From contig NZ_CP116413.1 in assembly GCF_030064675.1 (NCBI RefSeq), positions 1,025,001 to 1,089,000 of the forward strand: a DNA stretch of 64,000 nt. The letters are read 5' to 3'. A program made the position numbers and the translations under genes. Positions within the stretch are counted from its first letter, which is position 1. Every line of letters starts with the position of its first letter. This stretch comes from Crossiella sp. CA-258035 (GTDB lineage: Bacteria; Actinomycetota; Actinomycetes; Mycobacteriales; Pseudonocardiaceae). A model generated the notes under the pieces. The model ran no database searches. It saw nothing but the letters and a program-made list of their open reading frames with translations, and had not been told where the DNA came from. Below, in pieces: positions 1 to 64,000 of the stretch.

Positions 1-413
1 GGGCGCGGCGGCGGGTCGGCCAGCGCGACCACGATCACCAGCTGGCTGGCGTTGGCCACCACCACCCGCTCGGTGTCGTCGGTGTCGTCGGCGGTGCGGC
101 GCAGCACGCTGCTGCGCTCGCTCACCCTGACGATCCTGGCCAGCGTGTCGGTCTGGCCGGAGGTGTCGCCGACCAGGTCCACCTGGTCACCGACCACGAT
201 CGGCGTGCGGCCCAGCTCGCGGGCGCGCATCGCGGTCACCTTGCGGCTGGGATCGCCGCCGACCGCGCAGGTCCACCGGCCGCGGTCCACGGTGATCACC
301 ATGGCCTGCTCGGCGTCGGCGTGCTTGGGCCGCTGCTTGCTGCGCGGCCGGGTGCCCTTGCCAGGGCGCACCCGCACATCGGACTCGTCCAGGTTGCGCC
401 AGCCCTGCTTCAC
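1..413 (-). CDS. rsgA: Ribosome small subunit-dependent GTPase A (partial)
   Basis: Late 30S-subunit maturation GTPase. Only the first ~137 codons are present; the window edge cuts the gene inside its OB-fold/GTPase junction. The reading frame gives LDESDVRVRPGKG, then an OB-fold-like stretch (TVDRGRWTCAV, PIVVGDQVDLV) and the linker VVVANASQLVIVVALADPPPR that precedes the circularly permuted GTPase domain in RsgA. The GTPase motifs lie outside the window. GTG at 413 is chosen because it puts LDESDVR close to the N-terminus as in family members. It follows aroA on the same strand after 13 bp, an arrangement also seen in mycobacteria, so the two are probably co-transcribed. Confidence 0.85.
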   Translation of the reverse strand, partial: MKQGWRNLDESDVRVRPGKGTRPRSKQRPKHADAEQAMVITVDRGRWTCAVGGDPSRKVTAMRARELGRTPIVVGDQVDLVGDTSGQTDTLARIVRVSERSSVLRRTADDTDDTERVVVANASQLVIVVALADPPPR

Positions 414-426
414 CGTGCCACCCCGA

Positions 427-1722
427 TCACCCGGCGACCCCGACCGGCTGGCCGAGCATGGTCGACCACATGCCCCGGAAGTCCGGGATGGTCTTGGTGG
501 TGCTGAGGATGTCGTCGACCACCACCCCCGGCACCACCAGGCCGAGGATCGCGCCCGCGGTGGCCATCCGGTGGTCCGCGTAGGCCTGCCAGGGCCCGCC
601 GGTCAGCGGCCGGGGGTTGATCCGCAGGCCGTCCTCGGTCTCCTCCACCGCGCAGCCCAGGCCGCTGAGCTCGGCGCGCAGCGCGGCCAGCCGGTCGGTC
701 TCGTGGCCGCGGATGTGCGCCACCCCGCGCAGGTGGGACGGGCCCTCGGCGAGCGCGCACAGCGCGGCCACGGTCGGGGTCAGCTCGGAGACGTCGCGCA
801 GGTCGGCCTCGATGCCCTGGAGCCGGTCGGGGCCGCGCACGGTCAGCCCGTCGGCGGTCAGCGCCACCTGGCAGCCCATCCGGCCCAGCAGCTCGCGGAT
901 GCCGTCCCCGGCCTGGGTGGTCTCGGCGGGCCAGTGCGGCACGGTGACCTCGCCGCCGGTGACCGCGGCCGCGGCCAGGAACGGGGTGGCGTTGGACAGG
1001 TCCGGCTCGATCACCAGGTCGTGCGCGGCGACCGGGCCGGGCAGCACGGTCCAGGTGTCCGCCTCGGCGGTGTCCACGATGACCCCGGCGGCGCGCAGCA
1101 TCCGCACGGTCATCTCGATGTGCGGCAGCGAGGGCACCGGCTTGCCCCGGTGCCGGACGATCACGCCGCGGTCGTAGCGGGCGCCTGCCAGTAGCAGCCC
1201 GGAGACGAACTGGGAGGAGCCGGAGGCGTCGATGGTCACCTCGCCGCCGCCCAGCCCGCCCTGGCCGTGCACGGTGAACGGCAGCGCCTCGCCGGTGATC
1301 TCCGCGCCCAGCGCGCGCAGCGCGTCCAGCACGGTGCCCATCGGGCGCAGCCGGGCGTGCGGGTCGCCGTCGAAGCGGATCTCGCCGTCGGCCAGCACAC
1401 CCACCGGCGGCAGGAAGCGCATGACCGTGCCGGCCAGCCCGCAGTCCACCTCGGCCGGGCCGGCCAGCGGGGCGGGGGTGACCGTCCAGGAGCCGTCGGC
1501 CGGGTTGTCGGCCACACCGACGCCCAGCGCGCGCAGGGCCTGGGCCATCAGCAGGGTGTCCCGGCTGCGCAACGGCGCGTGCAGGGTCGAGGAGTCCTCG
1601 GCGAGCGCGGCGAGCACCAGCGCCCGGTTGGTGATCGACTTCGAGCCGGGAACCGGCACGGTCGCGCGCACTGGCCCCTCGGCGACCGGCGCGGACCACG
1701 GAGTGCTGACAGTGGCGTTCAC
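427..1722 (-). CDS. aroA: 3-phosphoshikimate 1-carboxyvinyltransferase (EPSP synthase)
   Basis: Transfers enolpyruvyl from PEP to shikimate-3-phosphate in the cytoplasmic shikimate pathway. Visible signatures are [12 protein letters not shown] (substrate-binding N-terminal motif), [25 protein letters not shown] and the C-terminal [13 protein letters not shown]. Length of about 430 residues is normal for the family. The start is uncertain: GTG at 1722 has a GGGGGA Shine-Dalgarno about 8 nt upstream and gives a normal N-terminus, while in-frame ATGs at 1740 and 1752 would add 6 or 10 residues. The gene is divergent from the padR gene, and any promoter must share the short interval that contains the padR palindrome. 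Confidence 0.95.
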
Positions 1723-1796
1723 CCGCACATCGTCCCCCATGCCGATGGACATGCTCTGAACAGCCTCGACCCGATCCACTTTGCCGCTATCTTGCG

Positions 1797-1814
1797 CCGC
1801 AAGGTACCTTGCGG
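1797..1814. promoter_or_regulatory. Perfect 18-bp palindrome, probable PadR operator
   Basis: CCGCAAGGTACCTTGCGG is a perfect palindrome ending 3 bases before the padR start codon. A plausible promoter for padR (CTCGAC at 1765-1770, 17-bp spacer, TATCTT at 1788-1793) would start transcription inside or next to it, so binding would block padR. Extra CTTGCG/CGCAAG half-sites flank it (ATCTTGCG at 1789-1796 and CGCAAGAT at 1821-1828). PadR proteins are known to autoregulate through palindromes of this kind; binding here is inferred. Confidence 0.7.
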
Positions 1815-1816
1815 TC

Positions 1817-2155
1817 ATGACGCAAGATCCGCAGCTGCTCGCCCAGCTCCGCCGGGGCGTGATCGAGCACTGTGTGCTGGCCCTGCTGGCCAGGGGCCCG
1901 CGCTACGGCTTCGACCTGGTCCGCGAGCTGGCCGCGAAGCAGGGCCTGGGCACCACCGAGGGCACGATCTACCCGCTGCTGTCCCGGCTGCGGAAGGAGG
2001 AGCTGCTGGAGACCAGCTGGCAGCCCTCGGACCAGGGCCCGCCGCGTCGCTACTACGAGCTGACCGAGCAGGGCCGGACCGCACTGGAGGGGTTCCGCCG
2101 CCACTGGCGCAGCTTCAGCGCCGCGGTGGACCAGGTTCTCGAGGGAGACGAATGA
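1817..2155 (+). CDS. PadR family transcriptional regulator
   Basis: A 112-residue winged-helix repressor. The sequence shows the PadR core: [24 protein letters not shown] (helices 1-2), [18 protein letters not shown] (recognition helix) and the wing [14 protein letters not shown]. Start ATG at 1817 is chosen because upstream in-frame codons run into the operator. There is no good Shine-Dalgarno, so translation may depend on a very short leader. Its stop overlaps the next ATG (ATGA), so it is coupled to the HAAS membrane protein, the usual partner of this PadR subgroup. The inducing signal is unknown. Confidence 0.9.
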
Positions 2156-3318
2156 ACGAAGATCTGCTTGCAGGATCGAGCGAAAATCCTGCCGTTGGGC
2201 ATCCTCTGACGCTTGAGTGGCTGGCCCGCTTCGACCAGGCTGCCGCCGCACTGCCGCAGCCCCGTCGCGCCGAGCTGCGCGAGGAGTTGGTCGAACACCT
2301 GGACGCCGTCGTCGCCGGGGGCGAGGACGTGGCGGAGGCGCTCGCGCGGCTGGGCGATCCGGCCGACATCGTGGCCGCCGAGGGCCTGCCGCCGGTGTCC
2401 CCGGCCCGCGCCCGCGCCGCCACCGGCCTGCTGCTGTTGCCGCTGACCGGCCTGCTCTACCTGACCCCCGCACTGCCACCCGGCCTGCTGAACATGGCCG
2501 CGATCGCCCTCGCCTGCGCCGTGGTGCTGACCATGGTGCTGCGCTCCGGCGCGGCTCCCAGCGCCCGCGCGCTGGGCGCACTCGGCGCGCTCGCCCCGGT
2601 CCTGGCCGGGCTCGGCGGCATCCTGGACAAGGTCTTCCAGTACGGACCCGGCCCCGGCGCCCAGGTCCCGCTCGGCCCCGGCAAGACCCTGTCCGTGGCC
2701 TGGCACACCGACCCCTGGCTGACCACGCTCGGCCAGCTCGCCCTGCTGCTGCTCGGCCTCGGCCTGCCGGTGCTGGCCGGCCTCCGCCTGCGCCGCCAGG
2801 ACCCCCGGGTGCCCCTCGGCGCGTTCACCCTGCTGCTCACCCCGGTGGTCGGCCTGGCCACCGCCCTGCTGCTCTCCGGCGCCCACCTCGGCACCTCGGT
2901 CGGCACGCTGCTGACAACTCCGCTGACCGTGCTGGCCGCGGTCGCCGCCGCGCTGCTGCTGGCCGTCGGGGCCCTGCTGGTCACCAGGACCGGCCTGCCC
3001 ACGGCCGCGAAGGCGCTGGTCGCGCTGGCCGTGGTCACCGCACCGGTCGGGGTCGTGCTGCTCGCCCAGCACGCCAGCAGCGTCGGCGGCATCACCAGGG
3101 TGGCCGCCCAGCACCCGCTGCCCGCGGACTACGAGGAACGCCGGGCGGTCTCGGCGCGGGTGGACGAGGCCATGGCCCAGACCGTTCCGGCCGGTGCTCA
3201 GGCTCCCGGCCCGGCCTGGGTGCCCGCGGACCGGAGCATCCGGCTCGGACTGGGCCTGCTGTTCGTGGTCGCCCTGCCACTGCTGGCGGCCTGGCGCGCC
3301 GGTGTCGCCAGGCGGTGA
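2152..3318 (+). CDS. HAAS-domain membrane protein, PadR partner
   Basis: A 388-residue integral membrane protein. Residues ~20-85 form a soluble, mainly helical N-terminal domain (WLARFDQAAAALPQPRR, EELVEHLDAVV, ALARLGDPADIVAAE) that matches the HAAS/DUF1700 type domain found beside PadR regulators. About eight hydrophobic segments follow from residue ~85 to the end, with a short extracytoplasmic loop near the last segment. It is translationally coupled to padR by an ATGA overlap. By family context the pair is thought to sense or respond to envelope stress; the specific role is not evident from the sequence. Confidence 0.75.
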   Translation: MNEDLLAGSSENPAVGHPLTLEWLARFDQAAAALPQPRRAELREELVEHLDAVVAGGEDVAEALARLGDPADIVAAEGLPPVSPARARAATGLLLLPLTGLLYLTPALPPGLLNMAAIALACAVVLTMVLRSGAAPSARALGALGALAPVLAGLGGILDKVFQYGPGPGAQVPLGPGKTLSVAWHTDPWLTTLGQLALLLLGLGLPVLAGLRLRRQDPRVPLGAFTLLLTPVVGLATALLLSGAHLGTSVGTLLTTPLTVLAAVAAALLLAVGALLVTRTGLPTAAKALVALAVVTAPVGVVLLAQHASSVGGITRVAAQHPLPADYEERRAVSARVDEAMAQTVPAGAQAPGPAWVPADRSIRLGLGLLFVVALPLLAAWRAGVARR

Positions 3319-3344
3319 CGGTGTGTCGGCGTACCGTGTGCACC

Positions 3345-4160
3345 ATGTGCGGGCGGTACTCGGCGGTGAAGGACCCGGCTCGGCTGGTGGAGGAGTTCGG
3401 CGCGGTGGACGCGACCGGCGGGCTGGTCAGCGGCCCTGACTACAACGTCGCGCCGACCAAACCGGTGATCGCCGTGGTGCAGCGGCACCCCAGGGACGCC
3501 GAGGGCAACCCCGATCCGGAGACCACCGAGCGGACCCTGCGGGTGATGCGCTGGGGGCTGGTGCCCAAGTGGGCCAAGGATCCCGGCATCGCGGCGAAGA
3601 TGATCAACGCCAGGTCCGAGACGGCGGCGGAGAAGCCCGCGTACCGGACCTCGGTCAAGCACTACCGCTGCCTGATGCCCGCTGACGGCTGGTACGAGTG
3701 GCAGCAGGAGGGCGGCACCAAGCAGCCGTTCTACGTGACCAACCCGGACGGCTCCAGCCTGGCCATGGCCGCGCTGTGGGCCACCTGGCGCCGTCCTGGC
3801 GCGCCGGATGAGGCGCCGCTGGTCACCTGCGCGGTGCTGACCACCGACGCGTTCGGGCCGCTGGCCGGGATCCACCACCGGATGCCGCTGCTGCTGCCGC
3901 CGGAGAAGTGGGCGGACTGGCTGGACCCGGACCGCACCGAGGTCGCCGACCTGCTCGCCCCGCCCAGCCCGGAGCTGATCGAGGCGCTGGAGCTGCGGCC
4001 GGTGTCCACCGCGGTCAACAACGTCCGCAACAACAACCCCGAGCTGATGGACCGGGTCGAGCCCGGCGCGGTGCAGCTCGACCCCGCGCCCAAGCGGAAG
4101 GCCCCGGCCAAGAAGAAGCAGGTCGAGGCCGACGGCCAGGCCCTGTTCGAGCTGCCATGA
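3345..4160 (+). CDS. SOS response-associated peptidase (SRAP, YedK/HMCES type)
   Basis: Shields abasic sites in single-stranded DNA by a covalent thiazolidine link through Cys2. The sequence starts MCGRYS, so the catalytic Cys is exposed after Met removal. Other SRAP motifs are DYNVAPT, MRWGLVPKWAKD, INARSETAAEKPAYR (active-site Asn), GWYEW (catalytic Glu) and GIHHRMP (catalytic His). The 271-residue length is typical for actinobacteria; the C-terminal tail is Lys-rich (KRKAPAKKKQ), which may help DNA binding. It overlaps the next gene by ATGA. Confidence 0.95.
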   Translation: MCGRYSAVKDPARLVEEFGAVDATGGLVSGPDYNVAPTKPVIAVVQRHPRDAEGNPDPETTERTLRVMRWGLVPKWAKDPGIAAKMINARSETAAEKPAYRTSVKHYRCLMPADGWYEWQQEGGTKQPFYVTNPDGSSLAMAALWATWRRPGAPDEAPLVTCAVLTTDAFGPLAGIHHRMPLLLPPEKWADWLDPDRTEVADLLAPPSPELIEALELRPVSTAVNNVRNNNPELMDRVEPGAVQLDPAPKRKAPAKKKQVEADGQALFELP

Positions 4161-4768
4161 CCAGGATGGAGCTGGCCACCCCGCACGGTCCGGCCAGGGC
4201 CGAGCTGCACTGCGCCGCCGAGAGCAGGGCCGCGCTGCTGCTCGGCCACGGCGCGGGCGGCGGCATCGACGCCCCCGACCTGGTCGCCGCGACCAGGGCG
4301 GCCACCGCGGCCGGGGTGCACGTGGTGCTGGTCGAACAGCCCTACCGGGTGGCCGGGCGGCGCGCCCCCGCCCCGGCCAAGCAGCTGGACGCGGCCTGGC
4401 TGGCCGTGGTCGCCGAGCTGGCCACCAGCTGGTGCGACGGCCTGCCGATGGTCTTCGGCGGCCGGTCCTCCGGAGCCAGGGTGGCCTGCCGGACCGCGGC
4501 GCAGGGACAGGCGGCGGCGGTGCTGTGCCTGGCCTTCCCGGTGCACCCGCCGGGCAAGCCGGAGAAGTCCCGGATGCCGGAGCTGGACGCGGTGGAGGTG
4601 CCGGCGCTGGTCGTGCAGGGCGAGAAGGACCCGTTCGGCATGCCGGAACCCGGCCATCACCGCGAGCTGGTCACCCTGGCCGGGGACCACAACCTCAAGG
4701 CCGACGTGGAGGGCGTCTACCGCGCGGTCGGCGACTGGCTGCCGCGCGTGCTGCGCCCGCTCGACTAG
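4157..4768 (+). CDS. Small alpha/beta-hydrolase family protein
   Basis: A 203-residue alpha/beta-hydrolase-like protein, coupled to SRAP by ATGA overlap. Visible features are LLLGHGAGGGIDAPDL (oxyanion-type HGAGGG loop), GGRSSGARVACR as the nucleophile elbow (G-x-S-x-G with Ser), PALVVQGEKDPFGMP (acid residue) and GDHNLK (His). This is the KAT/dienelactone-hydrolase-like subgroup; the substrate cannot be predicted. A similar SRAP-hydrolase neighbourhood occurs in other actinobacteria. Its TAG stop overlaps the stop of the convergent PPK2 gene in a CTAG. Confidence 0.8.
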   Translation: MTRMELATPHGPARAELHCAAESRAALLLGHGAGGGIDAPDLVAATRAATAAGVHVVLVEQPYRVAGRRAPAPAKQLDAAWLAVVAELATSWCDGLPMVFGGRSSGARVACRTAAQGQAAAVLCLAFPVHPPGKPEKSRMPELDAVEVPALVVQGEKDPFGMPEPGHHRELVTLAGDHNLKADVEGVYRAVGDWLPRVLRPLD

Positions 4769-5595
4769 GCCAGCGGGTCCGCGTTGAGCAACCGGGCCTT
4801 CTCCGCCTCGATGTCGTAGGCGGGCGGCGGGAACTTCGGGTCCAGCTCGCGCATCGTCTCCAGCAGCAGGCGGCTCACCGCCCAGTTCCGGTACCACTTC
4901 CGGTCCGCGGGCACCGCGTACCAGGGCGTGGCCGAGCAGTGCTTCAGCGCCGCGGTGTAGGCCTGCTGGTAGCGGGACCACTTGGACCGGCCGTCGATGT
5001 CGGCCGGGGTGTACTTCCAGTGCTTGCGCGGATCGTCCAGCCTGGCCAGCAGCCGCTCCCGCTGCACATCCGGCGAGATGTGCAGGAAGCACTTCAGCAC
5101 GGTCACTCCGGACTCGGCCAGCTCGCGCTCGAATGCGTTGATCTCCTGGTAGCGGGTGCGCGCCGCGGCCGCGCTGAGCTGGCCCTCGACCTTGGGCACC
5201 AGCACGTCCTCGTAGTGCGAGCGGTCGAACACGCCGATCCGGCCCAGCTCCGGCAGCAGCTTGCGCACCCGCCACAGGAAGTGGTGCCTGCGCTCGGCCG
5301 GGGTCGGCTTCTTGAACGAGGCGATGTGCAGGCCCTGCGGGTTCACCAGCCCGACCACGTGCCGGATGGTGCCGCCCTTGCCGGAGGTGTCCATGCCCTG
5401 CAACACCAGCAGCACCGAGCGCCGGTCCTCGGCGTAGAGCGCCTCCTGCAGGTCGGCCAGCTCGGCGCCGGTGGCGGCCAGCTCCTCGGCCGCCGCCTTC
5501 TTGGACTTCGGGCCGATCGGGCGGCCCGCGGGATCCAGCGCCGCGAGGTCAACCGTGTCCAGCCGCAGCACGTCCCGAACCGACTTCCTGGCCAT
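4765..5595 (-). CDS. PPK2 family polyphosphate kinase
   Basis: Uses polyphosphate to phosphorylate nucleotides, or the reverse. The 276-residue protein is a single PPK2 domain: Walker A GMDTSGKGG at residues 67-75, lid arginines in IRHVVGLVNPQG, Walker B-like GVFDRSHYEDVL with Asp124, then the conserved KCFLHISPDVQRERLLAR and DPRKHWKYTPADIDGRSKW stretches. One-domain proteins with this pattern usually act on NMP or NDP; which class cannot be settled here. It starts with ATG at 5595 and is followed on the same strand, 36 bp upstream, by ybaK. Confidence 0.93.
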   Translation of the reverse strand: MARKSVRDVLRLDTVDLAALDPAGRPIGPKSKKAAAEELAATGAELADLQEALYAEDRRSVLLVLQGMDTSGKGGTIRHVVGLVNPQGLHIASFKKPTPAERRHHFLWRVRKLLPELGRIGVFDRSHYEDVLVPKVEGQLSAAAARTRYQEINAFERELAESGVTVLKCFLHISPDVQRERLLARLDDPRKHWKYTPADIDGRSKWSRYQQAYTAALKHCSATPWYAVPADRKWYRNWAVSRLLLETMRELDPKFPPPAYDIEAEKARLLNADPLA

Positions 5596-5631
5596 CCGCG
5601 CAGCGTAGCCAGGCCGCGGCGATCCCGCTGG

Positions 5632-6111
5632 TCAGGCGGCCGCGATCGGGGCCAGCACAGCCTTGGTCAGGCTGGCCAGGTCAGCGGGGGAGAGCTCCAC
5701 TTCCAGCCCGCGCCGCCCGGCGCTGCAGAAGATCGTCTCGAAGCCGTTGGCCGAGTCGTCCAGCACCAGCGGCAGCCGCTTCTTCTGCCCCAGCGGCGAG
5801 ATCCCGCCTGCCACGTACCCGGTGGCCCGCTCCGCGTCGGCGACCACGGCCATCTTGGCCTTCTTGCCGCCCAGCGCCGCGGCCAGCGCCTTGAGGTCCA
5901 GCTGCGCGGTGACCGGCACCACGCCCACCGCCAGCGCCCCGTCCACCTCGGCCACCAGCGTCTTGAACACCCGCTCCGGCGCCAGCCCGAGCGCCTCGGC
6001 CGCCTCCAGGCCGTAGGAGTCGTGCCGCGGATCGTGGTCGTAGGAGTGCAGCGTGTGCGCGATCCGCTGCTTGACCAGCAGCGCGGTCGCCGGAGTCCCT
6101 CGTCCCGCCAT
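5632..6111 (-). CDS. ybaK: Cys-tRNA(Pro) deacylase, YbaK/EbsC family
   Basis: Trans-editing enzyme that clears Cys-tRNA(Pro) and related mischarged tRNAs. The 159-residue protein covers one YbaK domain: YDHDPRHDSYGLEAAEALGL, FKTLVAEVDGALAVGVVPV, the catalytic-type Lys in ALGGKKAKMA, and TGYVAGGISPLGQKKRLP (GGISPxG signature). The start ATG at 6111 follows a weak ribosome site. It is divergent from sigR, so its promoter shares the ~250-bp region that holds the SigR-dependent promoter. Confidence 0.93.
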   Translation of the reverse strand: MAGRGTPATALLVKQRIAHTLHSYDHDPRHDSYGLEAAEALGLAPERVFKTLVAEVDGALAVGVVPVTAQLDLKALAAALGGKKAKMAVVADAERATGYVAGGISPLGQKKRLPLVLDDSANGFETIFCSAGRRGLEVELSPADLASLTKAVLAPIAAA

Positions 6112-6160
6112 GACGGCGAAGCATAGATCGCGATGTGTGGCGCACGCCGCCGGATATCGC

Positions 6161-6186
6161 GGAATGCGTACGGGTGCCGCCGCGTT
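6161..6186 (+). promoter_or_regulatory. SigR-type autoregulatory promoter
   Basis: GGAAT at 6161-6165 and GTT at 6184-6186 are separated by exactly 18 bases, which matches the known SigR consensus GGAAT-N18-GTT. Transcription would start near 6193, about 170 nt before the main sigR start codon and 15 nt before an in-frame ATG at 6208. SigR activating its own gene through such a promoter is established in Streptomyces; activity here is inferred. Confidence 0.8.
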
Positions 6187-6363
6187 GTGCCGATCGTGGG
6201 AACCGAGATGACCTGCCCGCTCCGCCCTGCCGCCGCGCGGCCCGGCCGAGGCGCGCTGCGCGGCGTATCCTCAGCACCGACGCCGACATTTCCCGTGGTG
6301 GAGCTGCCGGCGGTTGTTACCACAACCCCAAGCCCACGCTCCGGCGTGCGGGAAGGGAGCCAG

Positions 6364-6993
6364 GTGCCAGGCACCGCACCAGAGACCAGAACCGAGGACG
6401 AGACAGCGGACGACCGCGCTGCCCGCTTCGAGCGGGACGCGATGCCGCTGCTCGACCAGCTGTACGCGGCCGCGCTGCGGATGACCCGCAACCCGGCCGA
6501 CGCCGAGGACCTCGTGCAGGAGACCTTCCTGAAGGCGTACTCCGCCTTCTCCTCCTTCGCCGAGGGCACCAACCTCAAGGCCTGGCTGTACCGCATCCTG
6601 ACCAACACCTACATCAACGGCTACCGGCGCAAGCAGCGCCAGCCGCAGCAGTCGCCGACCGACGAGATCGCCGACTGGCAGCTCGCCCAGGCCGAGCGGC
6701 ACAGCAGCACCGGCCTGCGCTCGGCCGAGGTGGAGGCGCTGGACCGGCTGCCGGACAGCGACGTCAAGAACGCCCTCCAGCAGCTGCCGGAGGACTTCCG
6801 GATGGCGGTCTACCTCGCCGACGTCGAGGGGTTCGCGTACAAGGAGATCGCCGAGATCATGGGCACGCCCATCGGCACCGTGATGTCCCGGCTGCACCGC
6901 GGCCGCCGCCAGCTCAAGGAGTCGCTCACCGACGTGGCCAAGGACCGCGGTTTCCTGCGCGGCCGGGCCGCCCAGGAGGTGGCCGGGTCATGA
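6364..6993 (+). CDS. sigR: ECF sigma factor SigR/SigH, thiol-oxidative stress
   Basis: Directs RNA polymerase to thioredoxin, mycothiol and protein-quality genes during thiol oxidation. Region 2 is clear ([48 protein letters not shown]) and region 4 ends the protein ([43 protein letters not shown]). GTG at 6364 is chosen because AAGGGAG lies just upstream and gives the normal ~209 residues. The frame stays open upstream to an ATG at 6208, which would add 52 residues, comparable to the unstable SigR-prime isoform of Streptomyces. The stop overlaps the rsrA ATG. Confidence 0.95.
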
Positions 6994-7349
6994 GTTGCGG
7001 CGAACCCCACGAGACCGACTGCAAGGACGTGCTCGCCGAGGTCTGGATGTTCCTGGACCAGGAATGCGACAAGACCCGCCGCGAGCTGCTGCGCCAGCAC
7101 CTCAACGAGTGCAGCCCGTGCCTGGAGCAGTACGGCATCGACGAGTACCTCAAGGCCCTGCTGGCCCGCAAGTGCGGTGGGGAGGCCGCCCCGGACACGC
7201 TCAAGCAGCGGCTGCGCGCCACCATCCGCAGGACCGTGCTGGAGCAGGCCGAGGTGACCGTGGAGTGCGGCCCCGAGGGCAAGACCGTGGAGGTCTCGCT
7301 GCGCGCCGAGCGGATCGAGCTGCCGGAGACGGTCAAGCAGGACGACTGA
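6990..7349 (+). CDS. rsrA: Redox-sensing zinc anti-sigma factor RsrA
   Basis: Binds and inhibits SigR until its cysteines oxidise and zinc is released. The 119-residue protein has the ZAS signature H37-x3-C41-x2-C44 plus Cys3 and Cys11, the same spacing as Streptomyces RsrA, where the trigger disulfide involves Cys11 and Cys44. Cys26 and Cys62 are additional. Unusually long for an anti-sigma of this type: the C-terminal ~40 residues ([26 protein letters not shown]) are beta-like and add another Cys. Start ATG at 6990 overlaps the sigR stop, so synthesis of sigma and anti-sigma is coupled. Confidence 0.93.
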
Positions 7350-7382
7350 GCCCGCAGCGCACACCGCGCCCGCAAAGCACGA

Positions 7383-7420
7383 AGCCCCCGGTAGACCTCG
7401 CGGTCCCGGGGGCTTTGCTC
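7383..7420 (+). terminator. Intrinsic terminator after sigR-rsrA
   Basis: AGCCCCCGG (7383-7391) pairs with CCGGGGGCT (7406-7414), loop of 14 nt, followed by TTGCTCT. It sits 33 bp after the rsrA stop and just before the convergent bL37 gene. Confidence 0.75.
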
Positions 7421-7430
7421 TGCCGCACGG

Positions 7431-7505
7431 TCAGGCGTTGGGACGCTTGCCGTGGTTGGCGCCGCGCTTCTTGCGGTCGCGCTTCTTGCGGGCGCGCTTG
7501 GACAT
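7431..7505 (-). CDS. Ribosomal protein bL37 (24 residues)
   Basis: A tiny basic protein, MSKRARKKRDRKKRGANHGK plus RPNA, matching the AURKAIP1/COX24-type actinobacterial large-subunit protein bL37 known from mycobacterial ribosome structures. GAGGAGAA lies 6 nt before the ATG at 7505, a strong ribosome site that supports translation of so short an ORF. More than half of the residues are Lys or Arg, as expected for an rRNA-binding peptide. It is monocistronic, convergent with rsrA and divergent from the pdtaS-type kinase gene. Confidence 0.9.
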   Translation of the reverse strand: MSKRARKKRDRKKRGANHGKRPNA

Positions 7506-7602
7506 CGCGTTCTCCTCAGTCTTGGGCTTGCTTCCCCCCAGTCTGTCACGACCGGGAGCCGCTGACGGCAGTGGGCCGCGTGCTCGGGGATGATGGACCA
7601 CC

Positions 7603-9105
7603 GTGTCCACTCTGAGTGAGCTGCTCGCCGAGCACACCCGCCTGCCGGGGGTCGCCGTCGACCACCTGCAACTGGTGGTCGGGGAATGGCAGCTGCTGTC
7701 CGACCTGTCCTTCGCCGACTTCCTGATGTGGGTCCCGCTGGAGGCGGCCACCGCGGACGGGGTCGCCGAGGCGCGGTTCCTGTGCGTGGCCCAGGCCCGC
7801 CCGCAGACCGCGCCCACCGCGCACCCGGAGGACATGGTCAGCACCGTGGTCGCCGCGCCGGACCACCCGCAGCTGCGCAGGGCCGTGGTGGAGGAGCGGA
7901 TCTGCCGGGAGGAGGACCCGCGCTGGCACCTGGGCGTGCCGGTGCGCAGGGAGACCATCCCGGTGCGCTACGAGGGCAAGGTCATCGCGGTGCTCAGCCG
8001 GGACATCAACCTGGCCGTGCCCAGGGTGCCCAGCCCGCTGGAGATCGCCTACCTGGGCAGCGCGGCCGACCTGTGCCAGATGATCGCCGACGGCACCTTC
8101 CCCGCGCCGGAGCCCTCGCCAGGCGCGCACACCAGCCCCAGGGTCGGCGACGGCCTGATCAGGCTGGACGCGGCCGGCACGGTGGTCTTCGCCAGCCCGA
8201 ACGCGCTCTCCGCCTACCACCGGATGGGCCACGCCGCCGACCTGGTCGGGGTGGCGCTGGCGCCGCTGACCCGCTCGCTGGTCTCCGACCCGTTCGACGC
8301 CACCGAGGTGGCCCAGCGGATGCGCACCGCGCTGGACGGCAACCCCAGCACCAGGGTGGAGGCTGAGGCCCGCGGCGCGACCGTGCTCTTCCGCGCGCTG
8401 CCGCTGCGCCCGCGCGGCAAGGCGGCCGGCGCGCTGGTGCTCGTCCGCGACGTCACCGAGGTGACCAGGCGGGACCGGGCGCTGATGTCCAAGGACGCGA
8501 CGATCAGGGAGATCCACCACCGGGTCAAGAACAACCTGCAGACGGTGGCCGCGCTGCTGCGGTTGCAGTCCAGGCGCACCAACAACAGCGAGGCGCGGCA
8601 GGTGCTGGAGGAGTCGGTCCGCCGGGTCACCTCGATCGCGCTGGTGCACGAGACGCTGTCCATGTCGGTGGACGAGCGGGTGTCCCTGGACGACGTGGTG
8701 GACCAGGTGATCCCGATGATGAGCGATGTGGCCACCGCGGAGACCAGGGTGGTGGTCCGCCGCGAGGGCAAGTTCGGCGTGGTGCAGGCGGAACTGGCCA
8801 CCCCGCTGGTGATGGTGCTGACCGAGCTGGTGCAGAACGCCTTCGAGCACGCCTACACCCCCGGCCAGCGCGGCGAGGTGGTGGTGCACGCCGAGCGCTC
8901 GGCGAAGTGGCTGGACGTGGTGATCACCGACGACGGCCGCGGCCTGCCGCAGGGCTTCTCGCTGGAGCGCACCGACCGGCTCGGCCTGCAGATCGTGCGC
9001 ACCCTGGTGGAGTCCGAGCTGCGCGGATCGCTCAGCCTGCGCCGCCGCCAGGGGACCAAGGGCACCGAGGCGGTACTGCGGGTTCCGCTGCAACGACGCC
9101 GTTAG
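7603..9105 (+). CDS. pdtaS: PdtaS-type sensor histidine kinase
   Basis: A soluble 500-residue kinase with no membrane segment. N-terminal GAF-like domain (residues ~1-150), PAS-like domain (~165-290, GLIRLDAAGTVVFASPNALSAY), then a HisKA_2 domain with the phospho-acceptor motif REIHHRVKNNLQTVAALLRL (His305/306) and a HATPase domain (LTELVQNAFEHAY, DDGRGLP, LGLQIVRTLV). This HWE/HisKA_2 layout and the position beside whiB1 match mycobacterial PdtaS, whose partner PdtaR is an RNA-binding ANTAR regulator encoded elsewhere. GTG at 7603 is the only start that fits the full GAF domain. Confidence 0.9.
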   Translation: MSTLSELLAEHTRLPGVAVDHLQLVVGEWQLLSDLSFADFLMWVPLEAATADGVAEARFLCVAQARPQTAPTAHPEDMVSTVVAAPDHPQLRRAVVEERICREEDPRWHLGVPVRRETIPVRYEGKVIAVLSRDINLAVPRVPSPLEIAYLGSAADLCQMIADGTFPAPEPSPGAHTSPRVGDGLIRLDAAGTVVFASPNALSAYHRMGHAADLVGVALAPLTRSLVSDPFDATEVAQRMRTALDGNPSTRVEAEARGATVLFRALPLRPRGKAAGALVLVRDVTEVTRRDRALMSKDATIREIHHRVKNNLQTVAALLRLQSRRTNNSEARQVLEESVRRVTSIALVHETLSMSVDERVSLDDVVDQVIPMMSDVATAETRVVVRREGKFGVVQAELATPLVMVLTELVQNAFEHAYTPGQRGEVVVHAERSAKWLDVVITDDGRGLPQGFSLERTDRLGLQIVRTLVESELRGSLSLRRRQGTKGTEAVLRVPLQRRR

Positions 9106-9186
9106 CCCATTAGGACTCGGCGATTTATCTAGTCAGGTTGGCGACCGGCAGAACCGGGGTTTTCGCCGGAGAGGCAGAAAAAGCAA

Positions 9187-9220
9187 CTGACCGGCACTCG
9201 TTCGCGCGAGTGCCGGTCAG
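9187..9220. terminator. Bidirectional terminator between pdtaS and whiB1
   Basis: CTGACCGGCACTCG (9187-9200) and CGAGTGCCGGTCAG (9207-9220) form a perfect 14-bp stem with a 6-nt loop. On the minus strand the stem is followed by TTGCTTTTTCTG, a proper U-tract, so it mainly ends whiB1 transcription; it can also stop pdtaS read-through. Confidence 0.85.
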
Positions 9221-9246
9221 TCGGCCGTTCGGAGGTTGCGACCCTC

Positions 9247-9501
9247 TCAGGCTCCAGTGCGGGCCCGGGTGCGGGCGTTGCGACGCTTCAGCGCACGACG
9301 CTCGTCCTCGCTCATACCGCCCCAGACTCCCGCGTCCTGTCCAGACTCAAGTGCCCAGGTCAGGCAGTCAGACATCACGGGGCACCGGCGGCAGACGGTC
9401 TTCGCCTCGGCGATCTGGAGCAACGCCGGACCGCTGTTCCCAACGGGGAAGAACAGCTCGGGGTCCTCGTCGCGGCAGGTCGCGCGGTGGCGCCAGTCCA
9501 T
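9247..9501 (-). CDS. whiB1: WhiB1 iron-sulfur transcription factor
   Basis: Small [4Fe-4S] protein that binds the primary sigma factor and responds to nitric oxide; essential in mycobacteria. The 84-residue sequence has the four cluster cysteines Cys9, Cys37, Cys40 and Cys46, the G-x-W turn GVWGGMSEDERR and the basic DNA-binding tail RALKRRNARTRARTG. ATG at 9501 is chosen because it gives the standard MDWRHRA start with GAGGAGCAAGG just upstream; the frame runs open for 8 more codons. It is expressed alone, with a CRP-like site 68-83 bp upstream. Confidence 0.97.
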   Translation of the reverse strand: MDWRHRATCRDEDPELFFPVGNSGPALLQIAEAKTVCRRCPVMSDCLTWALESGQDAGVWGGMSEDERRALKRRNARTRARTGA

Positions 9502-9568
9502 GGTTCCTTGCTCCTCGCTAGGCACAACAATAGTGCCGATAGTCGGTTCGGGGGTGTTTGTGGGTGCT

Positions 9569-9584
9569 TGTGAATGCTTTCACG
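9569..9584. promoter_or_regulatory. CRP-type site upstream of whiB1
   Basis: TGTGAATGCTTTCACG matches the CRP consensus TGTGA-N6-TCACA at 9 of 10 fixed positions. It is 68 bp upstream of the whiB1 start. Mycobacterial whiB1 is known to be controlled by the cAMP receptor protein (Rv3676) at upstream sites. A second inverted repeat, GGTGAG-CCAA-CTCACC, lies further up at 9619-9634 with no assigned binder. The rest of 9502-9730 holds no gene. Confidence 0.65.
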
Positions 9585-9730
9585 AACTACGGCAATGTCA
9601 AGAGGCCCGATCCAATCCGGTGAGCCAACTCACCCGAAAGATCGACACGCTCTCCATTGGCGGTTTCAAGGGGTGACATTCCGCCGACTAGCGGACGTCA
9701 CGCCCAGGTGATGACCCGATCACGCAGAGG

Positions 9731-10645
9731 TCATACCGCGACGCTGAGTGCTGCGGGCACGGACATGAACCGCACATCGGTCCGCTCGCCCAGCAGATCA
9801 CCGTCTACCTGGAGCCGGACCGGTTCCGCGCAGGTCACTCTAATCCACTCAACGTCGTCCCGCCGCAACAAATTCCCGCCCTGAGGACTTCCCCCTGGAC
9901 GCAGGATCTGCCAGACGTGCTTCACGACGGTGGGTACCCCGACGCTACGCAGAGCAAACACACCGAGTCCGTCCTCGAAGGAAGAGCCGGGGTTGATCCG
10001 CAACGGCTTCTCACCGAGATAGGTCCACGGGTCGGTGTTGGACACGAAGGCCAGGTGCAGCCCGGTCTCCGGTTCACCGTCGGGCAGGTGCACGGTGAGC
10101 TTCGGGTGCCCGTGGTCCAGCTTGAAGTAGCTGGTCGCGGCCATCCGCGCGTACAGCAGCGGAGTCGCCTTCTTGTCCCGGTGCCGTTCCACCCCGGCCA
10201 CCACGTCGGCGTCCCAGCCCATCCCGGCGTTGAAGGTGAACCACCGGTCATCCGCCCTGCCCAGCCCGACCCGGCGCCGGGCGCCGGTCTCGATGGCCAG
10301 CAGCAGCCGGTGCGTGGCCTCCACCGGATCCACCGGCAGGCCAAGGGCGCGCGCGAAGACGTTCGCGGATCCGCCCGGCACCACACCCAGCATCGGCACG
10401 TCGTCCCGGACGCCGTCAGAGAGCAGTCCGTTCACGACCTCGTTGACCGTGCCATCCCCGCCGTGCGCCACCACGAGGTCAAAACCGTCGTGCGCGGCCT
10501 GCGCCGCGGCGTCCGCGGCATGCCCCCGGTAGCTGGTCTCCACGACGTCGAGCTTGACGTCGCTGGCCAGCGCGTGGGCGATGACGTCGCGCCCCGCCGC
10601 CGAGGTGGCGGTGGCCTGGGGATTGACCACGAGGAGAGCGCGCAC
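9731..10645 (-). CDS. Diacylglycerol/lipid kinase family protein
   Basis: Phosphorylates a lipid alcohol such as diacylglycerol or a sphingoid-like base. The 304-residue protein shows the DAGK catalytic domain: LVVNPQATATSAAG at the N-terminus, the nucleotide loop VVAHGGDGTVNEVVNGLL, and VPGGSANVFARALGLP. The C-terminal beta-rich domain ends VRLQVDGDLLGE, typical of YegS-like enzymes. GTG at 10645 is the start. It corresponds in position to Rv3218 of mycobacteria. Which lipid it uses is unknown. Confidence 0.88.
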   Translation of the reverse strand: MRALLVVNPQATATSAAGRDVIAHALASDVKLDVVETSYRGHAADAAAQAAHDGFDLVVAHGGDGTVNEVVNGLLSDGVRDDVPMLGVVPGGSANVFARALGLPVDPVEATHRLLLAIETGARRRVGLGRADDRWFTFNAGMGWDADVVAGVERHRDKKATPLLYARMAATSYFKLDHGHPKLTVHLPDGEPETGLHLAFVSNTDPWTYLGEKPLRINPGSSFEDGLGVFALRSVGVPTVVKHVWQILRPGGSPQGGNLLRRDDVEWIRVTCAEPVRLQVDGDLLGERTDVRFMSVPAALSVAV

Positions 10646-10807
10646 GCCCCGAAGCGTATGACAGCCCGTGACCCTCCGCCGTCCACCCCTGACCCGATCG
10701 TGGTGGCCCAGCAGCGGCGTTGTGCCTGGGCGATCACCAAGATGCGGTGCAAGTCACGTCCGAGCGCCGCCCGGCCACCCCTTCCGGGGGATAGCTAGCC
10801 TGTCTGC

Positions 10808-11227
10808 ATGTCACAAGCCCTGGGTGCGCCGCGCGCGGTGCGCCTCGCCGGTCTGCTGGTCGGGTTGCAGGGCCTGGCGGGTGTGGTCCTGGTGGTCGCC
10901 CTGCTGGTCCGCGCGCTCAACGGCGCGCCCAAACCGGGCAACGTCTTCGGTGAGGCCGGGTACTTCGCGATCCTGACCGCCGCGGTCATCGCCACCGCCG
11001 TCGGGCTGGCGCGCGGCAAGCGCTGGGCCCGCTCGCCGGCGGTGGTGGTGCAGCTGCTGCTGCTCGGCGTGGCCTGGTACACCCTCGGGCCGTCCGGGCG
11101 CTGGCTGATCGGCTCGCTGGCCGCGGTCTACTGCGTGAGCGTGCTGGTGCTGCTGTTCAGCACGCACGCGCGGGCCTGGGTGCTCGGCATCGGGCCCTAC
11201 GACGACTCCGCCGACCAGAAGTCGTAG
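10808..11227 (+). CDS. Conserved four-helix membrane protein
   Basis: A 139-residue integral membrane protein with four hydrophobic segments (residues ~12-36, ~52-67, ~80-93 and ~100-119) and a charged C-terminus. It matches the actinobacterial family represented by Rv3217c in size, topology and location. A TAGCCT hexamer at 10796-10801 would place the transcription start on the ATG itself, so a leaderless mRNA is likely. No function is known. Confidence 0.75.
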   Translation: MSQALGAPRAVRLAGLLVGLQGLAGVVLVVALLVRALNGAPKPGNVFGEAGYFAILTAAVIATAVGLARGKRWARSPAVVVQLLLLGVAWYTLGPSGRWLIGSLAAVYCVSVLVLLFSTHARAWVLGIGPYDDSADQKS

Positions 11228-11360
11228 TTCGCTCGACCGGGTGGCCCTGCGGTAACCCAGCCCGGTGGTCTGCCCCGTTTTCCCGGTTGCCCAGGTTCCT
11301 CGCGGGCAGTTCGTGCTCCGTCCGAGCGTGACGCGAACGGAGATCGGGAGGACGGAAGCG

Positions 11361-12182
11361 ATGATCAGCGAGCAGATGGTGCCGCAGTTGTTCGGCGACG
11401 AGGTCTGCGACCGGAACGGCGCCAAGATCGGCAAGGTCGGCCAGGTCTACCTGGAGGAGGGCACCGGGCGGCCTGCGTGGGCGACCGTGCGCACCGGCCT
11501 GTTCGGTCTGAAGGAGAGCTTCGTTCCGCTCGACCAGGCCAGCCTGGAAGGTGACACGTTGCGGGTCGCGGTGACCAAGGACCAGGTCAGCGACGCACCC
11601 CGGATGGACGCCGCGGGCCGGCTGTCCAGCGAGGACGAGCAGCAGCTCTACGACTACTACGGCATGCGCTACCCGGCGGTGCCCGGCCCGCGCCAGGACA
11701 CCCAGGCGGGCCGGTCCCGGACGCCCGCGACGGCGCACGACCGGGCGGCGCACGACCGGGCGGCGCACGACCGGACCGCCGCGGACGGGCGGGACGACGC
11801 GATGACCCGCTCGGAGGAGCGGCTCAAGGTCGGCGCGGAGACCACGGAGACCGGCCGGGTCCGGCTGCGCAAGTACGTGGTGACCGAGGAACAGCAGGTC
11901 ACCGTGCCGGTGCGGCACGAGGAGGTCCGGATCGAGCGAGAGCCGATCACCGAGGCCAACCGGGACCAGGCCATGTCCGGTGCCGAGATCAGCGAGGCCG
12001 AGCACGAGGTCACGCTGCACGCGGAGCGGCCGGTGGTGCGCACCGAGGCGGTGCCGGTGGAGCGGGTGCGGCTGGCCAAGGAGACGGTCACCGAGGAGGA
12101 GACCGTCTCCGGGCAGGTGCGCAAGGAACAGATCGAGGTCACCGAGGAACAAGCGCGGGATCGGCGGGATCGCAAGCGCTGA
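11361..12182 (+). CDS. PRC-barrel and DUF2382 (YsnF/AvaK) domain protein
   Basis: A 273-residue cytoplasmic protein. Residues ~1-100 are a PRC-barrel-like domain (LFGDEVCDRNGAKIGKVGQVY, KESFVPLDQA). A low-complexity linker with an AHDR repeat follows (residues ~118-145). The C-terminal ~110 residues form a DUF2382 domain with its usual repeated E-rich strands (EEQQVTVPVRHEEVRIEREPI, HAERPVVRTEAVPVERVRL). Proteins of this type are linked to general stress in other bacteria; the role is not defined. ATG at 11361 has GGGAGGACGGAAG upstream. The 3' end overlaps the convergent EamA gene by 44 bp. Confidence 0.85.
   Translation: MISEQMVPQLFGDEVCDRNGAKIGKVGQVYLEEGTGRPAWATVRTGLFGLKESFVPLDQASLEGDTLRVAVTKDQVSDAPRMDAAGRLSSEDEQQLYDYYGMRYPAVPGPRQDTQAGRSRTPATAHDRAAHDRAAHDRTAADGRDDAMTRSEERLKVGAETTETGRVRLRKYVVTEEQQVTVPVRHEEVRIEREPITEANRDQAMSGAEISEAEHEVTLHAERPVVRTEAVPVERVRLAKETVTEEETVSGQVRKEQIEVTEEQARDRRDRKR
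11734..11778 (+). repeat. Three 15-bp tandem repeats in the DUF2382 gene linker
   Basis: The unit CGCACGACCGGGCGG occurs twice exactly and a third time with changes at its end. It encodes AHDRA steps in the linker between the PRC-barrel and DUF2382 domains, keeps the frame, and could vary in copy number by slippage. Confidence 0.8.
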
Positions 12183-13077
12183 GCCGGGCTGGGCCGGGGT
12201 GCGGCGCTCGTCGTCGCGCCCCGGCCTTGACCACGCCGGAGGCCAGTGCGACGCCGAGGATGACCAGCGCGGCGGCGGCCAGCCGCAGCGGGGTCAGCGC
12301 CTCGCCGAGCAGCAGCGCGGCCGAGGACATGCCGAACACCGGCACCAGCAGGGAGAACGGCGCCACCGCGGTGGCCGGGTAGACCCGCAGCAGGAAACCC
12401 CAGATGCCGAATCCGGCCAGGGTGGCCGCCCAGCCCACGTAAAGCACCGCGCCGATGCCGGCGAAGTCCAGGTGCGCCAACGCGTTCAGCCCGCTGTCCA
12501 CGCCTTCGAAGGCGGCGGAGAGGGCGAGCAGTGGCAGGATCGGCACCGCGCTGACCCACACCATGAACCGCAGCATGTCCGGCGGGGCCGCGTACCGGGT
12601 GATGATGTTGGTCAGGCTCCACACCGCGGCCGCGCCCACCACCATGAGCAGCGCGCCCACCGGGCTGTCCGCGCCGTAGTCCACGACCACCAGCACCATG
12701 CCGGCCAGCGCGATCCCGGTGCCGGCCAGCCGCAGCGGGGTGGGCCGCTCCTTGAGCAGCAGCGTGGCGAAGAGCACGGTGAACAGCACCTGGCTCTGCA
12801 ACACCAGTGAGGACAGCCCGGCCGGCGCGCCGGCGTACATGCCGCCGAAGAGCAGGCCGAACTTGACCACGCCCAGGGTCAGCCCCATCAGCAGCACCCA
12901 GCGCCAGGCCACCCGGGGCGAGCCGACGAAGAACAGCGCGGGCAGCGCCGCGGCGGCGAAGCGCAGGGCGGAGAACAGGAACGGGGGTACCTCGGCCAGG
13001 CCGATCTGGATGACCACGAAGTTGAGGCCCCAGATCAGGGCGACCAGTACGGCGAGGGCGAGGTGCGCGGGCTTCAC
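12139..13077 (-). CDS. EamA (DMT) family transporter
   Basis: A ~312-residue drug/metabolite transporter with two EamA repeats and ten predicted membrane helices. Visible parts include HLALAVLVALIWGLNFVVIQ (helix 1 with the WGxNF motif), PALFFVGSPRVAWR, LGGMYAGAPAGLSSLVLQSQ-type loops and, in the second repeat, WAATLAGFGIWGFLLR and PVFGMSSAALLLGE. Substrate is unknown; family members export amino acids, purines or drugs. GTG at 13077 is preferred because it starts right before helix 1. It is divergent from a LysR gene that probably regulated it. Confidence 0.88.
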   Translation of the reverse strand: MKPAHLALAVLVALIWGLNFVVIQIGLAEVPPFLFSALRFAAAALPALFFVGSPRVAWRWVLLMGLTLGVVKFGLLFGGMYAGAPAGLSSLVLQSQVLFTVLFATLLLKERPTPLRLAGTGIALAGMVLVVVDYGADSPVGALLMVVGAAAVWSLTNIITRYAAPPDMLRFMVWVSAVPILPLLALSAAFEGVDSGLNALAHLDFAGIGAVLYVGWAATLAGFGIWGFLLRVYPATAVAPFSLLVPVFGMSSAALLLGEALTPLRLAAAALVILGVALASGVVKAGARRRAPHPGPARLSACDPADPALVPR

Positions 13078-13149
13078 GGCACCAGCCTCACCCGGCGGAG
13101 AGTTAAGCACCAGCGAAATCCACTACGCGGATCTGTTTAGTATTGCTTC

Positions 13150-14074
13150 ATGCTCGATCTCGGCAGACTGCGCGCCCTGCACGCCGTCGCGGTGCACGGC
13201 TCGGTCAACGCGGCCGCCGCCGCCCTCGGCTACACCCCCTCCGCGGTGTCCCAGCAGCTGGCCAAGCTGGAACGCGAGACCGGCACCGTGCTGCTGGAAC
13301 GCCGCGGCCGCGGCATCGCGCTCACCGACGCCGCGGAGGACCTGGCAGGCACCGCCAAGCAGGTGCTGGCCCTGGTCGAACAGGCCGAGGTGCGGCTGGA
13401 GGAGCAGCGCGGCACGCCGATCGGACGGCTCAGCGTGGCCACCTTCGCCACCGCGGTCCGTGGCCTGATGCCCGCCCCGCTGGCCGAGCTGGCGCGGGCC
13501 TACCCGGAGCTGGACGTGCGGCTGACCGAGCTGGACCCGCACCTGGCGGTGGACCTGGTGGCCCGCGGCGAGCTGGACCTGGCCGTGGTGCACGACTGGG
13601 AGAACACCCCGCTGGCCATGCCGGAGGGGCTGGCCCGCACCGACATCGGGGTGGACGTGGCCGATGTGGCTGCTGCACCAGGACCACCCGCTGGCCACCC
13701 GGACCGAGCTGAGCCCGCTGGAGCTCATCGGCGCGCGCTGGATCTGCCAGCCGCCGGGGTCGATCTGCCACGACTGGCTGATCCGCACCCTGCGCGGCGG
13801 CGGGGTGGAACCGGTGCTCGCGCACCAGGTCACCGAGTACCAGTCGCAGCTGGCGCTGGCCGCGCGCGGGCTCGGCGTGTGCCTGCTGCCCCGGCTCGGG
13901 CGGGGGCCGGTGCCCGCGGGCGTGGTGGTCCGGCCGCTGGTCCCGACGCCGACCAGGCGGTTGTTCGCGGTGTGGCGGCAGCAGGCCACCCGGCGGCCGG
14001 CGATCGCGGCCACGGTGGCCGCGCTGCGCGCGCACTGGGCCGATCGGGACACCGCCGATGCGCCAAAGGGTTGA
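13150..14074 (+). pseudogene. LysR family regulator broken by a +1 frameshift
   Basis: The N-terminal part reads as a normal LysR protein (LRALHAVAVHGSVNAAAAALG, PSAVSQQLAKLERETGTVLL, then the start of the effector domain). At 13666-13669 (GTGG) the frame changes by one base. The first frame then becomes Ala/Gly/Arg-rich nonsense to 14085, while proper LysR sequence resumes one frame over (LLHQDHPLATRTELSPLEL, GARWICQPPGSICHDWLIR, LALAARGLGVCLLPRLG) and stops at 14074. Removing one G restores ADVLLHQDHPLA and a ~307-residue protein. Either a true recent pseudogene or a sequencing error. The TAGTAT hexamer at 13138-13143 would give a leaderless start at the ATG. ATCC-N7-GGAT at 13118-13132 is a possible operator shared with the EamA gene. 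Confidence 0.85.
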
Positions 14075-14128
14075 TCACTCAATGAAGGGACTGGGAGCGC
14101 CCGCGCGTGTCGTGCTCCAATCGATGTT

Positions 14129-14842
14129 GTGACGCCACCCGGTCAGATCCCGCGACCGCGCACGTCCGTCGGCCGGGCCGCGCACGCGCTGCTCGGCCTT
14201 GGCCCCTTCGACCAGGTCGACGAGGAGCTGTTCGGCTACGCCAGCTGGGCAGCCGCCAACTTCACCGCGCTGCACGTGGTGGTCGTCGACCTGCCCGCCG
14301 TGCACACCTACCGCGCGGTCGGCTACAAGACCCACCGCGCCCTGCACAAGGCGCGCAGCGAGGGCAAGCGCCTGCACACCAGGGCCCGGCGCGCGCTGGC
14401 CGCGCTGGCGCTGCCCGGCTCGCTGGTGGTGCCCTGGGCCGAGCTGGCCGCCCGCTACCGCTACCGCCTGCTGTTCGAGCAGGTCAGGCAGGCCTACGAG
14501 AGCAACCCGGTGTTCCGCGCGGCCTGCCTGCGGGCCACCGCGACCATGCTGGCCGACCGGGTGCCCGGCGCGCTGTGCTCCCGAGGGCAGGTGCAGGTCG
14601 CGGCGCACTCGCTGCTGGCCGAGCTGCCGCTGGCCATCGACGGCGCCGGCATCCTCGGCGTGCCCGAGTCCACCCGCTGCCAGCCCCGGCCGCTGGAGCT
14701 GGCCGAGGTGCTCGCCGCCGCCCCGCCCGAGCTGTGCCCGCGCCCCGGCCAGGACTCGCTGACCCTGCGGACCATCGCGGCCCGGCGGGCGGAGGTCCCT
14801 GGCAGGATCCACGTCCATGGCAATGGTTCGCGAGGTCGCTGA
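14129..14842 (+). CDS. Cyclodipeptide synthase-like protein lacking the catalytic serine
   Basis: A 237-residue protein that aligns along its length with tRNA-dependent cyclodipeptide synthases, which make cyclic dipeptides from two aminoacyl-tRNAs. Matching parts are HALLGLGPF (10-28), VVVVDLPAVHTYRAVGY (50-66), the basic helix ALHKARSEGKRLHTRARRAL (71-90) that holds tRNA in the family, YESNPVFRAACL (123-134) and SLLAELPLAIDGAGILGVPE (161-180). Against AlbC, recalled from memory, the nucleophile Ser37 aligns with Gln29 or a gap, Tyr178 with Ser161 and Tyr202 with Gln185, while Glu182 is kept as Glu165. It may therefore be a non-catalytic relative or use other chemistry. GTG start at 14129 has no clear ribosome site. 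It overlaps the DinB gene by 26 bp; no cyclodipeptide-tailoring gene is near. Confidence 0.7.
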   Translation: MTPPGQIPRPRTSVGRAAHALLGLGPFDQVDEELFGYASWAAANFTALHVVVVDLPAVHTYRAVGYKTHRALHKARSEGKRLHTRARRALAALALPGSLVVPWAELAARYRYRLLFEQVRQAYESNPVFRAACLRATATMLADRVPGALCSRGQVQVAAHSLLAELPLAIDGAGILGVPESTRCQPRPLELAEVLAAAPPELCPRPGQDSLTLRTIAARRAEVPGRIHVHGNGSRGR

Positions 14843-15335
14843 CGAACGGGACGCCCTGCTGGCCTTCCTGGCCGAACAACGCGCCGCGCTGCGCCGCTCG
14901 GTGCTCAACCTGGCCGAGGAGACCGCCGCCAGCCGCCCGCTGACCAGCGAGCTGACCCTGGCCGGGCTGGTCAAGCACGCGGTCAGCGTGGAGCGGAACT
15001 GGACCAACCTGCTGCAGGGCCGCCCGGCCGACGGCCGCCCAGGCCACGCCCTGGACCCCGGCGAGACCCTGCCGCAGGCGCTGGCCGACCTGGCCGAGGT
15101 CGCCGCCACCACCGAGGCGCTGGTGCCGGGGCTGGACCTGGACCGCGAGGTGGACCTGGACCTGCTGAACCACCCGATGGTCAAGGGCAAGACCCGCACC
15201 GCCCGCTGGGTGCTGTTCCACCTGGTCGCCGAGTTCGCCCGGCACGCCGGCCACGCCGACCTGCTGCGCGAGTCCCTGGACGGGGCGACCGCCTACGAGC
15301 TGGTCGCCGCCGCCGGGGACCCGCTGATCACGTGA
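14817..15335 (+). CDS. DinB/DUF664 family protein
   Basis: A 172-residue four-helix-bundle protein of the DinB superfamily, DUF664 branch common in actinobacteria, some of whose members are mycothiol-dependent transferases. Visible signatures are the N-terminal helix LLAFLAEQRAALRRSVLNL, LTLAGLVKHAVSVERNWTNLL with metal-ligand His55, and RWVLFHLVAEFARHAGHADLLRE with the HxxxxxRHAGHAD metal site. ATG at 14817 overlaps the upstream cyclodipeptide-synthase-like gene, implying co-expression; ATG at 14823 is an alternative. The substrate is unknown. The 3' end overlaps the convergent GNAT gene by 8 bp. Confidence 0.88.
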   Translation: MAMVREVADERDALLAFLAEQRAALRRSVLNLAEETAASRPLTSELTLAGLVKHAVSVERNWTNLLQGRPADGRPGHALDPGETLPQALADLAEVAATTEALVPGLDLDREVDLDLLNHPMVKGKTRTARWVLFHLVAEFARHAGHADLLRESLDGATAYELVAAAGDPLIT

Positions 15336-15813
15336 GCTTGCCCGCCGCGGCCAGCGCCTCGCCGTCCAGCCGGTAGACCGTCCACTCGTCCATGGCCACC
15401 GCGCCGAGGGACTTGTAGAAGTCGATGGCCGGGGTGTTCCAGTCCAGCACGGACCACTCGAACCGGCCGTACCCGCGCCGCACGCACTCCCTGGCCAGCT
15501 CGGTCAGCAGCGCCTTGCCCAGGCCGGAGCCGCGGTGCTCGGGCAGCACGAACAGGTCCTCCAGGTAGATGCCGTGCCTGCCCTCCCAGGTGGAGAAGTT
15601 CAGGAACCACAGCGCGCAGCCGACCACCACGCCGTCGGCCTCGGCCACGTGCGCGAACAGCGCGGGGTTCTCCCCGAACAGCGCCGTGTGCAACTGCTCG
15701 GCGGTGATGGTGCAGGACTCCGGGGCGCGCTCGTACTCGGCCAGGCCCTCGATCAGTCCGATGACGGCGTCCACATCGGACGGCCGGATCCGGCGAATGC
15801 GGTCGTCGGTCAC
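15328..15813 (-). CDS. GNAT N-acetyltransferase, diamine acetyltransferase-like
   Basis: A 161-residue GNAT enzyme that transfers acetyl from acetyl-CoA. It resembles the spermidine/diamine acetyltransferase (SSAT) branch: RIRPSDVDAVIGLIEGLAEYE, ALWFLNFSTWEGRHGIYLEDLFV, the CoA loop PEHRGSGLGKALL, and FEWSVLDWNTPAIDFYKSLGA. GTG at 15813 is the start. It follows the histidine phosphatase after 18 bp on the same strand, so the two form an operon. The acceptor is not certain. Confidence 0.88.
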   Translation of the reverse strand: MTDDRIRRIRPSDVDAVIGLIEGLAEYERAPESCTITAEQLHTALFGENPALFAHVAEADGVVVGCALWFLNFSTWEGRHGIYLEDLFVLPEHRGSGLGKALLTELARECVRRGYGRFEWSVLDWNTPAIDFYKSLGAVAMDEWTVYRLDGEALAAAGKLT

Positions 15814-15831
15814 GGGTTTCCTCCCCAGCGC

Positions 15832-16428
15832 TCAGGTGGTCGGCAGGTTCAGCCGCACGAGCTGCGGCACACCACGCTCGAATCCCAGCACAGCGATCCC
15901 CGCCGTGCCCAACCCGAACCGGACCCCCGCGGTGGCCGGCAGCTCCAGCCAGCGGGCCACCAGCACCCGGCTGAAGTGCCCGTGCCCGACCAGCGCCACG
16001 TCGGTCTCCGGCAACAGCCCGCGCACCCGGTCGAGCAGCCGGTCGGCCCGCGCGCCCACCTGCTCGGCGGACTCGCCGCCGGGCACCGGGTGGGTCCAGA
16101 CCGTCCAGCCCGGCACGGTCTCCCTGATCTGCGGGGTGGTCTCACCCTCGTAGTCGCCGTAGTCCCACTCGCCCAGGTCCTCGGTGACTTCGTCCACCCG
16201 CAGCCCAGCCAGCTCGGCGGTCACCTGGGCGCGGCCCCGCGGACTGGCCAGCACCCGGCCCTTGACGCCGAGGGCGGCCAGCGTCCGGCCGGCGGCCTCG
16301 GCCTGGGCGCGGCCGCGGTCGGTGAGGGGGATGTCGGTGCGGCCGGTGTGCTGACCGGAGCGGGACCACTCGGTCTCGCCGTGCCGGAGCAGGTAGACGG
16401 TGGGTTCCCGGTGCTCGTCATGGGTCAT
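15832..16428 (-). CDS. Histidine phosphatase family protein
   Basis: A 198-residue phosphoglycerate-mutase-like phosphatase. The catalytic motif LLRHGETEWS carries the phospho-accepting His and Arg; other active-site residues lie in SPRGRAQVTA, the Glu in DLGEWDYGDYEG, and VGHGHFSRVL (second His). Broad-specificity phosphatases of this type act on small phosphates; the substrate is unknown. ATG at 16428 is preferred because the codons upstream (to 16464) lack conserved sequence. First gene of a two-gene unit with the GNAT gene. Confidence 0.9.
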   Translation of the reverse strand: MTHDEHREPTVYLLRHGETEWSRSGQHTGRTDIPLTDRGRAQAEAAGRTLAALGVKGRVLASPRGRAQVTAELAGLRVDEVTEDLGEWDYGDYEGETTPQIRETVPGWTVWTHPVPGGESAEQVGARADRLLDRVRGLLPETDVALVGHGHFSRVLVARWLELPATAGVRFGLGTAGIAVLGFERGVPQLVRLNLPTT

Positions 16429-16592
16429 GCGTGCCGCTGCCTTCTGCTCGGGGCCTGGTCCCATCGTGGATTCTGTGCCGTCGGCATCAACTCCGCCCGT
16501 CGCGCGCGCATTCCGGCGTCATCGTCGGCAGGTGTCACCGGTTCGAAGCACGGCTAACCTGGACAGGTCCCCGTCGTCGAGAGGCGAGTCAG

Positions 16593-17792
16593 GTGGCCCC
16601 GGTGACTGCTGAGCACTCGGAAATCGGCCGCAGACTGCGGCAGATCCGGCACCTCCGAGGGAAGACCCTGGCGGTGATCGCAGGTCGAGCGGGTATCTCG
16701 GCCGCCCACCTGTCACGGCTGGAGAGCGGTGAGCGTGCCCTCGACCGGCGTTCCCTGATCGTCAGGCTGGCCGAGGCGCTGGAGGTCGCGCCGACTGACC
16801 TGGCCCTGGCCCCGGTCGCCCATTCCGCCGGTGATCTTGCCGAGGATCGTTTCCTCGGCGAGGTGCGGCTGGCTCTGCTCGCCGTGAACGTGCACGAGCC
16901 TGGAGGCCGGACGGGTTCGCCGGAAGAGCTCTCCGCGCGGGTTGACGAAGTCCTGACCGCGCAGCGGGACTGCCGGTACGACCGGGTCGGCGCGGTACTT
17001 CCCGGCCTCATCCGGGACCTGCACACCACACTGGCCACCGGCCGGGACGAAGGCCGGTTGCTGCGCCTGCTCACGCTGCTGCACGTCCAGGGAACCCAGG
17101 CGTGGCTGATGGACATCGGCGCTCCACTCGATCTCGGCTGGCAGGCCGCGACCCTGGCGCGCCAGGCCGCGGAGCGGCTCGACGAGCCGCTCCTACTCGC
17201 ACTGAGCGCGTTCGGGACCGCGTTCGGGCTGCTCGGCGCGGGCGCCTTCGACCTGGCCGCGCGAGTCCTGTCGGCACCGCAAGTCGGCACGGCCGGTTCG
17301 GTCGAGTCGCAGGTCTCCGGCATGTTGTCCCTGACCAGCTCCCTGGTCTCAGCGGCCGCCGGTGACCAGGCCGGACGCGCCGCCGCGCTGGCCCATGCGG
17401 CGGAACTCGCGGAGCGCACCGGCGAGGGCAACGCGCTGTGGTTCGGCTTCGGCCCCGGCAACGTCGGGGTGTGGCGCATGGCAGTCGCGCTGGAGTCCGG
17501 AGAGCACGCCGAGGCCGCCAGGATCGCGGAGGCGATCGACCCCACCACACTGCCCTCGCCGACCAGGCAGGCGGCTTACTGGCGGGACTACGGCAGGGCA
17601 CTCGCCCGCCTGCCGAAGCGGCTCGACGACGCGGTGGTCGCCATCCGGAACGCGGAGCTGATCTCTCCTGCCCGGGTGTACCGGCATCCGTTCACCCGGT
17701 CGTTGCTGGTTGAGCTGGTCGCCAAGGCCACGCGGAACGCGGCGGGCCGGGAGCTCCGCGGGATGGCATACCGGGCCGGTCTGTCGCTCTGA
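16593..17792 (+). CDS. XRE family regulator with TPR-like C-terminus
   Basis: A 399-residue protein. The N-terminal ~65 residues form a Cro/C1-type helix-turn-helix (IGRRLRQIRHLRGKTLAVIAG, GISAAHLSRLESGERALDRRS). The remaining ~330 residues are all-helical and Ala/Leu-rich, resembling TPR-type repeats (LTLLHVQGTQAWLM, AATLARQAAERLDEP, AVALESGEHAEAARIAEAI). This layout is widespread among Pseudonocardiaceae and Streptomyces regulators controlling secondary metabolism or signalling peptides. GTG at 16593 has GAGG 8 nt upstream; GTG at 16602 is possible. A small gene follows 87 bp later. Confidence 0.82.
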   Translation: MAPVTAEHSEIGRRLRQIRHLRGKTLAVIAGRAGISAAHLSRLESGERALDRRSLIVRLAEALEVAPTDLALAPVAHSAGDLAEDRFLGEVRLALLAVNVHEPGGRTGSPEELSARVDEVLTAQRDCRYDRVGAVLPGLIRDLHTTLATGRDEGRLLRLLTLLHVQGTQAWLMDIGAPLDLGWQAATLARQAAERLDEPLLLALSAFGTAFGLLGAGAFDLAARVLSAPQVGTAGSVESQVSGMLSLTSSLVSAAAGDQAGRAAALAHAAELAERTGEGNALWFGFGPGNVGVWRMAVALESGEHAEAARIAEAIDPTTLPSPTRQAAYWRDYGRALARLPKRLDDAVVAIRNAELISPARVYRHPFTRSLLVELVAKATRNAAGRELRGMAYRAGLSL

Positions 17793-17809
17793 CCCCCGAT
17801 CGGGCGACC

Positions 17810-17824
17810 TTGTCATGGTGACAA
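17810..17824. promoter_or_regulatory. TTGTCA-N3-TGACAA inverted repeat, possible XRE operator
   Basis: TTGTCATGGTGACAA has perfect 6-bp arms with a 3-bp centre, the size and symmetry usual for Cro/C1-type repressors. It lies between the XRE gene and the small gene, 56 bp upstream of the latter's GTG. Control by the adjacent XRE protein is inferred. Confidence 0.5.
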
Positions 17825-17879
17825 CAGCCAGTCCTTGATCGTCCTTAGCCTTCTGCCCACTACCGGGGAGGAGGACCTT

Positions 17880-18140
17880 GTGGGCACGCGCGCCAACGGC
17901 ACGACCGACGTCGTCGCCGCGATTCTCATGGGCTTGGACGACGTCGCGGAGAAGGCTCGGGAGATCAATCGTCGCCAGCTCAGCCGGAGCACCCGGGTCA
18001 GGGACCCGATCCTGGTCACCCTGACCGCACACCAGGAGCTGCTCTTCGTCAGCCAGCTGACCAACCTCGCGCGACTGTTCAGGCTGCACCTTGACGAGCG
18101 GGCGCCGGAGGAGGAAGGCGAGTCCGCCGAGCACCCCTGA
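17880..18140 (+). CDS. Small hypothetical protein downstream of XRE regulator
   Basis: An 86-residue soluble protein not recognised as a named family. GTG at 17880 is chosen because GGGGAGGAGGA lies right upstream, a very strong ribosome site. The sequence is mainly helical (TTDVVAAILMGLDDVAEKAREI, VTLTAHQELLFVSQLTNLARLF) with an acidic tail rich in Glu. It is probably the target or partner of the XRE regulator. The helical pattern and acidic tail are compatible with a small binding or antitoxin-like protein, but nothing proves this. Confidence 0.65.
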   Translation: MGTRANGTTDVVAAILMGLDDVAEKAREINRRQLSRSTRVRDPILVTLTAHQELLFVSQLTNLARLFRLHLDERAPEEEGESAEHP

Positions 18141-18146
18141 ACGGCA

Positions 18147-18183
18147 CAACGCCCCGGTCACCGAACCGGTGACCGGGGCGTTG
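18147..18183. terminator. Bidirectional terminator between the small gene and sodN
   Basis: CAACGCCCCGGTCACCG and CGGTGACCGGGGCGTTG form a perfect 17-bp stem with a 3-nt loop between two convergent genes. Confidence 0.85.
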
Positions 18184-18194
18184 TCAGCACTGGA

Positions 18195-18608
18195 TCAGGC
18201 AGCGGCCTTCTTGGTCTCCCAGAAGATGGTCGAGATCTGCTCGATGTAGTCGAGCAGCTCGGCTCCGGTCTTCGGGTCGGTGGACCCCTTGGCGCCGCCG
18301 GCGCCCGCGGCCTTGGTGGCCTTGTTGAACAGTTCGTGCAGTTCCGGGTACTTCTCGAAGTGCGGTGGCTTGAAGTAGTCCGTCCACAGCACCCACAGGT
18401 GGTGCTTGACGAGCTCGCAGCGCTGTTCCTTGATCTCGATCGCGCGCTGGCGGAACTCCGGGTCCTCGTTGGACTGGAACTTCTCCTGGATCGCCTTGAC
18501 CGACTCGGCCTCGATCCGCGCCTGGGCTGGGTCGTACACGCCGCACGGGAGGTCGCAGTGCGCGCTGACCTCCAGACGCGGGGCGAGGATCCGCGACAGC
18601 AGTCGCAT
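18195..18608 (-). CDS. sodN: Nickel superoxide dismutase
   Basis: Cytoplasmic hexameric enzyme that dismutes superoxide. The nickel hook HCDLPCGVYDP is preceded by a 16-residue propeptide (MRLLSRILAPRLEVSA) that must be removed so that the His becomes the N-terminal ligand; Cys2 and Cys6 of the mature protein bind nickel. The rest (ARIEAESVKAIQEKFQ, HLWVLWTDYFKPPHF, LLDYIEQISTIFWETKK) is the standard four-helix bundle. Two consecutive ATGs occur; the second at 18608 has the better spacing from AGGAGGAA. It is divergent from sodX across only ~80 bp, where I see no clear Nur site. Confidence 0.97.
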   Translation of the reverse strand: MRLLSRILAPRLEVSAHCDLPCGVYDPAQARIEAESVKAIQEKFQSNEDPEFRQRAIEIKEQRCELVKHHLWVLWTDYFKPPHFEKYPELHELFNKATKAAGAGGAKGSTDPKTGAELLDYIEQISTIFWETKKAAA

Positions 18609-18689
18609 CATTTCCTCCTGAACAATGGATGCTCCGACGCGGGTGACCCTACTCCGGGCGCCGCGGACCGGCAGGCGGAGGTGATCGTT

Positions 18690-19010
18690 GTGACCACGCG
18701 GCTTCTGCCGGTGCGCAGGCTGCTGGTGCGCGGGCCGTCGATGGCTCCGGCGCTCTCCGACGGCGACACCGTGCTGTGCCGCTTCGGCGCCGCGCCGCGG
18801 CCGGGCGAGGTGGTGCTGGTGCGCTGGGCCGGGCGGCCGGGGCAGCTGTCGGTGAAGCGGGCGGTGCGGGCGGTCGAGGGCGGGTGGTGGGTGCTGGGGG
18901 ACAACACCTTCGGCTCGACGGACTCGGCGCTGCTCGGCCCGGCTGAGGTGCTCGGGGTGGTGCGGTGGCGGCTGTGGCCGCGGCCGGGGCGGGTGCGCCG
19001 GAAGGACTGA
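18690..19010 (+). CDS. sodX: Nickel superoxide dismutase maturation peptidase SodX
   Basis: A 106-residue S26 (signal peptidase-like) protease that trims the NiSOD propeptide. The catalytic Ser is in RGPSMAP (Ser17) and the catalytic Lys in LSVKRAV (Lys56), followed by the conserved WWVLGDNTFGSTDSALLGP box. It lacks the usual membrane anchor of signal peptidases, which fits a cytoplasmic substrate. GTG at 18690 is chosen because GGAGGTGA lies 4 nt upstream; GTG at 18681 overlaps that site. Divergent pairing with sodN supports the assignment. Confidence 0.93.
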   Translation: MTTRLLPVRRLLVRGPSMAPALSDGDTVLCRFGAAPRPGEVVLVRWAGRPGQLSVKRAVRAVEGGWWVLGDNTFGSTDSALLGPAEVLGVVRWRLWPRPGRVRRKD

Positions 19011-19100
19011 GCCCGGTGCGCCCGCGGGGCTGACGTGGCCCGCCAGGCCGGGGCCGCGCTGGCCGACCTGGCGGGTGGGGGATCAGGGGAGGGGACGTGC

Positions 19101-19715
19101 TCAGGCGTTGGCGCGCTGGCTGGCGTAGTGGTCCAGGCAGGCCTGGTACTTCGGCAGCAGGCCGGCCGCCTCCGCCTCGGCCAAGCCGGGCGCGTCGGTG
19201 TCCTTGACGGAGAGGATCGGCTCGGCGCCGTCCAGGTGCTCCGCCCAGGGCAGGCCCAGCGCCGGGTCCATCGGGTTGATCGCGCGCTCGCGCGCGGGGG
19301 TGTACGGGGTGGAGCACAGGTAGTTCATCACCGTGTTGTCCTCGAGGGCGAGGAAGGCGTGGCCGAGGCCCTCGGAGATGTAGAGCGCGTTGTAGGTGTT
19401 CGCGGCCAGGCGGACCGCCTCCCACTTGCCGAAGGTCGGCGAGCCCAGCCGGATGTCGATGATGACGTCGAGCAGGCTGCCGTTGGCGCAGTAGACGTAC
19501 TTGGCCTGCCCCGGCGGGGTGTCGGCGAAGTGCACGCCGCGGATGACGCCGCGGCGGGACACCGAGTGGTTGGACTGCGCCAGGCGGAGTGGGTAGCCCA
19601 CGGTCTCGGCGACCAGGTCGGCCTGGAACGGAACTACCAGAAGGCCGCGGTCATCCGGAAAAACTTTCGGAGTGAATTCGTAAGCGTCGGGGATCGTTGT
19701 TTTCCGCACCTGCAT
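19101..19715 (-). CDS. dTDP-4-keto-6-deoxyhexose 3,5-epimerase (RmlC family)
   Basis: Epimerises C3 and/or C5 of dTDP-4-keto-6-deoxyglucose on the way to rhamnose or antibiotic sugars. The 204-residue cupin shows FPDDRGLLVVPF, NHSVSRRGVIRGVHF with the catalytic His, YVYCANGSLLDVIIDIRLGS, and LYISEGLGHAFLALEDN with Tyr/His of the active site. The C-terminus is ~20 residues longer than minimal RmlC, as in secondary-metabolism epimerases. No other dTDP-sugar gene (rmlA, B or D) lies in the window; the three glycosyltransferases are 37 kb away, so a direct link is unproven. Confidence 0.9.
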   Translation of the reverse strand: MQVRKTTIPDAYEFTPKVFPDDRGLLVVPFQADLVAETVGYPLRLAQSNHSVSRRGVIRGVHFADTPPGQAKYVYCANGSLLDVIIDIRLGSPTFGKWEAVRLAANTYNALYISEGLGHAFLALEDNTVMNYLCSTPYTPARERAINPMDPALGLPWAEHLDGAEPILSVKDTDAPGLAEAEAAGLLPKYQACLDHYASQRANA

Positions 19716-20036
19716 GGTGCTTGAGCCTACGGCTTGAGTCCCGCGACCTGCGGAGGACCGCCGTTGCCGCCAACAAGCCGGACGGACGTTTTGTAAAACA
19801 GGCCCTGACCTGCACCGGAAGGAAAAAGGTCACTGTGATCCCCACCGCAGACACGATCAGCCAGTGGTGCCACACTGTCCGCACCGCAGCGTGTGTTGAT
19901 CACCGGACTCCACCCCGCAGTCCAGTGGTCGACCCGTTGATCCCGCGAATCGCCACGGCTCGACAGCGCCAGGCGAGCCGCGTCACGTGCCCATTCGGGC
20001 ACGCCCACAACTCTCGCCCCCTCCAGGAGGGACGCT
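19716..20036. other. Intergenic region upstream of epimerase and malic enzyme
   Basis: No gene is supported here. It must hold two divergent promoters. Visible elements are GTTTTGTAAAAC (19788-19799), a short inverted repeat, and the hairpin CGTGCCC-ATTC-GGGCACG (19986-20003) in the likely leader of the malic enzyme mRNA, 25 nt before its AGGAGG ribosome site. Confidence 0.6.
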
Positions 20037-21218
20037 GTGACAACCGTGGACGACCAGGTCACCGGTCAGCTCACCGATGAGGAGATCTTCGCCGCGCACG
20101 AGGGCGGCAAGCTCGCGATCGCCCCGACCGCCTCACTAGCCGACTCCCGTGCGCTGTCCATCGCCTACACGCCGGGGGTGGCCAGGGTCAGCAATGCCAT
20201 CGCGGCCGACCCGAGCCTCGCCGCCCGCTACACCTGGACCCACCGCCTGGTGGCCGTGGTCAGCGACGGCACCGCGGTGCTCGGCCTCGGCGACATCGGC
20301 CCGCGCGCCTCGCTGCCGGTGATGGAGGGCAAGTCCGCGCTGTTCAAGACCTTCGGCGGGCTGGACTCGATCCCGCTGGTGCTGGACACCACCGATGTGG
20401 ACGAGATCGTCGAGACCCTGGTCCGGCTGCGCCCGTCCTTCGGCGCGGTCAACCTGGAGGACGTGGCCGCACCGCGCTGCTTCGAGCTGGAGGCCCGGCT
20501 GATCGAGGCGCTGGACTGCCCGGTCATGCACGACGACCAGCACGGCACCGCGATCATCGTGCTGGCCGCGCTGCGCGGCGCCGCCGCCGCGCTCAACCGC
20601 GAGCTGGCCCCGCTCAAGGTGGTCATCTCCGGTGCCGGCGCGGCCGGGGTGGCCTGCGCGAAGATCCTGCGCGCGGCCGGGGTCGAGGACGTGGTGGTGC
20701 TCGACTCCCGCGGCATCATCAGCGTGGGCCGGGACGGGCTCAACCCGGTCAAGGCCGAGCTGGCCGCGATCACCAACCCGCGCGGGCTGACCGGCTCGCT
20801 GGACGACGCGCTCAAGGGCGCGGACGTCTTCATCGGCCTGTCCTCGGCCAAGGTCGCGCTGGAGCAGATCCAGCTGATGGCCGCCGGCTCCATCGTCTTC
20901 GCGCTGTCCAACCCGGACCCGGAGATCCACCCCGAGCTGGCCGCCCGGCACGCCGCGGTGGTGGCCACCGGCCGCAGCGACTTCCCGAACCAGATCAACA
21001 ACGTGCTCGCCTTCCCCGGCGTGTTCCGCGGCGCGCTGGACTGCGGCGCCCGGCGGATCACCGAGAACATGAAGCTGGCCGCGGCCGAGGCCATCTTCCA
21101 GGTCGCCGCCGAGGACCTGTCCGTGGACGCGATCGTGCCCAGCGCCCTTGACCCGCGCGTTCCGCTCGAAGTCGCCGCCGCGGTGGCTGAGGCGGCCCGC
21201 AAGGACGGGGTAGCCTGA
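20037..21218 (+). CDS. NAD(P)-dependent malic enzyme
   Basis: Oxidative decarboxylation of malate to pyruvate. The 393-residue protein is the short bacterial form: catalytic Tyr in IAYTPGVARVS, Lys in MEGKSALFKTFGG, metal ligands in VNLEDVAAPRCFELE and HDDQHGTAIIVLAAL, and the Rossmann loop VISGAGAAGVACAKIL. NAD versus NADP preference cannot be told from the loop alone. GTG at 20037 has CCAGGAGGG upstream. It appears monocistronic. Confidence 0.95.
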   Translation: MTTVDDQVTGQLTDEEIFAAHEGGKLAIAPTASLADSRALSIAYTPGVARVSNAIAADPSLAARYTWTHRLVAVVSDGTAVLGLGDIGPRASLPVMEGKSALFKTFGGLDSIPLVLDTTDVDEIVETLVRLRPSFGAVNLEDVAAPRCFELEARLIEALDCPVMHDDQHGTAIIVLAALRGAAAALNRELAPLKVVISGAGAAGVACAKILRAAGVEDVVVLDSRGIISVGRDGLNPVKAELAAITNPRGLTGSLDDALKGADVFIGLSSAKVALEQIQLMAAGSIVFALSNPDPEIHPELAARHAAVVATGRSDFPNQINNVLAFPGVFRGALDCGARRITENMKLAAAEAIFQVAAEDLSVDAIVPSALDPRVPLEVAAAVAEAARKDGVA

Positions 21219-21499
21219 AAGGGTCGGGGCACAAGGTTCACCGGGTTACCGAGCGTTCCGGCTACTCAGCGCCAACACTGACCGGGTGAAGGTGGTTCTC
21301 CCAGGCTGGGGCAGTGGTCAAGTTGCCACTGAATTGCCAACTCTGGGGGGTGGGCCTACCGGGCCCCACCTACTACCTTCACTCGTTCAGGTAGGCATCC
21401 GGGTGGGGGTTGGCGTGACCACGTCGACTCGGGTGCACTGCTGAGACAGCCGTGGGCCGGGCCACCCTGCGCCGCGGCGGTCGATGCGGAAGGGTGGAC

Positions 21500-24400
21500 A
21501 TGGTGACCGAGCAGGTCCAGCGGACGGGGCGAGGGCCGCACGTGCTCGAACCCGCGGGCTCTGCTCAGCCATGCCCGGACAACGGCGCGGCCGACGCCGC
21601 CTCGGTCGACTCCCTGGAGATCGCTTTCCCGGACGCCGCCGCGCTGCTCTGCGACGCCAACACCTACGTGGTCAAGGCGAACAAGGCCGCCGCCGAGCTG
21701 GCCGGGGCCACCGTGGACGAGCTGGTCGGCCAGGAGCTGGGCGCGCTGCTCATCGGCGCCGACCCCGACATCAGGCTGTGCCGCCCCGACGGCGGCGAGG
21801 TGCCGGTGCGGGTGGTCCGGCTGCCCGCGCCCGGCCGCAACCGGCAGATCGTGCTGCTGGTGGACATCTCCGACCTGGCCACCGCCGCGCAGGCGCTGCG
21901 CGAGGAGGAGCGGCGGCTCAACGACGTGCAGCGGGTCGCCGGCATCGCCTCCTGGGAGTTCGACCCGGCCACCGGCGAGACCGTCTGGTCGGCCAACCAC
22001 TACGACATCCTCGGCCTCACCCCCGGCGAGGTCACCCCCGGCGCGCAGGCCGTGCTGGACGTGGCCCACCCCGAGGACCGGGAGCTGATCGCCGCGTACT
22101 GGAGCGACCACAAGAACTCCGGCGACGCCATCGACATCGAGTACCGGGTGATCCGCCCGGACGGCGAGATCCGGCGCATCCGCGGCGAGGCCAAGTCGCA
22201 CTGCGACGCGCGTGGCGAGCTGGTCCGCATCACCGGCTACATCCGGGACATCACCGAGGCCTGGCGGGTGGAGAACGAGCTGGCCAAGGAGCGGGTGCGG
22301 CTGCTGGAGGCGCAACGGATCGCGCGCATGGGCAGCTGGACCTACGAGGTGGCCGCGGGCACGATCTACCGCAGCGAGGCGCTGATCGAGCTCTTCGACG
22401 AGGTCGGCTCGGTGCCGGACAACGACATCCTCTCCGGCGTGCACCCCGGCGACCTCAAGGCGCTGGCCGAGCTGCGGGACCGGCTGCTGGTGGCCGAGCA
22501 CGGCGAGACCGCGGAGACCGAGTTCCGCGGCGAGCTGGGCGACAAGGTCTACATGCTGCGGGTGCGCGCCGAGCACGGCGAGGACCGCAAGGTGGCCCGG
22601 TTGCAGGCCACCGTGCAGAACGTGACCGAGCAGCGCGCGCTGGAACGCCAGCTGCTGCGTGACCGGCGCAGGCTGGACGACGCGCAGCGGGTGTCCCGGC
22701 TGGGCACCTGGGAGTGGTACCCGGCCACCGGTGAGACCTCCTGGTCGGAGATGCTCTTCGAGCTCTACGGGGTGCCGCCGGGCCAGCGCACCACCTACCA
22801 GGACTACCTGAACCTGGTGCACCCCGAGGACCGGCAGTGGGTGGACGAGCTGTGGCAGCAGCTGGCCGTCGACGAGCAGCCGGTGGAGTGCGAGCACCGC
22901 CTGGTCCGCGGCGACGGTGCGGTGCGGGTGTTCCGCTGCCACGGCGCCGCGGTGACCGCGCCGGACGGCGGCACGGTGATGGTCGGCACCGCGCAGGACA
23001 TCACCGAGCAGCGGGTGGTGGAGACCCGGATGCAGCGCTCCAGCCAGCGCTTCGCCGACCTGGTCTCGGTGACCCCGGTGGGCATCGGCATCTTCGACGA
23101 CAGCGAGCGGCTGGTCGACGCCAACGACGCGCTGTGCGAGCTGCTCGGCTTCGACCTGGAACAGCTGCGCGGGATGACCGCCGAGCAGCTCACCCACCCC
23201 GACGAGCCCTCCGACCAGCTCTCCATCGGCGCCATGATGGCCGCGGAGGACCAGAAGAACCTCAAGATCCCGCAGCGGGTGCTGCTGCGCTCGGACAACG
23301 AGCCGGTCTACTGCGAGCTGCACGTGGCGCTGTCGGTGCAGGACGACGGCCGCCGGTTCTCCCTGGTGGTCTTCCAGGACATCACCGAGCGCCGCCGCAC
23401 CGCCGAGGCGCTCAAGCACCAGGCCACTCACGACGACCTGACCGGCCTGCCGAACCGGGCCGCGGTCAAGGAGCTGCTGGCCGGGCTGTTGCACGGCGAC
23501 CACCCGCACGGGGTGGCGGTGCTGTTCTGCGACATCGACAACTTCAAGCGGGTCAACGACTCCCTCGGCCACGACGCCGGGGACGAGCTGCTGGTGGTGC
23601 TGGCCAGGCGGCTGGAGGGCGGGCTGCCCAAGGGCTGCACCGCGGCCAGGCTCTCCGGCGACGAGTACGTGATCATCTGCGAGAACATCGACGAGGTCGG
23701 CGGGGTGGACGCGCTGGCCACCAAGGTCTCCAGCCTGCTGCGCACGGTGGTGCCGGTGCACGGCCAGCTGGTCCGGATCTCCGCCTCGATCGGCGCGGCG
23801 GTGCCCAACGGCTCCCGCGCCACCGGCGATGACCTGCTGCGCTTCGCCGACGCGGCCATGTTCGAGGCCAAGCGGCGCGGCGCCGGCCGGGTGTCGCTGG
23901 CCAGTGCCGCGCTGATGGCCTCCGCGGACTGGCAGGTGCACCTGGAGGGCCAGCTGCGCGACGCGCTGGCCAGGGACGGCCTGGCCCTGCACTTCCAGCC
24001 GGTGGTCGACTCCAGCGGCACGGTGATCACCGCCGAGGCGTTGGTCCGCTGGCCGCACCCGGACCGCGGCCTGCTCGCGCCGGATGTCTTCCTGCCGGTG
24101 GCCGAACAGGGCGACCTGCTGCGCGAGCTGGACCGCTGGGTGCTGCGCGCGGCGCTGAAGGAGGCGGCGAACTGGCCGTCGGCCAACGGCGCCAAGGCGC
24201 CCGGCGTCGCGGTCAACCTGGCCGGGCTGCTGCCGGGTGACCAGGACTTCGTGGACATCGTGGCCACCGCGGTCGCGGAGAGCGGCATCGAATGGGACCG
24301 GGTGATCCTGGAGCTGGTGGAGACCAGCCTGGTGGACCTGCCGTCCAAGACCCGCGCGGTGATGGCCGAGCTGGTCGAGCGCGGGGTGCGCTTCGCGGTG

Positions 24401-24730
24401 GACGACTTCGGCACCGGCTACTCCTCGCTGGCCCGGCTCAAGGACCTGCCCGCGCAGATCATCAAGGTGGGCCGCAGGTTCGTCTCCGGGGTCGGCAAGG
24501 ACCCCTCGGACTTCGCGGTGGCCCGCGCGGTGGTGGACATGGCGCGGGCGATGGGCCGCAGCTGTGTGGCCGAGGGCGTGGAGACGGCGACCCAGTTCAA
24601 CATCCTGCGGGGTGTCGGCGTGGACGCCTACCAGGGCTGGCTGTTCTCCAGGGCGGTGCCGCCGAGGGAGTTCCGCGCGGTGCTCTCGCTGGGCAGGCTG
24701 CACGTGCCCAAGGCCGACTCAAGCATGTGA
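21500..24730 (+). CDS. Multi-PAS GGDEF-EAL protein
   Basis: A 1076-residue cytoplasmic signalling protein that makes and/or breaks c-di-GMP. Four PAS units occupy residues ~30-640: an N-terminal one (AALLCDANTYVVKANKAAAE), two with repeated LDDAQRV/LNDVQRV openings plus PAC-like GYIRDITE and GTAQDITE ends, and one before the GGDEF (VTPVGIGIFDDSERLVDAND). The GGDEF domain (~640-815) has ARLSGDEYVI, so the signature is SGDEY. The EAL domain (~820-1060) keeps EALVRWPHP, VDDFGTGYSSLARLKDLP and AEGVETATQ, so hydrolysis looks intact. ATG at 21500 has GGAAGGGTGG upstream. The 281-bp region before it contains no gene and no recognisable c-di-GMP riboswitch. Confidence 0.93.
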   Translation: MVTEQVQRTGRGPHVLEPAGSAQPCPDNGAADAASVDSLEIAFPDAAALLCDANTYVVKANKAAAELAGATVDELVGQELGALLIGADPDIRLCRPDGGEVPVRVVRLPAPGRNRQIVLLVDISDLATAAQALREEERRLNDVQRVAGIASWEFDPATGETVWSANHYDILGLTPGEVTPGAQAVLDVAHPEDRELIAAYWSDHKNSGDAIDIEYRVIRPDGEIRRIRGEAKSHCDARGELVRITGYIRDITEAWRVENELAKERVRLLEAQRIARMGSWTYEVAAGTIYRSEALIELFDEVGSVPDNDILSGVHPGDLKALAELRDRLLVAEHGETAETEFRGELGDKVYMLRVRAEHGEDRKVARLQATVQNVTEQRALERQLLRDRRRLDDAQRVSRLGTWEWYPATGETSWSEMLFELYGVPPGQRTTYQDYLNLVHPEDRQWVDELWQQLAVDEQPVECEHRLVRGDGAVRVFRCHGAAVTAPDGGTVMVGTAQDITEQRVVETRMQRSSQRFADLVSVTPVGIGIFDDSERLVDANDALCELLGFDLEQLRGMTAEQLTHPDEPSDQLSIGAMMAAEDQKNLKIPQRVLLRSDNEPVYCELHVALSVQDDGRRFSLVVFQDITERRRTAEALKHQATHDDLTGLPNRAAVKELLAGLLHGDHPHGVAVLFCDIDNFKRVNDSLGHDAGDELLVVLARRLEGGLPKGCTAARLSGDEYVIICENIDEVGGVDALATKVSSLLRTVVPVHGQLVRISASIGAAVPNGSRATGDDLLRFADAAMFEAKRRGAGRVSLASAALMASADWQVHLEGQLRDALARDGLALHFQPVVDSSGTVITAEALVRWPHPDRGLLAPDVFLPVAEQGDLLRELDRWVLRAALKEAANWPSANGAKAPGVAVNLAGLLPGDQDFVDIVATAVAESGIEWDRVILELVETSLVDLPSKTRAVMAELVERGVRFAVDDFGTGYSSLARLKDLPAQIIKVGRRFVSGVGKDPSDFAVARAVVDMARAMGRSCVAEGVETATQFNILRGVGVDAYQGWLFSRAVPPREFRAVLSLGRLHVPKADSSM

Positions 24731-26257
24731 GACCGCGGCCAGCAGCTCGGCGAGCTGGTGGCGGGGCAGGTCGATCAGCCGGTTGCCCAGGTCCAGGCCG
24801 GGGGTCAGCTCGGCGATCCGGGCGCGGGCCTCGTTCTTGGTCAGGCCGGTCCTGGTCAGCGCCTCCCGCCAGATGTTGCCCGGCTTGCCGTGCGCGCGGT
24901 CCAGCAGGTCGCGCTGGACCTGTTGCGCGGCAGGGGTTTCGGTGATCCGGTCGGCGACGATCACCGCGGACTTCGGGCCGGGCGTGCTGCGCAGGAACCG
25001 CAGCTTGTACTTGCTGGCAACAAGATCCGCCAAGGCGCGCTGGCCGCGTTCGCTGGTGATGTCGGGGTGGTTGTTGTCCACCAGCAGCAGCACCCGGTCC
25101 GCGGAGATGGCCAGCAGGTGCCGCAGCGCCCACGGGCCGGGGTCGGCGGTGGTGTCCACGGCCACCGCGCCGCGGGCGGTCACCGGGGCGGACCAACCCG
25201 GTTGGCGGACAACGACTTCCAGGCCGTCCCTGGCCGCCAGCTCGCGCACCGGGCCGAGCTGGCCCGCGCCGGTGGACTCGATGGACTGCGGGCCGTGGGT
25301 GTAGATGCCGGTCCCGGCAACGGTCTTCTTCGCCTTGGCGGTCGGGCGGCAGACGTAGAGCGAGCTCGCGCTGCCCACCGCCTGGGCGCCCTGGTAGCGG
25401 TCGAAGTCCGGCAGCAGCGCCTCGAACACCAGGCCCAGCCGCAGCAGCTCCTGCTGCACCTTGGCGCCCAGCGCCGGGCTGCGCTCGCTGAAGCCGTAGG
25501 CGATGTGGATCCGCCCGGTGGCCGGATCGCGCAGCGACTCCACCGCGCGGGTGGCGAACAGGCCGATGCCCTCCGGGGTGTAGGGCGGGTCGGTGAAGAC
25601 CAGGTCGGCCCAGCCGGTGGCGGCTGGCGGGAAGCCGAAGCGCAGGTCGGCGTGCAGGCAGTGGATCCGGTGGCCGCGGGCGCGGGCCAGGCCGTCGATG
25701 TGCGCGAGCAGGCGCTCGTCCAGGTCCACCACGGTCACCTGGAGGTCGGGGCGCAGCGCGCACAGCGCCAGCGAGGTCAGGTCGTGGTCGCCGAGGCACA
25801 GCACGCGGGCCTCGTCCAGGTCGTAGCGCTGGGCCAGCCACAGCGCGCGGCGCAGCACCGACTCCGGGGTGGCCGGGACGTGGTCCAGCGCGGGCAGCGG
25901 CGGCGGGCCGTCCGCGATGTCGGACCGGATGGTGGGCAGCAGCCCTGTGTGCTGGCTCACAGAACCGGCAAGCGGGTCTGCCGGTTCCGCCAGTTCGGCC
26001 AGTTCGAAGGCGGCGCGGTAGGCCTGCGCGCGGGCCGGGCGGATGCGGTGCCGGTCGCCGTTGCTCTCCAGGTCGGGGCCGAGCAGGGTCAGCAGCTCCT
26101 CCACCGAGCGGCGCGGGGCGGCTGGCCTGCGGATCAACTCGGCCAGCGGCTGCCAGCCCTCGGCCAGCAGGGCGAGCACACGGCGTAGCCGGCGGCGCCC
26201 CGGTCCGGCCGCGGACAGGTGGGCGGCGAGCTGGTCCAGCGGCGCGTCGACGGTCAC
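24719..26257 (-). CDS. BpsA-like aminopropyltransferase family protein with extra C-terminal region
   Basis: Related to N4-bis(aminopropyl)spermidine synthase, the enzyme of branched polyamine synthesis in thermophilic archaea. N-terminal winged-helix-like part (residues ~1-110), then a Rossmann methyltransferase-like core: VLCLGDHDLTSLALCAL (GDxD motif; the archaeal GDDD has His here), VTVVDLDERLLAHIDGLA, and the active-site-like WADLVFTDPPYTPEGIGLF. At 512 residues it is ~160 longer than the archaeal enzyme; the added C-terminal region (~340-512) resembles no domain I recognise and includes VRQPGWSAPVTARG and HGKPGNIWREALTRTGLTK. The branched-polyamine product in this organism is unproven. 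GTG at 26257 is inferred. Convergent overlap of 12 bp with the GGDEF-EAL gene. Confidence 0.75.
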   Translation of the reverse strand: MTVDAPLDQLAAHLSAAGPGRRRLRRVLALLAEGWQPLAELIRRPAAPRRSVEELLTLLGPDLESNGDRHRIRPARAQAYRAAFELAELAEPADPLAGSVSQHTGLLPTIRSDIADGPPPLPALDHVPATPESVLRRALWLAQRYDLDEARVLCLGDHDLTSLALCALRPDLQVTVVDLDERLLAHIDGLARARGHRIHCLHADLRFGFPPAATGWADLVFTDPPYTPEGIGLFATRAVESLRDPATGRIHIAYGFSERSPALGAKVQQELLRLGLVFEALLPDFDRYQGAQAVGSASSLYVCRPTAKAKKTVAGTGIYTHGPQSIESTGAGQLGPVRELAARDGLEVVVRQPGWSAPVTARGAVAVDTTADPGPWALRHLLAISADRVLLLVDNNHPDITSERGQRALADLVASKYKLRFLRSTPGPKSAVIVADRITETPAAQQVQRDLLDRAHGKPGNIWREALTRTGLTKNEARARIAELTPGLDLGNRLIDLPRHQLAELLAAVSHA

Positions 26258-26380
26258 AAAACGTTTACTGTAAAGGGCTGGCCACTGGGTGTTGACCTCG
26301 CCGTTGTCAGTCCATCGGACTAAGGTCGATTGCTCAGGCGGCGGCCGGCCAGTGGCCGTCACGACCACAGGGGGGCTCGC

Positions 26381-27475
26381 GTGATCGAGTTCCAGGCCGT
26401 GACCAAACGCTTCGATGACGGCACCGTCGCCGTCGACGAGCTGACCCTCTCCGTGCAGGCGGGCACGATCACCGTGTTCGTCGGGCCGTCCGGCTGCGGG
26501 AAGACCACCTCGCTCCGCATGGTCAACCGGATGGTGGAACCCACCTCGGGCACCATCCTGGTCAACGGGAACGACATCAGGGACTCCGACCCGGCGCTGC
26601 TGCGCCGCGGCATCGGCTACGTGATCCAGCAGGCAGGCCTGTTCCCGCACCGCAGCGTGCTGGACAACATCGCCACCGTGCCGCTGCTCTCCGGCTGGAC
26701 CCGGCGCAAGGCGCGGGCCCGCGCCGCCGAGCTGCTGGAGACCGTCGGCCTGCCCTCGGCACTGGGCTCGCGGTACCCCGCGCAGCTCTCCGGCGGGCAG
26801 CAGCAGCGGGTCGGGGTGGCCAGGGCGCTGGCCGCGGACCCGCCGGTGCTGCTCATGGACGAGCCGTTCAGCGCGGTGGATCCCGTTGTGCGCGAAGGAC
26901 TTCAGGACGAGCTGCTGCGGTTGCAGGCCGAGCTGGACAAGACCATCGTCTTCGTCACCCACGACATCGACGAGGCGGTCCGGATCGGCGAGAAGATCGC
27001 GGTGTTCCGGCAGGGCGGCGTGCTCGCCCAGTACGCCACCCCGGCGGAGCTGCTGACCAGGCCCGCCAACGACTTCGTGGCCAACTTCGTGGGCAAGGAC
27101 CGCGGCTACCGCGGACTGTCCTTTGTGGAGGATGGCGAGCTGGACCTGCGTTCGGTGGCCACCGTGCAGGTGGGCGCGCAACGGCGGGCCGGCACCGGCT
27201 GGACGCTGGCGCTGGACGAGCGGAACCAGCCGCGCGGCTGGCTGCCGCCGGAGTCCATCGCGGACGGCCAGGTCGCGGAGGCCTCGCTGGTGCCGGGCGG
27301 TTCGCTGCACGTGCGCGGCACCGCGCTGCGCGGCGCGCTGGACGCGGCGCTGTCCTCGCCCGCCGGGCTCGGCGTGGTGGTGGACGAGCAGGGCGGCTAC
27401 TCCGGCGTGGTCACCGCACAGCAGGTGCTCGACCTGCTGGCGCGGCACCGCGAGCAGGAGACGGGCAGGGTCTGA
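26381..27475 (+). CDS. opuCA: Osmoprotectant ABC transporter ATP-binding protein
   Basis: ATPase of a glycine betaine/choline/proline-type importer. 364 residues: Walker A GPSGCGKTTS, Q-loop YVIQQAGLFPHR, signature QLSGGQQQRVGVARAL, Walker B VLLMDEPFSAVDP, H-loop FVTHDIDEAV. The C-terminal ~120 residues are a degenerate CBS-like region (SLHVRGTALRGALDAAL, GVVVDEQGGYSGVVTAQQVLD) often linked to osmotic sensing. GTG at 26381. First gene of a four-gene operon, followed after 2 bp by the permease; divergent from the BpsA-like gene, with TTTACTGTAAA at 26264-26274 in the shared spacer. Confidence 0.92.
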   Translation: MIEFQAVTKRFDDGTVAVDELTLSVQAGTITVFVGPSGCGKTTSLRMVNRMVEPTSGTILVNGNDIRDSDPALLRRGIGYVIQQAGLFPHRSVLDNIATVPLLSGWTRRKARARAAELLETVGLPSALGSRYPAQLSGGQQQRVGVARALAADPPVLLMDEPFSAVDPVVREGLQDELLRLQAELDKTIVFVTHDIDEAVRIGEKIAVFRQGGVLAQYATPAELLTRPANDFVANFVGKDRGYRGLSFVEDGELDLRSVATVQVGAQRRAGTGWTLALDERNQPRGWLPPESIADGQVAEASLVPGGSLHVRGTALRGALDAALSSPAGLGVVVDEQGGYSGVVTAQQVLDLLARHREQETGRV

Positions 27476-27477
27476 GC

Positions 27478-28149
27478 GTGTTGGACGACTTCAGTCGCTA
27501 CCTCAGCAGCCGGGCGACCCTGGAGGGGGTGCTCAGCGGCCTGCTGGAGCACGTGCTGCTCTCCCTGGTCCCGGTGCTGATCGGCCTGCTGCTGGCCATC
27601 CCGCTCGGCTGGCTGGCCCAGCGCACCCGGTTCCTGCGCACCCTGTTCCTGGGCACCGCCAACATCGTCTACACCGTCCCGTCGCTGGCGCTGTTCGTGG
27701 TGATCCCCGGCCTGCTCGGCACCCGGATCACCGATCCGGTCAACGTGGTGGTGGCGCTGACCGTCTACACCACCGCGCTGCTGGTGCGGCCGGTGATCGA
27801 CGCGCTGGACTCGCTGCCCAACCACGTGATCGCCGCGGCCACCGCGATCGGCTTCAAGCCGGTGCACCGGTTCTTCGCCGTCGACCTGCCGCTGTCCGTG
27901 CCGGTGCTCACCGCGGGCGTGCGGGTGGCCGCGGTCAGCAACATCAGCCTGGTCAGCGTGGGCGCGCTGATCGGCGTCGGCGGGCTCGGCGTGCTGTTCA
28001 CCGACGGGTTCCGGGTGCAGGACTTCCCGCCGATCATCGTCGGCATCGTGCTCACCCTGGTGCTGGCGGCCCTGGTGGATGGGGCGCTGGTGGTGCTGCG
28101 CAAGGTGCTCACCCCGTGGACCAGGGTCGGAACCGGAGGCTCGCTGTGA
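27478..28149 (+). CDS. opuCB: Osmoprotectant ABC transporter permease (1)
   Basis: A 223-residue BPD-type permease with six membrane segments (HVLLSLVPVLIGLLLAIPLGWL near the start, VVVALTVYTTALLVRPVIDAL in the middle). The cytoplasmic EAA loop reads AATAIGFKPVHRFFAVDLPLS and contacts the ATPase. Similar proteins pair with a second permease and a lipoprotein to take up betaine-type solutes. GTG start 2 bp after the opuCA stop; its own stop overlaps the next GTG. Confidence 0.9.
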   Translation: MLDDFSRYLSSRATLEGVLSGLLEHVLLSLVPVLIGLLLAIPLGWLAQRTRFLRTLFLGTANIVYTVPSLALFVVIPGLLGTRITDPVNVVVALTVYTTALLVRPVIDALDSLPNHVIAAATAIGFKPVHRFFAVDLPLSVPVLTAGVRVAAVSNISLVSVGALIGVGGLGVLFTDGFRVQDFPPIIVGIVLTLVLAALVDGALVVLRKVLTPWTRVGTGGSL

Positions 28150-28925
28150 TCCAGCAGTTGATGGACTGGCTGGCCAACCCCGAGCACTGGCGCGGGCCGG
28201 ACGGCCTGCCGAACCGGTTGGTCGAGCACCTCTACTACACGCTGATCGCGGTGTTCGGCGCCGCGGCCATCGGCATCCCGCTGGGCCTGTTCGTCGGGCA
28301 CACCGGGCGCGGCGGGCTGGTGCTGGTCGGCGCCTCCAACGCGATGCGCGCGCTGCCCACGCTGGGCCTGGTGACCTTCCTGTTCCTGCTCGGCGGCGGC
28401 TCCCAGGTCTCCACCCTGATCGCGCTGATCGTGCTCGCGGTGCCGCCGATCCTGGCCGGCACCTACGCGGGCGTGCAGGACACCGACGCCGGGGTGGTGG
28501 ACGCCGCCCGCGGCATGGGCATGACCGGCTGGCAGCGGCTGTGGCAGGTCGAGGTGCCCAACGCGCTGCCGCTGCTGCTGGGCGGCCTGCGCAACGCGAT
28601 GCTGCAGGTGGTGGCGACCGCGGCGGTCGCGGCCTACGTCGGACTCGGGGGACTGGGCCGGGTGCTGCTGGACGGCATGCGGATCTACGACTACCCGAAG
28701 GTGGTGGCGGGCGCGTTCGCGGTGGCGCTGCTCGCGGTGGTGCTGGACCTGCTGCTGGCAGGACTCCAGCGGATCGTGGTGCCGCGCGGCCTGCGGGTGG
28801 CGGCGCGCGCGGCGGCGATCGCCCGCGGCGCGACCAAGGTCCGGGCGAAGTCCAACGGGGACAACAACTCAGCCAAGATCGAGACCCGGGCCGCGGAGTC
28901 CGGTGTCGCTGGAGGGACAAGGTAA
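28146..28925 (+). CDS. opuCD: Osmoprotectant ABC transporter permease (2)
   Basis: A 259-residue second BPD permease: six membrane helices (LYYTLIAVFGAAAIGIPLGLF, TLIALIVLAVPPILAGTYAG) and the EAA loop DAARGMGMTGWQRLWQVEVP. The last ~40 residues form a basic, soluble tail (RVAARAAAIARGATKVRAKS) that most homologues lack. GTG at 28146 overlaps the previous stop (GTGA); its TAA overlaps the ATG of the binding protein. Confidence 0.9.
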   Translation: MIQQLMDWLANPEHWRGPDGLPNRLVEHLYYTLIAVFGAAAIGIPLGLFVGHTGRGGLVLVGASNAMRALPTLGLVTFLFLLGGGSQVSTLIALIVLAVPPILAGTYAGVQDTDAGVVDAARGMGMTGWQRLWQVEVPNALPLLLGGLRNAMLQVVATAAVAAYVGLGGLGRVLLDGMRIYDYPKVVAGAFAVALLAVVLDLLLAGLQRIVVPRGLRVAARAAAIARGATKVRAKSNGDNNSAKIETRAAESGVAGGTR

Positions 28926-29821
28926 TGAAGCGGAACCTGGCGGCGCTGGCCGTGCTGGTCCTGGCCGCGGTGAGCGCCTGCGGGGCGCCATCGGACCCGC
29001 TCAAGGACAACAACGCGCCGGCTGCGGACGGGACGATCAACATCGGCTCGGTCGACTTCCCGGAGAACAAGCTGCTGGCCCAGATCTACGCCACCGTGCT
29101 GCGGGAGGCGGGGGTCAAGTCCGAGGTGGCCAGCCCGGTGTCGGCGCGCGAGGTGGTGCTCAAGGGCCTCAAGGACGGCTCGTTCACCCTGGTGCCCGAC
29201 TACAGCGGCAACCTGTTGCAGGCGCTGGACCCGGCCACCACGCTGACCAAGTCCGAGGACGTCTACAACGCGCTCAAGCAGAAGACCGGCCCGGACCTCG
29301 AGGTGCTGGAGCCCGCGCCGGGCGAGGACAAGGACGTGCTGGTGGTGACCCAGCAGGTGGCCCAGCAGTTCAACCTGAAGTCCATGGCCGACCTGGGCCC
29401 GAAGTGCCCGCAGCTGACCCTGGCCGCGGCCGGCGAGTGGAAGACCCGCTGGGAAGCCAAGATCAAGCAGCTGTACAACTGCACCTTCAAGGAGATCCGC
29501 TCCACCGACGCCGGCGGCCCGGTCACCCTGGACGCGATCAAGGGCGGCTCGGCCCAGGTGGCCAACCTGTTCACCACGGCCTCGGCGATCAGCACCAACA
29601 ACTTCGTGCAGCTGGCCGACCCGAAGAACATGTACCCGGCGCAGAACGTCATCCCGCTGGCCAAGAGCGGCAAGCTCAAGGACGCCGCCAAGCTCGCCCT
29701 GAACCAGATCTCCAAGAAGATCACCACCGAGAAGCTGGCCGCCGCGGTCAAGCGGATCGAGGTGGACAAGGAGAACCCGCAGGACGTGGCCTGGGACTTC
29801 GTGAAGCAGAACGCCGGCTAG
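28925..29821 (+). CDS. opuCC: Osmoprotectant ABC transporter substrate-binding lipoprotein
   Basis: A 298-residue lipoprotein. The signal peptide MKRNLAALAVLVLAA ends in the lipobox VSAC, so Cys19 is lipidated and membrane-anchored outside the cell. The mature part is a type II binding fold of the OpuAC family: INIGSVDFPENKLLAQIYATVL, ASPVSAREVVLKGLKDGSFTL, VPDYSGNLLQALDP, and LTLAAAGEWKTRWEAKIKQLY. The ligand is probably betaine, choline or a related quaternary amine. Last gene of the operon; only 13 bp separate it from the convergent iclR gene. Confidence 0.92.
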   Translation: MKRNLAALAVLVLAAVSACGAPSDPLKDNNAPAADGTINIGSVDFPENKLLAQIYATVLREAGVKSEVASPVSAREVVLKGLKDGSFTLVPDYSGNLLQALDPATTLTKSEDVYNALKQKTGPDLEVLEPAPGEDKDVLVVTQQVAQQFNLKSMADLGPKCPQLTLAAAGEWKTRWEAKIKQLYNCTFKEIRSTDAGGPVTLDAIKGGSAQVANLFTTASAISTNNFVQLADPKNMYPAQNVIPLAKSGKLKDAAKLALNQISKKITTEKLAAAVKRIEVDKENPQDVAWDFVKQNAG

Positions 29822-29834
29822 TAAGCGGCAACAG

Positions 29835-30623
29835 CTAGTTCCCCCGGCCGGGCTGGCCGCCGATCCTGGCGGTCAGCCCGGCCGCGCTTTGCACGGCCTC
29901 GGCGGCCAACTCGGGCCAGTCCTGGCCGCATTCCTGTTCGCACTCGTGCCGGATGGTCAGGCTGATCGCCGCCACCGGTCGCCCGCCGTGGTCGAACACC
30001 GGCACCGCCACCGAGGCGAACCCGGGCGTGACGTGCCCGTCCTCCACCGCCCAGCCGCGCTGCCGTTCCGCGCTCAGCAGCCGCCGCAGCGCGGGCAGGT
30101 CGCGCGGGCCGCGGCCGGTGCGGTCGACGAACGCGCGCGCGGCCGGGAACAGCGCCCTGACCTGCGCGGGCGGCAGGCCGCCGAGGATGGCCCGGCCGGA
30201 GGCGGTGAGCTGGGCCGGGAGCCGCACGCCGACGTCGGTGACCAGGGTCTGCGGCCGGTGCGGCTGTTCTTTCAGCAGGTAGAGGGCTTCCGCGCCGTGC
30301 AGCACGCCCAGGTGCGCGGTGGTGTCCACCCGGTCGACCAGGCGGCGCAGCAGCGGGCGGGCCAGGCGTTCGAGGGGGTCGTGGCGCAGGTAGGCCGAGC
30401 CGAGCTCGAAGGTGGCCACGCCGAGGCCGTAGCGGCGCTCCTCCGCGAGGTGGGTGACAAAACCGGCGCTGACCAGCTCGGTCAGCAGGTGGTAGGTGGT
30501 CGAGCGGGGCAGCTCCAGCTCGCGGGCGATGGCGGCGGCGGAGATCGGCCCGGCCCTGCCCGCCAGCAGCCGCAAGACCGCCAGCCCACGCCGTAGCGCG
30601 GGAATGTCGCTGCTCGCGCCCAC
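29835..30623 (-). CDS. IclR family regulator, probable hut repressor
   Basis: A ~262-residue IclR protein. N-terminal winged helix (ALRRGLAVLRLLAGRAGPISAA, ELPRSTTYHLLTELVSAGFV) and C-terminal effector domain (TTAHLGVLHGAEALYLLKEQ, VRLPAQLTASGRAILGG, PVAAISLTIRHECEQECG). GTG at 30623 is preferred over GTG at 30629 because GAGGA sits 7 nt before it and only 0-1 nt before the other. It is divergent from hutH, with a perfect 16-bp palindrome in between, so it most likely senses histidine or urocanate and controls the hut operon. Confidence 0.88.
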   Translation of the reverse strand: MGASSDIPALRRGLAVLRLLAGRAGPISAAAIARELELPRSTTYHLLTELVSAGFVTHLAEERRYGLGVATFELGSAYLRHDPLERLARPLLRRLVDRVDTTAHLGVLHGAEALYLLKEQPHRPQTLVTDVGVRLPAQLTASGRAILGGLPPAQVRALFPAARAFVDRTGRGPRDLPALRRLLSAERQRGWAVEDGHVTPGFASVAVPVFDHGGRPVAAISLTIRHECEQECGQDWPELAAEAVQSAAGLTARIGGQPGRGN

Positions 30624-30639
30624 CGGCACTCCTCAACAC

Positions 30640-30655
30640 GTCTGGGATCCCAGAC
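30640..30655. promoter_or_regulatory. Perfect 16-bp palindrome, probable IclR operator of hut
   Basis: GTCTGGGATCCCAGAC is a perfect palindrome 17 bp upstream of the iclR start and 55 bp upstream of hutH. IclR proteins bind palindromes of this size as dimers. It can repress both divergent promoters. Binding is inferred from position and symmetry. Confidence 0.7.
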
Positions 30656-30710
30656 AGTGTCACCCCAACCGGGATAGCCGTGCCACTCGGTCACAGGTTC
30701 TGATGGGCAC

Positions 30711-32258
30711 ATGCAGCAACCGGTACCCGTCGGCTTGAAGCCGCTCTCCCGCGAGCAGGTCGTCGCGGTGGCCCGCGGCGGCGCGGCCGTGGAGATCACC
30801 GCGGAGGCCCAGGAGGCCATGGCGGCCACCAGGGCGCACATCGAGGCCCTCGCCGAGGCGACCACGCCCACCTACGGCGTGTCCACCGGCTTCGGCGCGC
30901 TGGCCGTCCGGCACATCCCGCCGGAGAAACGCGCCCAGCTGCAGCGCTCGCTGGTCCGCTCGCACGCCGCCGGCGCCGGGCCGGAGGTGGAGGCCGAGGT
31001 GGTGCGCGCGCTGATGCTGCTCCGCCTGCGCACGCTGACCAGCGGTCACACCGGCATCCGGCCGCGCACCGCGGCGACCATGGCCGCGCTGCTCAACGCG
31101 GGGCTGGTGCCGGTGGTGCACGAGTACGGCTCGCTCGGCTGCTCCGGCGACCTGGCCCCGCTGTCCGCGGTGGCCCTGGCGCTGATGGGCGAGGGCCAGG
31201 TCAGGGACGAGTCCGGGCGGCTGCGCCCGGCCGCCGAGGCCATGCGCGAGCACCGGATCGAACCGGTCCAGCTGGCCGAGAAGGAAGGCCTGGCGCTGAT
31301 CAACGGCACCGACGGCATGCTCGGCATGCTGGTGCTGGCCGCCGCCGACCTGCACCGGCTGCTCGACCTGGCCGACGTCACCGCCGCGATGAGCGTGGAG
31401 GCGCTGCTGGGCACCGACCGGCCGTTCGCCCCCGAGCTCCAGGCGCTGCGCCCGCACCCCGGCCAGGCCCGCTCGGCGGCCCGGATGTTCGCCGCGCTGG
31501 CCGGTTCGCCGATCGTGGCCAGCCACCGCGGCCCGGACTGCACCAGGGTGCAGGACGCCTACTCGCTGCGCTGCTCCCCGCAGGTGCACGGCGCGGCCCG
31601 GGACACCCTGGCCTACGTGGAGACCGTGGCCGAGCGGGAGCTGGCCGCCGCGGTGGACAACCCGGTGGTGCTGGCCGACGGCCGGGTGGAGTCCAACGGC
31701 AACTTCCACGGCGCGCCGGTGGCCTACGCGCTGGACTTCCTGGCCATCCCGGTCGCCGACGTGGCCAGCATCGCCGAGCGGCGCACCGACCGGATGCTGG
31801 ACGTGGCCCGCTCGCACGGGCTGCCGCCGTTCCTGGCCGACGACCCCGGCGTGGACTCCGGCCACATGATCGCCCAGTACACCCAGGCCGCGCTGGTCTC
31901 CGAGCTGAAGCGGCTGGCCAACCCGGCCTCGGTGGACTCCATCCCCAGCTCGGCCATGCAGGAGGACCACGTGTCCATGGGCTGGTCCGCCGCGCGCAAG
32001 CTGCGCAAGGCGGTGGACGGCCTGACCACCGTGCTGGCCATCGAACTGCTCACCGCGGCCCGCGCGCTGGAGCTGCGCGCCCCGCTCGCCCCGGCCCCGG
32101 CCACCGCCGCCGCGCTGCGCGTGCTCCGCGAGCACGTCGCCGGCCCCGGCCCCGACCGCCACCTCGCCCCGGAGATCGCCGCCGCCGAACGCGTGGTGCG
32201 TTCCGGTGAGCTGCACGCCGCGGTCGAGCCATTCCTCTCGACGACTCATGGAGGGTGA
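30711..32258 (+). CDS. hutH: Histidine ammonia-lyase
   Basis: First step of histidine breakdown, giving urocanate and ammonia. The 515-residue protein has the full HAL/PAL fold motifs: [57 protein letters not shown] and [17 protein letters not shown]. The MIO prosthetic group forms from a three-residue turn that reads Cys144-Ser145-Gly146 here instead of the common Ala-Ser-Gly. ATG at 30711. First gene of the operon; hutU begins 1 bp after its stop. Confidence 0.95.
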
Positions 32259-32259
32259 A

Positions 32260-33933
32260 GTGACCACCGCAGGCCCCCGTCCGGTGCGCGCCGCGCGCGG
32301 CACCGAGCTGACCGCGCGTGACTGGTCCACCGAGGCCGCGCTGCGCATGTTCCACAACAACCTCGACCCCGAGGTGGCCGAGCGCCCGGACGACCTGGTC
32401 GTCTACGGCGGCACCGGCAAGGCCGCCCGCGACTGGAACAGCTTCGACGCGATCACCCGCGAGCTGACCAACCTGGCCCCGGACGAGACGCTGCTGGTGC
32501 AGTCCGGCCGCCCGGTCGGCGTCATGCGCACCCACGAGTGGGCGCCGCGGGTGCTCATCGCCAACTCCAACCTGGTCGGCGACTGGGCCAGCTGGCCGGA
32601 GTTCCGGCGGCTGGAGCAGCTCGGGCTCACCATGTACGGCCAGATGACCGCCGGGTCCTGGATCTACATCGGCACCCAGGGCATCCTGCAGGGCACCTAC
32701 GAGACCTTCGCCGCGGTGGCGAACAAGCGCTTCGGCGGCACCCTGGCCGGCACGCTCACCCTCACCGGCGGACTCGGCGGCATGGGCGGCGCCCAGCCGC
32801 TGGCGGTCACCATGAACGAGGGTGTCGCGCTCTGCGTGGAGGTCGACCCGGACCGCGCCCGCCGCCGCCTGGAGACCCGCTACCTGGACGAGATCGCCGA
32901 GGACCTGGACGACGCGGTCGAGCGCTGCCTGGCGGCCAAGCGGGAGCGGCGTCCGCTGTCCGTGGCGGTGATCGGCAACGCGGCCGAGGTCTTCCCCGAG
33001 CTGCTGCGCCGGGGCGTGGACATCGACGTGGTCACCGACCAGACCTCCGCGCACGACCCGCTGGCCTACCTGCCCAAGGGCGTGGACCTGGCCGACTGGC
33101 ACGACTACGCGGCCAAGAAGCCGGATGAGTTCACCGACCGGTCCCGGGAGTCGATGGCCGAGCAGGTGGAGGCCATGGTCGGGTTCATGGACCGGGGCGC
33201 CGAGGTCTTCGACTACGGCAACTCCATCCGCGGTGAGGCCAAGCTCGGCGGCTACGACCGGGCCTTCGACTTCCCCGGCTTCGTGCCCGCCTACATCCGG
33301 CCGCTGTTCTGCGAGGGCAAGGGCCCGTTCCGCTGGGCCGCGCTCTCCGGCGACCCCAAGGACATCGAGGCCACCGACCGCGCCATCCTGGAGCTGTTCC
33401 CGGAGAACAAGGCGCTGCACCGGTGGATCAAGATGGCCCAGGAGCGGGTCGAGTTCCAGGGCCTGCCCGCCCGGATCTGCTGGCTCGGCTACGGCGAACG
33501 CCACCTGGCCGGGCTGAGGTTCAACGAGATGGTGGCCAGTGGCGAGCTGTCCGCGCCGATCGTGATCGGCCGCGACCACCTGGACTGCGGCTCGGTCGCC
33601 TCCCCGTACCGGGAGACCGAGTCGATGGCCGACGGCTCGGACGCCATCGCGGACTGGCCGCTGCTCAACGCCCTGATCAACACCGCCTCCGGGGCCACCT
33701 GGGTGTCCATCCACCACGGTGGCGGCGTGGGCATCGGCCGCTCCATCCACGCCGGTCAGGTCACCGTGGCCGACGGCACCCCGCTGGCCGCGCAGAAGCT
33801 GGAACGCGTGCTCACCAACGACCCCGGCATGGGCGTCATCCGCCACGTCGACGCGGGCTACTCGCGAGCCGATGAGGTTGCGGCGGAACGCGGTGTGCGG
33901 GTGCCCATGGAAGGGGTAGCAAAGAAGGCATGA
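32260..33933 (+). CDS. hutU: Urocanate hydratase
   Basis: Adds water to urocanate to give imidazolone propionate, using tightly bound NAD. 557 residues, normal for urocanase. Characteristic stretches are [52 protein letters not shown] (NAD-binding glycines), and [23 protein letters not shown] at 32260 is chosen because GGAGGG lies 4 nt upstream; an ATG at 32248 is possible. The stop overlaps the ATG of the next gene. Confidence 0.95.
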
Positions 33934-35132
33934 GCACTGCGACGGGGTTGCTGGCGGAGATCGCCGGCGTCGGGGCCGACCGCCAGCGCGGCGGTTACTC
34001 CCGGCATGGGTTCGACCGGGTCGAGCTGGAGCTGCGCGAGTGGTTCACCGCCGAGGCGCTCAAGCGCGGGCTGGCGGTGGAGTCCGACCGCAACGGCAAC
34101 CTCTGGGCCTGGTGGGGCGCGCCCGGCCGGGACGCGGTGATCACCGGCAGCCACCTCGACTCGGTGCCCGGCGGCGGCGCCTTCGACGGCCCGCTCGGCG
34201 TGGTCTCCGCGCTGGCCGCGGTGGAGGTGTTGCAGGCCAAGGGTTTCCGGCCGAACCGGCCGTTCGCGGTGACCGTGTTCGCCGAGGAGGAGGGCGGCCG
34301 GTTCGGCGTGCCCTGCCTGGGTTCCAGGCTGATGGCGGGCACCATCGAGGCGGACGCGGCGCGGCGGCTCACCGACCTGGACGGGGTGACCCTGGCCGAG
34401 GCGGTGGCCGCGGCCGGACTGGACCCGGCCCGGCTCGGTCCCGATGACGAGGCGCTGGCCCGGATCGGCTGCTTCGTGGAGCTGCACGTGGAGCAGGGCA
34501 AGGGGCTGATCGAGGTGGACGCGCCGGTCGGGGTGGCCTCCTCGATCCTGGCGCACGGGCGCTGGCGGTTCCGCTTCACCGGCGAGGGCAACCACGCCGG
34601 GGCCACCCTGATCGGCGACCGCACCGACCCGATGCTGCCTGCCGCGCAGCTGGTCTTGGCGGCCAGGGCCGCGGCGAACGCGGTGGACGGGGCGCGGGCC
34701 ACCGTGGGCAAGCTCATCCCGAATCCCGGTGGCACCAACGTGATCGCCTCCGCGGTGGACGTGTGGCTGGACGCGCGCGCGGCCACCGACGAGGTGACCC
34801 GCAACGTGGTCGCCGAGATCACTGCGGCGGCCAGGGACGCGGCCGAGTCCGAGGGCTGCCAGGTCACCGTGACCGAGGAGTCCTACGGCGACACGGTGAT
34901 CTTCGACCCGGCGCTGCGGGACCAGCTGGCCGCCCAGCTCGGCGGCGTGCCCGCGCTGCCCACCGGAGCGGGCCACGACGCCGGCATCCTGGCGGCCAAG
35001 GTGCCCACCGCGATGCTGTTCGTGCGCAACCCCGCCGGCATCAGCCACGCCCCTGCCGAGCACGCCGAACCGGCCGACTGCGAGGCCGGGGTGGCCGCGC
35101 TGGCCCACGTCGTCGAGCAGCTGACCCGATGA
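33930..35132 (+). CDS. M20 amidohydrolase in the hut operon, candidate N-formylglutamate deformylase
   Basis: A 400-residue zinc amidohydrolase of the allantoate amidohydrolase/N-carbamoyl-amino-acid hydrolase branch. Metal-site motifs are [38 protein letters not shown], and [12 protein letters not shown]; the lid domain has EGNHAGAT and the last ligand GAGHDAG. Neither allantoin nor pyrimidine genes are near, and the gene is coupled by ATGA to both hutU and hutF. Since HutF makes N-formylglutamate and no HutG is present here, this enzyme is the best candidate to remove the formyl group. The same gene order is found, as I recall, in Streptomyces. Confidence 0.85.
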
Positions 35133-36439
35133 GCACCTACTGGTGCGAACAGGCCTGGCTGCCCGGCGGGGTGACCGGCGGCGTGCTGGTCCGCACGGAC
35201 CGCGGCATGATCACCGGTGTGTCCACAGTGGACAGTCCGCCGCTGGGTGCGCGGCGGCTGCCGGGGGTGGTGCTGCCCGGGTTCGCCAACGCGCACTCGC
35301 ACGCCTTCCACCGGGCGCTGCGCGGCCGCACGCACGGCGACGGCGGCACCTTCTGGACCTGGCGCGAGGGCATGTACACACTGGCCGCCAAGCTCAACCC
35401 GGAGAACTACCTGCGGCTGGCCCGCGCGGTGTACGCGGAGATGGCGCTGTCCGGGGTGACCGCGGTCGGCGAGTTCCACTACGTGCACCACGCCCCCGGC
35501 GGCAAGCCCTACGCCGACCCCAACGCGATGGGCGAGGCGCTGCGCCAGGCCGCCGCCGAGGCGGGCATCCGGCTCACCCTGCTGGACACCTGCTACCTGT
35601 CCGCGGGCTTCGGCGATCCCCTTGCCCGGGAACAACTCCGCTTCGGCGACGGCGACGCCGCGTCCTGGGCTGCCCGCGTCGCGGCCATGCCCGAGGACCC
35701 GAACACCCGCATCGGCGCGGCCATCCACTCGGTCCGCGCGGTGCCCCGCGACCAGTTGGCCGACGTGGTCAGCGGAGCCGAAGGCCGCCCACTGCACGTG
35801 CACCTGTCCGAGCAGCCCGCGGAGAACGAGGCCTGCCAGGCCGCGCACGGCCGGACCCCGGCCGAGCTGCTGCACGAGGCGGGCGCGCTGTCCCCGCGCA
35901 CCACCGCCGTGCACGCCACCCACCTGACCACCGGTGACATCGCGCTGCTCGGCGGCACCGGCACCGGCTCCTGCTTCTGCCCGACCACCGAGGCCGACCT
36001 GGCCGACGGCATCGGCCCGGCCCGCGAGCTGGCTGACGCGGGCAGCCCGATCTCCCTCGGCAGCGACCAGCACGCGGTCAACGACCCGATCCTGGAAGCC
36101 AGGGCGCTGGAACACCACGAACGCCTGCGCACCGGCCAGCGCGGCCGGTTCACCCCCGCCGAGCTGCTTCAAGCGTCCACAGTGGACGGTCACCGCGCGC
36201 TCGGCTGGCCGGACGCGGGAGTCATCGCGGTTGGCAACCGGGCCGACCTGGTGGCGCTGCGGCTGGACTCGGTGCGCACCGCGGGCTGCCGCCCCGACCA
36301 GGTCCTGCTGGCCGCGACCGCGTCCGATGTGGACAGTGTGGTCAGCGGCGGCGAGCTGATCGTGCGCGGCGGCGAACACATCCGGCTCGGCGCGGCAGGA
36401 CCGTTGCTGGCCAAGGCGATCAACGAGGTGTGGGCATGA
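35129..36439 (+). CDS. hutF: Formimidoylglutamate deiminase
   Basis: Converts N-formimidoyl-glutamate to N-formylglutamate and ammonia. A 436-residue amidohydrolase: metal ligands in [17 protein letters not shown], substrate loop FWTWREGMY, then [33 protein letters not shown] and the catalytic Asp in [12 protein letters not shown]. The [13 protein letters not shown] motif is specific for HutF. ATG at 35129 overlaps the M20 stop; its own stop overlaps the hutI ATG, so the operon is tightly coupled. Confidence 0.95.
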
Positions 36440-37593
36440 CCGTCCTGATCACCAACATCGGTGAGCTGACCACCAACGACCCCGAGCTGGGTCAGCTGAC
36501 CAACGCCGCCCTGGTCCTCGACGGCGACCGCGTGGTCTGGACCGGCCCGGCCGGCGACGCCCCCGCCGCCGACAACCTGGTCGACGTCGAGGGCCGCGCC
36601 GCCCTGCCCGGCTGGGTGGACAGCCACACCCACCTGCTCTTCGCCGGCGACCGCACCGCCGAGTTCACCGCCAGGATGGCCGGCCAGCCCTATGCCGCCG
36701 GCGGTATCGCGGTCACCGTCAACGCCACCCGCGAGGCCACCGACGAGCAGCTCACCGAGGGCCTGCGCCGCCACCTGGCCGAGGCCGCCAGTCAGGGCAC
36801 CACCTGCCTGGAAACCAAGACCGGCTACGGCCTGAGCACCGAACACGAGCTCCGCTCCGCCCGCATCGCGGGTCAGCTGGCCGACGAGGTCACCTTCCTG
36901 GGCGCACACCTGGTCCCGCCGGGCTGGGCCGCCGACGACTACGTCCGCCTGGTCTGCGGCGAGATGCTGGACGCGGTCGCCCCGCACGTCCGCTGGGCCG
37001 ACGTCTTCTGCGAGACCGGCGCCTTCAACGAGGACCAGTCCCGCGAGGTCCTGAAAGCCGCCGCTGCCAAGGGCTTGGGCCTGCGCGTGCACGGCAACCA
37101 GCTCGGCCACGGCCCCGGCGTCCGCCTCGCGGTCGAGCTGAACGCCGCCAGCGTCGACCACTGCACCCACCTCACCCCCAGCGACATCGACGCCCTGGCC
37201 GGCTCCAGCACGGTCGCCACCCTGCTCCCCGCCTGCGACCTCTCCACCCGCCAGCCCCTCCCCGAAGCCCGCAAGCTCCTGGACGCCGGCGCCACCATCG
37301 CCCTGGCCTCCAACTGCAACCCCGGCTCCAGCTACACCTCCTCCATGGCCTTCTGCGTGGCCACCGCGGTCCTCCAGATGCGCCTCACCGTCGAGGAAGC
37401 GGTCCGCGCGGCCACCTGGGGCGGGGCACGGGCACTGGGCCGGGACAGCGGCGACGGCGCGGTCGGCGTGCTCCGGCCGGGGGCGCGCGCGGACGTGCAC
37501 GTGCTGGACGCCCCGTCGGTGACGCACCTGGCGTACCGGCCGGGGGTGCCGCTGACTCACTCGGTCTGGCGCTGCGGACTGCGGGTCAGGTAG
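36436..37593 (+). CDS. hutI: Imidazolonepropionase
   Basis: Opens imidazolone propionate to N-formimidoyl-glutamate. A 385-residue amidohydrolase with [21 protein letters not shown] (metal ligands), [51 protein letters not shown] (metal His), and [15 protein letters not shown] at 36436 is chosen for the ATGA overlap with hutF; a GTG 6 nt upstream is less likely. Last gene of the operon; its 3' end overlaps the convergent pentapeptide-type gene by 37 bp. Codon use at the third position is strongly C-biased compared with neighbours. Confidence 0.95.
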
Positions 37594-38639
37594 CCCCAAC
37601 TGCCGGGCAGGCCGTCGATCCGGCCCTCGGCTTCGCGGGGTGGTGGCTGCACGACCCAGCCTTCGGGCCAGTGGTCGTCCGTGCCGACCCGTGCGCGGGC
37701 CTGGCTGAGGTTGACCAGGGCCGAGTCCGGGCCGGTGAAGTCCGCGGGGATGGCGAAGGCCGCGCCGGAAAAGGACGGCGTCCCGTTAAACCGGGTCGAG
37801 CCGAAACTGGCGTCGCGCAGGAAGCGGGCCTCGACGAAGAGGGTGAACTGCAAGGCCGCCTGGTCGAACCGGGCCGGGCCGGCGAAGGTGACGCCGCTGA
37901 AGTCGGCGACCTGACCGACCTTGACGCGGATGAAGTCCGCGCTGCCGTTGAACGTCGCACCGCGCAGCCGCAGGCTCCTGACCTCGCACCGGTTGAGGTC
38001 GAAGTCCAGCAGGACGGCTTCGGAGAGGTCCAGGTCGATGTCAGGCCAGAACCGGGCCCGGTCATCCGGCGATGCCTCGTCCGGCAGCGCGAGGTGGGAC
38101 CGCAGGATCCGCTGCGCGGTGAGCCGGACCTGCCGCTCCTGCTCACCGCGATCATGCGGCATCCGGAGATAGGCGCAGACCACGTCCACGATCGTCTGCC
38201 GGTGGTCCGGATTCACCTGCCCCAGCCGCTCCAGCGCGTACAGCCCCGCCAGCCGCACCGGCGCTTTGTCCGACCCCAGCTGATCCGCCGCCTTGGTGTA
38301 CAGCTCCGTGATCCGCTTCTCCGCCGCGTCGTGCCGGGCGTCCGCGGCGGCCTGCTCCTTCTGCGCCAGGTCGGCGTCCTGCAACCCCAGCCCGGCCTCG
38401 GTCGCCCGCTGCCGCCGCACCGCCAGCAGCAGCGCCAGCGCCGCGCCCACCCCCGCCGAGGTGGTCAAGCCGGTGCGGATCGCCTCGATCTGCGCCTTGG
38501 TCGCCTCCGGCTCCGGCAGCGCTCGCGCCGCCTGCCACAACCAGATGCCGATGCCCAGCCCGGCCAGCACCACCACGGCCGCGGACACCGCGACCCACCA
38601 CCAGCGCAACGGGGTCAACGGCACCCGGGGAGCGGTCAT
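37557..38639 (-). CDS. Membrane-anchored pentapeptide-repeat-type protein
   Basis: A 360-residue protein. Two hydrophobic segments near the N-terminus ([22 protein letters not shown] and [14 protein letters not shown]), a helical linker, then the conserved actinobacterial block [32 protein letters not shown] and [14 protein letters not shown]. The C-terminal third has degenerate pentapeptide-like strands ([39 protein letters not shown]). Such proteins are common in streptomycetes and relatives and have no defined role. ATG at 38639 is chosen because upstream codons are charged and unconserved. Confidence 0.8.
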
Positions 38640-38722
38640 GCTCTGATGATCTCGCTTTCGGTTGGTTTTCCCCCTGTTTCGGTTCACTTCTCGTGTTCGA
38701 TCCACCAACACGAGGAGATCCC

Positions 38723-39037
38723 ATGAGGTCGCTGAAGTCCATGCTCCTGGTCGGCGCGCTCGCCATCGGTCTGCCGCTGGGCACCGCGTCGGTCGCCATG
38801 GCCGACGAAGCCGCGAAGCCAGCCAAGCCGGGTGTGGTCAAGTTCGCCGGGATCGCCGTGGCGGAGACCGCGGACAAGGCCGTGCGGCTGGCGCAGGACG
38901 GGGTCGACAAGGCGATCGCGGCGCACGAGAAGCGGACCGGGACCAGCTGCAAGAAGCTGAAGGGTCTGGTCACGGTGGAGAAGCGGTCGGAGACCAGCTT
39001 CGTGGGCACCGCGCGGACCAGCGCCGTCTGCCGCTAG
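38723..39037 (+). CDS. Small secreted protein, unknown
   Basis: A 104-residue protein with a Sec signal peptide (MRSLKSMLLVGALAIGLPLG, cleavage likely after ASVAMA). The mature ~75 residues are Lys/Ala-rich with two cysteines (TSCKKLKG and the C-terminal SAVCR) that could form one disulfide. No family is recognised. ATG at 38723 has GAGGAGA 5 nt upstream. It sits convergent with the neighbouring two-component system, sharing a CTAG stop overlap, so it could be an output or a sensed component, but this is only positional. Confidence 0.75.
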   Translation: MRSLKSMLLVGALAIGLPLGTASVAMADEAAKPAKPGVVKFAGIAVAETADKAVRLAQDGVDKAIAAHEKRTGTSCKKLKGLVTVEKRSETSFVGTARTSAVCR

Positions 39038-40230
39038 GCCCGCTCGGCCGCCGGGACGCGGTGCGGGGCCGCCAGGTCCGGTAGCCACAGCACGAAGGTG
39101 CTGCCGTGACCGGGGGAGCTGTGCACGGTGGCGTGGCCGTCGTGGCTCTCCACGATCTGCCGCACGATCGCCAGGCCCAGGCCGCTGTGACCGTTGTGCG
39201 CGGCATGGTCCCCGGCTTGCCAGAACCGGTCGAACACCCTGGCCTGGGCTTCGGGACCCAGGCCGGGGCCCTGGTCGCGGACGGCGAGCCAGCACCAGCC
39301 GTCGCCGCGGCCGGTGGCCAGCTCGACCGTGCTGCCCTTGGGCGCGAAGCGCAGCGCGTTGCCCAACAGGTTGGCGGTGGCGCGTTTGAGGGCGTCGCGG
39401 TCGCCGGTCACCCGCAGGTCAGGGGCCAGCCGGCGGGTGAGGGTGATACCGGCCTCGGTGGCGAGCTGGTCGTGTTCGGCGGCGGACTCCTCGGCCAGCT
39501 CGCCCAGGTCGGCCTCGGTCTCGGCGAAGGCGGGGGCGTCCCGGCGGCCGGTGGCCAGCAGGTCCTCGACCAGGCCGCTCATCCGCAGCACCGCGCGGCG
39601 CACCACCTCACCCGCCTGCTCCCGTTCCGCCGCCGTGGCGTCCGGGCGGGTGAGCACCGCGTCCACGTTCGCCTGGATGATCGCCAGCGGGTTGCGCAGC
39701 TCGTGCGAGGCGTCGCCGAGCAGGCGGCGCTGGTCGGCGAAGGCGGTGTCCAGCCTGGCCAGCATGTCGTCGATGGTGTCGGCCAGGCCGCGCAGCTCGT
39801 CGGAGGGGCCGTCCAGGGCGATCCGGCGGGACAGGTCGGTGGCGCTGATTTCCCTGGCGCGCTGGGTGATCCGGCGGATCGGGCGCAGCGCGCGACCGGC
39901 CTGCCACCAGCCGATGGCCAGGCTCAACAGGAACAGCGCGGAGAGCGCGAGCGCGGAGTACCGGCCGAGCAGGGTGACCGCCTGGTACTGCACGTCGCGC
40001 TCGAAGTCCTTGAGCGCGTTCTGCTTCTCCGTCGTCCAGTACTGCACGCCGTCCGGGCCGATGAGCACCTTGACCAGCGGGCTCTGCGTCGACGGCTCGG
40101 CGGTCTCCAGGGTGTACAGCACGCCGAGGTAGATCGCGGTGATCACCAGCGCACCCAGCACGAACACCCAGGCCGAGTAGGACACGGTGAGCCGGAACCG
40201 GATCGTGGTCATCCAGCGGCGGGCGCTCAC
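39034..40230 (-). CDS. OmpR-type sensor histidine kinase
   Basis: A 398-residue membrane kinase. Two membrane helices (SYSAWVFVLGALVITAIYLGV and SALALSALFLLSLAIGWWQ) flank a ~65-residue extracytoplasmic sensor region; then HAMP (RALRPIRRITQRAREISATD), HisKA with DASHELRNPLAII, and HATPase with NLLGNALRFAPKG, DQGPGLG and GHSGLGLAIVRQI. GTG at 40230 overlaps the response regulator stop, so kinase and regulator are coupled. The signal is unknown. Confidence 0.93.
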   Translation of the reverse strand: MSARRWMTTIRFRLTVSYSAWVFVLGALVITAIYLGVLYTLETAEPSTQSPLVKVLIGPDGVQYWTTEKQNALKDFERDVQYQAVTLLGRYSALALSALFLLSLAIGWWQAGRALRPIRRITQRAREISATDLSRRIALDGPSDELRGLADTIDDMLARLDTAFADQRRLLGDASHELRNPLAIIQANVDAVLTRPDATAAEREQAGEVVRRAVLRMSGLVEDLLATGRRDAPAFAETEADLGELAEESAAEHDQLATEAGITLTRRLAPDLRVTGDRDALKRATANLLGNALRFAPKGSTVELATGRGDGWCWLAVRDQGPGLGPEAQARVFDRFWQAGDHAAHNGHSGLGLAIVRQIVESHDGHATVHSSPGHGSTFVLWLPDLAAPHRVPAAERA

Positions 40231-40895
40231 CGCTCCACCAGCCGGTAACCGCGGCCGATCACGGTCTCGATCGGCGGCCGGCCCTGCGCGCTGGAAACCT
40301 TGCGCCGCAACGTGCCCACCGTGACCCGCACGGTCTCGGTGAACGGGTTGGCGAACTCGTCCCACACGTGTTCGAGCAGTTCCTCGGCCGGAACCAGCTT
40401 GCCCGGCTTGGACATCAGGTACCGCAGCACGCCGAACTCCTTGCGGGTCAACGAGATCGGCACCCCGTCCCGGCGCACCTCGCCGCTGGCCGGGTCCAGC
40501 TCCAGCCCGCCCGCGCGCAGCACCGGCTCCCCGCAGTCGCCGTCCCGCCGCAGCAGCGCCCTGATCCTGGCCAGCAGCTCGGCCAGCGCGAACGGCTTCA
40601 CCAGGTAGTCGTCCGCGCCGTGGTCCAGCCCGCGCACCCGGTCGGCCAGGCTGGCCCGCGCGGTGAGCATCAGGATGCGCACCCCGCTGGCCGCGCGGAT
40701 CCGGCGGCACAGCCCGAGGCCGTCGCCGTCGGGCAGGTTCAGGTCCAGCACCACCAGGTCGTAGGCGTGCACGCCGAACTTGGTCAGCGCCTCGCCGCCG
40801 GTAGCCGCGGTGTCCACCGCGTACCCGGCGTGGCTGAGCCCGGTGCGCAGCGCGCTGGCCAGGTCGGCCTCGTCCTCCACGATGAGCAGTCGCAC
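40227..40895 (-). CDS. OmpR/PhoB family response regulator
   Basis: A 222-residue regulator. Receiver domain with the acidic pair in LIVEDEADLA, phospho-acceptor Asp51 in LVVLDLNLPDGDG, Thr in ILMLTARAS, Lys in DYLVKPFAL. C-terminal winged helix (ISLTRKEFGVLRYLMSKPGK, VTVGTLRRKVSSAQGRPPIETVIGRGYRLV). Start GTG at 40895. First gene of the two-component operon. Confidence 0.95.
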   Translation of the reverse strand: MRLLIVEDEADLASALRTGLSHAGYAVDTAATGGEALTKFGVHAYDLVVLDLNLPDGDGLGLCRRIRAASGVRILMLTARASLADRVRGLDHGADDYLVKPFALAELLARIRALLRRDGDCGEPVLRAGGLELDPASGEVRRDGVPISLTRKEFGVLRYLMSKPGKLVPAEELLEHVWDEFANPFTETVRVTVGTLRRKVSSAQGRPPIETVIGRGYRLVER

Positions 40896-40962
40896 CCCGC
40901 CGACGGTATCCGGACCGGCGGAGCGGTCCGGACCACGCTTTCGGCGGATTTTCGCCCCGCGC

Positions 40963-41514
40963 TCAGTCCCCGGCGAGCAGGTAGGCGCCGCGGGCGATGC
41001 CGGCCAGCACCGCGGTGGTGGTGGCGTCGGCGTCCAGCGGCCCGGAGTCCACCACGTGCCGTTCCAGCTCGCCCAGCTCGCTGAACTGCCGGTACAGCTC
41101 CCGGATCGGGGCCACCGCGGTCAGCGCCTCCGGGCCCCGGTCCACCGCGCGCCCGATGGTGATCGCCTCGTTCGGCCGCAGCACCACGTAGTGCGTCTTG
41201 AACCCGGCGCCGGCCTTGCGGAAGACGTCCAGGAACCACGGCCCGATCACGCCGTCGACCACCACGTCGTAGCCGCCGACGGCGTAGCCGAAGGCCGCGC
41301 CGGCCAGCACGTCGATCACGATCTCGTTCTGCCGCTGGGCCTCCGGCAGGTACGGCGCGATCGCGCCACGCCGGATGAACTTGTAGAAGTCGTCGGTGTG
41401 CAGGTGCACGCTGGGCGACAGCTCATCGGCCAGCAACCGCGACACCGTGCTCTTGCCTGCCCCCGGCGGTCCGGTGAGCACGATGACCTGTCCTGGTGAC
41501 ACGGGCTCGCTCAT
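40963..41514 (-). CDS. AAA/P-loop kinase-like protein
   Basis: A 183-residue P-loop protein of the AAA_33/zeta-toxin-like kinase group. Walker A is LTGPPGAGKSTVSRLL; a hydrophobic-strand Asp pair LHTDDFYKFI (Walker B-like), and Arg-containing lid region IGRAVDRGPEAL follow. The small size and lack of a partner antitoxin gene argue for a metabolic kinase rather than a toxin. The substrate is unknown. ATG at 41514 gives the standard short lead to the P-loop. Confidence 0.82.
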   Translation of the reverse strand: MSEPVSPGQVIVLTGPPGAGKSTVSRLLADELSPSVHLHTDDFYKFIRRGAIAPYLPEAQRQNEIVIDVLAGAAFGYAVGGYDVVVDGVIGPWFLDVFRKAGAGFKTHYVVLRPNEAITIGRAVDRGPEALTAVAPIRELYRQFSELGELERHVVDSGPLDADATTTAVLAGIARGAYLLAGD

Positions 41515-41583
41515 GCCGTCGATGATGGCCCAGCCACTGGAATTGCGCTGCTGTGAACAGCGGCACGGCGTAGGTTCGGCCGC

Positions 41584-42552
41584 ATGGAGTATGTGAAGCT
41601 GGGCGCCACCGGACTGGACGTCTCCCGGATCTGCCTGGGCTGCATGAGCTACGGCGTGCCGGAGCGCGGCCCGCACCCGTGGTCGCTGACCGAGGAGCAG
41701 AGCAGGCCCTTCCTCAAGCGCGCGGTCGAACTGGGCATCAACTTCTTCGACACCGCCAACTACTACAGCGACGGCACCAGCGAGGAGATCACCGGCAAGC
41801 TGCTGGGCGAGTACGCCCGCCGGGACGAGATCGTGCTGGCCACCAAGGTCTTCCTGCCGATGGGGGAGGGCCCGAACCGGCGCGGCCTGTCCCGCAAGGC
41901 GATCTTCGCCGAGGTGGACAACAGCCTGCGCAGGCTGGGCACCGACTACATCGACCTCTACCAGATCCACCGGTTCGACCGGCACACCCCGATCGAGGAG
42001 ACCCTGGAAGCCCTGCACGACGTGGTCAAGTCGGGCAAGGTGCGCTACCTCGGCGCCTCCTCCATGCACGCCTACCAGTTCGCCAAGATGCTCTACACCG
42101 CCGACCTCAACGGCTGGACCAGGTTCGTCTCCATGCAGAACCACTACAACCTGATCTACCGCGAGGAGGAGCGGGAGATGCTGCCGCTGTGCGCGGAGGA
42201 GGGCATCGGCGTGATCCCGTGGAGCCCGCTGGCCCGCGGCCGCCTCACCCGGGACTGGGACGCGGCCACCGCGCGCGCCGAGACCGACGACTTCGGCAAG
42301 ACGCTCTACCAGGACAGCGACCGGATCGTGGTGGACGCGGTGGCGGCGGTGGCCGCCGAGCGCGGGGTGCCCAGGGCGCAGGTCGGACTGGCCTGGCTGC
42401 TGCACAACCCGGCGGTGACCGCGCCCATCGTCGGCGCCACCAAGATGCACCACCTGGAGGACGCGGTCGCCGCGGTCGGCCTCGAGCTCTCCGCGGAGGA
42501 GGTCGCCCGGCTGGAGGCGCCCTACACGCCGCACGCCGTGATCGGCTTCTGA
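41584..42552 (+). CDS. Aldo/keto reductase
   Basis: A 322-residue NADPH-dependent (beta/alpha)8 reductase. The catalytic tetrad is visible: Asp in FFDTANYYSDG (Asp and Tyr), Lys in VLATKVFLPMG, His in YQIHRFDRHTP. NADP-binding end: APIVGATKMHHLEDAV. The closest type is the Tas/YajO-like group (GLSRKAIFAEVDNSLRRLGTDYIDLYQ). Substrate unknown. It is divergent from the P-loop kinase gene and convergent with the FAD oxidoreductase gene (31-bp overlap). Confidence 0.93.
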   Translation: MEYVKLGATGLDVSRICLGCMSYGVPERGPHPWSLTEEQSRPFLKRAVELGINFFDTANYYSDGTSEEITGKLLGEYARRDEIVLATKVFLPMGEGPNRRGLSRKAIFAEVDNSLRRLGTDYIDLYQIHRFDRHTPIEETLEALHDVVKSGKVRYLGASSMHAYQFAKMLYTADLNGWTRFVSMQNHYNLIYREEEREMLPLCAEEGIGVIPWSPLARGRLTRDWDAATARAETDDFGKTLYQDSDRIVVDAVAAVAAERGVPRAQVGLAWLLHNPAVTAPIVGATKMHHLEDAVAAVGLELSAEEVARLEAPYTPHAVIGF

Positions 42553-43799
42553 GCCTCCGGTAGCACCCCGAACCGGCCCGCCGGGTCCAGCCGCGCCTTC
42601 AGCTCGTGCACCCAGCGCGGGTGGCGGGCCTCGGCCGGGTCGGTGAGGAAGTTGCGGAACCGCCCGCCGCTGGTCCACGGGGCCAGCGCGGCGAACAGCG
42701 CCTCGTGCGCGGCGGGCGTGTCCGCGTCCGGGGCCAGCGTGGTGATGGTGGCCAGGTACGCCGCGTCCCGGTCACCCACCGCGTTGGCCGCCGGACTGGC
42801 CAGCGCGCCGCCGAGGTGGCGCAGCTCCACGATGTGCGGGCCGGGCGGGGTGTGCGCGAGCAGCCGGCGGGTGGTCAGCGCGTCGGCGGTGCGCAGCATC
42901 CGGTTGCTGGAGCGGAACGGGGCGGGCGTGGTCGGGTCGTTGTAGATCGAGCCGACCTCGGTCAGCGGGAGCGGGCCGAGGGTGTCCAGCAGCGGGCCGA
43001 GCGCGCGCAGCGGGGCGAGGAGGTCGTCGGCGGCCGGTCCGGCCTGGGTGATCCGCAGGTGCGCCACCCGCCGCCCGCGCAGCGGCTCGGGCACGCCGGG
43101 GAAGTCCGGGAACGGGATCACCGCGATCGAGGAGGTCAGCGTGTCCGGCACGGTCTTGGTCCACTCGGTCCAGACCCGCAGCGCGTCCGGGATCAGCCCG
43201 GTGTCGAAGAACAGCCCGCCGGCCCACAGCTCCGGCAGCGGGAGCAGCTCGAAGGTCATCGCGGTCACGATGCCCAGCGCCGCGCCACCGCCGAGCAGGC
43301 CCTGGAACAGCTCCGAACCGGGCCCGACCTCCTGGAGCGCGCCGTCGGCGGTGACCACCTCCAGCGAGCGCACCCGGTCGGCGGCCCAGCCGAACGGACG
43401 GCCGAACAGGCTCAGCCCGCCGCCCAGGGTGTAGCCGATGACGCCCACGTGCGGCGCGCTGCCCAGCAGCGGCATCAACCCGTGCGGGGCGGCGGCTTCC
43501 AGGACTTCAGCCCAGCGCACGCCCGCGCTCACCCGCGCGGTGCGCTCGACCGGGTCCACGGTCAGCTCCCGCATCCGGTGCGTGGTGATCAGCACGCCCG
43601 GCTCCCCGGCAGGCGGCAGGCCGTGGCCGGTGGACTGCACCGCCACCGGCAGGTCCCGCTCGGCGGCCAAGGCCACTGCGGCCCGCACGTCGGCGGCGGA
43701 GGCCGCGCCGGCCACCAGGGCCGGGCGGTAGTCGGAGTGGGTCTGGAAGCCCGCGCGTTCGGTGTCGTAGTCGGCGGAACTGGGCTCGAAGGTCAACAT
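42522..43799 (-). CDS. FAD-binding oxidoreductase (BBE/PCMH type)
   Basis: A ~425-residue flavoprotein with a PCMH FAD domain: LPVAVQSTGHGLPPAG (His likely carries the covalent flavin), ARVSAGVRWAEVLEAAAPHGL, APHVGVIGYTLGGGLS, and FGWAADRVRSLEVVTADGAL. The C-terminal RHPRWVHELKARLDPAGRFG is like the berberine-bridge end, but the usual NYxN motif is replaced. The second flavin-linking Cys of bicovalent enzymes is not present at the expected GYTLGGG site. Substrate unknown. ATG at 43799 is used; GTG at 43808 is possible. Divergent from a WYL regulator, its likely controller. Confidence 0.88.
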   Translation of the reverse strand: MLTFEPSSADYDTERAGFQTHSDYRPALVAGAASAADVRAAVALAAERDLPVAVQSTGHGLPPAGEPGVLITTHRMRELTVDPVERTARVSAGVRWAEVLEAAAPHGLMPLLGSAPHVGVIGYTLGGGLSLFGRPFGWAADRVRSLEVVTADGALQEVGPGSELFQGLLGGGAALGIVTAMTFELLPLPELWAGGLFFDTGLIPDALRVWTEWTKTVPDTLTSSIAVIPFPDFPGVPEPLRGRRVAHLRITQAGPAADDLLAPLRALGPLLDTLGPLPLTEVGSIYNDPTTPAPFRSSNRMLRTADALTTRRLLAHTPPGPHIVELRHLGGALASPAANAVGDRDAAYLATITTLAPDADTPAAHEALFAALAPWTSGGRFRNFLTDPAEARHPRWVHELKARLDPAGRFGVLPEAQKPITACGV

Positions 43800-43861
43800 G
43801 CGGTCCACGTTAGGAGCCGTTCCGGACAGCTCCTGTCCGCAAGCGTGGCAATCTTGGCGGC

Positions 43862-44815
43862 ATGAGCCCGCTCGCCAGAGTCATGCGGTTGCTGTCGCTG
43901 TTGCAGGCCCGCCGGGAGTGGTCCGGCGCGGAGCTGGCCGAGCGGCTGGCCGTCACCGACCGGACCGTGCGCCGCGATGTGGAGAAGCTGCGCGAGCTGG
44001 GCTACCCGGTGCAGGCATCCACCGGCACCGCGGGCGGCTACCGGCTGGTCTCCGGCCGCAACCTGCCGCCGCTGGCGCTGGATGAGGAGGAGGCGGTCGC
44101 GGTGGCCACCGGCCTGCTCACCGCGGCGGGCACCGGGATCAGCGGGGTGGCCGAGACCGCGGTGCGGGCGCTGGCCAAGCTGAGCCAGATCCTGCCCTCC
44201 CGGCTGCGGCACCGGGTGGCCGCGGTCGCCCAGGCCACCGATCCGGTGCACGCGGCCACCGGCGCCCAGGTCGACCCCTCGGTGCTCGCGGTGCTCGGCG
44301 CGGCCGTGCGCGACGGCGAGCTGCTCACCTTCGGCTACCGGCGGCGGGACGGCTCAACGGGGGAGCGCCGGGTCGAACCGCACCGCCTGATCACCGGTTA
44401 CCGGCTCTGGTACCTGCTGGCCCACGACGCCGAGCGGGCGGACTGGCGCACCTTCCGGGTCGACCGGATCACCGACCCCCGCCCCACCGGCCGCCGCTTC
44501 GCCCCGCGCGAACTGCCCGAGCCGGACACCGCCGCCTACCTGGACCGGGTGCTGGCCACCGCCCCCTACCGGCACCACGCCCTGGCCCGGATCGCCGCGC
44601 CGCCGCGCGAGGTGCTGGCCAGGACGCTGCACCTGCTGCCCGCCAGGGTGACCGAGATCGAGGGCGGCAGCGAGGTCCGGCTCAGCGCGGACACGCCCCG
44701 GGACGTGGTGCGCGACCTGCTCGGCCTGGCCGCGATCGGCGCTGACCTGGAGATCGTCGAGGCGGACGCGGAGGTCAGGGCCGAGCTGCGGGCGGCGCGG
44801 GAACGGCTGGGCTAG
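43862..44815 (+). CDS. HTH-WYL (YafY-type) transcriptional regulator
   Basis: A 317-residue regulator. N-terminal winged helix (RVMRLLSLLQARREWSGAEL, VTDRTVRRDVEKLRELGYPV), then a WYL domain (LTFGYRRRDGSTGERRVEPH, WYLLAHDAERADWRTFRVDR) and the WCX end. WYL domains bind small ligands or nucleic acid. ATG at 43862 is 62 bp from the divergent FAD oxidoreductase gene, so it likely regulates that gene and itself. Confidence 0.92.
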   Translation: MSPLARVMRLLSLLQARREWSGAELAERLAVTDRTVRRDVEKLRELGYPVQASTGTAGGYRLVSGRNLPPLALDEEEAVAVATGLLTAAGTGISGVAETAVRALAKLSQILPSRLRHRVAAVAQATDPVHAATGAQVDPSVLAVLGAAVRDGELLTFGYRRRDGSTGERRVEPHRLITGYRLWYLLAHDAERADWRTFRVDRITDPRPTGRRFAPRELPEPDTAAYLDRVLATAPYRHHALARIAAPPREVLARTLHLLPARVTEIEGGSEVRLSADTPRDVVRDLLGLAAIGADLEIVEADAEVRAELRAARERLG

Positions 44816-44994
44816 TCGTCCAGATCGTCCGCGTCATCGCGGGCGAGGAAGGTCGCGAGCCGTTCGATCGTGGTCTCGAAGTCCGGGTTCAGGTCGACGA
44901 AGGCGCGCAGCTTGTCGGCCACCCAGGCCAGGGTGACCTCCTCCTCGCCGCGCCGCTGCTCCAGCTCCTCGATACCGCGGTCGGTGAAGTACAC
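44812..44994 (-). CDS. DUF6104 family small protein
   Basis: A 60-residue acidic protein starting VYFTDRGIEELEQRRGEEEV and continuing TLAWVADKLRAFVDLNPDFE, which is the DUF6104 pattern typically found right after kgd in actinobacteria. GTG at 44994 is chosen because GGAGGAA lies just upstream and family members begin at YFTDRGIEELE; the frame extends to 45060 without conserved sequence. No function is known. It overlaps the convergent WYL regulator by 4 bp. Confidence 0.85.
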   Translation of the reverse strand: MYFTDRGIEELEQRRGEEEVTLAWVADKLRAFVDLNPDFETTIERLATFLARDDADDLDD

Positions 44995-45064
44995 GGATTC
45001 CTCCGGGATATGGCCGAGCCGCCAGGCCCGTAGCGGACCTGGCGGCTCGGACGAACTCAAACGA

Positions 45065-48000
45065 TCAGTCGAAAGCCTTGGCGATCAGCGCCGCCTGCTC
45101 GACGTCGTGCACCTTGCCGGACCCGGCGGACGGGGCCGCCATCGCGCGCCGCGAGACCCGCTTGAGCCCGCCGAGGCGCTCGGGCAGCAGCTCCGGCAGG
45201 GACAGGCCCAGGAACGGCCAGGCGCCCTGGTTCGCCGGCTCCTCCTGGACCCAGCGGATGTCCTTGGCGTTGGGGTACTTGTCCAGCACCAGGCCCAGCT
45301 TCTTGTGCGGCACCGGGTAGAGCTGCTCGATGCGCACGATCGCCACGTTGTCCGCGCCGCGCTTCTGCCGCTCGGCGTTGAGCTCGTAGCTGATCTTGCC
45401 GCTGCACAGCAGCACGCGGTCGACCTTGTTCGGGTCGGCCACCACCGGGTCGGCCAGCACCGAGTGGAACTTGCTGTCGGTGAAGTCCTCGACCGGGCTG
45501 GTCGCAGCCTTCATCCGGAGCATGGACTTCGGGGTGAAGACCACCAGCGGCCGGTTGATCCCGTCCAGCGCGTGCCTGCGCAGCAGGTGGAAGTAGCTGG
45601 CCGGGGTGGACGGCACCGCCACCGTCATCGAGCCCTCCGCGCACAGCTGGAGGAAGCGCTCGATGCGGCCGGAGGTGTGGTCGGGGCCCTGGCCCTCGTG
45701 GCCGTGCGGCAGCAGCAGCACCACGTCGGAGCGCTGGCCCCACTTGGCCTCACCGGAGGAGATGAACTCGTCGATGATCGGCTGCGCGCCGTTGACGAAG
45801 TCGCCGAACTGCGCCTCCCACAGCACCAGCGCCTCGGGGTTGGCCACCGAGTAGCCGTACTCGAAGCCGAGCGCGGCGAACTCCGACAGCGCCGAGTCGT
45901 AGACCAGGAACTTGGCCTGGTCCTCCGACAGGTTCTGCAGCGGGGTGTACTCCTTGCCGGTCTTGCGGTCGATCAGCACCGAGTGCCGCTGCACGAAGGT
46001 GCCGCGCCGCGAGTCCTGACCGGCCAGGCGCACCCGCCGCTTCTCCATCACCAGCGAGCCGAAGGCCAGCAGCTCGGCGAAGGCCCAGTCGATGCCGCCC
46101 TCGCGGGCCATCTTGGCCCGGCGCTCCAGCACCGGCTTCACCCTCGGGTGCGGGCTGAAGCCCTCCGGCAGGTTGACGTGCGCGTCGGCGATGTGGGTCA
46201 GCGTCTCCAGCGAGATCGCGGTCTTGAGCTTGGTCGGGATGACCTGCTCGGCCTCCACCGACGGGCTCACCACGGCCGGGTGCTTCTCCAGCTCGCGGAC
46301 CTCGTTGAAGACGTGCTCCAGCTGGCTGCCGAAGTCCTTCAGCGCGCTCTCGGCCTCCTCGACCGAGATGTCGCCCCGGCCGATCAGCGCCTCGGTGTAG
46401 GTCTTGCGGACCGAGCGCTTGGTGTCGATCAGGTCGTACATGGCCGGCTGGGTCATCGACGGGTCGTCGCCCTCGTTGTGACCGCGGCGCCGGTAGCAGA
46501 GCATGTCGATCACGACGTCCTTGCCGAAGGCCTGGCGGTACTCCATGGCCAGCTTGGCCACCCAGACACAGGCCTCGGGGTCGTCGCCGTTGACGTGGAA
46601 GACCGGCGCCTCGATCATCTTCGCCACGTCGGTGCAGTACTGGCTGGAGCGCGAGTACTCGGGGGCGGTGGTGAAGCCGACCTGGTTGTTGACCACCACG
46701 TGCACGGTGCCGCCGGTGCGGTAACCGCGCAGCAGCGCCAGGTTCAGCGTCTCGGCCACCACGCCCTGGCCGGCGAAGGCCGCGTCGCCGTGCAGCAGCA
46801 CCGGCACGACGGTGAAGCCGCCCTCGCCCTTGTCCAGGATGTCCTGCTTGGCCCGGACGATGCCCTCCAGCACCGGGTCGACCGCTTCCAGGTGGGACGG
46901 GTTGCAGGTCAGCGAGACCGCGACCTCGCCGTCGCCGAACATCCGGAAGTACTTGCCCTCGGCGCCGAGGTGGTACTTCACGTCGCCGGAGCCGTGCGCC
47001 TGGCCCGGGTCGAGGTTGCCCTCGAACTCGCGGAAGATCTGCGAGATCGGCTTGCCCACGATGTTGGCCAGCACGTTCAGCCGCCCACGGTGCGGCATGC
47101 CGATGACGACCTCGTCCAGGTCGTACTCGGCCGCCTTGTCCAGCACCGCGTCCAGCAGTGGGATGACGGTCTCGCCGCCCTCCAGCGAGAACCGCTTCTG
47201 CCCGACGTACTTGGTCTGCAGGAAGGTCTCGAACGCCTCGGCCGCGTTGAGCTTGCTCAGGATGTAGATCTGCTCGGCCTGGTCCGGCTTGGAGTGCGGG
47301 ACCTCGATCCGCTCCTGCAGCCACTTGCGCTCGTCCGGGCCGAGGATGTGGGTGTACTCGATGCCCACGGTGCGGCAGTAGGAGTCGCGCAGCACGCCGA
47401 GCACGTCGCGCAGCTTCATCCGCTCCCGCCCGGCGAACCCGCCGACCGCGAACTCGCGGTCCAGGTCCCACAGGGTCAGGCCGTGCGAGAGCACGTCCAG
47501 GTCGGGGTGGCGGCGCTGGCGGTAGTTCAGCGGGTCGGTGTCGGCCATCAGGTGGCCGCGGGAGCGGAAGGCGTCGATCAGCTCCAGCACGCGCGCGGTC
47601 TTGTCCACGGCGCCGTCCGGGATGTCGGCCACCCAGCGGATCGGCTCGTAGGGGATGCGCAGCGAGGCGAAGATGCTGTCGTAGAAGCCGTCCTCGCCCA
47701 GCAGCAGCTGGTGGATCCGGCGCAGGAACTCGCCGGACTCCGCGCCCTGGATGATCCGGTGGTCGTAGGTGGACGTCAGCGTGATGATCTTGCTGATGCC
47801 CATCTTGATCAGGGCCTTCTCGCTGGCGCCCTGGAACTCGGCCGGGTACTCCATCGCGCCGACGCCGATGATCGCGCCCTGGCCCGCGGTCAGCCTCGGC
47901 ACCGAGTGGTTGGTGCCGATGGTGCCGGGGTTGGTCAGCGAGATCGTGGTGCCGGTGAAGTCGTCGTTGCCGAGCTTGCCGCCGCGGGCCTTGCGGATCA

Positions 48001-48751
48001 GGTCCTCGTAGGCCTGCCAGAACTGCAGGAAGGACATGGACTCGCAGCCCTTGATGGAGGCCACCACCAGGGTGCGCGAGCCGTCCTTGCCGGGCAGGTC
48101 GATGGCCAGGCCGAGGTTGACGTGCTCGGGGGTGCCGATGGTCGGCTTGCCCTCGGTCTCGGCGAAGAAGCGGTTCATGTTCGGGTAGCTCTCCAGCGCC
48201 CGGACAATCGCGTAGCCGATGAGGTGGGTGAAGGAGACCTTCCCGCCCCTGGTCCGCTTCAGGTGGTTGTTGATCACGATCCGGTTGTCCGCGAGCAGCT
48301 TGGCCGGGACCGCGCGCACCGAGGTGGCGGTCGGCACGGTCAGCGACTGCTCCATGTTCTTCGCGATCGCCGCGGCCGCGCCGCGCAACTGCTTGCGCTC
48401 GCCGGGACCCGAGGGCTGCTTCACCGGGGTCGCCGCGGCGGCTGCCGACGGGGTCGGCTTGGGCTTGGCCGGGGCAGCCGCCTTGGGGGCGGCGGCCGGG
48501 GCCTGGCCGTTGGTGTCAGGCGCCTTCGGCGGGGCTGCCTGGGTTGTGGTCACAGTGCTGGCGGCGGCCGACTGCGCCGCGGTCTCGCCGATGTCGGCGG
48601 ACTTCTGCGTCGGCTTGTAGTCGGCGAAGAAGTCGTGCCACGCCGGGTCTACTGAGGTGGGATCAGCGAGGAACTGCTCATACATTTCCTCGACTAGCCA
48701 CTCATTGGGGCCGAACTGTGACGCAGGGCTGCTGCTGGACACGGCCGACAC
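45065..48751 (-). CDS. kgd: Multifunctional 2-oxoglutarate metabolism enzyme Kgd
   Basis: Combines 2-oxoglutarate decarboxylase/dehydrogenase E1 with an E2-type acyltransferase domain. Domain order: N-terminal [20 protein letters not shown] (helix that assembles the complex), Ala/Pro-rich linker (~50-115), E2-like domain lacking a lipoyl domain ([37 protein letters not shown]), then the thiamine-diphosphate E1 ([55 protein letters not shown]-like region, [16 protein letters not shown]). 1228 residues is the actinobacterial size. GTG at 48751 is given; GTG at 48742 is an alternative since GAGGCGA lies close. In relatives it is inhibited by the FHA protein GarA/OdhI. Confidence 0.96.
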
Positions 48752-49096
48752 TCGCCTCGATCCATCTGCTCGGGGTAAGACACACTCTGTTTCAGGCTAG
48801 TCCTACCGCGCGCCGCCGTGGTACAGGGCGGGGTCAGCGCGCGGAGGGCTAGGTCACAGAATCGTTTACTGGATCGGTCTAGTATCAAATCCGCACCTCA
48901 AGCCCACCTCAAGCACGTTCCCACCCCCACCGCAACCCCACCCAAGCCCACCGACAGCCCGCCGTGTTGGCCGATCTCGTACGGGGTCTTGGCCGTTGTG
49001 GACGCCCCGAAGGGCCACCCGGCCGCCGCCGACAGGCAGTTCTGGGTGTGAGATCGGCCAACACCCCGTACGAGATCGGCCAACACGGCGGTGGGG
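48752..49096. other. Intergenic region between kgd and ABC exporter gene
   Basis: No gene is supported. It holds the kgd promoter region (two TTGAGGTG steps on the minus strand at about 48890-48915, from a short direct repeat) and the large inverted repeat described separately at 48959-49091. Confidence 0.6.
48959..49091. repeat. 133-bp hairpin element with 36-bp terminal inverted repeats
   Basis: The arms at 48959-48994 and 49056-49091 are reverse complements over 36 bases with one mismatch (C at 48988 against C at 49062). Core of the arm: GTGTTGGCCGATCTCGTACG. A further partial copy of the arm, AGATCGGCCAACA, begins at 49051. The 61-nt centre has no coding potential I can defend. It starts 5 bp after the end of the ABC exporter gene and may act as its terminator, but the length and the repeated block suggest a REP/MITE-like element. 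I see no target-site duplication. Confidence 0.75.
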
Positions 49097-52000
49097 TCAG
49101 GCGGCGTCGAGGGTGCCTGCTCGCCAGAGGCGGGCGTAGGCGCCGTTCATGGCGAGGAGTTGGGTGTGGGTGCCCTCCTCTTCGATGCGGCCGTTGGCCA
49201 GGACGACGATGCGGTCGGCGCGGGCGGCGGTGGCCAGGCGGTGCGCGACCACGAAGGTGGTGCGCTCGCCGGTGAGGCGGTCGCTGGCGCTGAGCACGGC
49301 GGCCTCGGTGGCCGGGTCCAGCGCGGCGGTGGCCTCGTCCAGCAGCAGCAGGTCCGGGTCGACCAGGCGAGCGCGAGCCAGGGCGATGAGCTGGCGCTGG
49401 CCGGCGGAGAGGCCCTGACCGCGTTCGCCGACCGGCTGGCGGAAGCCCGCGCGCAGTCCGGCGATCATGGGCAGCGCGCCGACCGAGCGGGCCGCGGCCT
49501 CCACCTCGGCCGGGGTGGCCCCCGGGCGGCCGTAGCCGATGTTGCTGGCCACGTCGCCGGTGAACAGGTGCGGCTCCTGCGGCACCACGCCGAGCCTGCC
49601 GCGGTAGCCGGGCAGGTGGTAGGCGCGGATGTCCACCCCGTCCACCAGCACCGTGCCCTCGGTGACGTCGTAGAACCGGGCCAGCAGCTTGACCAGCGTG
49701 GACTTGCCCGCGCCGGTGGCGCCGACCAGCGCGATGGTCTCGCCGGGGCGGGCGGTCAGCGAGATGTCGGTCAGCGCCGGGCGGTCGGTGCCGGGGTAGG
49801 TGAAGCCGACCCCGCGCAGCTCGACCGCGCCGCGCAGCCGCTCGGGCACCGCGCGCGGGTGGCCCGCCGGGGGCACCGAGGTCGGGGTGCGCAGCAGGTC
49901 GCCGATGCGGTGCAGGCCGACCTTGGCCTGCTGGTAGCCGTCGAAGACCCCGGACAGCTGCTGGATGGGCGCGAAGAACAGCCCCAGGTACAGCAGGAAC
50001 GCCAGCAGCACGCCCGCGGTCAGCGAACCGGTGGCCACCCGGTACGCGCCCACCCCGAGCACCGCGGCCTGCGCCAGGTCGGAGAGCAGGGTGACGAACG
50101 GGAAGTAGGTCGCGATGTAGCGCTGGGCCCGCAGCCGGGACCGCCGGTAGGCGTCGCTGCGCTCGGCGAAGGCGGCCGCGGAGTGCTCCTCCCTGGTGAA
50201 CGCCTGGGCCACGCGCAGCCCGGAGACGTTCTCCTGCAGGTCGGCGTTGACCATCGAGACCCGCTCGCGCGCCTCGGCGTAGGCCTGCGAGGAGTAGCGG
50301 CGGAAGACCACCGTGGCGAGCAGCAGGATGGGCAGCGCGGCCAGCGCGACCAGGGCCAGCCCGAGGTCGGTGAGCAGCAGGGCCACCGTGATGCCGCCGA
50401 CGGTCAGCACGCTGACCACCGCGGTGGCCAGCCCGGTCTGCAGGAACGTGGACAGCGCGTCCACGTCGGTGGTCATCCTGGTCATGATCCGCCCGGCCAG
50501 CTCGCGCTCGTAGTAGTCCAGGCCGAGGCGTTGCAGCTGGCTGAAGCTGCGCACCCGCAGCAGGTACAGCACGCTCTCCCCGGCCCGCGCGGTGACCAGG
50601 GTCTGCGCGCTGACCGCGGCCCAGCCCAGGCCCACCACCAGGACGCCGAGCAGCACCAGCCCGGCCAGCGCCCAGCCGGAGCGGGCGTCCACCCCGCTGT
50701 CCACGCCGTGCCGGAACAGGGTGGGCAGCGCGATCGAGGTGGCCGCGTCCACCGCCACGCAGGCCACCGCGAGCAGCAGCAGCCTGCGCACCGGTTCGAG
50801 CAGCCGCCGCAGCCGGAAGCCGGGGTCGGGCGCGCGGGCGTCGATGCCGGGCAGCTCCGGCTCGTCCCGCACCGGCGGCAGCGCGGCCACCTGCGCGAGC
50901 AGCTCGGGGGTCGCCTCCAGCGCGGTCATCGCGCCGACCCGGCCACCCCGGCCCGGCCGCGCGCCGCTGGCCGCCTGCCGGGCCGAGGCACTGGGTCCTG
51001 ACATGTCCTCCGGCGGGTCCGGCCACAGCGCGGGCGTGACCCCGTCCGGGCCCGGCACCAGCGCCTCGGGCGCGGCGGCCTGGGTGTCCTCGATCGCCTC
51101 GCCCGGACCGGCCAGCAGCGCGCGGAACAGCGCGCAGCGCTCGGTCAGCTCGGCCTGGGTGCCCACGTCGACGACCTGGCCGCGGTCGAGCACCGCGATC
51201 CGGTCGGCCAGCGCTAGGGTGGAGCGGCGGTGCGCGATGAGCAGCGTGGTCCGGCTCGCGGTGACCGCGTGCAGGGTGGCGTGGATGGCCGCCTCGGTGG
51301 CCGGGTCCACCGCGGAGGTGGCGTCGTCCAGGATCAGCACCCTGGGGTCGGACAGCAGCGCGCGGGCCAGCGCGACCCGCTGCCGCTGACCACCGGAGAG
51401 GGTGAGCCCGCGCTCGCCGACCAGCGTGTCGTAGCCCTGCGGCAGCGCCTCGATGAACTCGTGCGCCTCCGCCGCCTTGGCCGCCGCCTCGACCTCGGCC
51501 TCGGTGGCGTCGGGCCGCCCGTAGGCGATGTTGGCCCGGACGGTGTCGGAGAACAGGAACGCCTCCTCGAACACCACCCCGATCGCCCCGCGCAGCGCGG
51601 CCAGCCGCAGCCCCCTGATGTCCGCGCCGCCCAGCCGCACGGTGCCCTCGTGCACGTCGTAGAACCGCGGCAGCAGCAGCGACACGGTGGACTTGCCGGA
51701 CCCGGCGGTGCCCACCAGCGCCAGCGTCTCGCCCGGCGCGACCCGCAGGGACACCCCGTCCAGCACCGGCTCGCTGCGCCGGTAGCCGAAGCGCACGTCC
51801 TCGAAGGCCACCTCCAGCGGCCCGTCCGGCACCCCGGCGGCGTCCGGGGCGTCGCGCACCTCCGGCTGGGAGTCGATCAGGTCGTACACCCGCTCCACGC
51901 TGGCCCTGGCCAGCTGGCTGGTGATCAGCAGGCTGGACAGCATCCGGGCCGGGCCGATCAGGTTGGCCACGTAGGTGGCGAAGGCGAGGAAGGTGCCGAG

Positions 52001-52837
52001 GGAGACCTGCCCGCCGAGCGCGAGCGCCCCGCCCAAGCCGAGCACGCCGACCTGGCCCAGCGCGGGCAGCGCGGCCAGCGTCGCGTTCGGCTTCGCGGTC
52101 AGCCGGGCCGCGCGCAGCCGTTCGCCGAACAGGCGAGTGGCCGCCGCCTCCAGCCTGCCGGTCTCCCTGGCCTCCTGCCCGAAGCCCTTGACCACCCGGA
52201 CCCCGGTGACCGTCTCCTCCACGTGCTGGGCCACGTCCGCGGCCCGCTGCTGCGCCGACCAGGTGGCCGGGAACAGCACGTTGCGGCTGCGCAGCACGGT
52301 GACGAACACCGCGGGCACCACCAGCAGCGCGACCAGGGTGAGCAGCGGGGACAGCCACAGCATCGCGCCGAGCGCGATCACCGCGAACACCACCTGGCCC
52401 GCGGCCAGCGGCACCATGGACAGCAGCGAGTGCACCAGCTGCAGGTCGGTGATCGCCCTGGACACCACCTGCCCGGTGCGCAGCGAGTCCTGGTTGCCGC
52501 CGTCCAGCCGCTGCACCGAGCCGAACACCGCGCGGCGCAGGTCGTGCTGCACGTCCAGGGCCAGCCGCCCGCCCAGGTAGCGGCGCACGAACGCGGTGCC
52601 GAAGGCCAGCAGCGCCAGCGCGCACAGCCCGGCCACGATCCAGGTCAGCCAGGCCGTGCTGCCGGCGACTGCGTCGTCCACCGCCTTGGCCAGCAGCAGC
52701 GGCGCGACGGCCTGCAACCCGACGCCGACCACCGAGGCCAGCATGGCCGCGACCACGATGCGCGGGTGCGCCCAGCAGGCGCGGGTCAGCCTGCGGATCC
52801 AGCCGCGGCCAGTGGAGGGGTTCGTGGTGGTGGGCAC
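49097..52837 (-). CDS. Fused two-half ABC exporter (heterodimer type)
   Basis: A 1246-residue protein made of two complete half-exporters (TMD1-NBD1-TMD2-NBD2), joined by an Ala/Pro-rich linker at ~610-665. NBD1: Walker A VGTAGSGKST, Q-loop VVFEEAFLFSD with Glu in place of Gln, signature LSGGQRQR, Walker B VLILDDATSAVDP with Asp instead of catalytic Glu. NBD2: VGATGAGKST, VVPQEPHLF, altered signature LSAGQRQL, and normal LLLLDEATAALDP. So one ATP site is degenerate and one is catalytic, as in heterodimeric exporters such as mycobacterial Rv1272c/Rv1273c. Substrate probably a drug or lipid. ATG at 52837. Confidence 0.93.
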   Translation of the reverse strand: MPTTTNPSTGRGWIRRLTRACWAHPRIVVAAMLASVVGVGLQAVAPLLLAKAVDDAVAGSTAWLTWIVAGLCALALLAFGTAFVRRYLGGRLALDVQHDLRRAVFGSVQRLDGGNQDSLRTGQVVSRAITDLQLVHSLLSMVPLAAGQVVFAVIALGAMLWLSPLLTLVALLVVPAVFVTVLRSRNVLFPATWSAQQRAADVAQHVEETVTGVRVVKGFGQEARETGRLEAAATRLFGERLRAARLTAKPNATLAALPALGQVGVLGLGGALALGGQVSLGTFLAFATYVANLIGPARMLSSLLITSQLARASVERVYDLIDSQPEVRDAPDAAGVPDGPLEVAFEDVRFGYRRSEPVLDGVSLRVAPGETLALVGTAGSGKSTVSLLLPRFYDVHEGTVRLGGADIRGLRLAALRGAIGVVFEEAFLFSDTVRANIAYGRPDATEAEVEAAAKAAEAHEFIEALPQGYDTLVGERGLTLSGGQRQRVALARALLSDPRVLILDDATSAVDPATEAAIHATLHAVTASRTTLLIAHRRSTLALADRIAVLDRGQVVDVGTQAELTERCALFRALLAGPGEAIEDTQAAAPEALVPGPDGVTPALWPDPPEDMSGPSASARQAASGARPGRGGRVGAMTALEATPELLAQVAALPPVRDEPELPGIDARAPDPGFRLRRLLEPVRRLLLLAVACVAVDAATSIALPTLFRHGVDSGVDARSGWALAGLVLLGVLVVGLGWAAVSAQTLVTARAGESVLYLLRVRSFSQLQRLGLDYYERELAGRIMTRMTTDVDALSTFLQTGLATAVVSVLTVGGITVALLLTDLGLALVALAALPILLLATVVFRRYSSQAYAEARERVSMVNADLQENVSGLRVAQAFTREEHSAAAFAERSDAYRRSRLRAQRYIATYFPFVTLLSDLAQAAVLGVGAYRVATGSLTAGVLLAFLLYLGLFFAPIQQLSGVFDGYQQAKVGLHRIGDLLRTPTSVPPAGHPRAVPERLRGAVELRGVGFTYPGTDRPALTDISLTARPGETIALVGATGAGKSTLVKLLARFYDVTEGTVLVDGVDIRAYHLPGYRGRLGVVPQEPHLFTGDVASNIGYGRPGATPAEVEAAARSVGALPMIAGLRAGFRQPVGERGQGLSAGQRQLIALARARLVDPDLLLLDEATAALDPATEAAVLSASDRLTGERTTFVVAHRLATAARADRIVVLANGRIEEEGTHTQLLAMNGAYARLWRAGTLDAA

Positions 52838-52875
52838 CCGGTCACGCTAACCCGGGTGCCCGACAGCGTTCGCGC

Positions 52876-53706
52876 TCAGGCGATGTCGCGCCGCTGCGCG
52901 ACCAGCCTGCCCACGGCCACGAACAGGGCGACGTAGCCCAGGAACACCAGGCCGCTGCCCCACCAGGGCAGGCCGTCGGTGTCGGTGAAGCCGCGGCCGA
53001 GGGAGCGGGCCGCGCCGCTGATGGAGTCCAGCAGCAGGTCCTGGGCCACCCCGCCGACCATGTTGCTGCCGCTGGCGTTGGGCAGGAAGTAGGTCACCTC
53101 CGGCGCGCCCTGGCTGCCCAGCACCCCGCGGATCAGCGCCTCCAGCAGCGCGCCCAGCGGCACCACGAGCACCACGGCCAGCTGGTTGCCCATCAGCGCG
53201 CCCAGGCCGACGCCCAGCACCACCCACAGCACGTTGGCCAGCACCGCGACCAGGCAGAGCAGCAGCCAGGAGCCCACGTTCGGGAAGTTGTCGATGTCCA
53301 GCGCGAGCAGCGCGCCGACCGTGCCGAAGATCGCGATGACCACGCCGTAGAGCACGCCGAACCCGCTGTAGGTGATCAGCTTGGCCAGCATCGAGGCGGT
53401 CCGCGAGGGCGCGGTGAGGTAGGTGGTGGTGATGGTGCGGTGCTGGAACTCCCCGGCCACCGCCAGCCCGCCGAAGATCGCGGAGAAGATGGTGCCGATG
53501 TTCACCCCGCTGGCGAAGACCAGCAGCGCCAGCGGCACGTTCAGGTTGGTGTCCTGCACCTGCGAGGCGATCGAGGTCAGGAACAGGCCAGCCGCACTGC
53601 CGCCCAGCGTGACCAGCAGCGTGACCAGCGCGGCCGGGATGAGCAGCGCCCACCACACGTTGGTGGTCAGGATCTTGCGCAGCTCGCTCTTGATCAGGGC
53701 GCCCAT
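52876..53706 (-). CDS. ABC-2 type transporter permease
   Basis: A 276-residue permease with six membrane helices: helix 1 TNVWWALLIPAALVTLLVTL after the basic lead LIKSELRKILT, then pairs including NVPLALLVFASGVNIGTIFS and GLVFLGYVALFVAVGRLVAQ near the end. The cytoplasmic ATTHEFQHRTITT-type motif reads AGEFQHRTITTTYLTAPSR. Coupled by ATGA overlap to the ATPase gene upstream, with which it forms an exporter of unknown substrate; such pairs often export peptides or lipids. Confidence 0.88.
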   Translation of the reverse strand: MGALIKSELRKILTTNVWWALLIPAALVTLLVTLGGSAAGLFLTSIASQVQDTNLNVPLALLVFASGVNIGTIFSAIFGGLAVAGEFQHRTITTTYLTAPSRTASMLAKLITYSGFGVLYGVVIAIFGTVGALLALDIDNFPNVGSWLLLCLVAVLANVLWVVLGVGLGALMGNQLAVVLVVPLGALLEALIRGVLGSQGAPEVTYFLPNASGSNMVGGVAQDLLLDSISGAARSLGRGFTDTDGLPWWGSGLVFLGYVALFVAVGRLVAQRRDIA

Positions 53707-54815
53707 CAGGCGTTACCTCCGTACTGGTTGCCCTGCTGGCCGGGCTGCGGCGGGTAGCCGGGCTGCTGCGGCTGCTGGTAGCCCTGCTGGTAGGCCTGTT
53801 GCTGCTGGTAGGCCTGCTCGTAGCTGGTCGGGGCGGGCAGGCCGCCGCTGGGCGGTCCCCAGCCGCCGCCCGGTGGCGTCGGCGGCGGGTACTGACCGGG
53901 GGCCTGGCCGGTGTACTGGGCGCTGGTCAGCTGGAAGAACAACCGCTCCAGGTCGACCTGCTCCTCCTGCATGGCGTAGATCGCCACGCCAGCGGCCAGG
54001 GCCACGTCGGCGACCTGCTTGGTGTGCACGCCGGTGATGGCCAGCCTGCCGTCCGGGGTCGGCTCGATCATGGTGTGCCCGGCCGCCTGCAGCGCCTCGA
54101 CCAGCTTGTGCGGGTCGGCTGGCTGCACGATGACCCGGCTCTGCTGGGACTGGCGCAGCGTCTCCAGGCCGCCGTTGTAGACCGTGCGGCCGCGGCTGAT
54201 GATCACCACGTGGTCCACCGTCTGCTCCACCTCGGCGAGCAGGTGGCTGGAGACCAGCACGGTGCGGCCGCTGCGCGCGAAGGACTGCAGGAAGCTGCGC
54301 AGCCAGGCGATGCCCTCCGGGTCCAGGCCGTTGGCCGGCTCGTCGAGCACCAGCACCTGCGGGTCGCCCAGCAGCGCGGTGGCCAGCGCCAGGCGCTGCC
54401 GCATGCCGAGGGAGAAGCTGCCCGCGCGCCGGTCGCCCGCCGCGCCGAGGCCGACCAGCTGGAGCACCTGGTCCACCCGCTCGTCCGGCACCTCCAGCGC
54501 GGCGGCGTAGATCTTGAGGTGGTTCCGGGCCGAGCGGCCGGGGTGGAAGCTCTGCGCCTCCAGCACCGCGCCGACCACCCGGCCGGGCTTGCCGAGCTGC
54601 CCGTAGGGCACGCCGTTGATGGTCGCCTGCCCGCTGGTGGGCCGGACCAGGCCGAGCACCATGCGGAGGGTGGTCGTCTTGCCGGAGCCGTTGGGGCCGA
54701 GGAAGCCGGTCACCGTGCCGGGTTCGACGATGAAGCTCAGGTCCTGCACCGCGGTGATGTTCCCGAACTGCTTCGTCAGGTTCCCCACCACGATCCGGCC
54801 ACTGCCGTCGTGCAC
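53706..54815 (-). CDS. ABC transporter ATPase with Gln/Pro/Tyr-rich tail
   Basis: A 369-residue ATPase: Walker A GFLGPNGSGKTTTLRM, Q-loop VLEAQSFHPGRSAR, signature SFSLGMRQRLALA, Walker B VLVLDEPANGLDPEG, H-loop VSSHLLAEVE. After the usual DUF4162-like end (~300) comes an unusual ~65-residue tail made of Pro, Gln, Gly and Tyr with YQQ and GYQQP steps. GTG at 54815 is preferred because GGAGGAA is just upstream; the frame continues to 54860. The tail is disordered-looking and not needed for ATPase activity. Confidence 0.9.
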   Translation of the reverse strand: MHDGSGRIVVGNLTKQFGNITAVQDLSFIVEPGTVTGFLGPNGSGKTTTLRMVLGLVRPTSGQATINGVPYGQLGKPGRVVGAVLEAQSFHPGRSARNHLKIYAAALEVPDERVDQVLQLVGLGAAGDRRAGSFSLGMRQRLALATALLGDPQVLVLDEPANGLDPEGIAWLRSFLQSFARSGRTVLVSSHLLAEVEQTVDHVVIISRGRTVYNGGLETLRQSQQSRVIVQPADPHKLVEALQAAGHTMIEPTPDGRLAITGVHTKQVADVALAAGVAIYAMQEEQVDLERLFFQLTSAQYTGQAPGQYPPPTPPGGGWGPPSGGLPAPTSYEQAYQQQQAYQQGYQQPQQPGYPPQPGQQGNQYGGNA

Positions 54816-54912
54816 GCGTTCCTCCAGGTGCCACGGGGTACGGCCGCAATACTGCCGCATTCGTCGCGTTCGCGTGGCCGGATGCCGACCACGTGGCTCC
54901 TGGAGTGACCGG

Positions 54913-55833
54913 TTACACGGGGCGCTGGCGGATCCGCGGCAGGGTGGGCTCGCGCTCGACCACGGCCGCCCGGTGGATGCCGGGGTCGGTGGTCTCCACC
55001 GGGGCCGGACGGTCCGGGTCGAGGGTGGAGCTGAGCTGTTCGAGCAGCTCGGGGTCGAGCTCGCTGGGCATGGTGAGCCGGATGCGCGGGATCTCGGTGG
55101 TCACCTCGGCCGCGGTCTCCGGCGGCACGGCCGGCCCCGGCGGCTGGGTGGCGGCGCAGGCGCCGGCCGGGACCACGGTGACCGCGCCGATCACCGGGGG
55201 CGCGATGGACTGGGCGGCCTCGCCCGCGCCGACCGGTTCGAGCACGCCGGGGGACGTGCTGCCGGTCAGCGTGGCGCCGTGGCGCACCGGCTCGACGGCA
55301 GCCGGGGCGGGCAGCGGCACGAAGGCGCCGGGCGGCATGGTCCCGGTCAGCGGCGGTGTGGTCTCCGGCGTGATGGTGCCGCTGTGTCCCGGGTAGGGCG
55401 GGATGGCCCCCGGCGGCGAGGTGCCGCGGCGGGGCAGCGGCGGGGCCGCCTGCTCGGCCAGCGCGGCCAGCACGTCCGGCGGGATCCGCGCCTCCGACGG
55501 TGGCGTGGCGCGGGGGGCCTTGCGGCTGAACGGGTTGCGGCGGGCCATCCGGCGTTCGCGGTGGCCGGTGCCGTCGTTGATCAGGTGCCGGTGCGCGGTC
55601 AGCCACAGCTGGCAGGGCCACCGCCTGCTCCGCCCGAGGAACCCGCCCGGGCAGGCCTTGCAGCGGCCGTCGGCGTCCGGCTGGTGCACGGTCAGCAGCA
55701 GCCGCCAGCCCTCGGCCAGGCGCTGGAGCTCCGTGCGCGCCAGTGGCAACAGCGAGTTGGCGTCGCCCTCCTCGGCCAGTTGGTCAAGCAGGGCGAGCCG
55801 GTCCAGCACTGCCTGGCGCAGCACGTCGTCCAT
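54913..55833 (-). CDS. Hypothetical protein with Cys-rich N-terminus and Pro/Thr-rich tail
   Basis: A 306-residue protein not assigned to a named family. The N-terminal ~85 residues are ordered: [20 protein letters not shown], then [20 protein letters not shown], then [17 protein letters not shown], where C-x2-C plus a later Cys and His could bind zinc. This N-terminal type recurs in Pseudonocardiaceae. Residues ~95-306 are low-complexity, rich in Pro, Thr, Ala and Glu, without membrane segments. ATG at 55833 lies inside the upstream gene, so the two are co-translated. Confidence 0.7.
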
Positions 55834-56041
55834 CCTGGTCGTCTCCTCTTCTCGCGGGGGAGGACTTCGCCAGCGCGTTGTCCAGTGCCGCGTCCAGCGC
55901 CCTGGTCTGCGCCGCGGACAGGACGGCGGTCTCCCCCGGCGGTGTGATGAGTAACACTGAGTCCGGTTCGGCGAGCAGGGTCACCGACCGCGCCCGCCCG
56001 AAGGGGTCATCACATTCCACCCACCAGCGTGGTTCACCCAT
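55784..56041 (-). CDS. Small hypothetical protein preceding the Cys-rich protein
   Basis: An 85-residue protein: [20 protein letters not shown], a beta-like stretch [20 protein letters not shown], a helix [15 protein letters not shown], and a disordered basic tail. No family is recognised. ATG at 56041 is inferred from where conserved-looking sequence begins; the frame is open to 56167. It overlaps the following gene by 50 bp, so the two form a unit. The Cys in ECDDP is its only cysteine. Confidence 0.6.
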
Positions 56042-56298
56042 GGGCGGCGGCCCTGCCCCGGAAAGGCATTGCTGACCTCGGCCGCAGTGCTGAGAACCGC
56101 GAGATGACCGCGTTCGGCGCACTGGGCTTGGGCATGGAGGAGTAATCGGCCGAGTACGGGCTGTCATGGAGTCCCCACCAGCGAAATCACTCAGTTGCCG
56201 GTGGGGTCACTCGATTGCCTGCACCTGTGCTGACGGTGCGCGCGAAAAGTTCCCAGGGGTGGTCGTGACCTACTTGCCGGTCCGCGTAGACTGATGTC

Positions 56299-56350
56299 GG
56301 CGGCTCGCTCCCGGTGACCCCCAGGCCGGTTGAGCGGGCCGCCCCTTTTT
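56299..56350 (+). terminator. Intrinsic terminator or attenuator upstream of the glycosyltransferases
   Basis: GGCGGCTCGCTC (56299-56310) pairs with GAGCGGGCCGCC (56332-56343) with one G-U, an inner CCGG/CCGG stem, then CCTTTTTG. A promoter-like pair GTGACC (56265-56270) and TAGACT (56287-56292), 16-bp spacer, would start transcription at the foot of the hairpin. It could make a ~50-nt RNA or act as an attenuator for the downstream cluster. The 473-bp gap 56042-56514 otherwise holds only this and the dyad at 56444-56480. Confidence 0.7.
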
Positions 56351-56443
56351 GTCTGATCAACTCTTCGGTTGGTCCACTTCGCGCAATCCCTCGTCAGAGT
56401 GACCCTGTCCGGTCACACCCGGTTCGTTCCGTGTTCCTGATTT

Positions 56444-56480
56444 ATCTCACTCGACAAGATTCTTGCTAGGCGAGTTAGAT
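56444..56480. promoter_or_regulatory. Extended dyad upstream of first glycosyltransferase
   Basis: ATCTCACTCG (56444-56453) and CGAGTTAGAT (56471-56480) are inverted repeats matching at 9 of 10 positions, with inner CAAG-ATT-CTTG at 56455-56465. It ends 34 bp before the start codon. It could be an operator or a leader hairpin; no regulator gene is adjacent. Confidence 0.5.
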
Positions 56481-56514
56481 GGGCAGGGAGGGTGATCGAC
56501 CACTGGGAGGAAAC

Positions 56515-57654
56515 ATGCGCGTCCTGTTCACCAGCTCGGCCGGGCTCGGCCACCTGTTCCCGATGATCCCCACCGCCTGGGCGCTGCGCGCGGCCGGGCA
56601 CGAGGTGCGGGTCGCCACCACCGGCGGCGCGGCCACCGCCGCGGCCAACGCCGGCCTCACCGTGGTCGAGTCGGCTCCCGGCGTCGTCTGGGAGGACGAG
56701 GTCCAGCGCGTGATGAAGGAGCACTTCGGCGACGCGGGCATCCCGGCCGCCCAGCCCGGCCAGCCCCGGCCCGACAGCATGGCCTCCGCCGGCGTCATGT
56801 TCGCCCACATGGCCGACCTGGCCACCGACGAGACCGTCCGCCAGGCCCAGCTGTGGCAGCCGGACCTGGTCATCTACGACCTGACCGACGCGGTCGGCCC
56901 GATGGTGGCCGCCAAGCTCGGCATCCCCTGCGTGCAGCACGGCTTCGGCCTGACCAACGCCAGCGAGCTGTTCGACGGGATGGTGCCCAACCTCGGCGGC
57001 ACCTTCGAGCGGCTGGGCATCGACGGCCTCGCCGCCCCGGTGACCGCGATCGACCTGGCCCCGCCGAGCCTGGAGGGCGAGCTCAACGGCATCAGCACCC
57101 GCTACGTCGCCTACAACGGCGGCGCGGTGCTGCCCGAATGGCTCTCCGGGCCCAAGGAGCGGCCGCGGATCGTGATCACCATGGGCACCGCGATGGCGGT
57201 CATGGTCGGCCTGGGCCCGTGGCGGGCCATCCTGGACGCGGCCGCCGAGGCCGACGCCGAGCTGGTGCTGGCCGCCGGGTCCACCGACCTGTCCGGCCTG
57301 GACCTGCCCGCGCACGCCAGGGTGATCGAGTACGTGCCGCTGAGCGCGCTGCTGCCGGTCTGCGACGCGCTGGTGCACCACGGCGGCTCTGGCAGCACGC
57401 TGACCGCGGTGGCCTCGGGCGTGACCCAGCTGATCGTGCCGCAGGGCGCGGACCAGTTCTACAACGCCGAGCGGATCGACAAGCGCGGCGCGGGCCTGAG
57501 CGCCGAGCACGAGGGCGTCACCGGCGAGCAGCTGCACCGCCTGCTGCACGACGAGAAGCTCAAGGCCACCGTGGCCGAGGTGCGCGCGGAGATGGCCGCG
57601 ATGCCCAGCCCGGCCGCGCTGGTGCCGCAGCTGGCGGAGATCGCGGGACACTGA
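56515..57654 (+). CDS. GT1-family glycosyltransferase (tandem copy 1)
   Basis: A 379-residue GT-B enzyme of the macrolide/antibiotic glycosyltransferase type. The N-terminal domain has catalytic-type His13 in AGLGHLFPM and acceptor-side motifs (PDLVIYDLTDAVGPMVAAKL). The C-terminal donor domain has ERPRIVITMGTA, VIEYVPLSALLP, and the diphosphate-binding signature HHGGSGSTLTAVASG followed by QLIVPQGADQFYNAERI. ATG at 56515 has GGGAGGAAA upstream. First of three close paralogues. The sugar donor and acceptor are unknown. Confidence 0.92.
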   Translation: MRVLFTSSAGLGHLFPMIPTAWALRAAGHEVRVATTGGAATAAANAGLTVVESAPGVVWEDEVQRVMKEHFGDAGIPAAQPGQPRPDSMASAGVMFAHMADLATDETVRQAQLWQPDLVIYDLTDAVGPMVAAKLGIPCVQHGFGLTNASELFDGMVPNLGGTFERLGIDGLAAPVTAIDLAPPSLEGELNGISTRYVAYNGGAVLPEWLSGPKERPRIVITMGTAMAVMVGLGPWRAILDAAAEADAELVLAAGSTDLSGLDLPAHARVIEYVPLSALLPVCDALVHHGGSGSTLTAVASGVTQLIVPQGADQFYNAERIDKRGAGLSAEHEGVTGEQLHRLLHDEKLKATVAEVRAEMAAMPSPAALVPQLAEIAGH

Positions 57655-57727
57655 CCCCCTGAATGGTTCCGGCGGGCGGGCGTCCTTGGGGGCCGCCCGC
57701 CGCCGGAGCCGCGACCGGGGAGTCATC

Positions 57728-58816
57728 ATGCGGGTGCTGGCGATCAGTTCGATGGGACTCGGGCACCTGTTCCCGATGGTCCCGACCCTGTGGGCGCTGC
57801 GCGCGGCCGGGCACGAGGTGCTGCTGCTGAGCTCGGCGGCGGGTGCCACCGCGGGCGCGAACGCGGGCCTGCCGGTGGTGGAGGCCGCGCCGGGGGTGGA
57901 CTGGGACGCCGAGCTGGCCGATCCCGAGGTGCCGGTGGACCTGCTGACCAGGGTGGCCAGGCGGTTCGCCAGGATCACCGAGCTGATCAGCGACGAGGCC
58001 GCCCGGCAGGTGGAGTTCTGGCGGCCGGACCTGATCGTGCACGAGCTGCTCGACGCCACCGGCCCGCTGCTCGCGGCCAGGTACGGCATCCCCTGCGTGC
58101 ACCACGGCTTCGGCATCACCTCGGTCGGCCCGCTGTTCGACCGGATGCGGGACTTCCTCGGCGCGACCATGGCCAGGCACGGCGTCGAGCAGCTGGCCAC
58201 CCCGGCCACCACGATCGACATCGCCCCGCCCAGCCTCGGCGGCGACCTGGGCGGCCTGCGGGTGCGGTACGTGCCCTACAACGGCGGCGCGGTGCTGCCG
58301 GACTGGCTGGCCCGGCCACGGGAGCGGCCGCGGATCGTGGTCACCATGGGCACCGTGCTGGCCATGGACGACGAGCCGTGGCGGAGCATCCTGGCCGCGG
58401 CCCGGGACACCGGGGCCGAACTGCTGCTGGCCGCGGGGTCGACCAGCCTGGCCAAGCTGGGTGAGCTGCCACCGCACACCAGGGTGATCGGGTACGTGCC
58501 GCTGAGCGCGCTGCTGCCGGTCAGCGAGGCCGTCGTGCACCACGGCGGCTCCGGCAGCACGCTCACCGCGCTGGCCTGCGGCGTGCCCCAGCTGGTGGTG
58601 CCGCAGGGCGCGGACCAGTTCTACAACGGCCAGCGGATCGCCGCCCGCGGCGTGGGACTGACCGCGGAGGGCACCGGCGTGACCGCCGAGCAGCTGCACC
58701 GGCTGCTGCACGACCAGGAGATCAAGACCGCCATCGCGGAGGTGCGGGCCGAGCTGGCCGCGATGCCCAGCCCGGCGGAACTGGTGCCGGCCCTGGCGGC
58801 CATTGCTCAAACTTGA
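57728..58816 (+). CDS. GT1-family glycosyltransferase (tandem copy 2)
   Basis: A 362-residue paralogue of its neighbours. Shared landmarks: His13 in MGLGHLFPM, PYNGGAVLPDWLARPRERP, VIGYVPLSALLP, and HHGGSGSTLTALACG with VPQGADQFYNGQRI. It is shorter by 17 residues, mainly in the acceptor-side loop after WDAELADP, which differs from copies 1 and 3 and suggests another acceptor. ATG at 57728 has GGGGAG 6 nt upstream, 73 bp after copy 1. Confidence 0.92.
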   Translation: MRVLAISSMGLGHLFPMVPTLWALRAAGHEVLLLSSAAGATAGANAGLPVVEAAPGVDWDAELADPEVPVDLLTRVARRFARITELISDEAARQVEFWRPDLIVHELLDATGPLLAARYGIPCVHHGFGITSVGPLFDRMRDFLGATMARHGVEQLATPATTIDIAPPSLGGDLGGLRVRYVPYNGGAVLPDWLARPRERPRIVVTMGTVLAMDDEPWRSILAAARDTGAELLLAAGSTSLAKLGELPPHTRVIGYVPLSALLPVSEAVVHHGGSGSTLTALACGVPQLVVPQGADQFYNGQRIAARGVGLTAEGTGVTAEQLHRLLHDQEIKTAIAEVRAELAAMPSPAELVPALAAIAQT

Positions 58817-58829
58817 GTATGTTGGTGCC

Positions 58830-59930
58830 ATGCGCGTTCTGCTGACAAGCACCCCTGGTCTCGGCCACCTCTTCCCGCTGATCTCCACCGCATGGGCGCT
58901 CCGGGCCGCCGGCCACGAGGTGCGGGTGGCCACCACCGGCGCCGCGGCCACCGCGGCCGCGAACGCGGGCCTGACCGTGGTCGAGGCCGCGCCGGGGGTG
59001 GACCTGGACGCCGAGATCGCCCGCCTGGTCGCGGCCGAACCCGAGCCGGCGCGGGACGAGCAGTCCCGGCCGGACACCATCGCGCTGGCCGGCCGGTACT
59101 TCGCGCTGTTCGCGGAGCTGATGCTGGCCGAGTCCCTGCGCCAGGCCCGGCTGTGGCAGCCGGACCTGGTGGTCTACGAGCTGTGCGACGCGACCGGGCC
59201 GATCATCGCCGCCAAGCTCGGCATCCCCTGTGTGGCACACGGGTTCGGCTTCAGCGGCGGGCACGGGCTGATCGAGCTGATCCACGGCAACCTGGGCGAG
59301 TCGCTGGCGGTGCCGGAGACCGCGCTGGACCTGGCCCCGCCGAGCATGCACGGCGGCCTCAAGGGCATCAGTACCAGGTACGTGCCCTACAACGGCGGCG
59401 CGGTGCTGCCGGCGTGGCTGGCGGAGCCGAGGGAGCGGCCGCGGATCGTGGTCACCATGGGCACCGTCGACCAGGGCAGCGCGGACCTGAGCCCGTGGCA
59501 CAGAATTCTTGATGCGGCGCAGGGCCTGGACGCCGAGCTGGTGCTGGCCGCCGGACCGTGGGACCTCTCCGCGCTGGAGCTGCCCGAGCACGCCAGGGTG
59601 ATCGGCTACCTGCCGCTGACCGCGCTGCTCGCGCGCAGCGACGCGGCCATCCACCACGGCGGCTCCGGCAGCACGCTGACCGCGCTGGTGGCCGGCATCC
59701 CGCAGCTGCTCATGCCCTACGGCGCGGACCAGTTCATCAACGCCGACCTGGTGGCCAAGCGCGGTGTCGGCCTGGTCGCCGAGCACAGCGGGGTGACCTC
59801 GGCGCAGCTGGCCGGACTGCTGCACGACGTCGAGCTCAAGGCCGCGGTGGCCGAGGTCCAGGCGGAGATCGCGGCCCTGCCCAGCCCGGCGGAGCTGGTG
59901 CCGCACCTGGAGGTCATCGCGGGCCGCTGA
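58830..59930 (+). CDS. GT1-family glycosyltransferase (tandem copy 3)
   Basis: A 366-residue third paralogue: His13 in PGLGHLFPL, VYELCDATGPIIAAKLGIPC, PYNGGAVLPAWLAEPRERP, VIGYLPLTALLARSDAA, and HHGGSGSTLTALVAG. The donor-loop PQG of copies 1 and 2 is PYG here (MPYGADQFINADL), which may alter sugar specificity. The ATG at 58830 lies 13 bp after copy 2 and has no good Shine-Dalgarno. CTCAAACTTGAG spans 58806-58817 at the copy 2 stop. Its end overlaps the convergent DUF202 gene by 17 bp. Confidence 0.92.
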   Translation: MRVLLTSTPGLGHLFPLISTAWALRAAGHEVRVATTGAAATAAANAGLTVVEAAPGVDLDAEIARLVAAEPEPARDEQSRPDTIALAGRYFALFAELMLAESLRQARLWQPDLVVYELCDATGPIIAAKLGIPCVAHGFGFSGGHGLIELIHGNLGESLAVPETALDLAPPSMHGGLKGISTRYVPYNGGAVLPAWLAEPRERPRIVVTMGTVDQGSADLSPWHRILDAAQGLDAELVLAAGPWDLSALELPEHARVIGYLPLTALLARSDAAIHHGGSGSTLTALVAGIPQLLMPYGADQFINADLVAKRGVGLVAEHSGVTSAQLAGLLHDVELKAAVAEVQAEIAALPSPAELVPHLEVIAGR

Positions 59931-60231
59931 GCACGTAGAGCACCGCGCCGAGGCCGAGCAGCGCGGCGAACAGGCTGGTCCACAGCGGCAGCCGCCCGTC
60001 CCACCGGCGGGCCGACCCCGGCAGGTCGGCCCGGACGAGGCGGTACCGCCGCCGCAGGTCCCAGCTGACCAGCCCGGCCACCGGCCCGGCGACCAGCACG
60101 ATGCCCGCGGCCAGCGCCGGACTCCGGTGCGCGGCCAGCCGGACCAGCACCAGGCTCGCGCCCAGGAAGGCCAGCAGGGTGCGCCGCCAGGCCAGCACGG
60201 TCCGCTCGGGTTGCAGGCCGGGGTCGATCAC
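59914..60231 (-). CDS. DUF202 family membrane protein (second of pair)
   Basis: A 105-residue membrane protein with three hydrophobic segments. The DUF202 lead LQPERTVLAWRRTLLAF (ERTxLAWxRT) is followed by LALAAGIVLVAGPVAGLVSW and LWTSLFAALLGLGAVLYVL segments. GTG at 60231 overlaps the stop of the upstream DUF202 gene. Such small proteins occur in pairs widely and have no established function. Confidence 0.82.
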   Translation of the reverse strand: MIDPGLQPERTVLAWRRTLLAFLGASLVLVRLAAHRSPALAAGIVLVAGPVAGLVSWDLRRRYRLVRADLPGSARRWDGRLPLWTSLFAALLGLGAVLYVLSGPR

Positions 60232-60587
60232 AGCAGCACCAGCAGCACCGCGGCCAGCCCGGCCAGCACCAGCACCACGCCGAGCAGCGGCAGCAGCACC
60301 GGTCCGGGCAGCGGCTGACCCAGCCGCATGGCGCGTTCGGCCGCGGCCCAGCGGAAGAAGGCCGCGCCCGCGCACAGCACACCCGCGAGCAGCAGCGCCA
60401 CCGCCAGCACGGTGCGCAGCAGACCGTGACCCGGCAGGCCGACCGCCTCCACCGCCACCCCGCCGGCCATCAGGCCGAGCGAGGTGCGGATCCAGGCGAG
60501 GAAGGTGCGCTCGTTGGCCAGCGTGAAGCGCGGATCGGGCTCCGAACCCGCGTCGTACACACCGTGGGGCCAGCGTCGCGAGGTCAC
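60228..60587 (-). CDS. DUF202 family membrane protein (first of pair, YidH-like)
   Basis: A 119-residue membrane protein: soluble N-terminus, the DUF202 motif TLANERTFLAWIRTSLGLMA, and hydrophobic segments GLMAGGVAVEAVGL, LRTVLAVALLLAGVLCAGAA and LLPLLGVVLVLAGLAAVLLV. GTG at 60587 is chosen because the codons before it run into the large palindrome. It is coupled by GTGA to the second DUF202 gene. Function unknown. Confidence 0.82.
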   Translation of the reverse strand: MTSRRWPHGVYDAGSEPDPRFTLANERTFLAWIRTSLGLMAGGVAVEAVGLPGHGLLRTVLAVALLLAGVLCAGAAFFRWAAAERAMRLGQPLPGPVLLPLLGVVLVLAGLAAVLLVLL

Positions 60588-60599
60588 CGCAACACCGTA

Positions 60600-60760
60600 G
60601 GGGCTCGGCGCGGGACCTGCACCAGGTCTCGACCGCACCACGACGCGACCGGCGGTGTTGCCGGGATGCCCCCGTACGACCCGGTACGCGGGCATCCCGG
60701 CGCCTTGCCGGACGCGCCGTGGCACGGCCGATACCAGGCACAGGTCCCGCGCCGAGCCCC
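60600..60760. repeat. 161-bp near-perfect palindrome with 20-bp perfect terminal inverted repeats
   Basis: GGGGCTCGGCGCGGGACCTG at 60600-60619 is the exact reverse complement of 60741-60760. Inside, the two halves remain ~75% complementary along ~80 bases each, and the centre has CCGGGATGCCC (60661-60671) facing GGGCATCCCGG (60690-60700). The whole folds into one long hairpin. It lies upstream of the DUF202 pair, so their promoter must be within or beyond it. There is no ORF inside and no clear target-site duplication. It resembles a MITE or a large structured RNA. The rest of 60588-60915 holds no gene. Confidence 0.8.
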
Positions 60761-60865
60761 TGAAACGAGGTGTTCGGCCTCGCCGGGATGCGAGAAGCTG
60801 AGGTCAAGTCGCGCCGCCCGGGGGGCGGAGTGGCCAGGCTGGGTGGAGCGAGTTCGAGGGGAAGA

Positions 60866-60902
60866 TCGGGCGGTGTGCCAGGGCAACGGGCACACCGCCC
60901 GA
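60866..60902 (-). terminator. Terminator of the trypsin-like protease gene
   Basis: TCGGGCGGTGTGCC (60866-60879) and GGCACACCGCCCGA (60889-60902) form a perfect 14-bp stem with a 9-nt loop, 13 bp after the protease stop codon on the minus strand. Confidence 0.8.
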
Positions 60903-60915
60903 ACTAGTTCTCAGC

Positions 60916-61785
60916 TCAGGCCTGGACCTGGTTGTAGAAGGTCTGCGCGTTGCTGTCGAACAGCGTGCCCCAGGTGGTGGTGCGCCGGTCGGAACGGCTG
61001 TTCACCGCCCAGATCTGGTCGTTGGCGTTGAGCCACGCGCCACCGCTCTGGCCACCGATGCCGTTGCAGGCCAGCGTCGCGTCGTAGGTCTGCACGCGGG
61101 CCTGGCCGCCGCAGTTGTAGCTCTGCTGGCCGGTGTACGGGGACTCGGCCGGGTAGCCGTACAGGGTGGACTGCTGGGCGCGCTTGTCGTTGAACACGAT
61201 GCTCTTCGCGCCCACGGTGTCGGTCAGGCTCTTGCCCGCCTGCGGGGTCACGGTGAAGGCCGCGTAGTCATAGGCGAAGTCGCGCTGGCTGCTGGAGGTC
61301 CACCGCGCCGGGATGTGCAGCTTGGCGGCCGGCCAGGTGCCGTACGGGCGGGCGTTGTTCAGGTACGCGGGCAGGAAGGTCACGTTCGCCGAGGTGCTGC
61401 CGCCGTACTGCAGGCAGTGCGCCGCGGTCCAGACCAGGTTCTTGTTGGCCGCGACCACCGAGGTGGCCGAGCAGCTGGAGTTGCGGCCGCCGGTGGTGAA
61501 CAGCAGACGGCCCTGGCTGCGCATCTTCTCGGTGGTGTACGGGCCGGGGACCGGCTGGATGGTGGCCTGCGGTCCGGCGGCGGACAGGCCGCCGGTGCTG
61601 CTCATGTCCGGGCCGGGCATGGGCATCGGGTTGTTCAGCGCGTCCTTGATCCGCTCCGGCGTCCAGTAGTCAGCGGTCTGCTGCGCGGACACCTCCTGGG
61701 TGGGACTGGCGGCGGCCTGGCTGACCGGGATCACGGCCAGCGCGGCGGCGCAGGCGCCAAGGGCGAACAAGCGGGTGAGCTTCAT
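60916..61785 (-). CDS. Secreted trypsin-like serine protease
   Basis: A 289-residue exported protease. Signal peptide MKLTRLFALGACAAALAV with likely cleavage after QAAA; then a ~75-residue propeptide-like region. The triad is visible: His in NLVWTAAHCLQYG, Asp in DFAYDYAAFTVTP, and Ser in GIGGQSGGAWL (GxSGG). Four cysteines can pair around the His and Ser sites. It resembles V8/glutamyl-endopeptidase-like S1 enzymes of actinobacteria; specificity is unknown. ATG at 61785 has AAGGAA upstream; the frame is open to 61881 without conserved sequence. Confidence 0.92.
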   Translation of the reverse strand: MKLTRLFALGACAAALAVIPVSQAAASPTQEVSAQQTADYWTPERIKDALNNPMPMPGPDMSSTGGLSAAGPQATIQPVPGPYTTEKMRSQGRLLFTTGGRNSSCSATSVVAANKNLVWTAAHCLQYGGSTSANVTFLPAYLNNARPYGTWPAAKLHIPARWTSSSQRDFAYDYAAFTVTPQAGKSLTDTVGAKSIVFNDKRAQQSTLYGYPAESPYTGQQSYNCGGQARVQTYDATLACNGIGGQSGGAWLNANDQIWAVNSRSDRRTTTWGTLFDSNAQTFYNQVQA

Positions 61786-61877
61786 CGGAAGTTCCTTCCA
61801 CCTCATGTGCAGGGGGCATGAGGACTCCGACGCTAGGAGGCGCACGCGGCGGGCTGGCAGGGTCCGTTCGGCGGTGG

Positions 61878-61892
61878 CCATTCAGTGAATGG
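61878..61892. promoter_or_regulatory. CCATTCA-G-TGAATGG palindrome in the protease/glycosidase spacer
   Basis: A perfect 7+1+7 inverted repeat between two divergent genes for secreted enzymes, 93 bp from the protease start and 127 bp from the glycosidase start. A second dyad, GACC-AAA-GGTC, lies at 61904-61914. Either could bind a sugar- or peptide-responsive repressor. Confidence 0.5.
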
Positions 61893-61935
61893 ATGCAAAA
61901 ACCTGACCAAAGGTCGGTGTACTGACCGGTTGCCC

Positions 61936-61965
61936 TTGACCAGGTATCTAGATTCTTCCTACTTT
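61936..61965 (+). promoter_or_regulatory. Promoter of the GH95-like gene
   Basis: TTGACC at 61936-61941 and TACTTT at 61960-61965 with an 18-bp spacer fit a housekeeping promoter. Transcription would begin near 61972, giving a leader of about 47 nt with GAGAGG 8 nt before the ATG. Confidence 0.55.
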
Positions 61966-62018
61966 CGACAGTAGAGATCCGATGAATGCGCTTACCCGCT
62001 GCACAGAGAGGTGCTGGG

Positions 62019-64000
62019 ATGGATGGTGCGGGCGAGGTGACCCGGCGCGGGCTGCTGGGCGGTGCGCTGGCCGGCGTGGCGGGTGTGGTGGCCGCACCCG
62101 CCGCCCTGGGCGCACCTGGCCCGGCCGTCCCCGCCGAAGCCGTGGGCAGCGGCTCGGCAGGGGACGGCTGGGTCGGCGGCCCCGACGAGCGCGGCTGGAC
62201 CGAGTTCCTGGCCGACAGCGACCTGCGCTGGCGCAGGCTGCCTGCCACCTGGGCCGAGGGCCCGTTCCTCGGCAACGGCTTCCTCGGCTCCGGCATCTAC
62301 GCCCCGCCCGGCGGCAACAGCATCCGGTTCAACGTGCAGCACTCCGAGGTGCAGGACCACCGGCCCGAGTTCGGCGCGCTGTTCGGCCTGGCCCGCATCC
62401 CGATCGGCCACCTCGCGCTCACCCCGGTCGGCGCGATCACCGGCGTGGACTGGCGGCTGGACCTGGGCAAGGCCGAGCTGCGCGGCACCATCACCACCGC
62501 AGCGGGCAGCATCGCCCTGCGCGCTATCGTCCACAGTGGACGGTCGATCCTCGCGGTGGAGCTCGAACCCACCGCGGGTGAGCGCGAGCTGACCTGGACC
62601 TTCCACCCGGCCAAGGCGATCAGCCCGCGCACCGACCCGCGCTTCAACAAACCCGCGCCGCCCGGCTTCTTGCCCAACCCGGACCCGGTGCTGGAGCAGC
62701 ACGGCGACACCCGGCTCGCGGTGCAGCCGCTGCTGGCCGGCGGCGGCCACGTCACCGCCTGGCGCGAGGTGCGCAGGGGCAGCCGCCGCACCCTGTTCGC
62801 CACCGTGGCCTGGGCGCACCCCGGCACGCCACCCAGGGCGAAGGCGCTGCACGCGGTCCGCGCGGTCAGCCCGTCCTTCGACGGCTTCGCCCGCGACCAC
62901 CGGCGCTGGTGGCGGGCGTACTACCGCAAGAGCTTCCTGTCCGTGCCGGACGCCCGGTTGCAGAGCTTCTACTGGATCCAGCTCTACAAGATCGCCGCCG
63001 CGGCCCGCGCGGACGCCCCGGTGATGGCCACCACCGGCCCGTGGCTGGAACCGACGCCCTGGCCCGCCACCTGGTGGAACCTGAACGTGCAGCTGGAGTA
63101 CTGGCTGATCCACGGCTCCAACCACCTGGAGCTGGACGCGGTCACCCGCAGCCTGGACCGGCACCGGGACGCGCTGCGCGAGCAGGTGGACGCGGCCTAC
63201 CGGGACGGTTCCTACGGCGTGCCGCGCACCACGGACATGTTCCTGCGCAACGGCTCCGGCACCGGCACCGCGGGCTACGGCATCGGCGTGCCCGGCAGGG
63301 CCGAGCCGACGCCGGAGGTCGGCAACCTGGTGTGGGCGCTGCACAACGTGTGGCTGTCCTACCGGCACACCATGGACGAGCACCTGCTGCGCGAGGTGCT
63401 GTTCCCGCTGCTGCGCGGCGCGGTCCGGTACTACCTGCACTTCCTCACCCCCGGCCCGGACGGCAGGCTGCACCTGCCGTTCACCTTCTCCCCGGAGTAC
63501 GGGGTGAACGCGCCGGACTGCACCTACGACCTGGCCCTGCTGCGCTGGGGCTGCAAGACCCTGCTGGATGCGGCCAAGATCCTGCGGGTGGCCGATCCGA
63601 TGACCGGGCGCTGGCGGGAGGTGCTGGCCAAGCTGGCCGACTACCCGGTGGACGCCAACGGCTACATGATCGGCGCGGGCGCGCCGTTCGCGAAGTCGCA
63701 CCGGCACTACTCGCACCTGTTGCAGGTCTACCCGCTCTACGAGGTCACCTGGGAGCAGCCGGAGCACCGGAAGCTGATCGAGACCTCCCTGGAGCACTGG
63801 ATCAGCTTCGAGGGCGCGTTGCAGGGCTACAGCTTCACCGGCGCGGCCTCGATCTCCGCGCAGATGGGCCGCGGCGAGAAGGCCGAGTTCTACCTGGGTG
63901 AGCTGCTGCGCCGCTTCGTCAAGCCGAACACCATGTACGCCGAGTCCGGCCCGGTGATCGAGACGCCGCTGTCGGCGGCCCAGTCCCTGCACGACATGCT
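62019..64000 (+). CDS. Tat-exported GH95-like glycoside hydrolase (partial)
   Basis: The gene runs off the window after 660 codons. Residues ~1-40 are a Tat signal (VTRRGLLGGALAGVAGVVAA, cleavage likely near AALGAPG). An N-terminal beta-sandwich follows (PATWAEGPFLGNGFLGSGIY), then the (alpha/alpha)6 barrel: PTPWPATWWNLNVQLEYWLI, FTFSPEYGVNAPD, and SHRHYSHLLQVYPLYEV. These align with GH95 enzymes (alpha-L-fucosidase/galactosidase). GH95 catalytic residues sit around the WNxNxQ and HxSHLxxxYP motifs. Substrate is unproven. ATG at 62019. Confidence 0.85.
   Translation, partial: MDGAGEVTRRGLLGGALAGVAGVVAAPAALGAPGPAVPAEAVGSGSAGDGWVGGPDERGWTEFLADSDLRWRRLPATWAEGPFLGNGFLGSGIYAPPGGNSIRFNVQHSEVQDHRPEFGALFGLARIPIGHLALTPVGAITGVDWRLDLGKAELRGTITTAAGSIALRAIVHSGRSILAVELEPTAGERELTWTFHPAKAISPRTDPRFNKPAPPGFLPNPDPVLEQHGDTRLAVQPLLAGGGHVTAWREVRRGSRRTLFATVAWAHPGTPPRAKALHAVRAVSPSFDGFARDHRRWWRAYYRKSFLSVPDARLQSFYWIQLYKIAAAARADAPVMATTGPWLEPTPWPATWWNLNVQLEYWLIHGSNHLELDAVTRSLDRHRDALREQVDAAYRDGSYGVPRTTDMFLRNGSGTGTAGYGIGVPGRAEPTPEVGNLVWALHNVWLSYRHTMDEHLLREVLFPLLRGAVRYYLHFLTPGPDGRLHLPFTFSPEYGVNAPDCTYDLALLRWGCKTLLDAAKILRVADPMTGRWREVLAKLADYPVDANGYMIGAGAPFAKSHRHYSHLLQVYPLYEVTWEQPEHRKLIETSLEHWISFEGALQGYSFTGAASISAQMGRGEKAEFYLGELLRRFVKPNTMYAESGPVIETPLSAAQSLHDM

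Follow-up and report, generated by a model that had tools for sequence, protein, structure and literature searches.

A conserved Crossiella homolog of cyclodipeptide synthases that lacks the catalytic serine and both catalytic tyrosines

The psCDPS locus and its family membership

The window, by which we mean the whole 64,000-nucleotide stretch of Crossiella DNA analyzed here, comes from a 9.17 Mb genome and carries an open reading frame (ORF) for a homolog of cyclodipeptide synthases (CDPSs) that we call psCDPS. The gene order across this locus in Crossiella runs from DAGK through genes for a membrane protein, a PRC/DUF2382 protein, an EamA transporter and a LysR-type regulator to psCDPS, which is followed by genes for an MST protein, a GNAT protein, a histidine phosphatase and an HTH protein, and then by a nickel SOD (PF09055), a small ORF that by eye resembles an S26 peptidase and an RmlC-type epimerase. 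Five Crossiella genomes were found, namely those of the window (G000), SN42 (G237, labeled as the same species) and S99.2 (G001), as well as G002 and G003; at the locus, the PRC/DUF2382 gene was not detected in S99.2 and G002, and the HTH gene was not detected in G002 and G003. The coordinates of the features discussed below are collected in Table 1.

Table 1 Features of the psCDPS locus, in window coordinates.
Feature	Position	Strand	Remarks
EamA transporter	12139..13110	-	divergent from lysR
LysR-type regulator upstream of psCDPS	13150..14074	+	two overlapping frames here; intact in four relatives
30-bp element between lysR and psCDPS	14087..14116	+	at most 1 of 30 bases different in five Crossiella genomes
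psCDPS, CDPS homolog without catalytic Ser and Tyr residues	14129..14842	+	237 aa
Codon Gly25, nucleophile column (AlbC S37)	14201..14203	+	Gly in 5/5 orthologs
Codon Asp28 (AlbC N40)	14210..14212	+	Asp in 5/5 orthologs; Asn in 37/37 canonical rows
Residues 54-82: end of a strand, turn and first part of basic helix (α4)	14288..14374	+	nearly invariant
Codon Ser161 (AlbC Y178)	14609..14611	+	Ser in 4 orthologs, Gly in 1
Codon Glu165 (AlbC E182)	14621..14623	+	sole kept residue of the catalytic four; Glu in 5/5
Codons Arg183 (P1 pocket, AlbC L200) to Gln185 (AlbC Y202)	14675..14683	+	
MST/DinB-fold protein (PF04978, Mycothiol-S-transferase)	14817..15335	+	next recognized downstream gene in 5/5 Crossiella genomes

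The split of the lysR frame in the window goes back to a single-base length difference, which could reflect a genuine mutation or faulty sequencing, and other genera also have EamA–LysR gene pairs, with neither psCDPS nor MST within 1.5 kb of them (L176–L180). In the window psCDPS overlaps the MST gene, but S99.2, G002 and G003 lack this overlap, and we therefore rejected a coupling of the two genes. An earlier note on this DNA, made from its letters alone, had remarked that psCDPS is not clustered with tailoring genes; a Pfam scan of its neighbors between 9.7 and 19.7 kb, leaving aside those at 10808-11227, 17835-18140 and about 18.7-19.0 kb, agrees with this remark and returned no P450, cyclodipeptide oxidase or methyltransferase.

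The psCDPS ORF is real and encodes a genuine CDPS homolog. It begins with a GTG codon, the most distant ortholog having ATG at the aligned start position, and its GC3 is 0.95. Both curated profiles for cyclodipeptide synthases match above their cut-offs, PF16715 with 126.9 bits over residues 13–211 (cut-off 27) and TIGR04539 with 137.9 bits (cut-off 45), and a phmmer search of PDB chains matched the CDPSs 3oqh, 2x9q, 6ztu, 7azu, 3oqv, 4q24 and 6ez3. The predicted structure, built from four sequences, is weak (mean pLDDT 65.2, pTM 0.61, residues 1–16 and 205–237 below 50). All 43 PDB matches that Foldseek returned for this model at E ≤ 0.001 are CDPSs, the best being 3oqi (E 7.7e-11), as expected of the CDPS Rossmann fold. 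The profile search and structure prediction, which the earlier note had proposed as checks, thus bear out the CDPS family fold that it had claimed. Class Ic aminoacyl-tRNA synthetases, namely TyrRS, have a related fold and give weak Foldseek matches from E 3.2e-3, but TyrRS has no sequence match with psCDPS (phmmer, E up to 1), is larger and carries out other chemistry.

Replacement of the active-site residues

Active-site positions are given in AlbC numbering, with the four catalytic residues and the NYH/XYP residue pairs following the accessible text of PMC13062777 and the P1 and C2 positions following that of PMC5816076. In alignments with 3oqh, 2x9q and 6ztu, the segment ‘GLGPF’ of psCDPS stands against ‘GISPF’ or ‘GVSPG’, which puts Gly25 in the column of the nucleophilic Ser37. 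The earlier note had correctly recognized that the serine is lost but had named Gln29 as its replacement; we rejected this assignment, as Gln29 aligns with AlbC S41, which follows N40, and varies between Gln, His and Gly among the orthologs. Its remaining assignments hold in the alignment on AlbC numbering, with Ser161 and Gln185 replacing Y178 and Y202, respectively, and Glu165 retained at the position of E182. Among the catalytic residues, the nucleophilic serine and both tyrosines are therefore absent from psCDPS and the glutamate is present.

Residues outside the catalytic four have changed as well. The column of AlbC H203 holds Pro186 in four genomes and Ile in one, and psCDPS belongs to neither the NYH (N40-Y202-H203) nor the XYP (X40-Y202-P203) subfamily, reading D28-Q185-P186 in four orthologs and D-Q-I in one. 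In the P1 pocket, the AlbC L200 column is occupied by Phe, Asn, Ser or Cys in 37 canonical rows and by Arg183 in psCDPS; both Arg183 and Gln185 are invariant in all five psCDPS orthologs and absent from the 37 canonical rows. Compared with the NYH-type CDPSs (AlbC/Snou-CDPS, Rv2275 and YvmC), psCDPS has the fold, the core sequence, the basic helix α4 and Glu182 in common, but lacks S37, N40, Y178, Y202 and H203, has a catalytic loop 1 that is two residues shorter and carries an arginine in the P1 pocket.

It is extremely unlikely that psCDPS is a functioning CDPS whose active site is unusual. Its score above the Pfam cut-off and the retention of Glu165 would fit such an enzyme, but the nucleophile and both tyrosines are gone together, and a Ser-to-Ala exchange alone inactivates known CDPSs, according to the accessible text of PMC7566563.

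Distribution and origin

Orthologs of psCDPS occur in all five Crossiella genomes, each with an open frame, at pairwise identities of 64–97%; the other four are 96, 82, 81 and 67% identical to the protein of the window. A survey of relatives for the same substitutions, which the earlier note had suggested, returned S37G, N40D, Y178S/G and Y202Q in every one of these genomes, the Ser161 column being Gly in one. Beyond Crossiella, all other matches at E ≤ 1e-18 in 390 searched genomes of the family are at most 38% identical, and a psCDPS profile found no further member among the 394 class genomes searched, the next match scoring 95.4 bits compared to 480.8 bits for psCDPS itself; the ten new distinct sequences from this class-wide search all read S-N-Y-E-Y at the five diagnostic columns. 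Across the family and class genomes searched, psCDPS was found in one genus only. The combined homolog set comprises 152 distinct rows, of which 132 have all five diagnostic columns and 20 partial rows were kept outside; among the 132, 122 read S-N-Y-E-Y, 5 are the psCDPS orthologs and the remaining 5 depart from this motif at one or two positions, in a survey that is incomplete, with DNA for 57 of 66 and 75 of 137 match rows (low scorers preferred) plus a few more. Spread of psCDPS by phage or plasmid was rejected, given that 50,697 phage records yielded 0 matches and that the 8 of 72,556 plasmid records that matched are only 30–35% identical.

Several homologs in this survey are of separate note. 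Two single sequences among the 132 rows also lack the serine and keep most other diagnostic residues, L165 with Ala (G382:C1:3562800-3564200) and L122 with Arg (G945:C2:733300-734700), while L137, L133 and L121 keep the serine and miss another diagnostic residue. Distant CDPS-like proteins that score 20–55 bits (L112, L113 and L114, also L109, L110 and L111, from family f18, and L076 from a genome of the window’s own order) retain a Ser, a Tyr and the Glu, have a profile match that ends at about position 172–197, and possibly constitute a separate subfamily. A contig from a viral collection, IMGVR_UViG_3300049926_000093 (L070), encodes a canonical S-N-Y-E-Y CDPS; the viral-contig searches run to enlarge the model alignment returned one CDPS in one case, none in a second, and in a third six matches of only 18–24 residues, which were left unused.

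The window’s genome also encodes a canonical S-N-Y-E-Y CDPS (L001, L064; G000:C1:669560-670216), about 370 kb from psCDPS, whose gene lies beside one for a purine/cytosine-type permease, itself next to a rhodanese-domain gene. This canonical enzyme is found in four of the five Crossiella genomes, G003 having psCDPS but no other PF16715 match. A topology that joins psCDPS and the canonical CDPS in one clade is rejected (p-AU 0.0005, for a grouping chosen after a quick tree had been seen and with 8 near-duplicate rows of 42 left out), and we therefore rejected psCDPS as a duplicate of Crossiella’s own canonical enzyme. The presence of both genes in four genomes would fit a psCDPS that serves as a regulatory or dummy partner of the canonical CDPS, but the distance between the two genes, their separate placement in the tree and the occurrence of psCDPS in G003 without any other PF16715 match make such a partnership highly improbable.

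The CDPSs of another genus, g27 (G255, G256, G258, G259, G260, G261 and G029), are 34–38% identical to psCDPS and have all five diagnostic residues S-N-Y-E-Y intact, whereas psCDPS keeps the glutamate only. In the two of these seven genomes whose context was compared over 15 kb (L193 and L194), the g27 gene is flanked by the DAGK/membrane-protein genes on one side and by the histidine-phosphatase gene on the other, in the same orientation as psCDPS; nickel SOD and RmlC genes were found downstream in L193 and not in L194, and no MST gene was found at the g27 locus. We also inspected 26 histidine-phosphatase loci outside Crossiella, drawn from the best 30 of 42 matches with 1.5 kb on each side: 25 have no CDPS match, the exception being G029 of genus g27, and 23 of these 25 have GNAT, DAGK, the membrane protein or nickel SOD alongside.

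Phylogenetic trees place psCDPS and the g27 CDPSs as sisters (89/84 with 34 rows; 86 SH-aLRT in a 63-row tree), a join of long branches of the kind that may be false. The shared chromosomal position and two residues common to both, E180 (7/7 in g27 versus 0/30 others) and W103 (7/7 versus 4/30), point the same way as the tree. On moderate tree support and position, psCDPS therefore looks like an ortholog of the g27 CDPS that lost catalysis in place. The ancestor would have been a stand-alone, catalytically complete CDPS encoded in the DAGK/membrane-protein to histidine-phosphatase interval; the Crossiella lineage would then have lost the nucleophile and both catalytic tyrosines, kept the fold and the basic helix, and fixed new residues. 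A serine-less lineage, set beside a relative from another genus that still has its full catalytic set in the matching chromosomal interval, would constitute a natural before-and-after pair.

Selection, the basic helix and the putative function of psCDPS

The first 208 codons of psCDPS are gap-free in all five genomes and comprise 71 identical codons, 52 with synonymous variation and 85 with an amino-acid change. Within residues 54–82, a stretch picked after inspection of the alignment, amino-acid changes affect only 2 of 29 codons, compared to 83 of 179 in the rest (Fisher p = 2.5e-5). We compared invariant fractions with those of five canonical CDPS groups (two of which share a row; least pair identities 57–76%). 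Helix α4 is invariant at 19 of 23 positions in psCDPS versus 0.43–0.74 in the canonical groups (best 17/23), catalytic loop 1 at 8 of 15, the lowest value, versus 0.71–0.82, and catalytic loop 2 at 21 of 30, at the low end of the canonical 0.70–0.93 (two groups also have 21/30). Judged from these alignments, catalytic loop 1 of psCDPS is relaxed and the region of the basic helix α4 is its best-kept part. The invariant basic residues of the helix are R70, K74, R76, R81, R85, R87 and R88; the positions of AlbC R91, R97 and R98 are no longer basic, being Ser77, His/Gln/Thr and Thr/Ala/Asn, respectively. Within residues 19–208, psCDPS has 37 invariant residues that no more than 3 of the 37 canonical rows share; some lie where the helix begins (K67, T68, H69 and L72), others in the pocket (R183 and Q185).

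Overall constraint on psCDPS is modest, as its NG86 dN/dS of 0.20–0.65 over ten pairs compares with 0.07–0.56 for EamA, 0.12–0.58 for GNAT, 0.38–0.83 for MST and 0.10–0.39 for the N-terminal part of LysR; the canonical Crossiella CDPS gives 0.07–0.21 (three pairs). The values of up to 0.65 with G003, the mild third-position excess between the window and G003 (166 of 630 positions differ; 52, 49 and 65 by codon position) and the relaxed catalytic loop 1 would all suit a dying gene under relaxed selection. The open frame in all five genomes speaks against decay, but a stop-free frame alone would not reject drift: in two sets of 1000 neutral simulations run to 26% DNA divergence, 128 and 61 runs also remained without stops. 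The same simulations do reject drift of psCDPS without constraint, since amino-acid identity averaged 0.51–0.52 and reached at most 0.59, versus the 0.66 observed between the window and G003, and none of the 2 x 1000 runs had two or fewer changes in residues 54–82. With lineage-specific residues fixed and the upstream 30-bp element conserved in addition, we consider a dying gene very unlikely.

This element has the same sequence in the window, S99.2 and G002, with SN42 and G003 each differing at one base, although psCDPS itself has diverged between the window and G003 to the extent given above. It is present as a single genomic copy at up to 3 mismatches, and no further copy at up to 8 mismatches was found beyond this locus in 0.95 Mb of compared loci. 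Its distance to the start codon is one base apart between window/SN42 and S99.2/G002 and differs more in G003, so the element does not lie in one conserved frame with psCDPS. It is likely a promoter or leader, with no consensus recognized: simple consensus searches of 13.9–15.5 kb returned no sigma-70 promoter or intrinsic terminator, and the one Rfam match nearby falls below the gathering score, on the other strand and in another place. A hairpin noticed by eye in the element was dropped because G003 breaks the pairing.

As far as its sequence tells, psCDPS is a CDPS homolog by profile and fold in which three of the four catalytic residues are missing, within a conserved and selected lineage. 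The view of the earlier note that it is a pseudo-enzyme is well supported by the near-identical replacements fixed in all five Crossiella genomes, by purifying selection and by the preservation of the basic-helix region. Replacement of the chemical machinery, together with a nearly unchanged basic helix, suggests retention for another use of charged tRNA, and our preferred reading, to which we assign a probability of roughly one half, is that psCDPS is a conserved aminoacyl-tRNA-binding pseudoenzyme. The acceptor arm of a charged tRNA would most likely be bound through the basic helix, and its amino group would be held by Glu165 in the remodeled P1 pocket (Arg183 and Gln185). Given that psCDPS cannot form the seryl-ester intermediate, it would hold or read out a charged tRNA rather than consume two for a diketopiperazine.

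The portions of the CDPS literature consulted describe the family as enzymes that divert charged tRNA from translation to diketopiperazines. Two mutants that lack the nucleophile, as psCDPS does, still bind aminoacyl-tRNA or its acceptor arm: Cglo-CDPS S32A is inactive and binds Phe-tRNA with a KD of 1.6 µM, better than uncharged tRNA (PMC7566563, accessible text), and Nbra-CDPS S34A was crystallized with an alanylated microhelix (PMC13062777, accessible text). Loss of the nucleophile can thus turn an aminoacyl-tRNA consumer into a holder, and by analogy aminoacyl-tRNA binding by psCDPS for sensing or transfer is plausible. Both mutants are laboratory-made and keep both tyrosines, unlike the natural psCDPS. 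Our search of the open-access literature, with subscription papers mostly outside it, found no account of such a natural protein; one family-wide survey removed sequences without the catalytic serine, as stated in the accessible text of PMC5816076.

Against the preferred reading, the excess of invariant positions in α4 is small (19 versus 17 of 23), several helix positions have lost their basic residue, catalytic loop 2 is as well conserved as in two canonical groups, the structural model is weak, overall constraint is modest and psCDPS was found in a single genus. In the Nocardia CDPS–RNA structure, as far as PMC13062777 is accessible, the equivalents of Y178 and Y202 contact the terminal adenosine A76, and strands β2 and β7 of this XYP enzyme grip the stem; for NYH enzymes, the accessible text of PMC7566563 gives the role of helix α4 in gripping RNA as a proposal. 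With Y178 and Y202 both gone, the tRNA 3′ end must dock differently on psCDPS or not at all, and by analogy their loss may weaken CCA docking. The loss of these A76-touching residues and the fixation of 37 new ones could mean that psCDPS has left tRNA and that the old fold binds a different partner, be it some other RNA, a protein or a small molecule, but the basic helix is the best-kept segment and its basic residues listed above are invariant, and we regard this departure from tRNA as unlikely.

A direct aminoacyl transferase, in which the amino acid in the P1 pocket would pass without a seryl ester, either straight to a small acceptor that occupies the C2 cleft or via a residue such as Cys150, is a rather unlikely alternative to the tRNA-binding pseudoenzyme. 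Such a transferase would account for the kept Glu165, for the pocket positions R183, Q185 and T139, which are replaced and fixed among the orthologs, for Cys150, which is invariant in psCDPS and found in none of the 37 canonical rows, and for the downstream MST-family gene in all five genomes, whose Pfam name implies mycothiol chemistry. However, the pocket positions G23, V51, V53 and A169 vary among the orthologs, the spacing between psCDPS and MST is not conserved, and the g27 locus has yielded no MST gene.

More tentatively, and with the odds somewhat against it, psCDPS may be a CDPS-derived protein with a new job on charged tRNA that involves no acyl-seryl enzyme, either as a charging reporter with a defined output or as an aminoacyl transferase that serves a new acceptor, non-covalently or by way of Cys150. 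This proposal overlaps both the preferred pseudoenzyme reading and the direct transferase and demands more than either. If true, it would represent a new fate of the CDPS fold, arisen in place, with the complete ortholog surviving in a related genus. The pair of psCDPS and its g27 counterpart would permit a direct test of a possible conversion of CDPSs into tRNA-charging sensors or transferases, and psCDPS offers a chance to study NYH-type RNA recognition separately from catalysis.

Elsewhere in the window, three consecutive ORFs at 56479-59930 have closely similar starts and, by eye, resemble macrolide-type glycosyltransferases.
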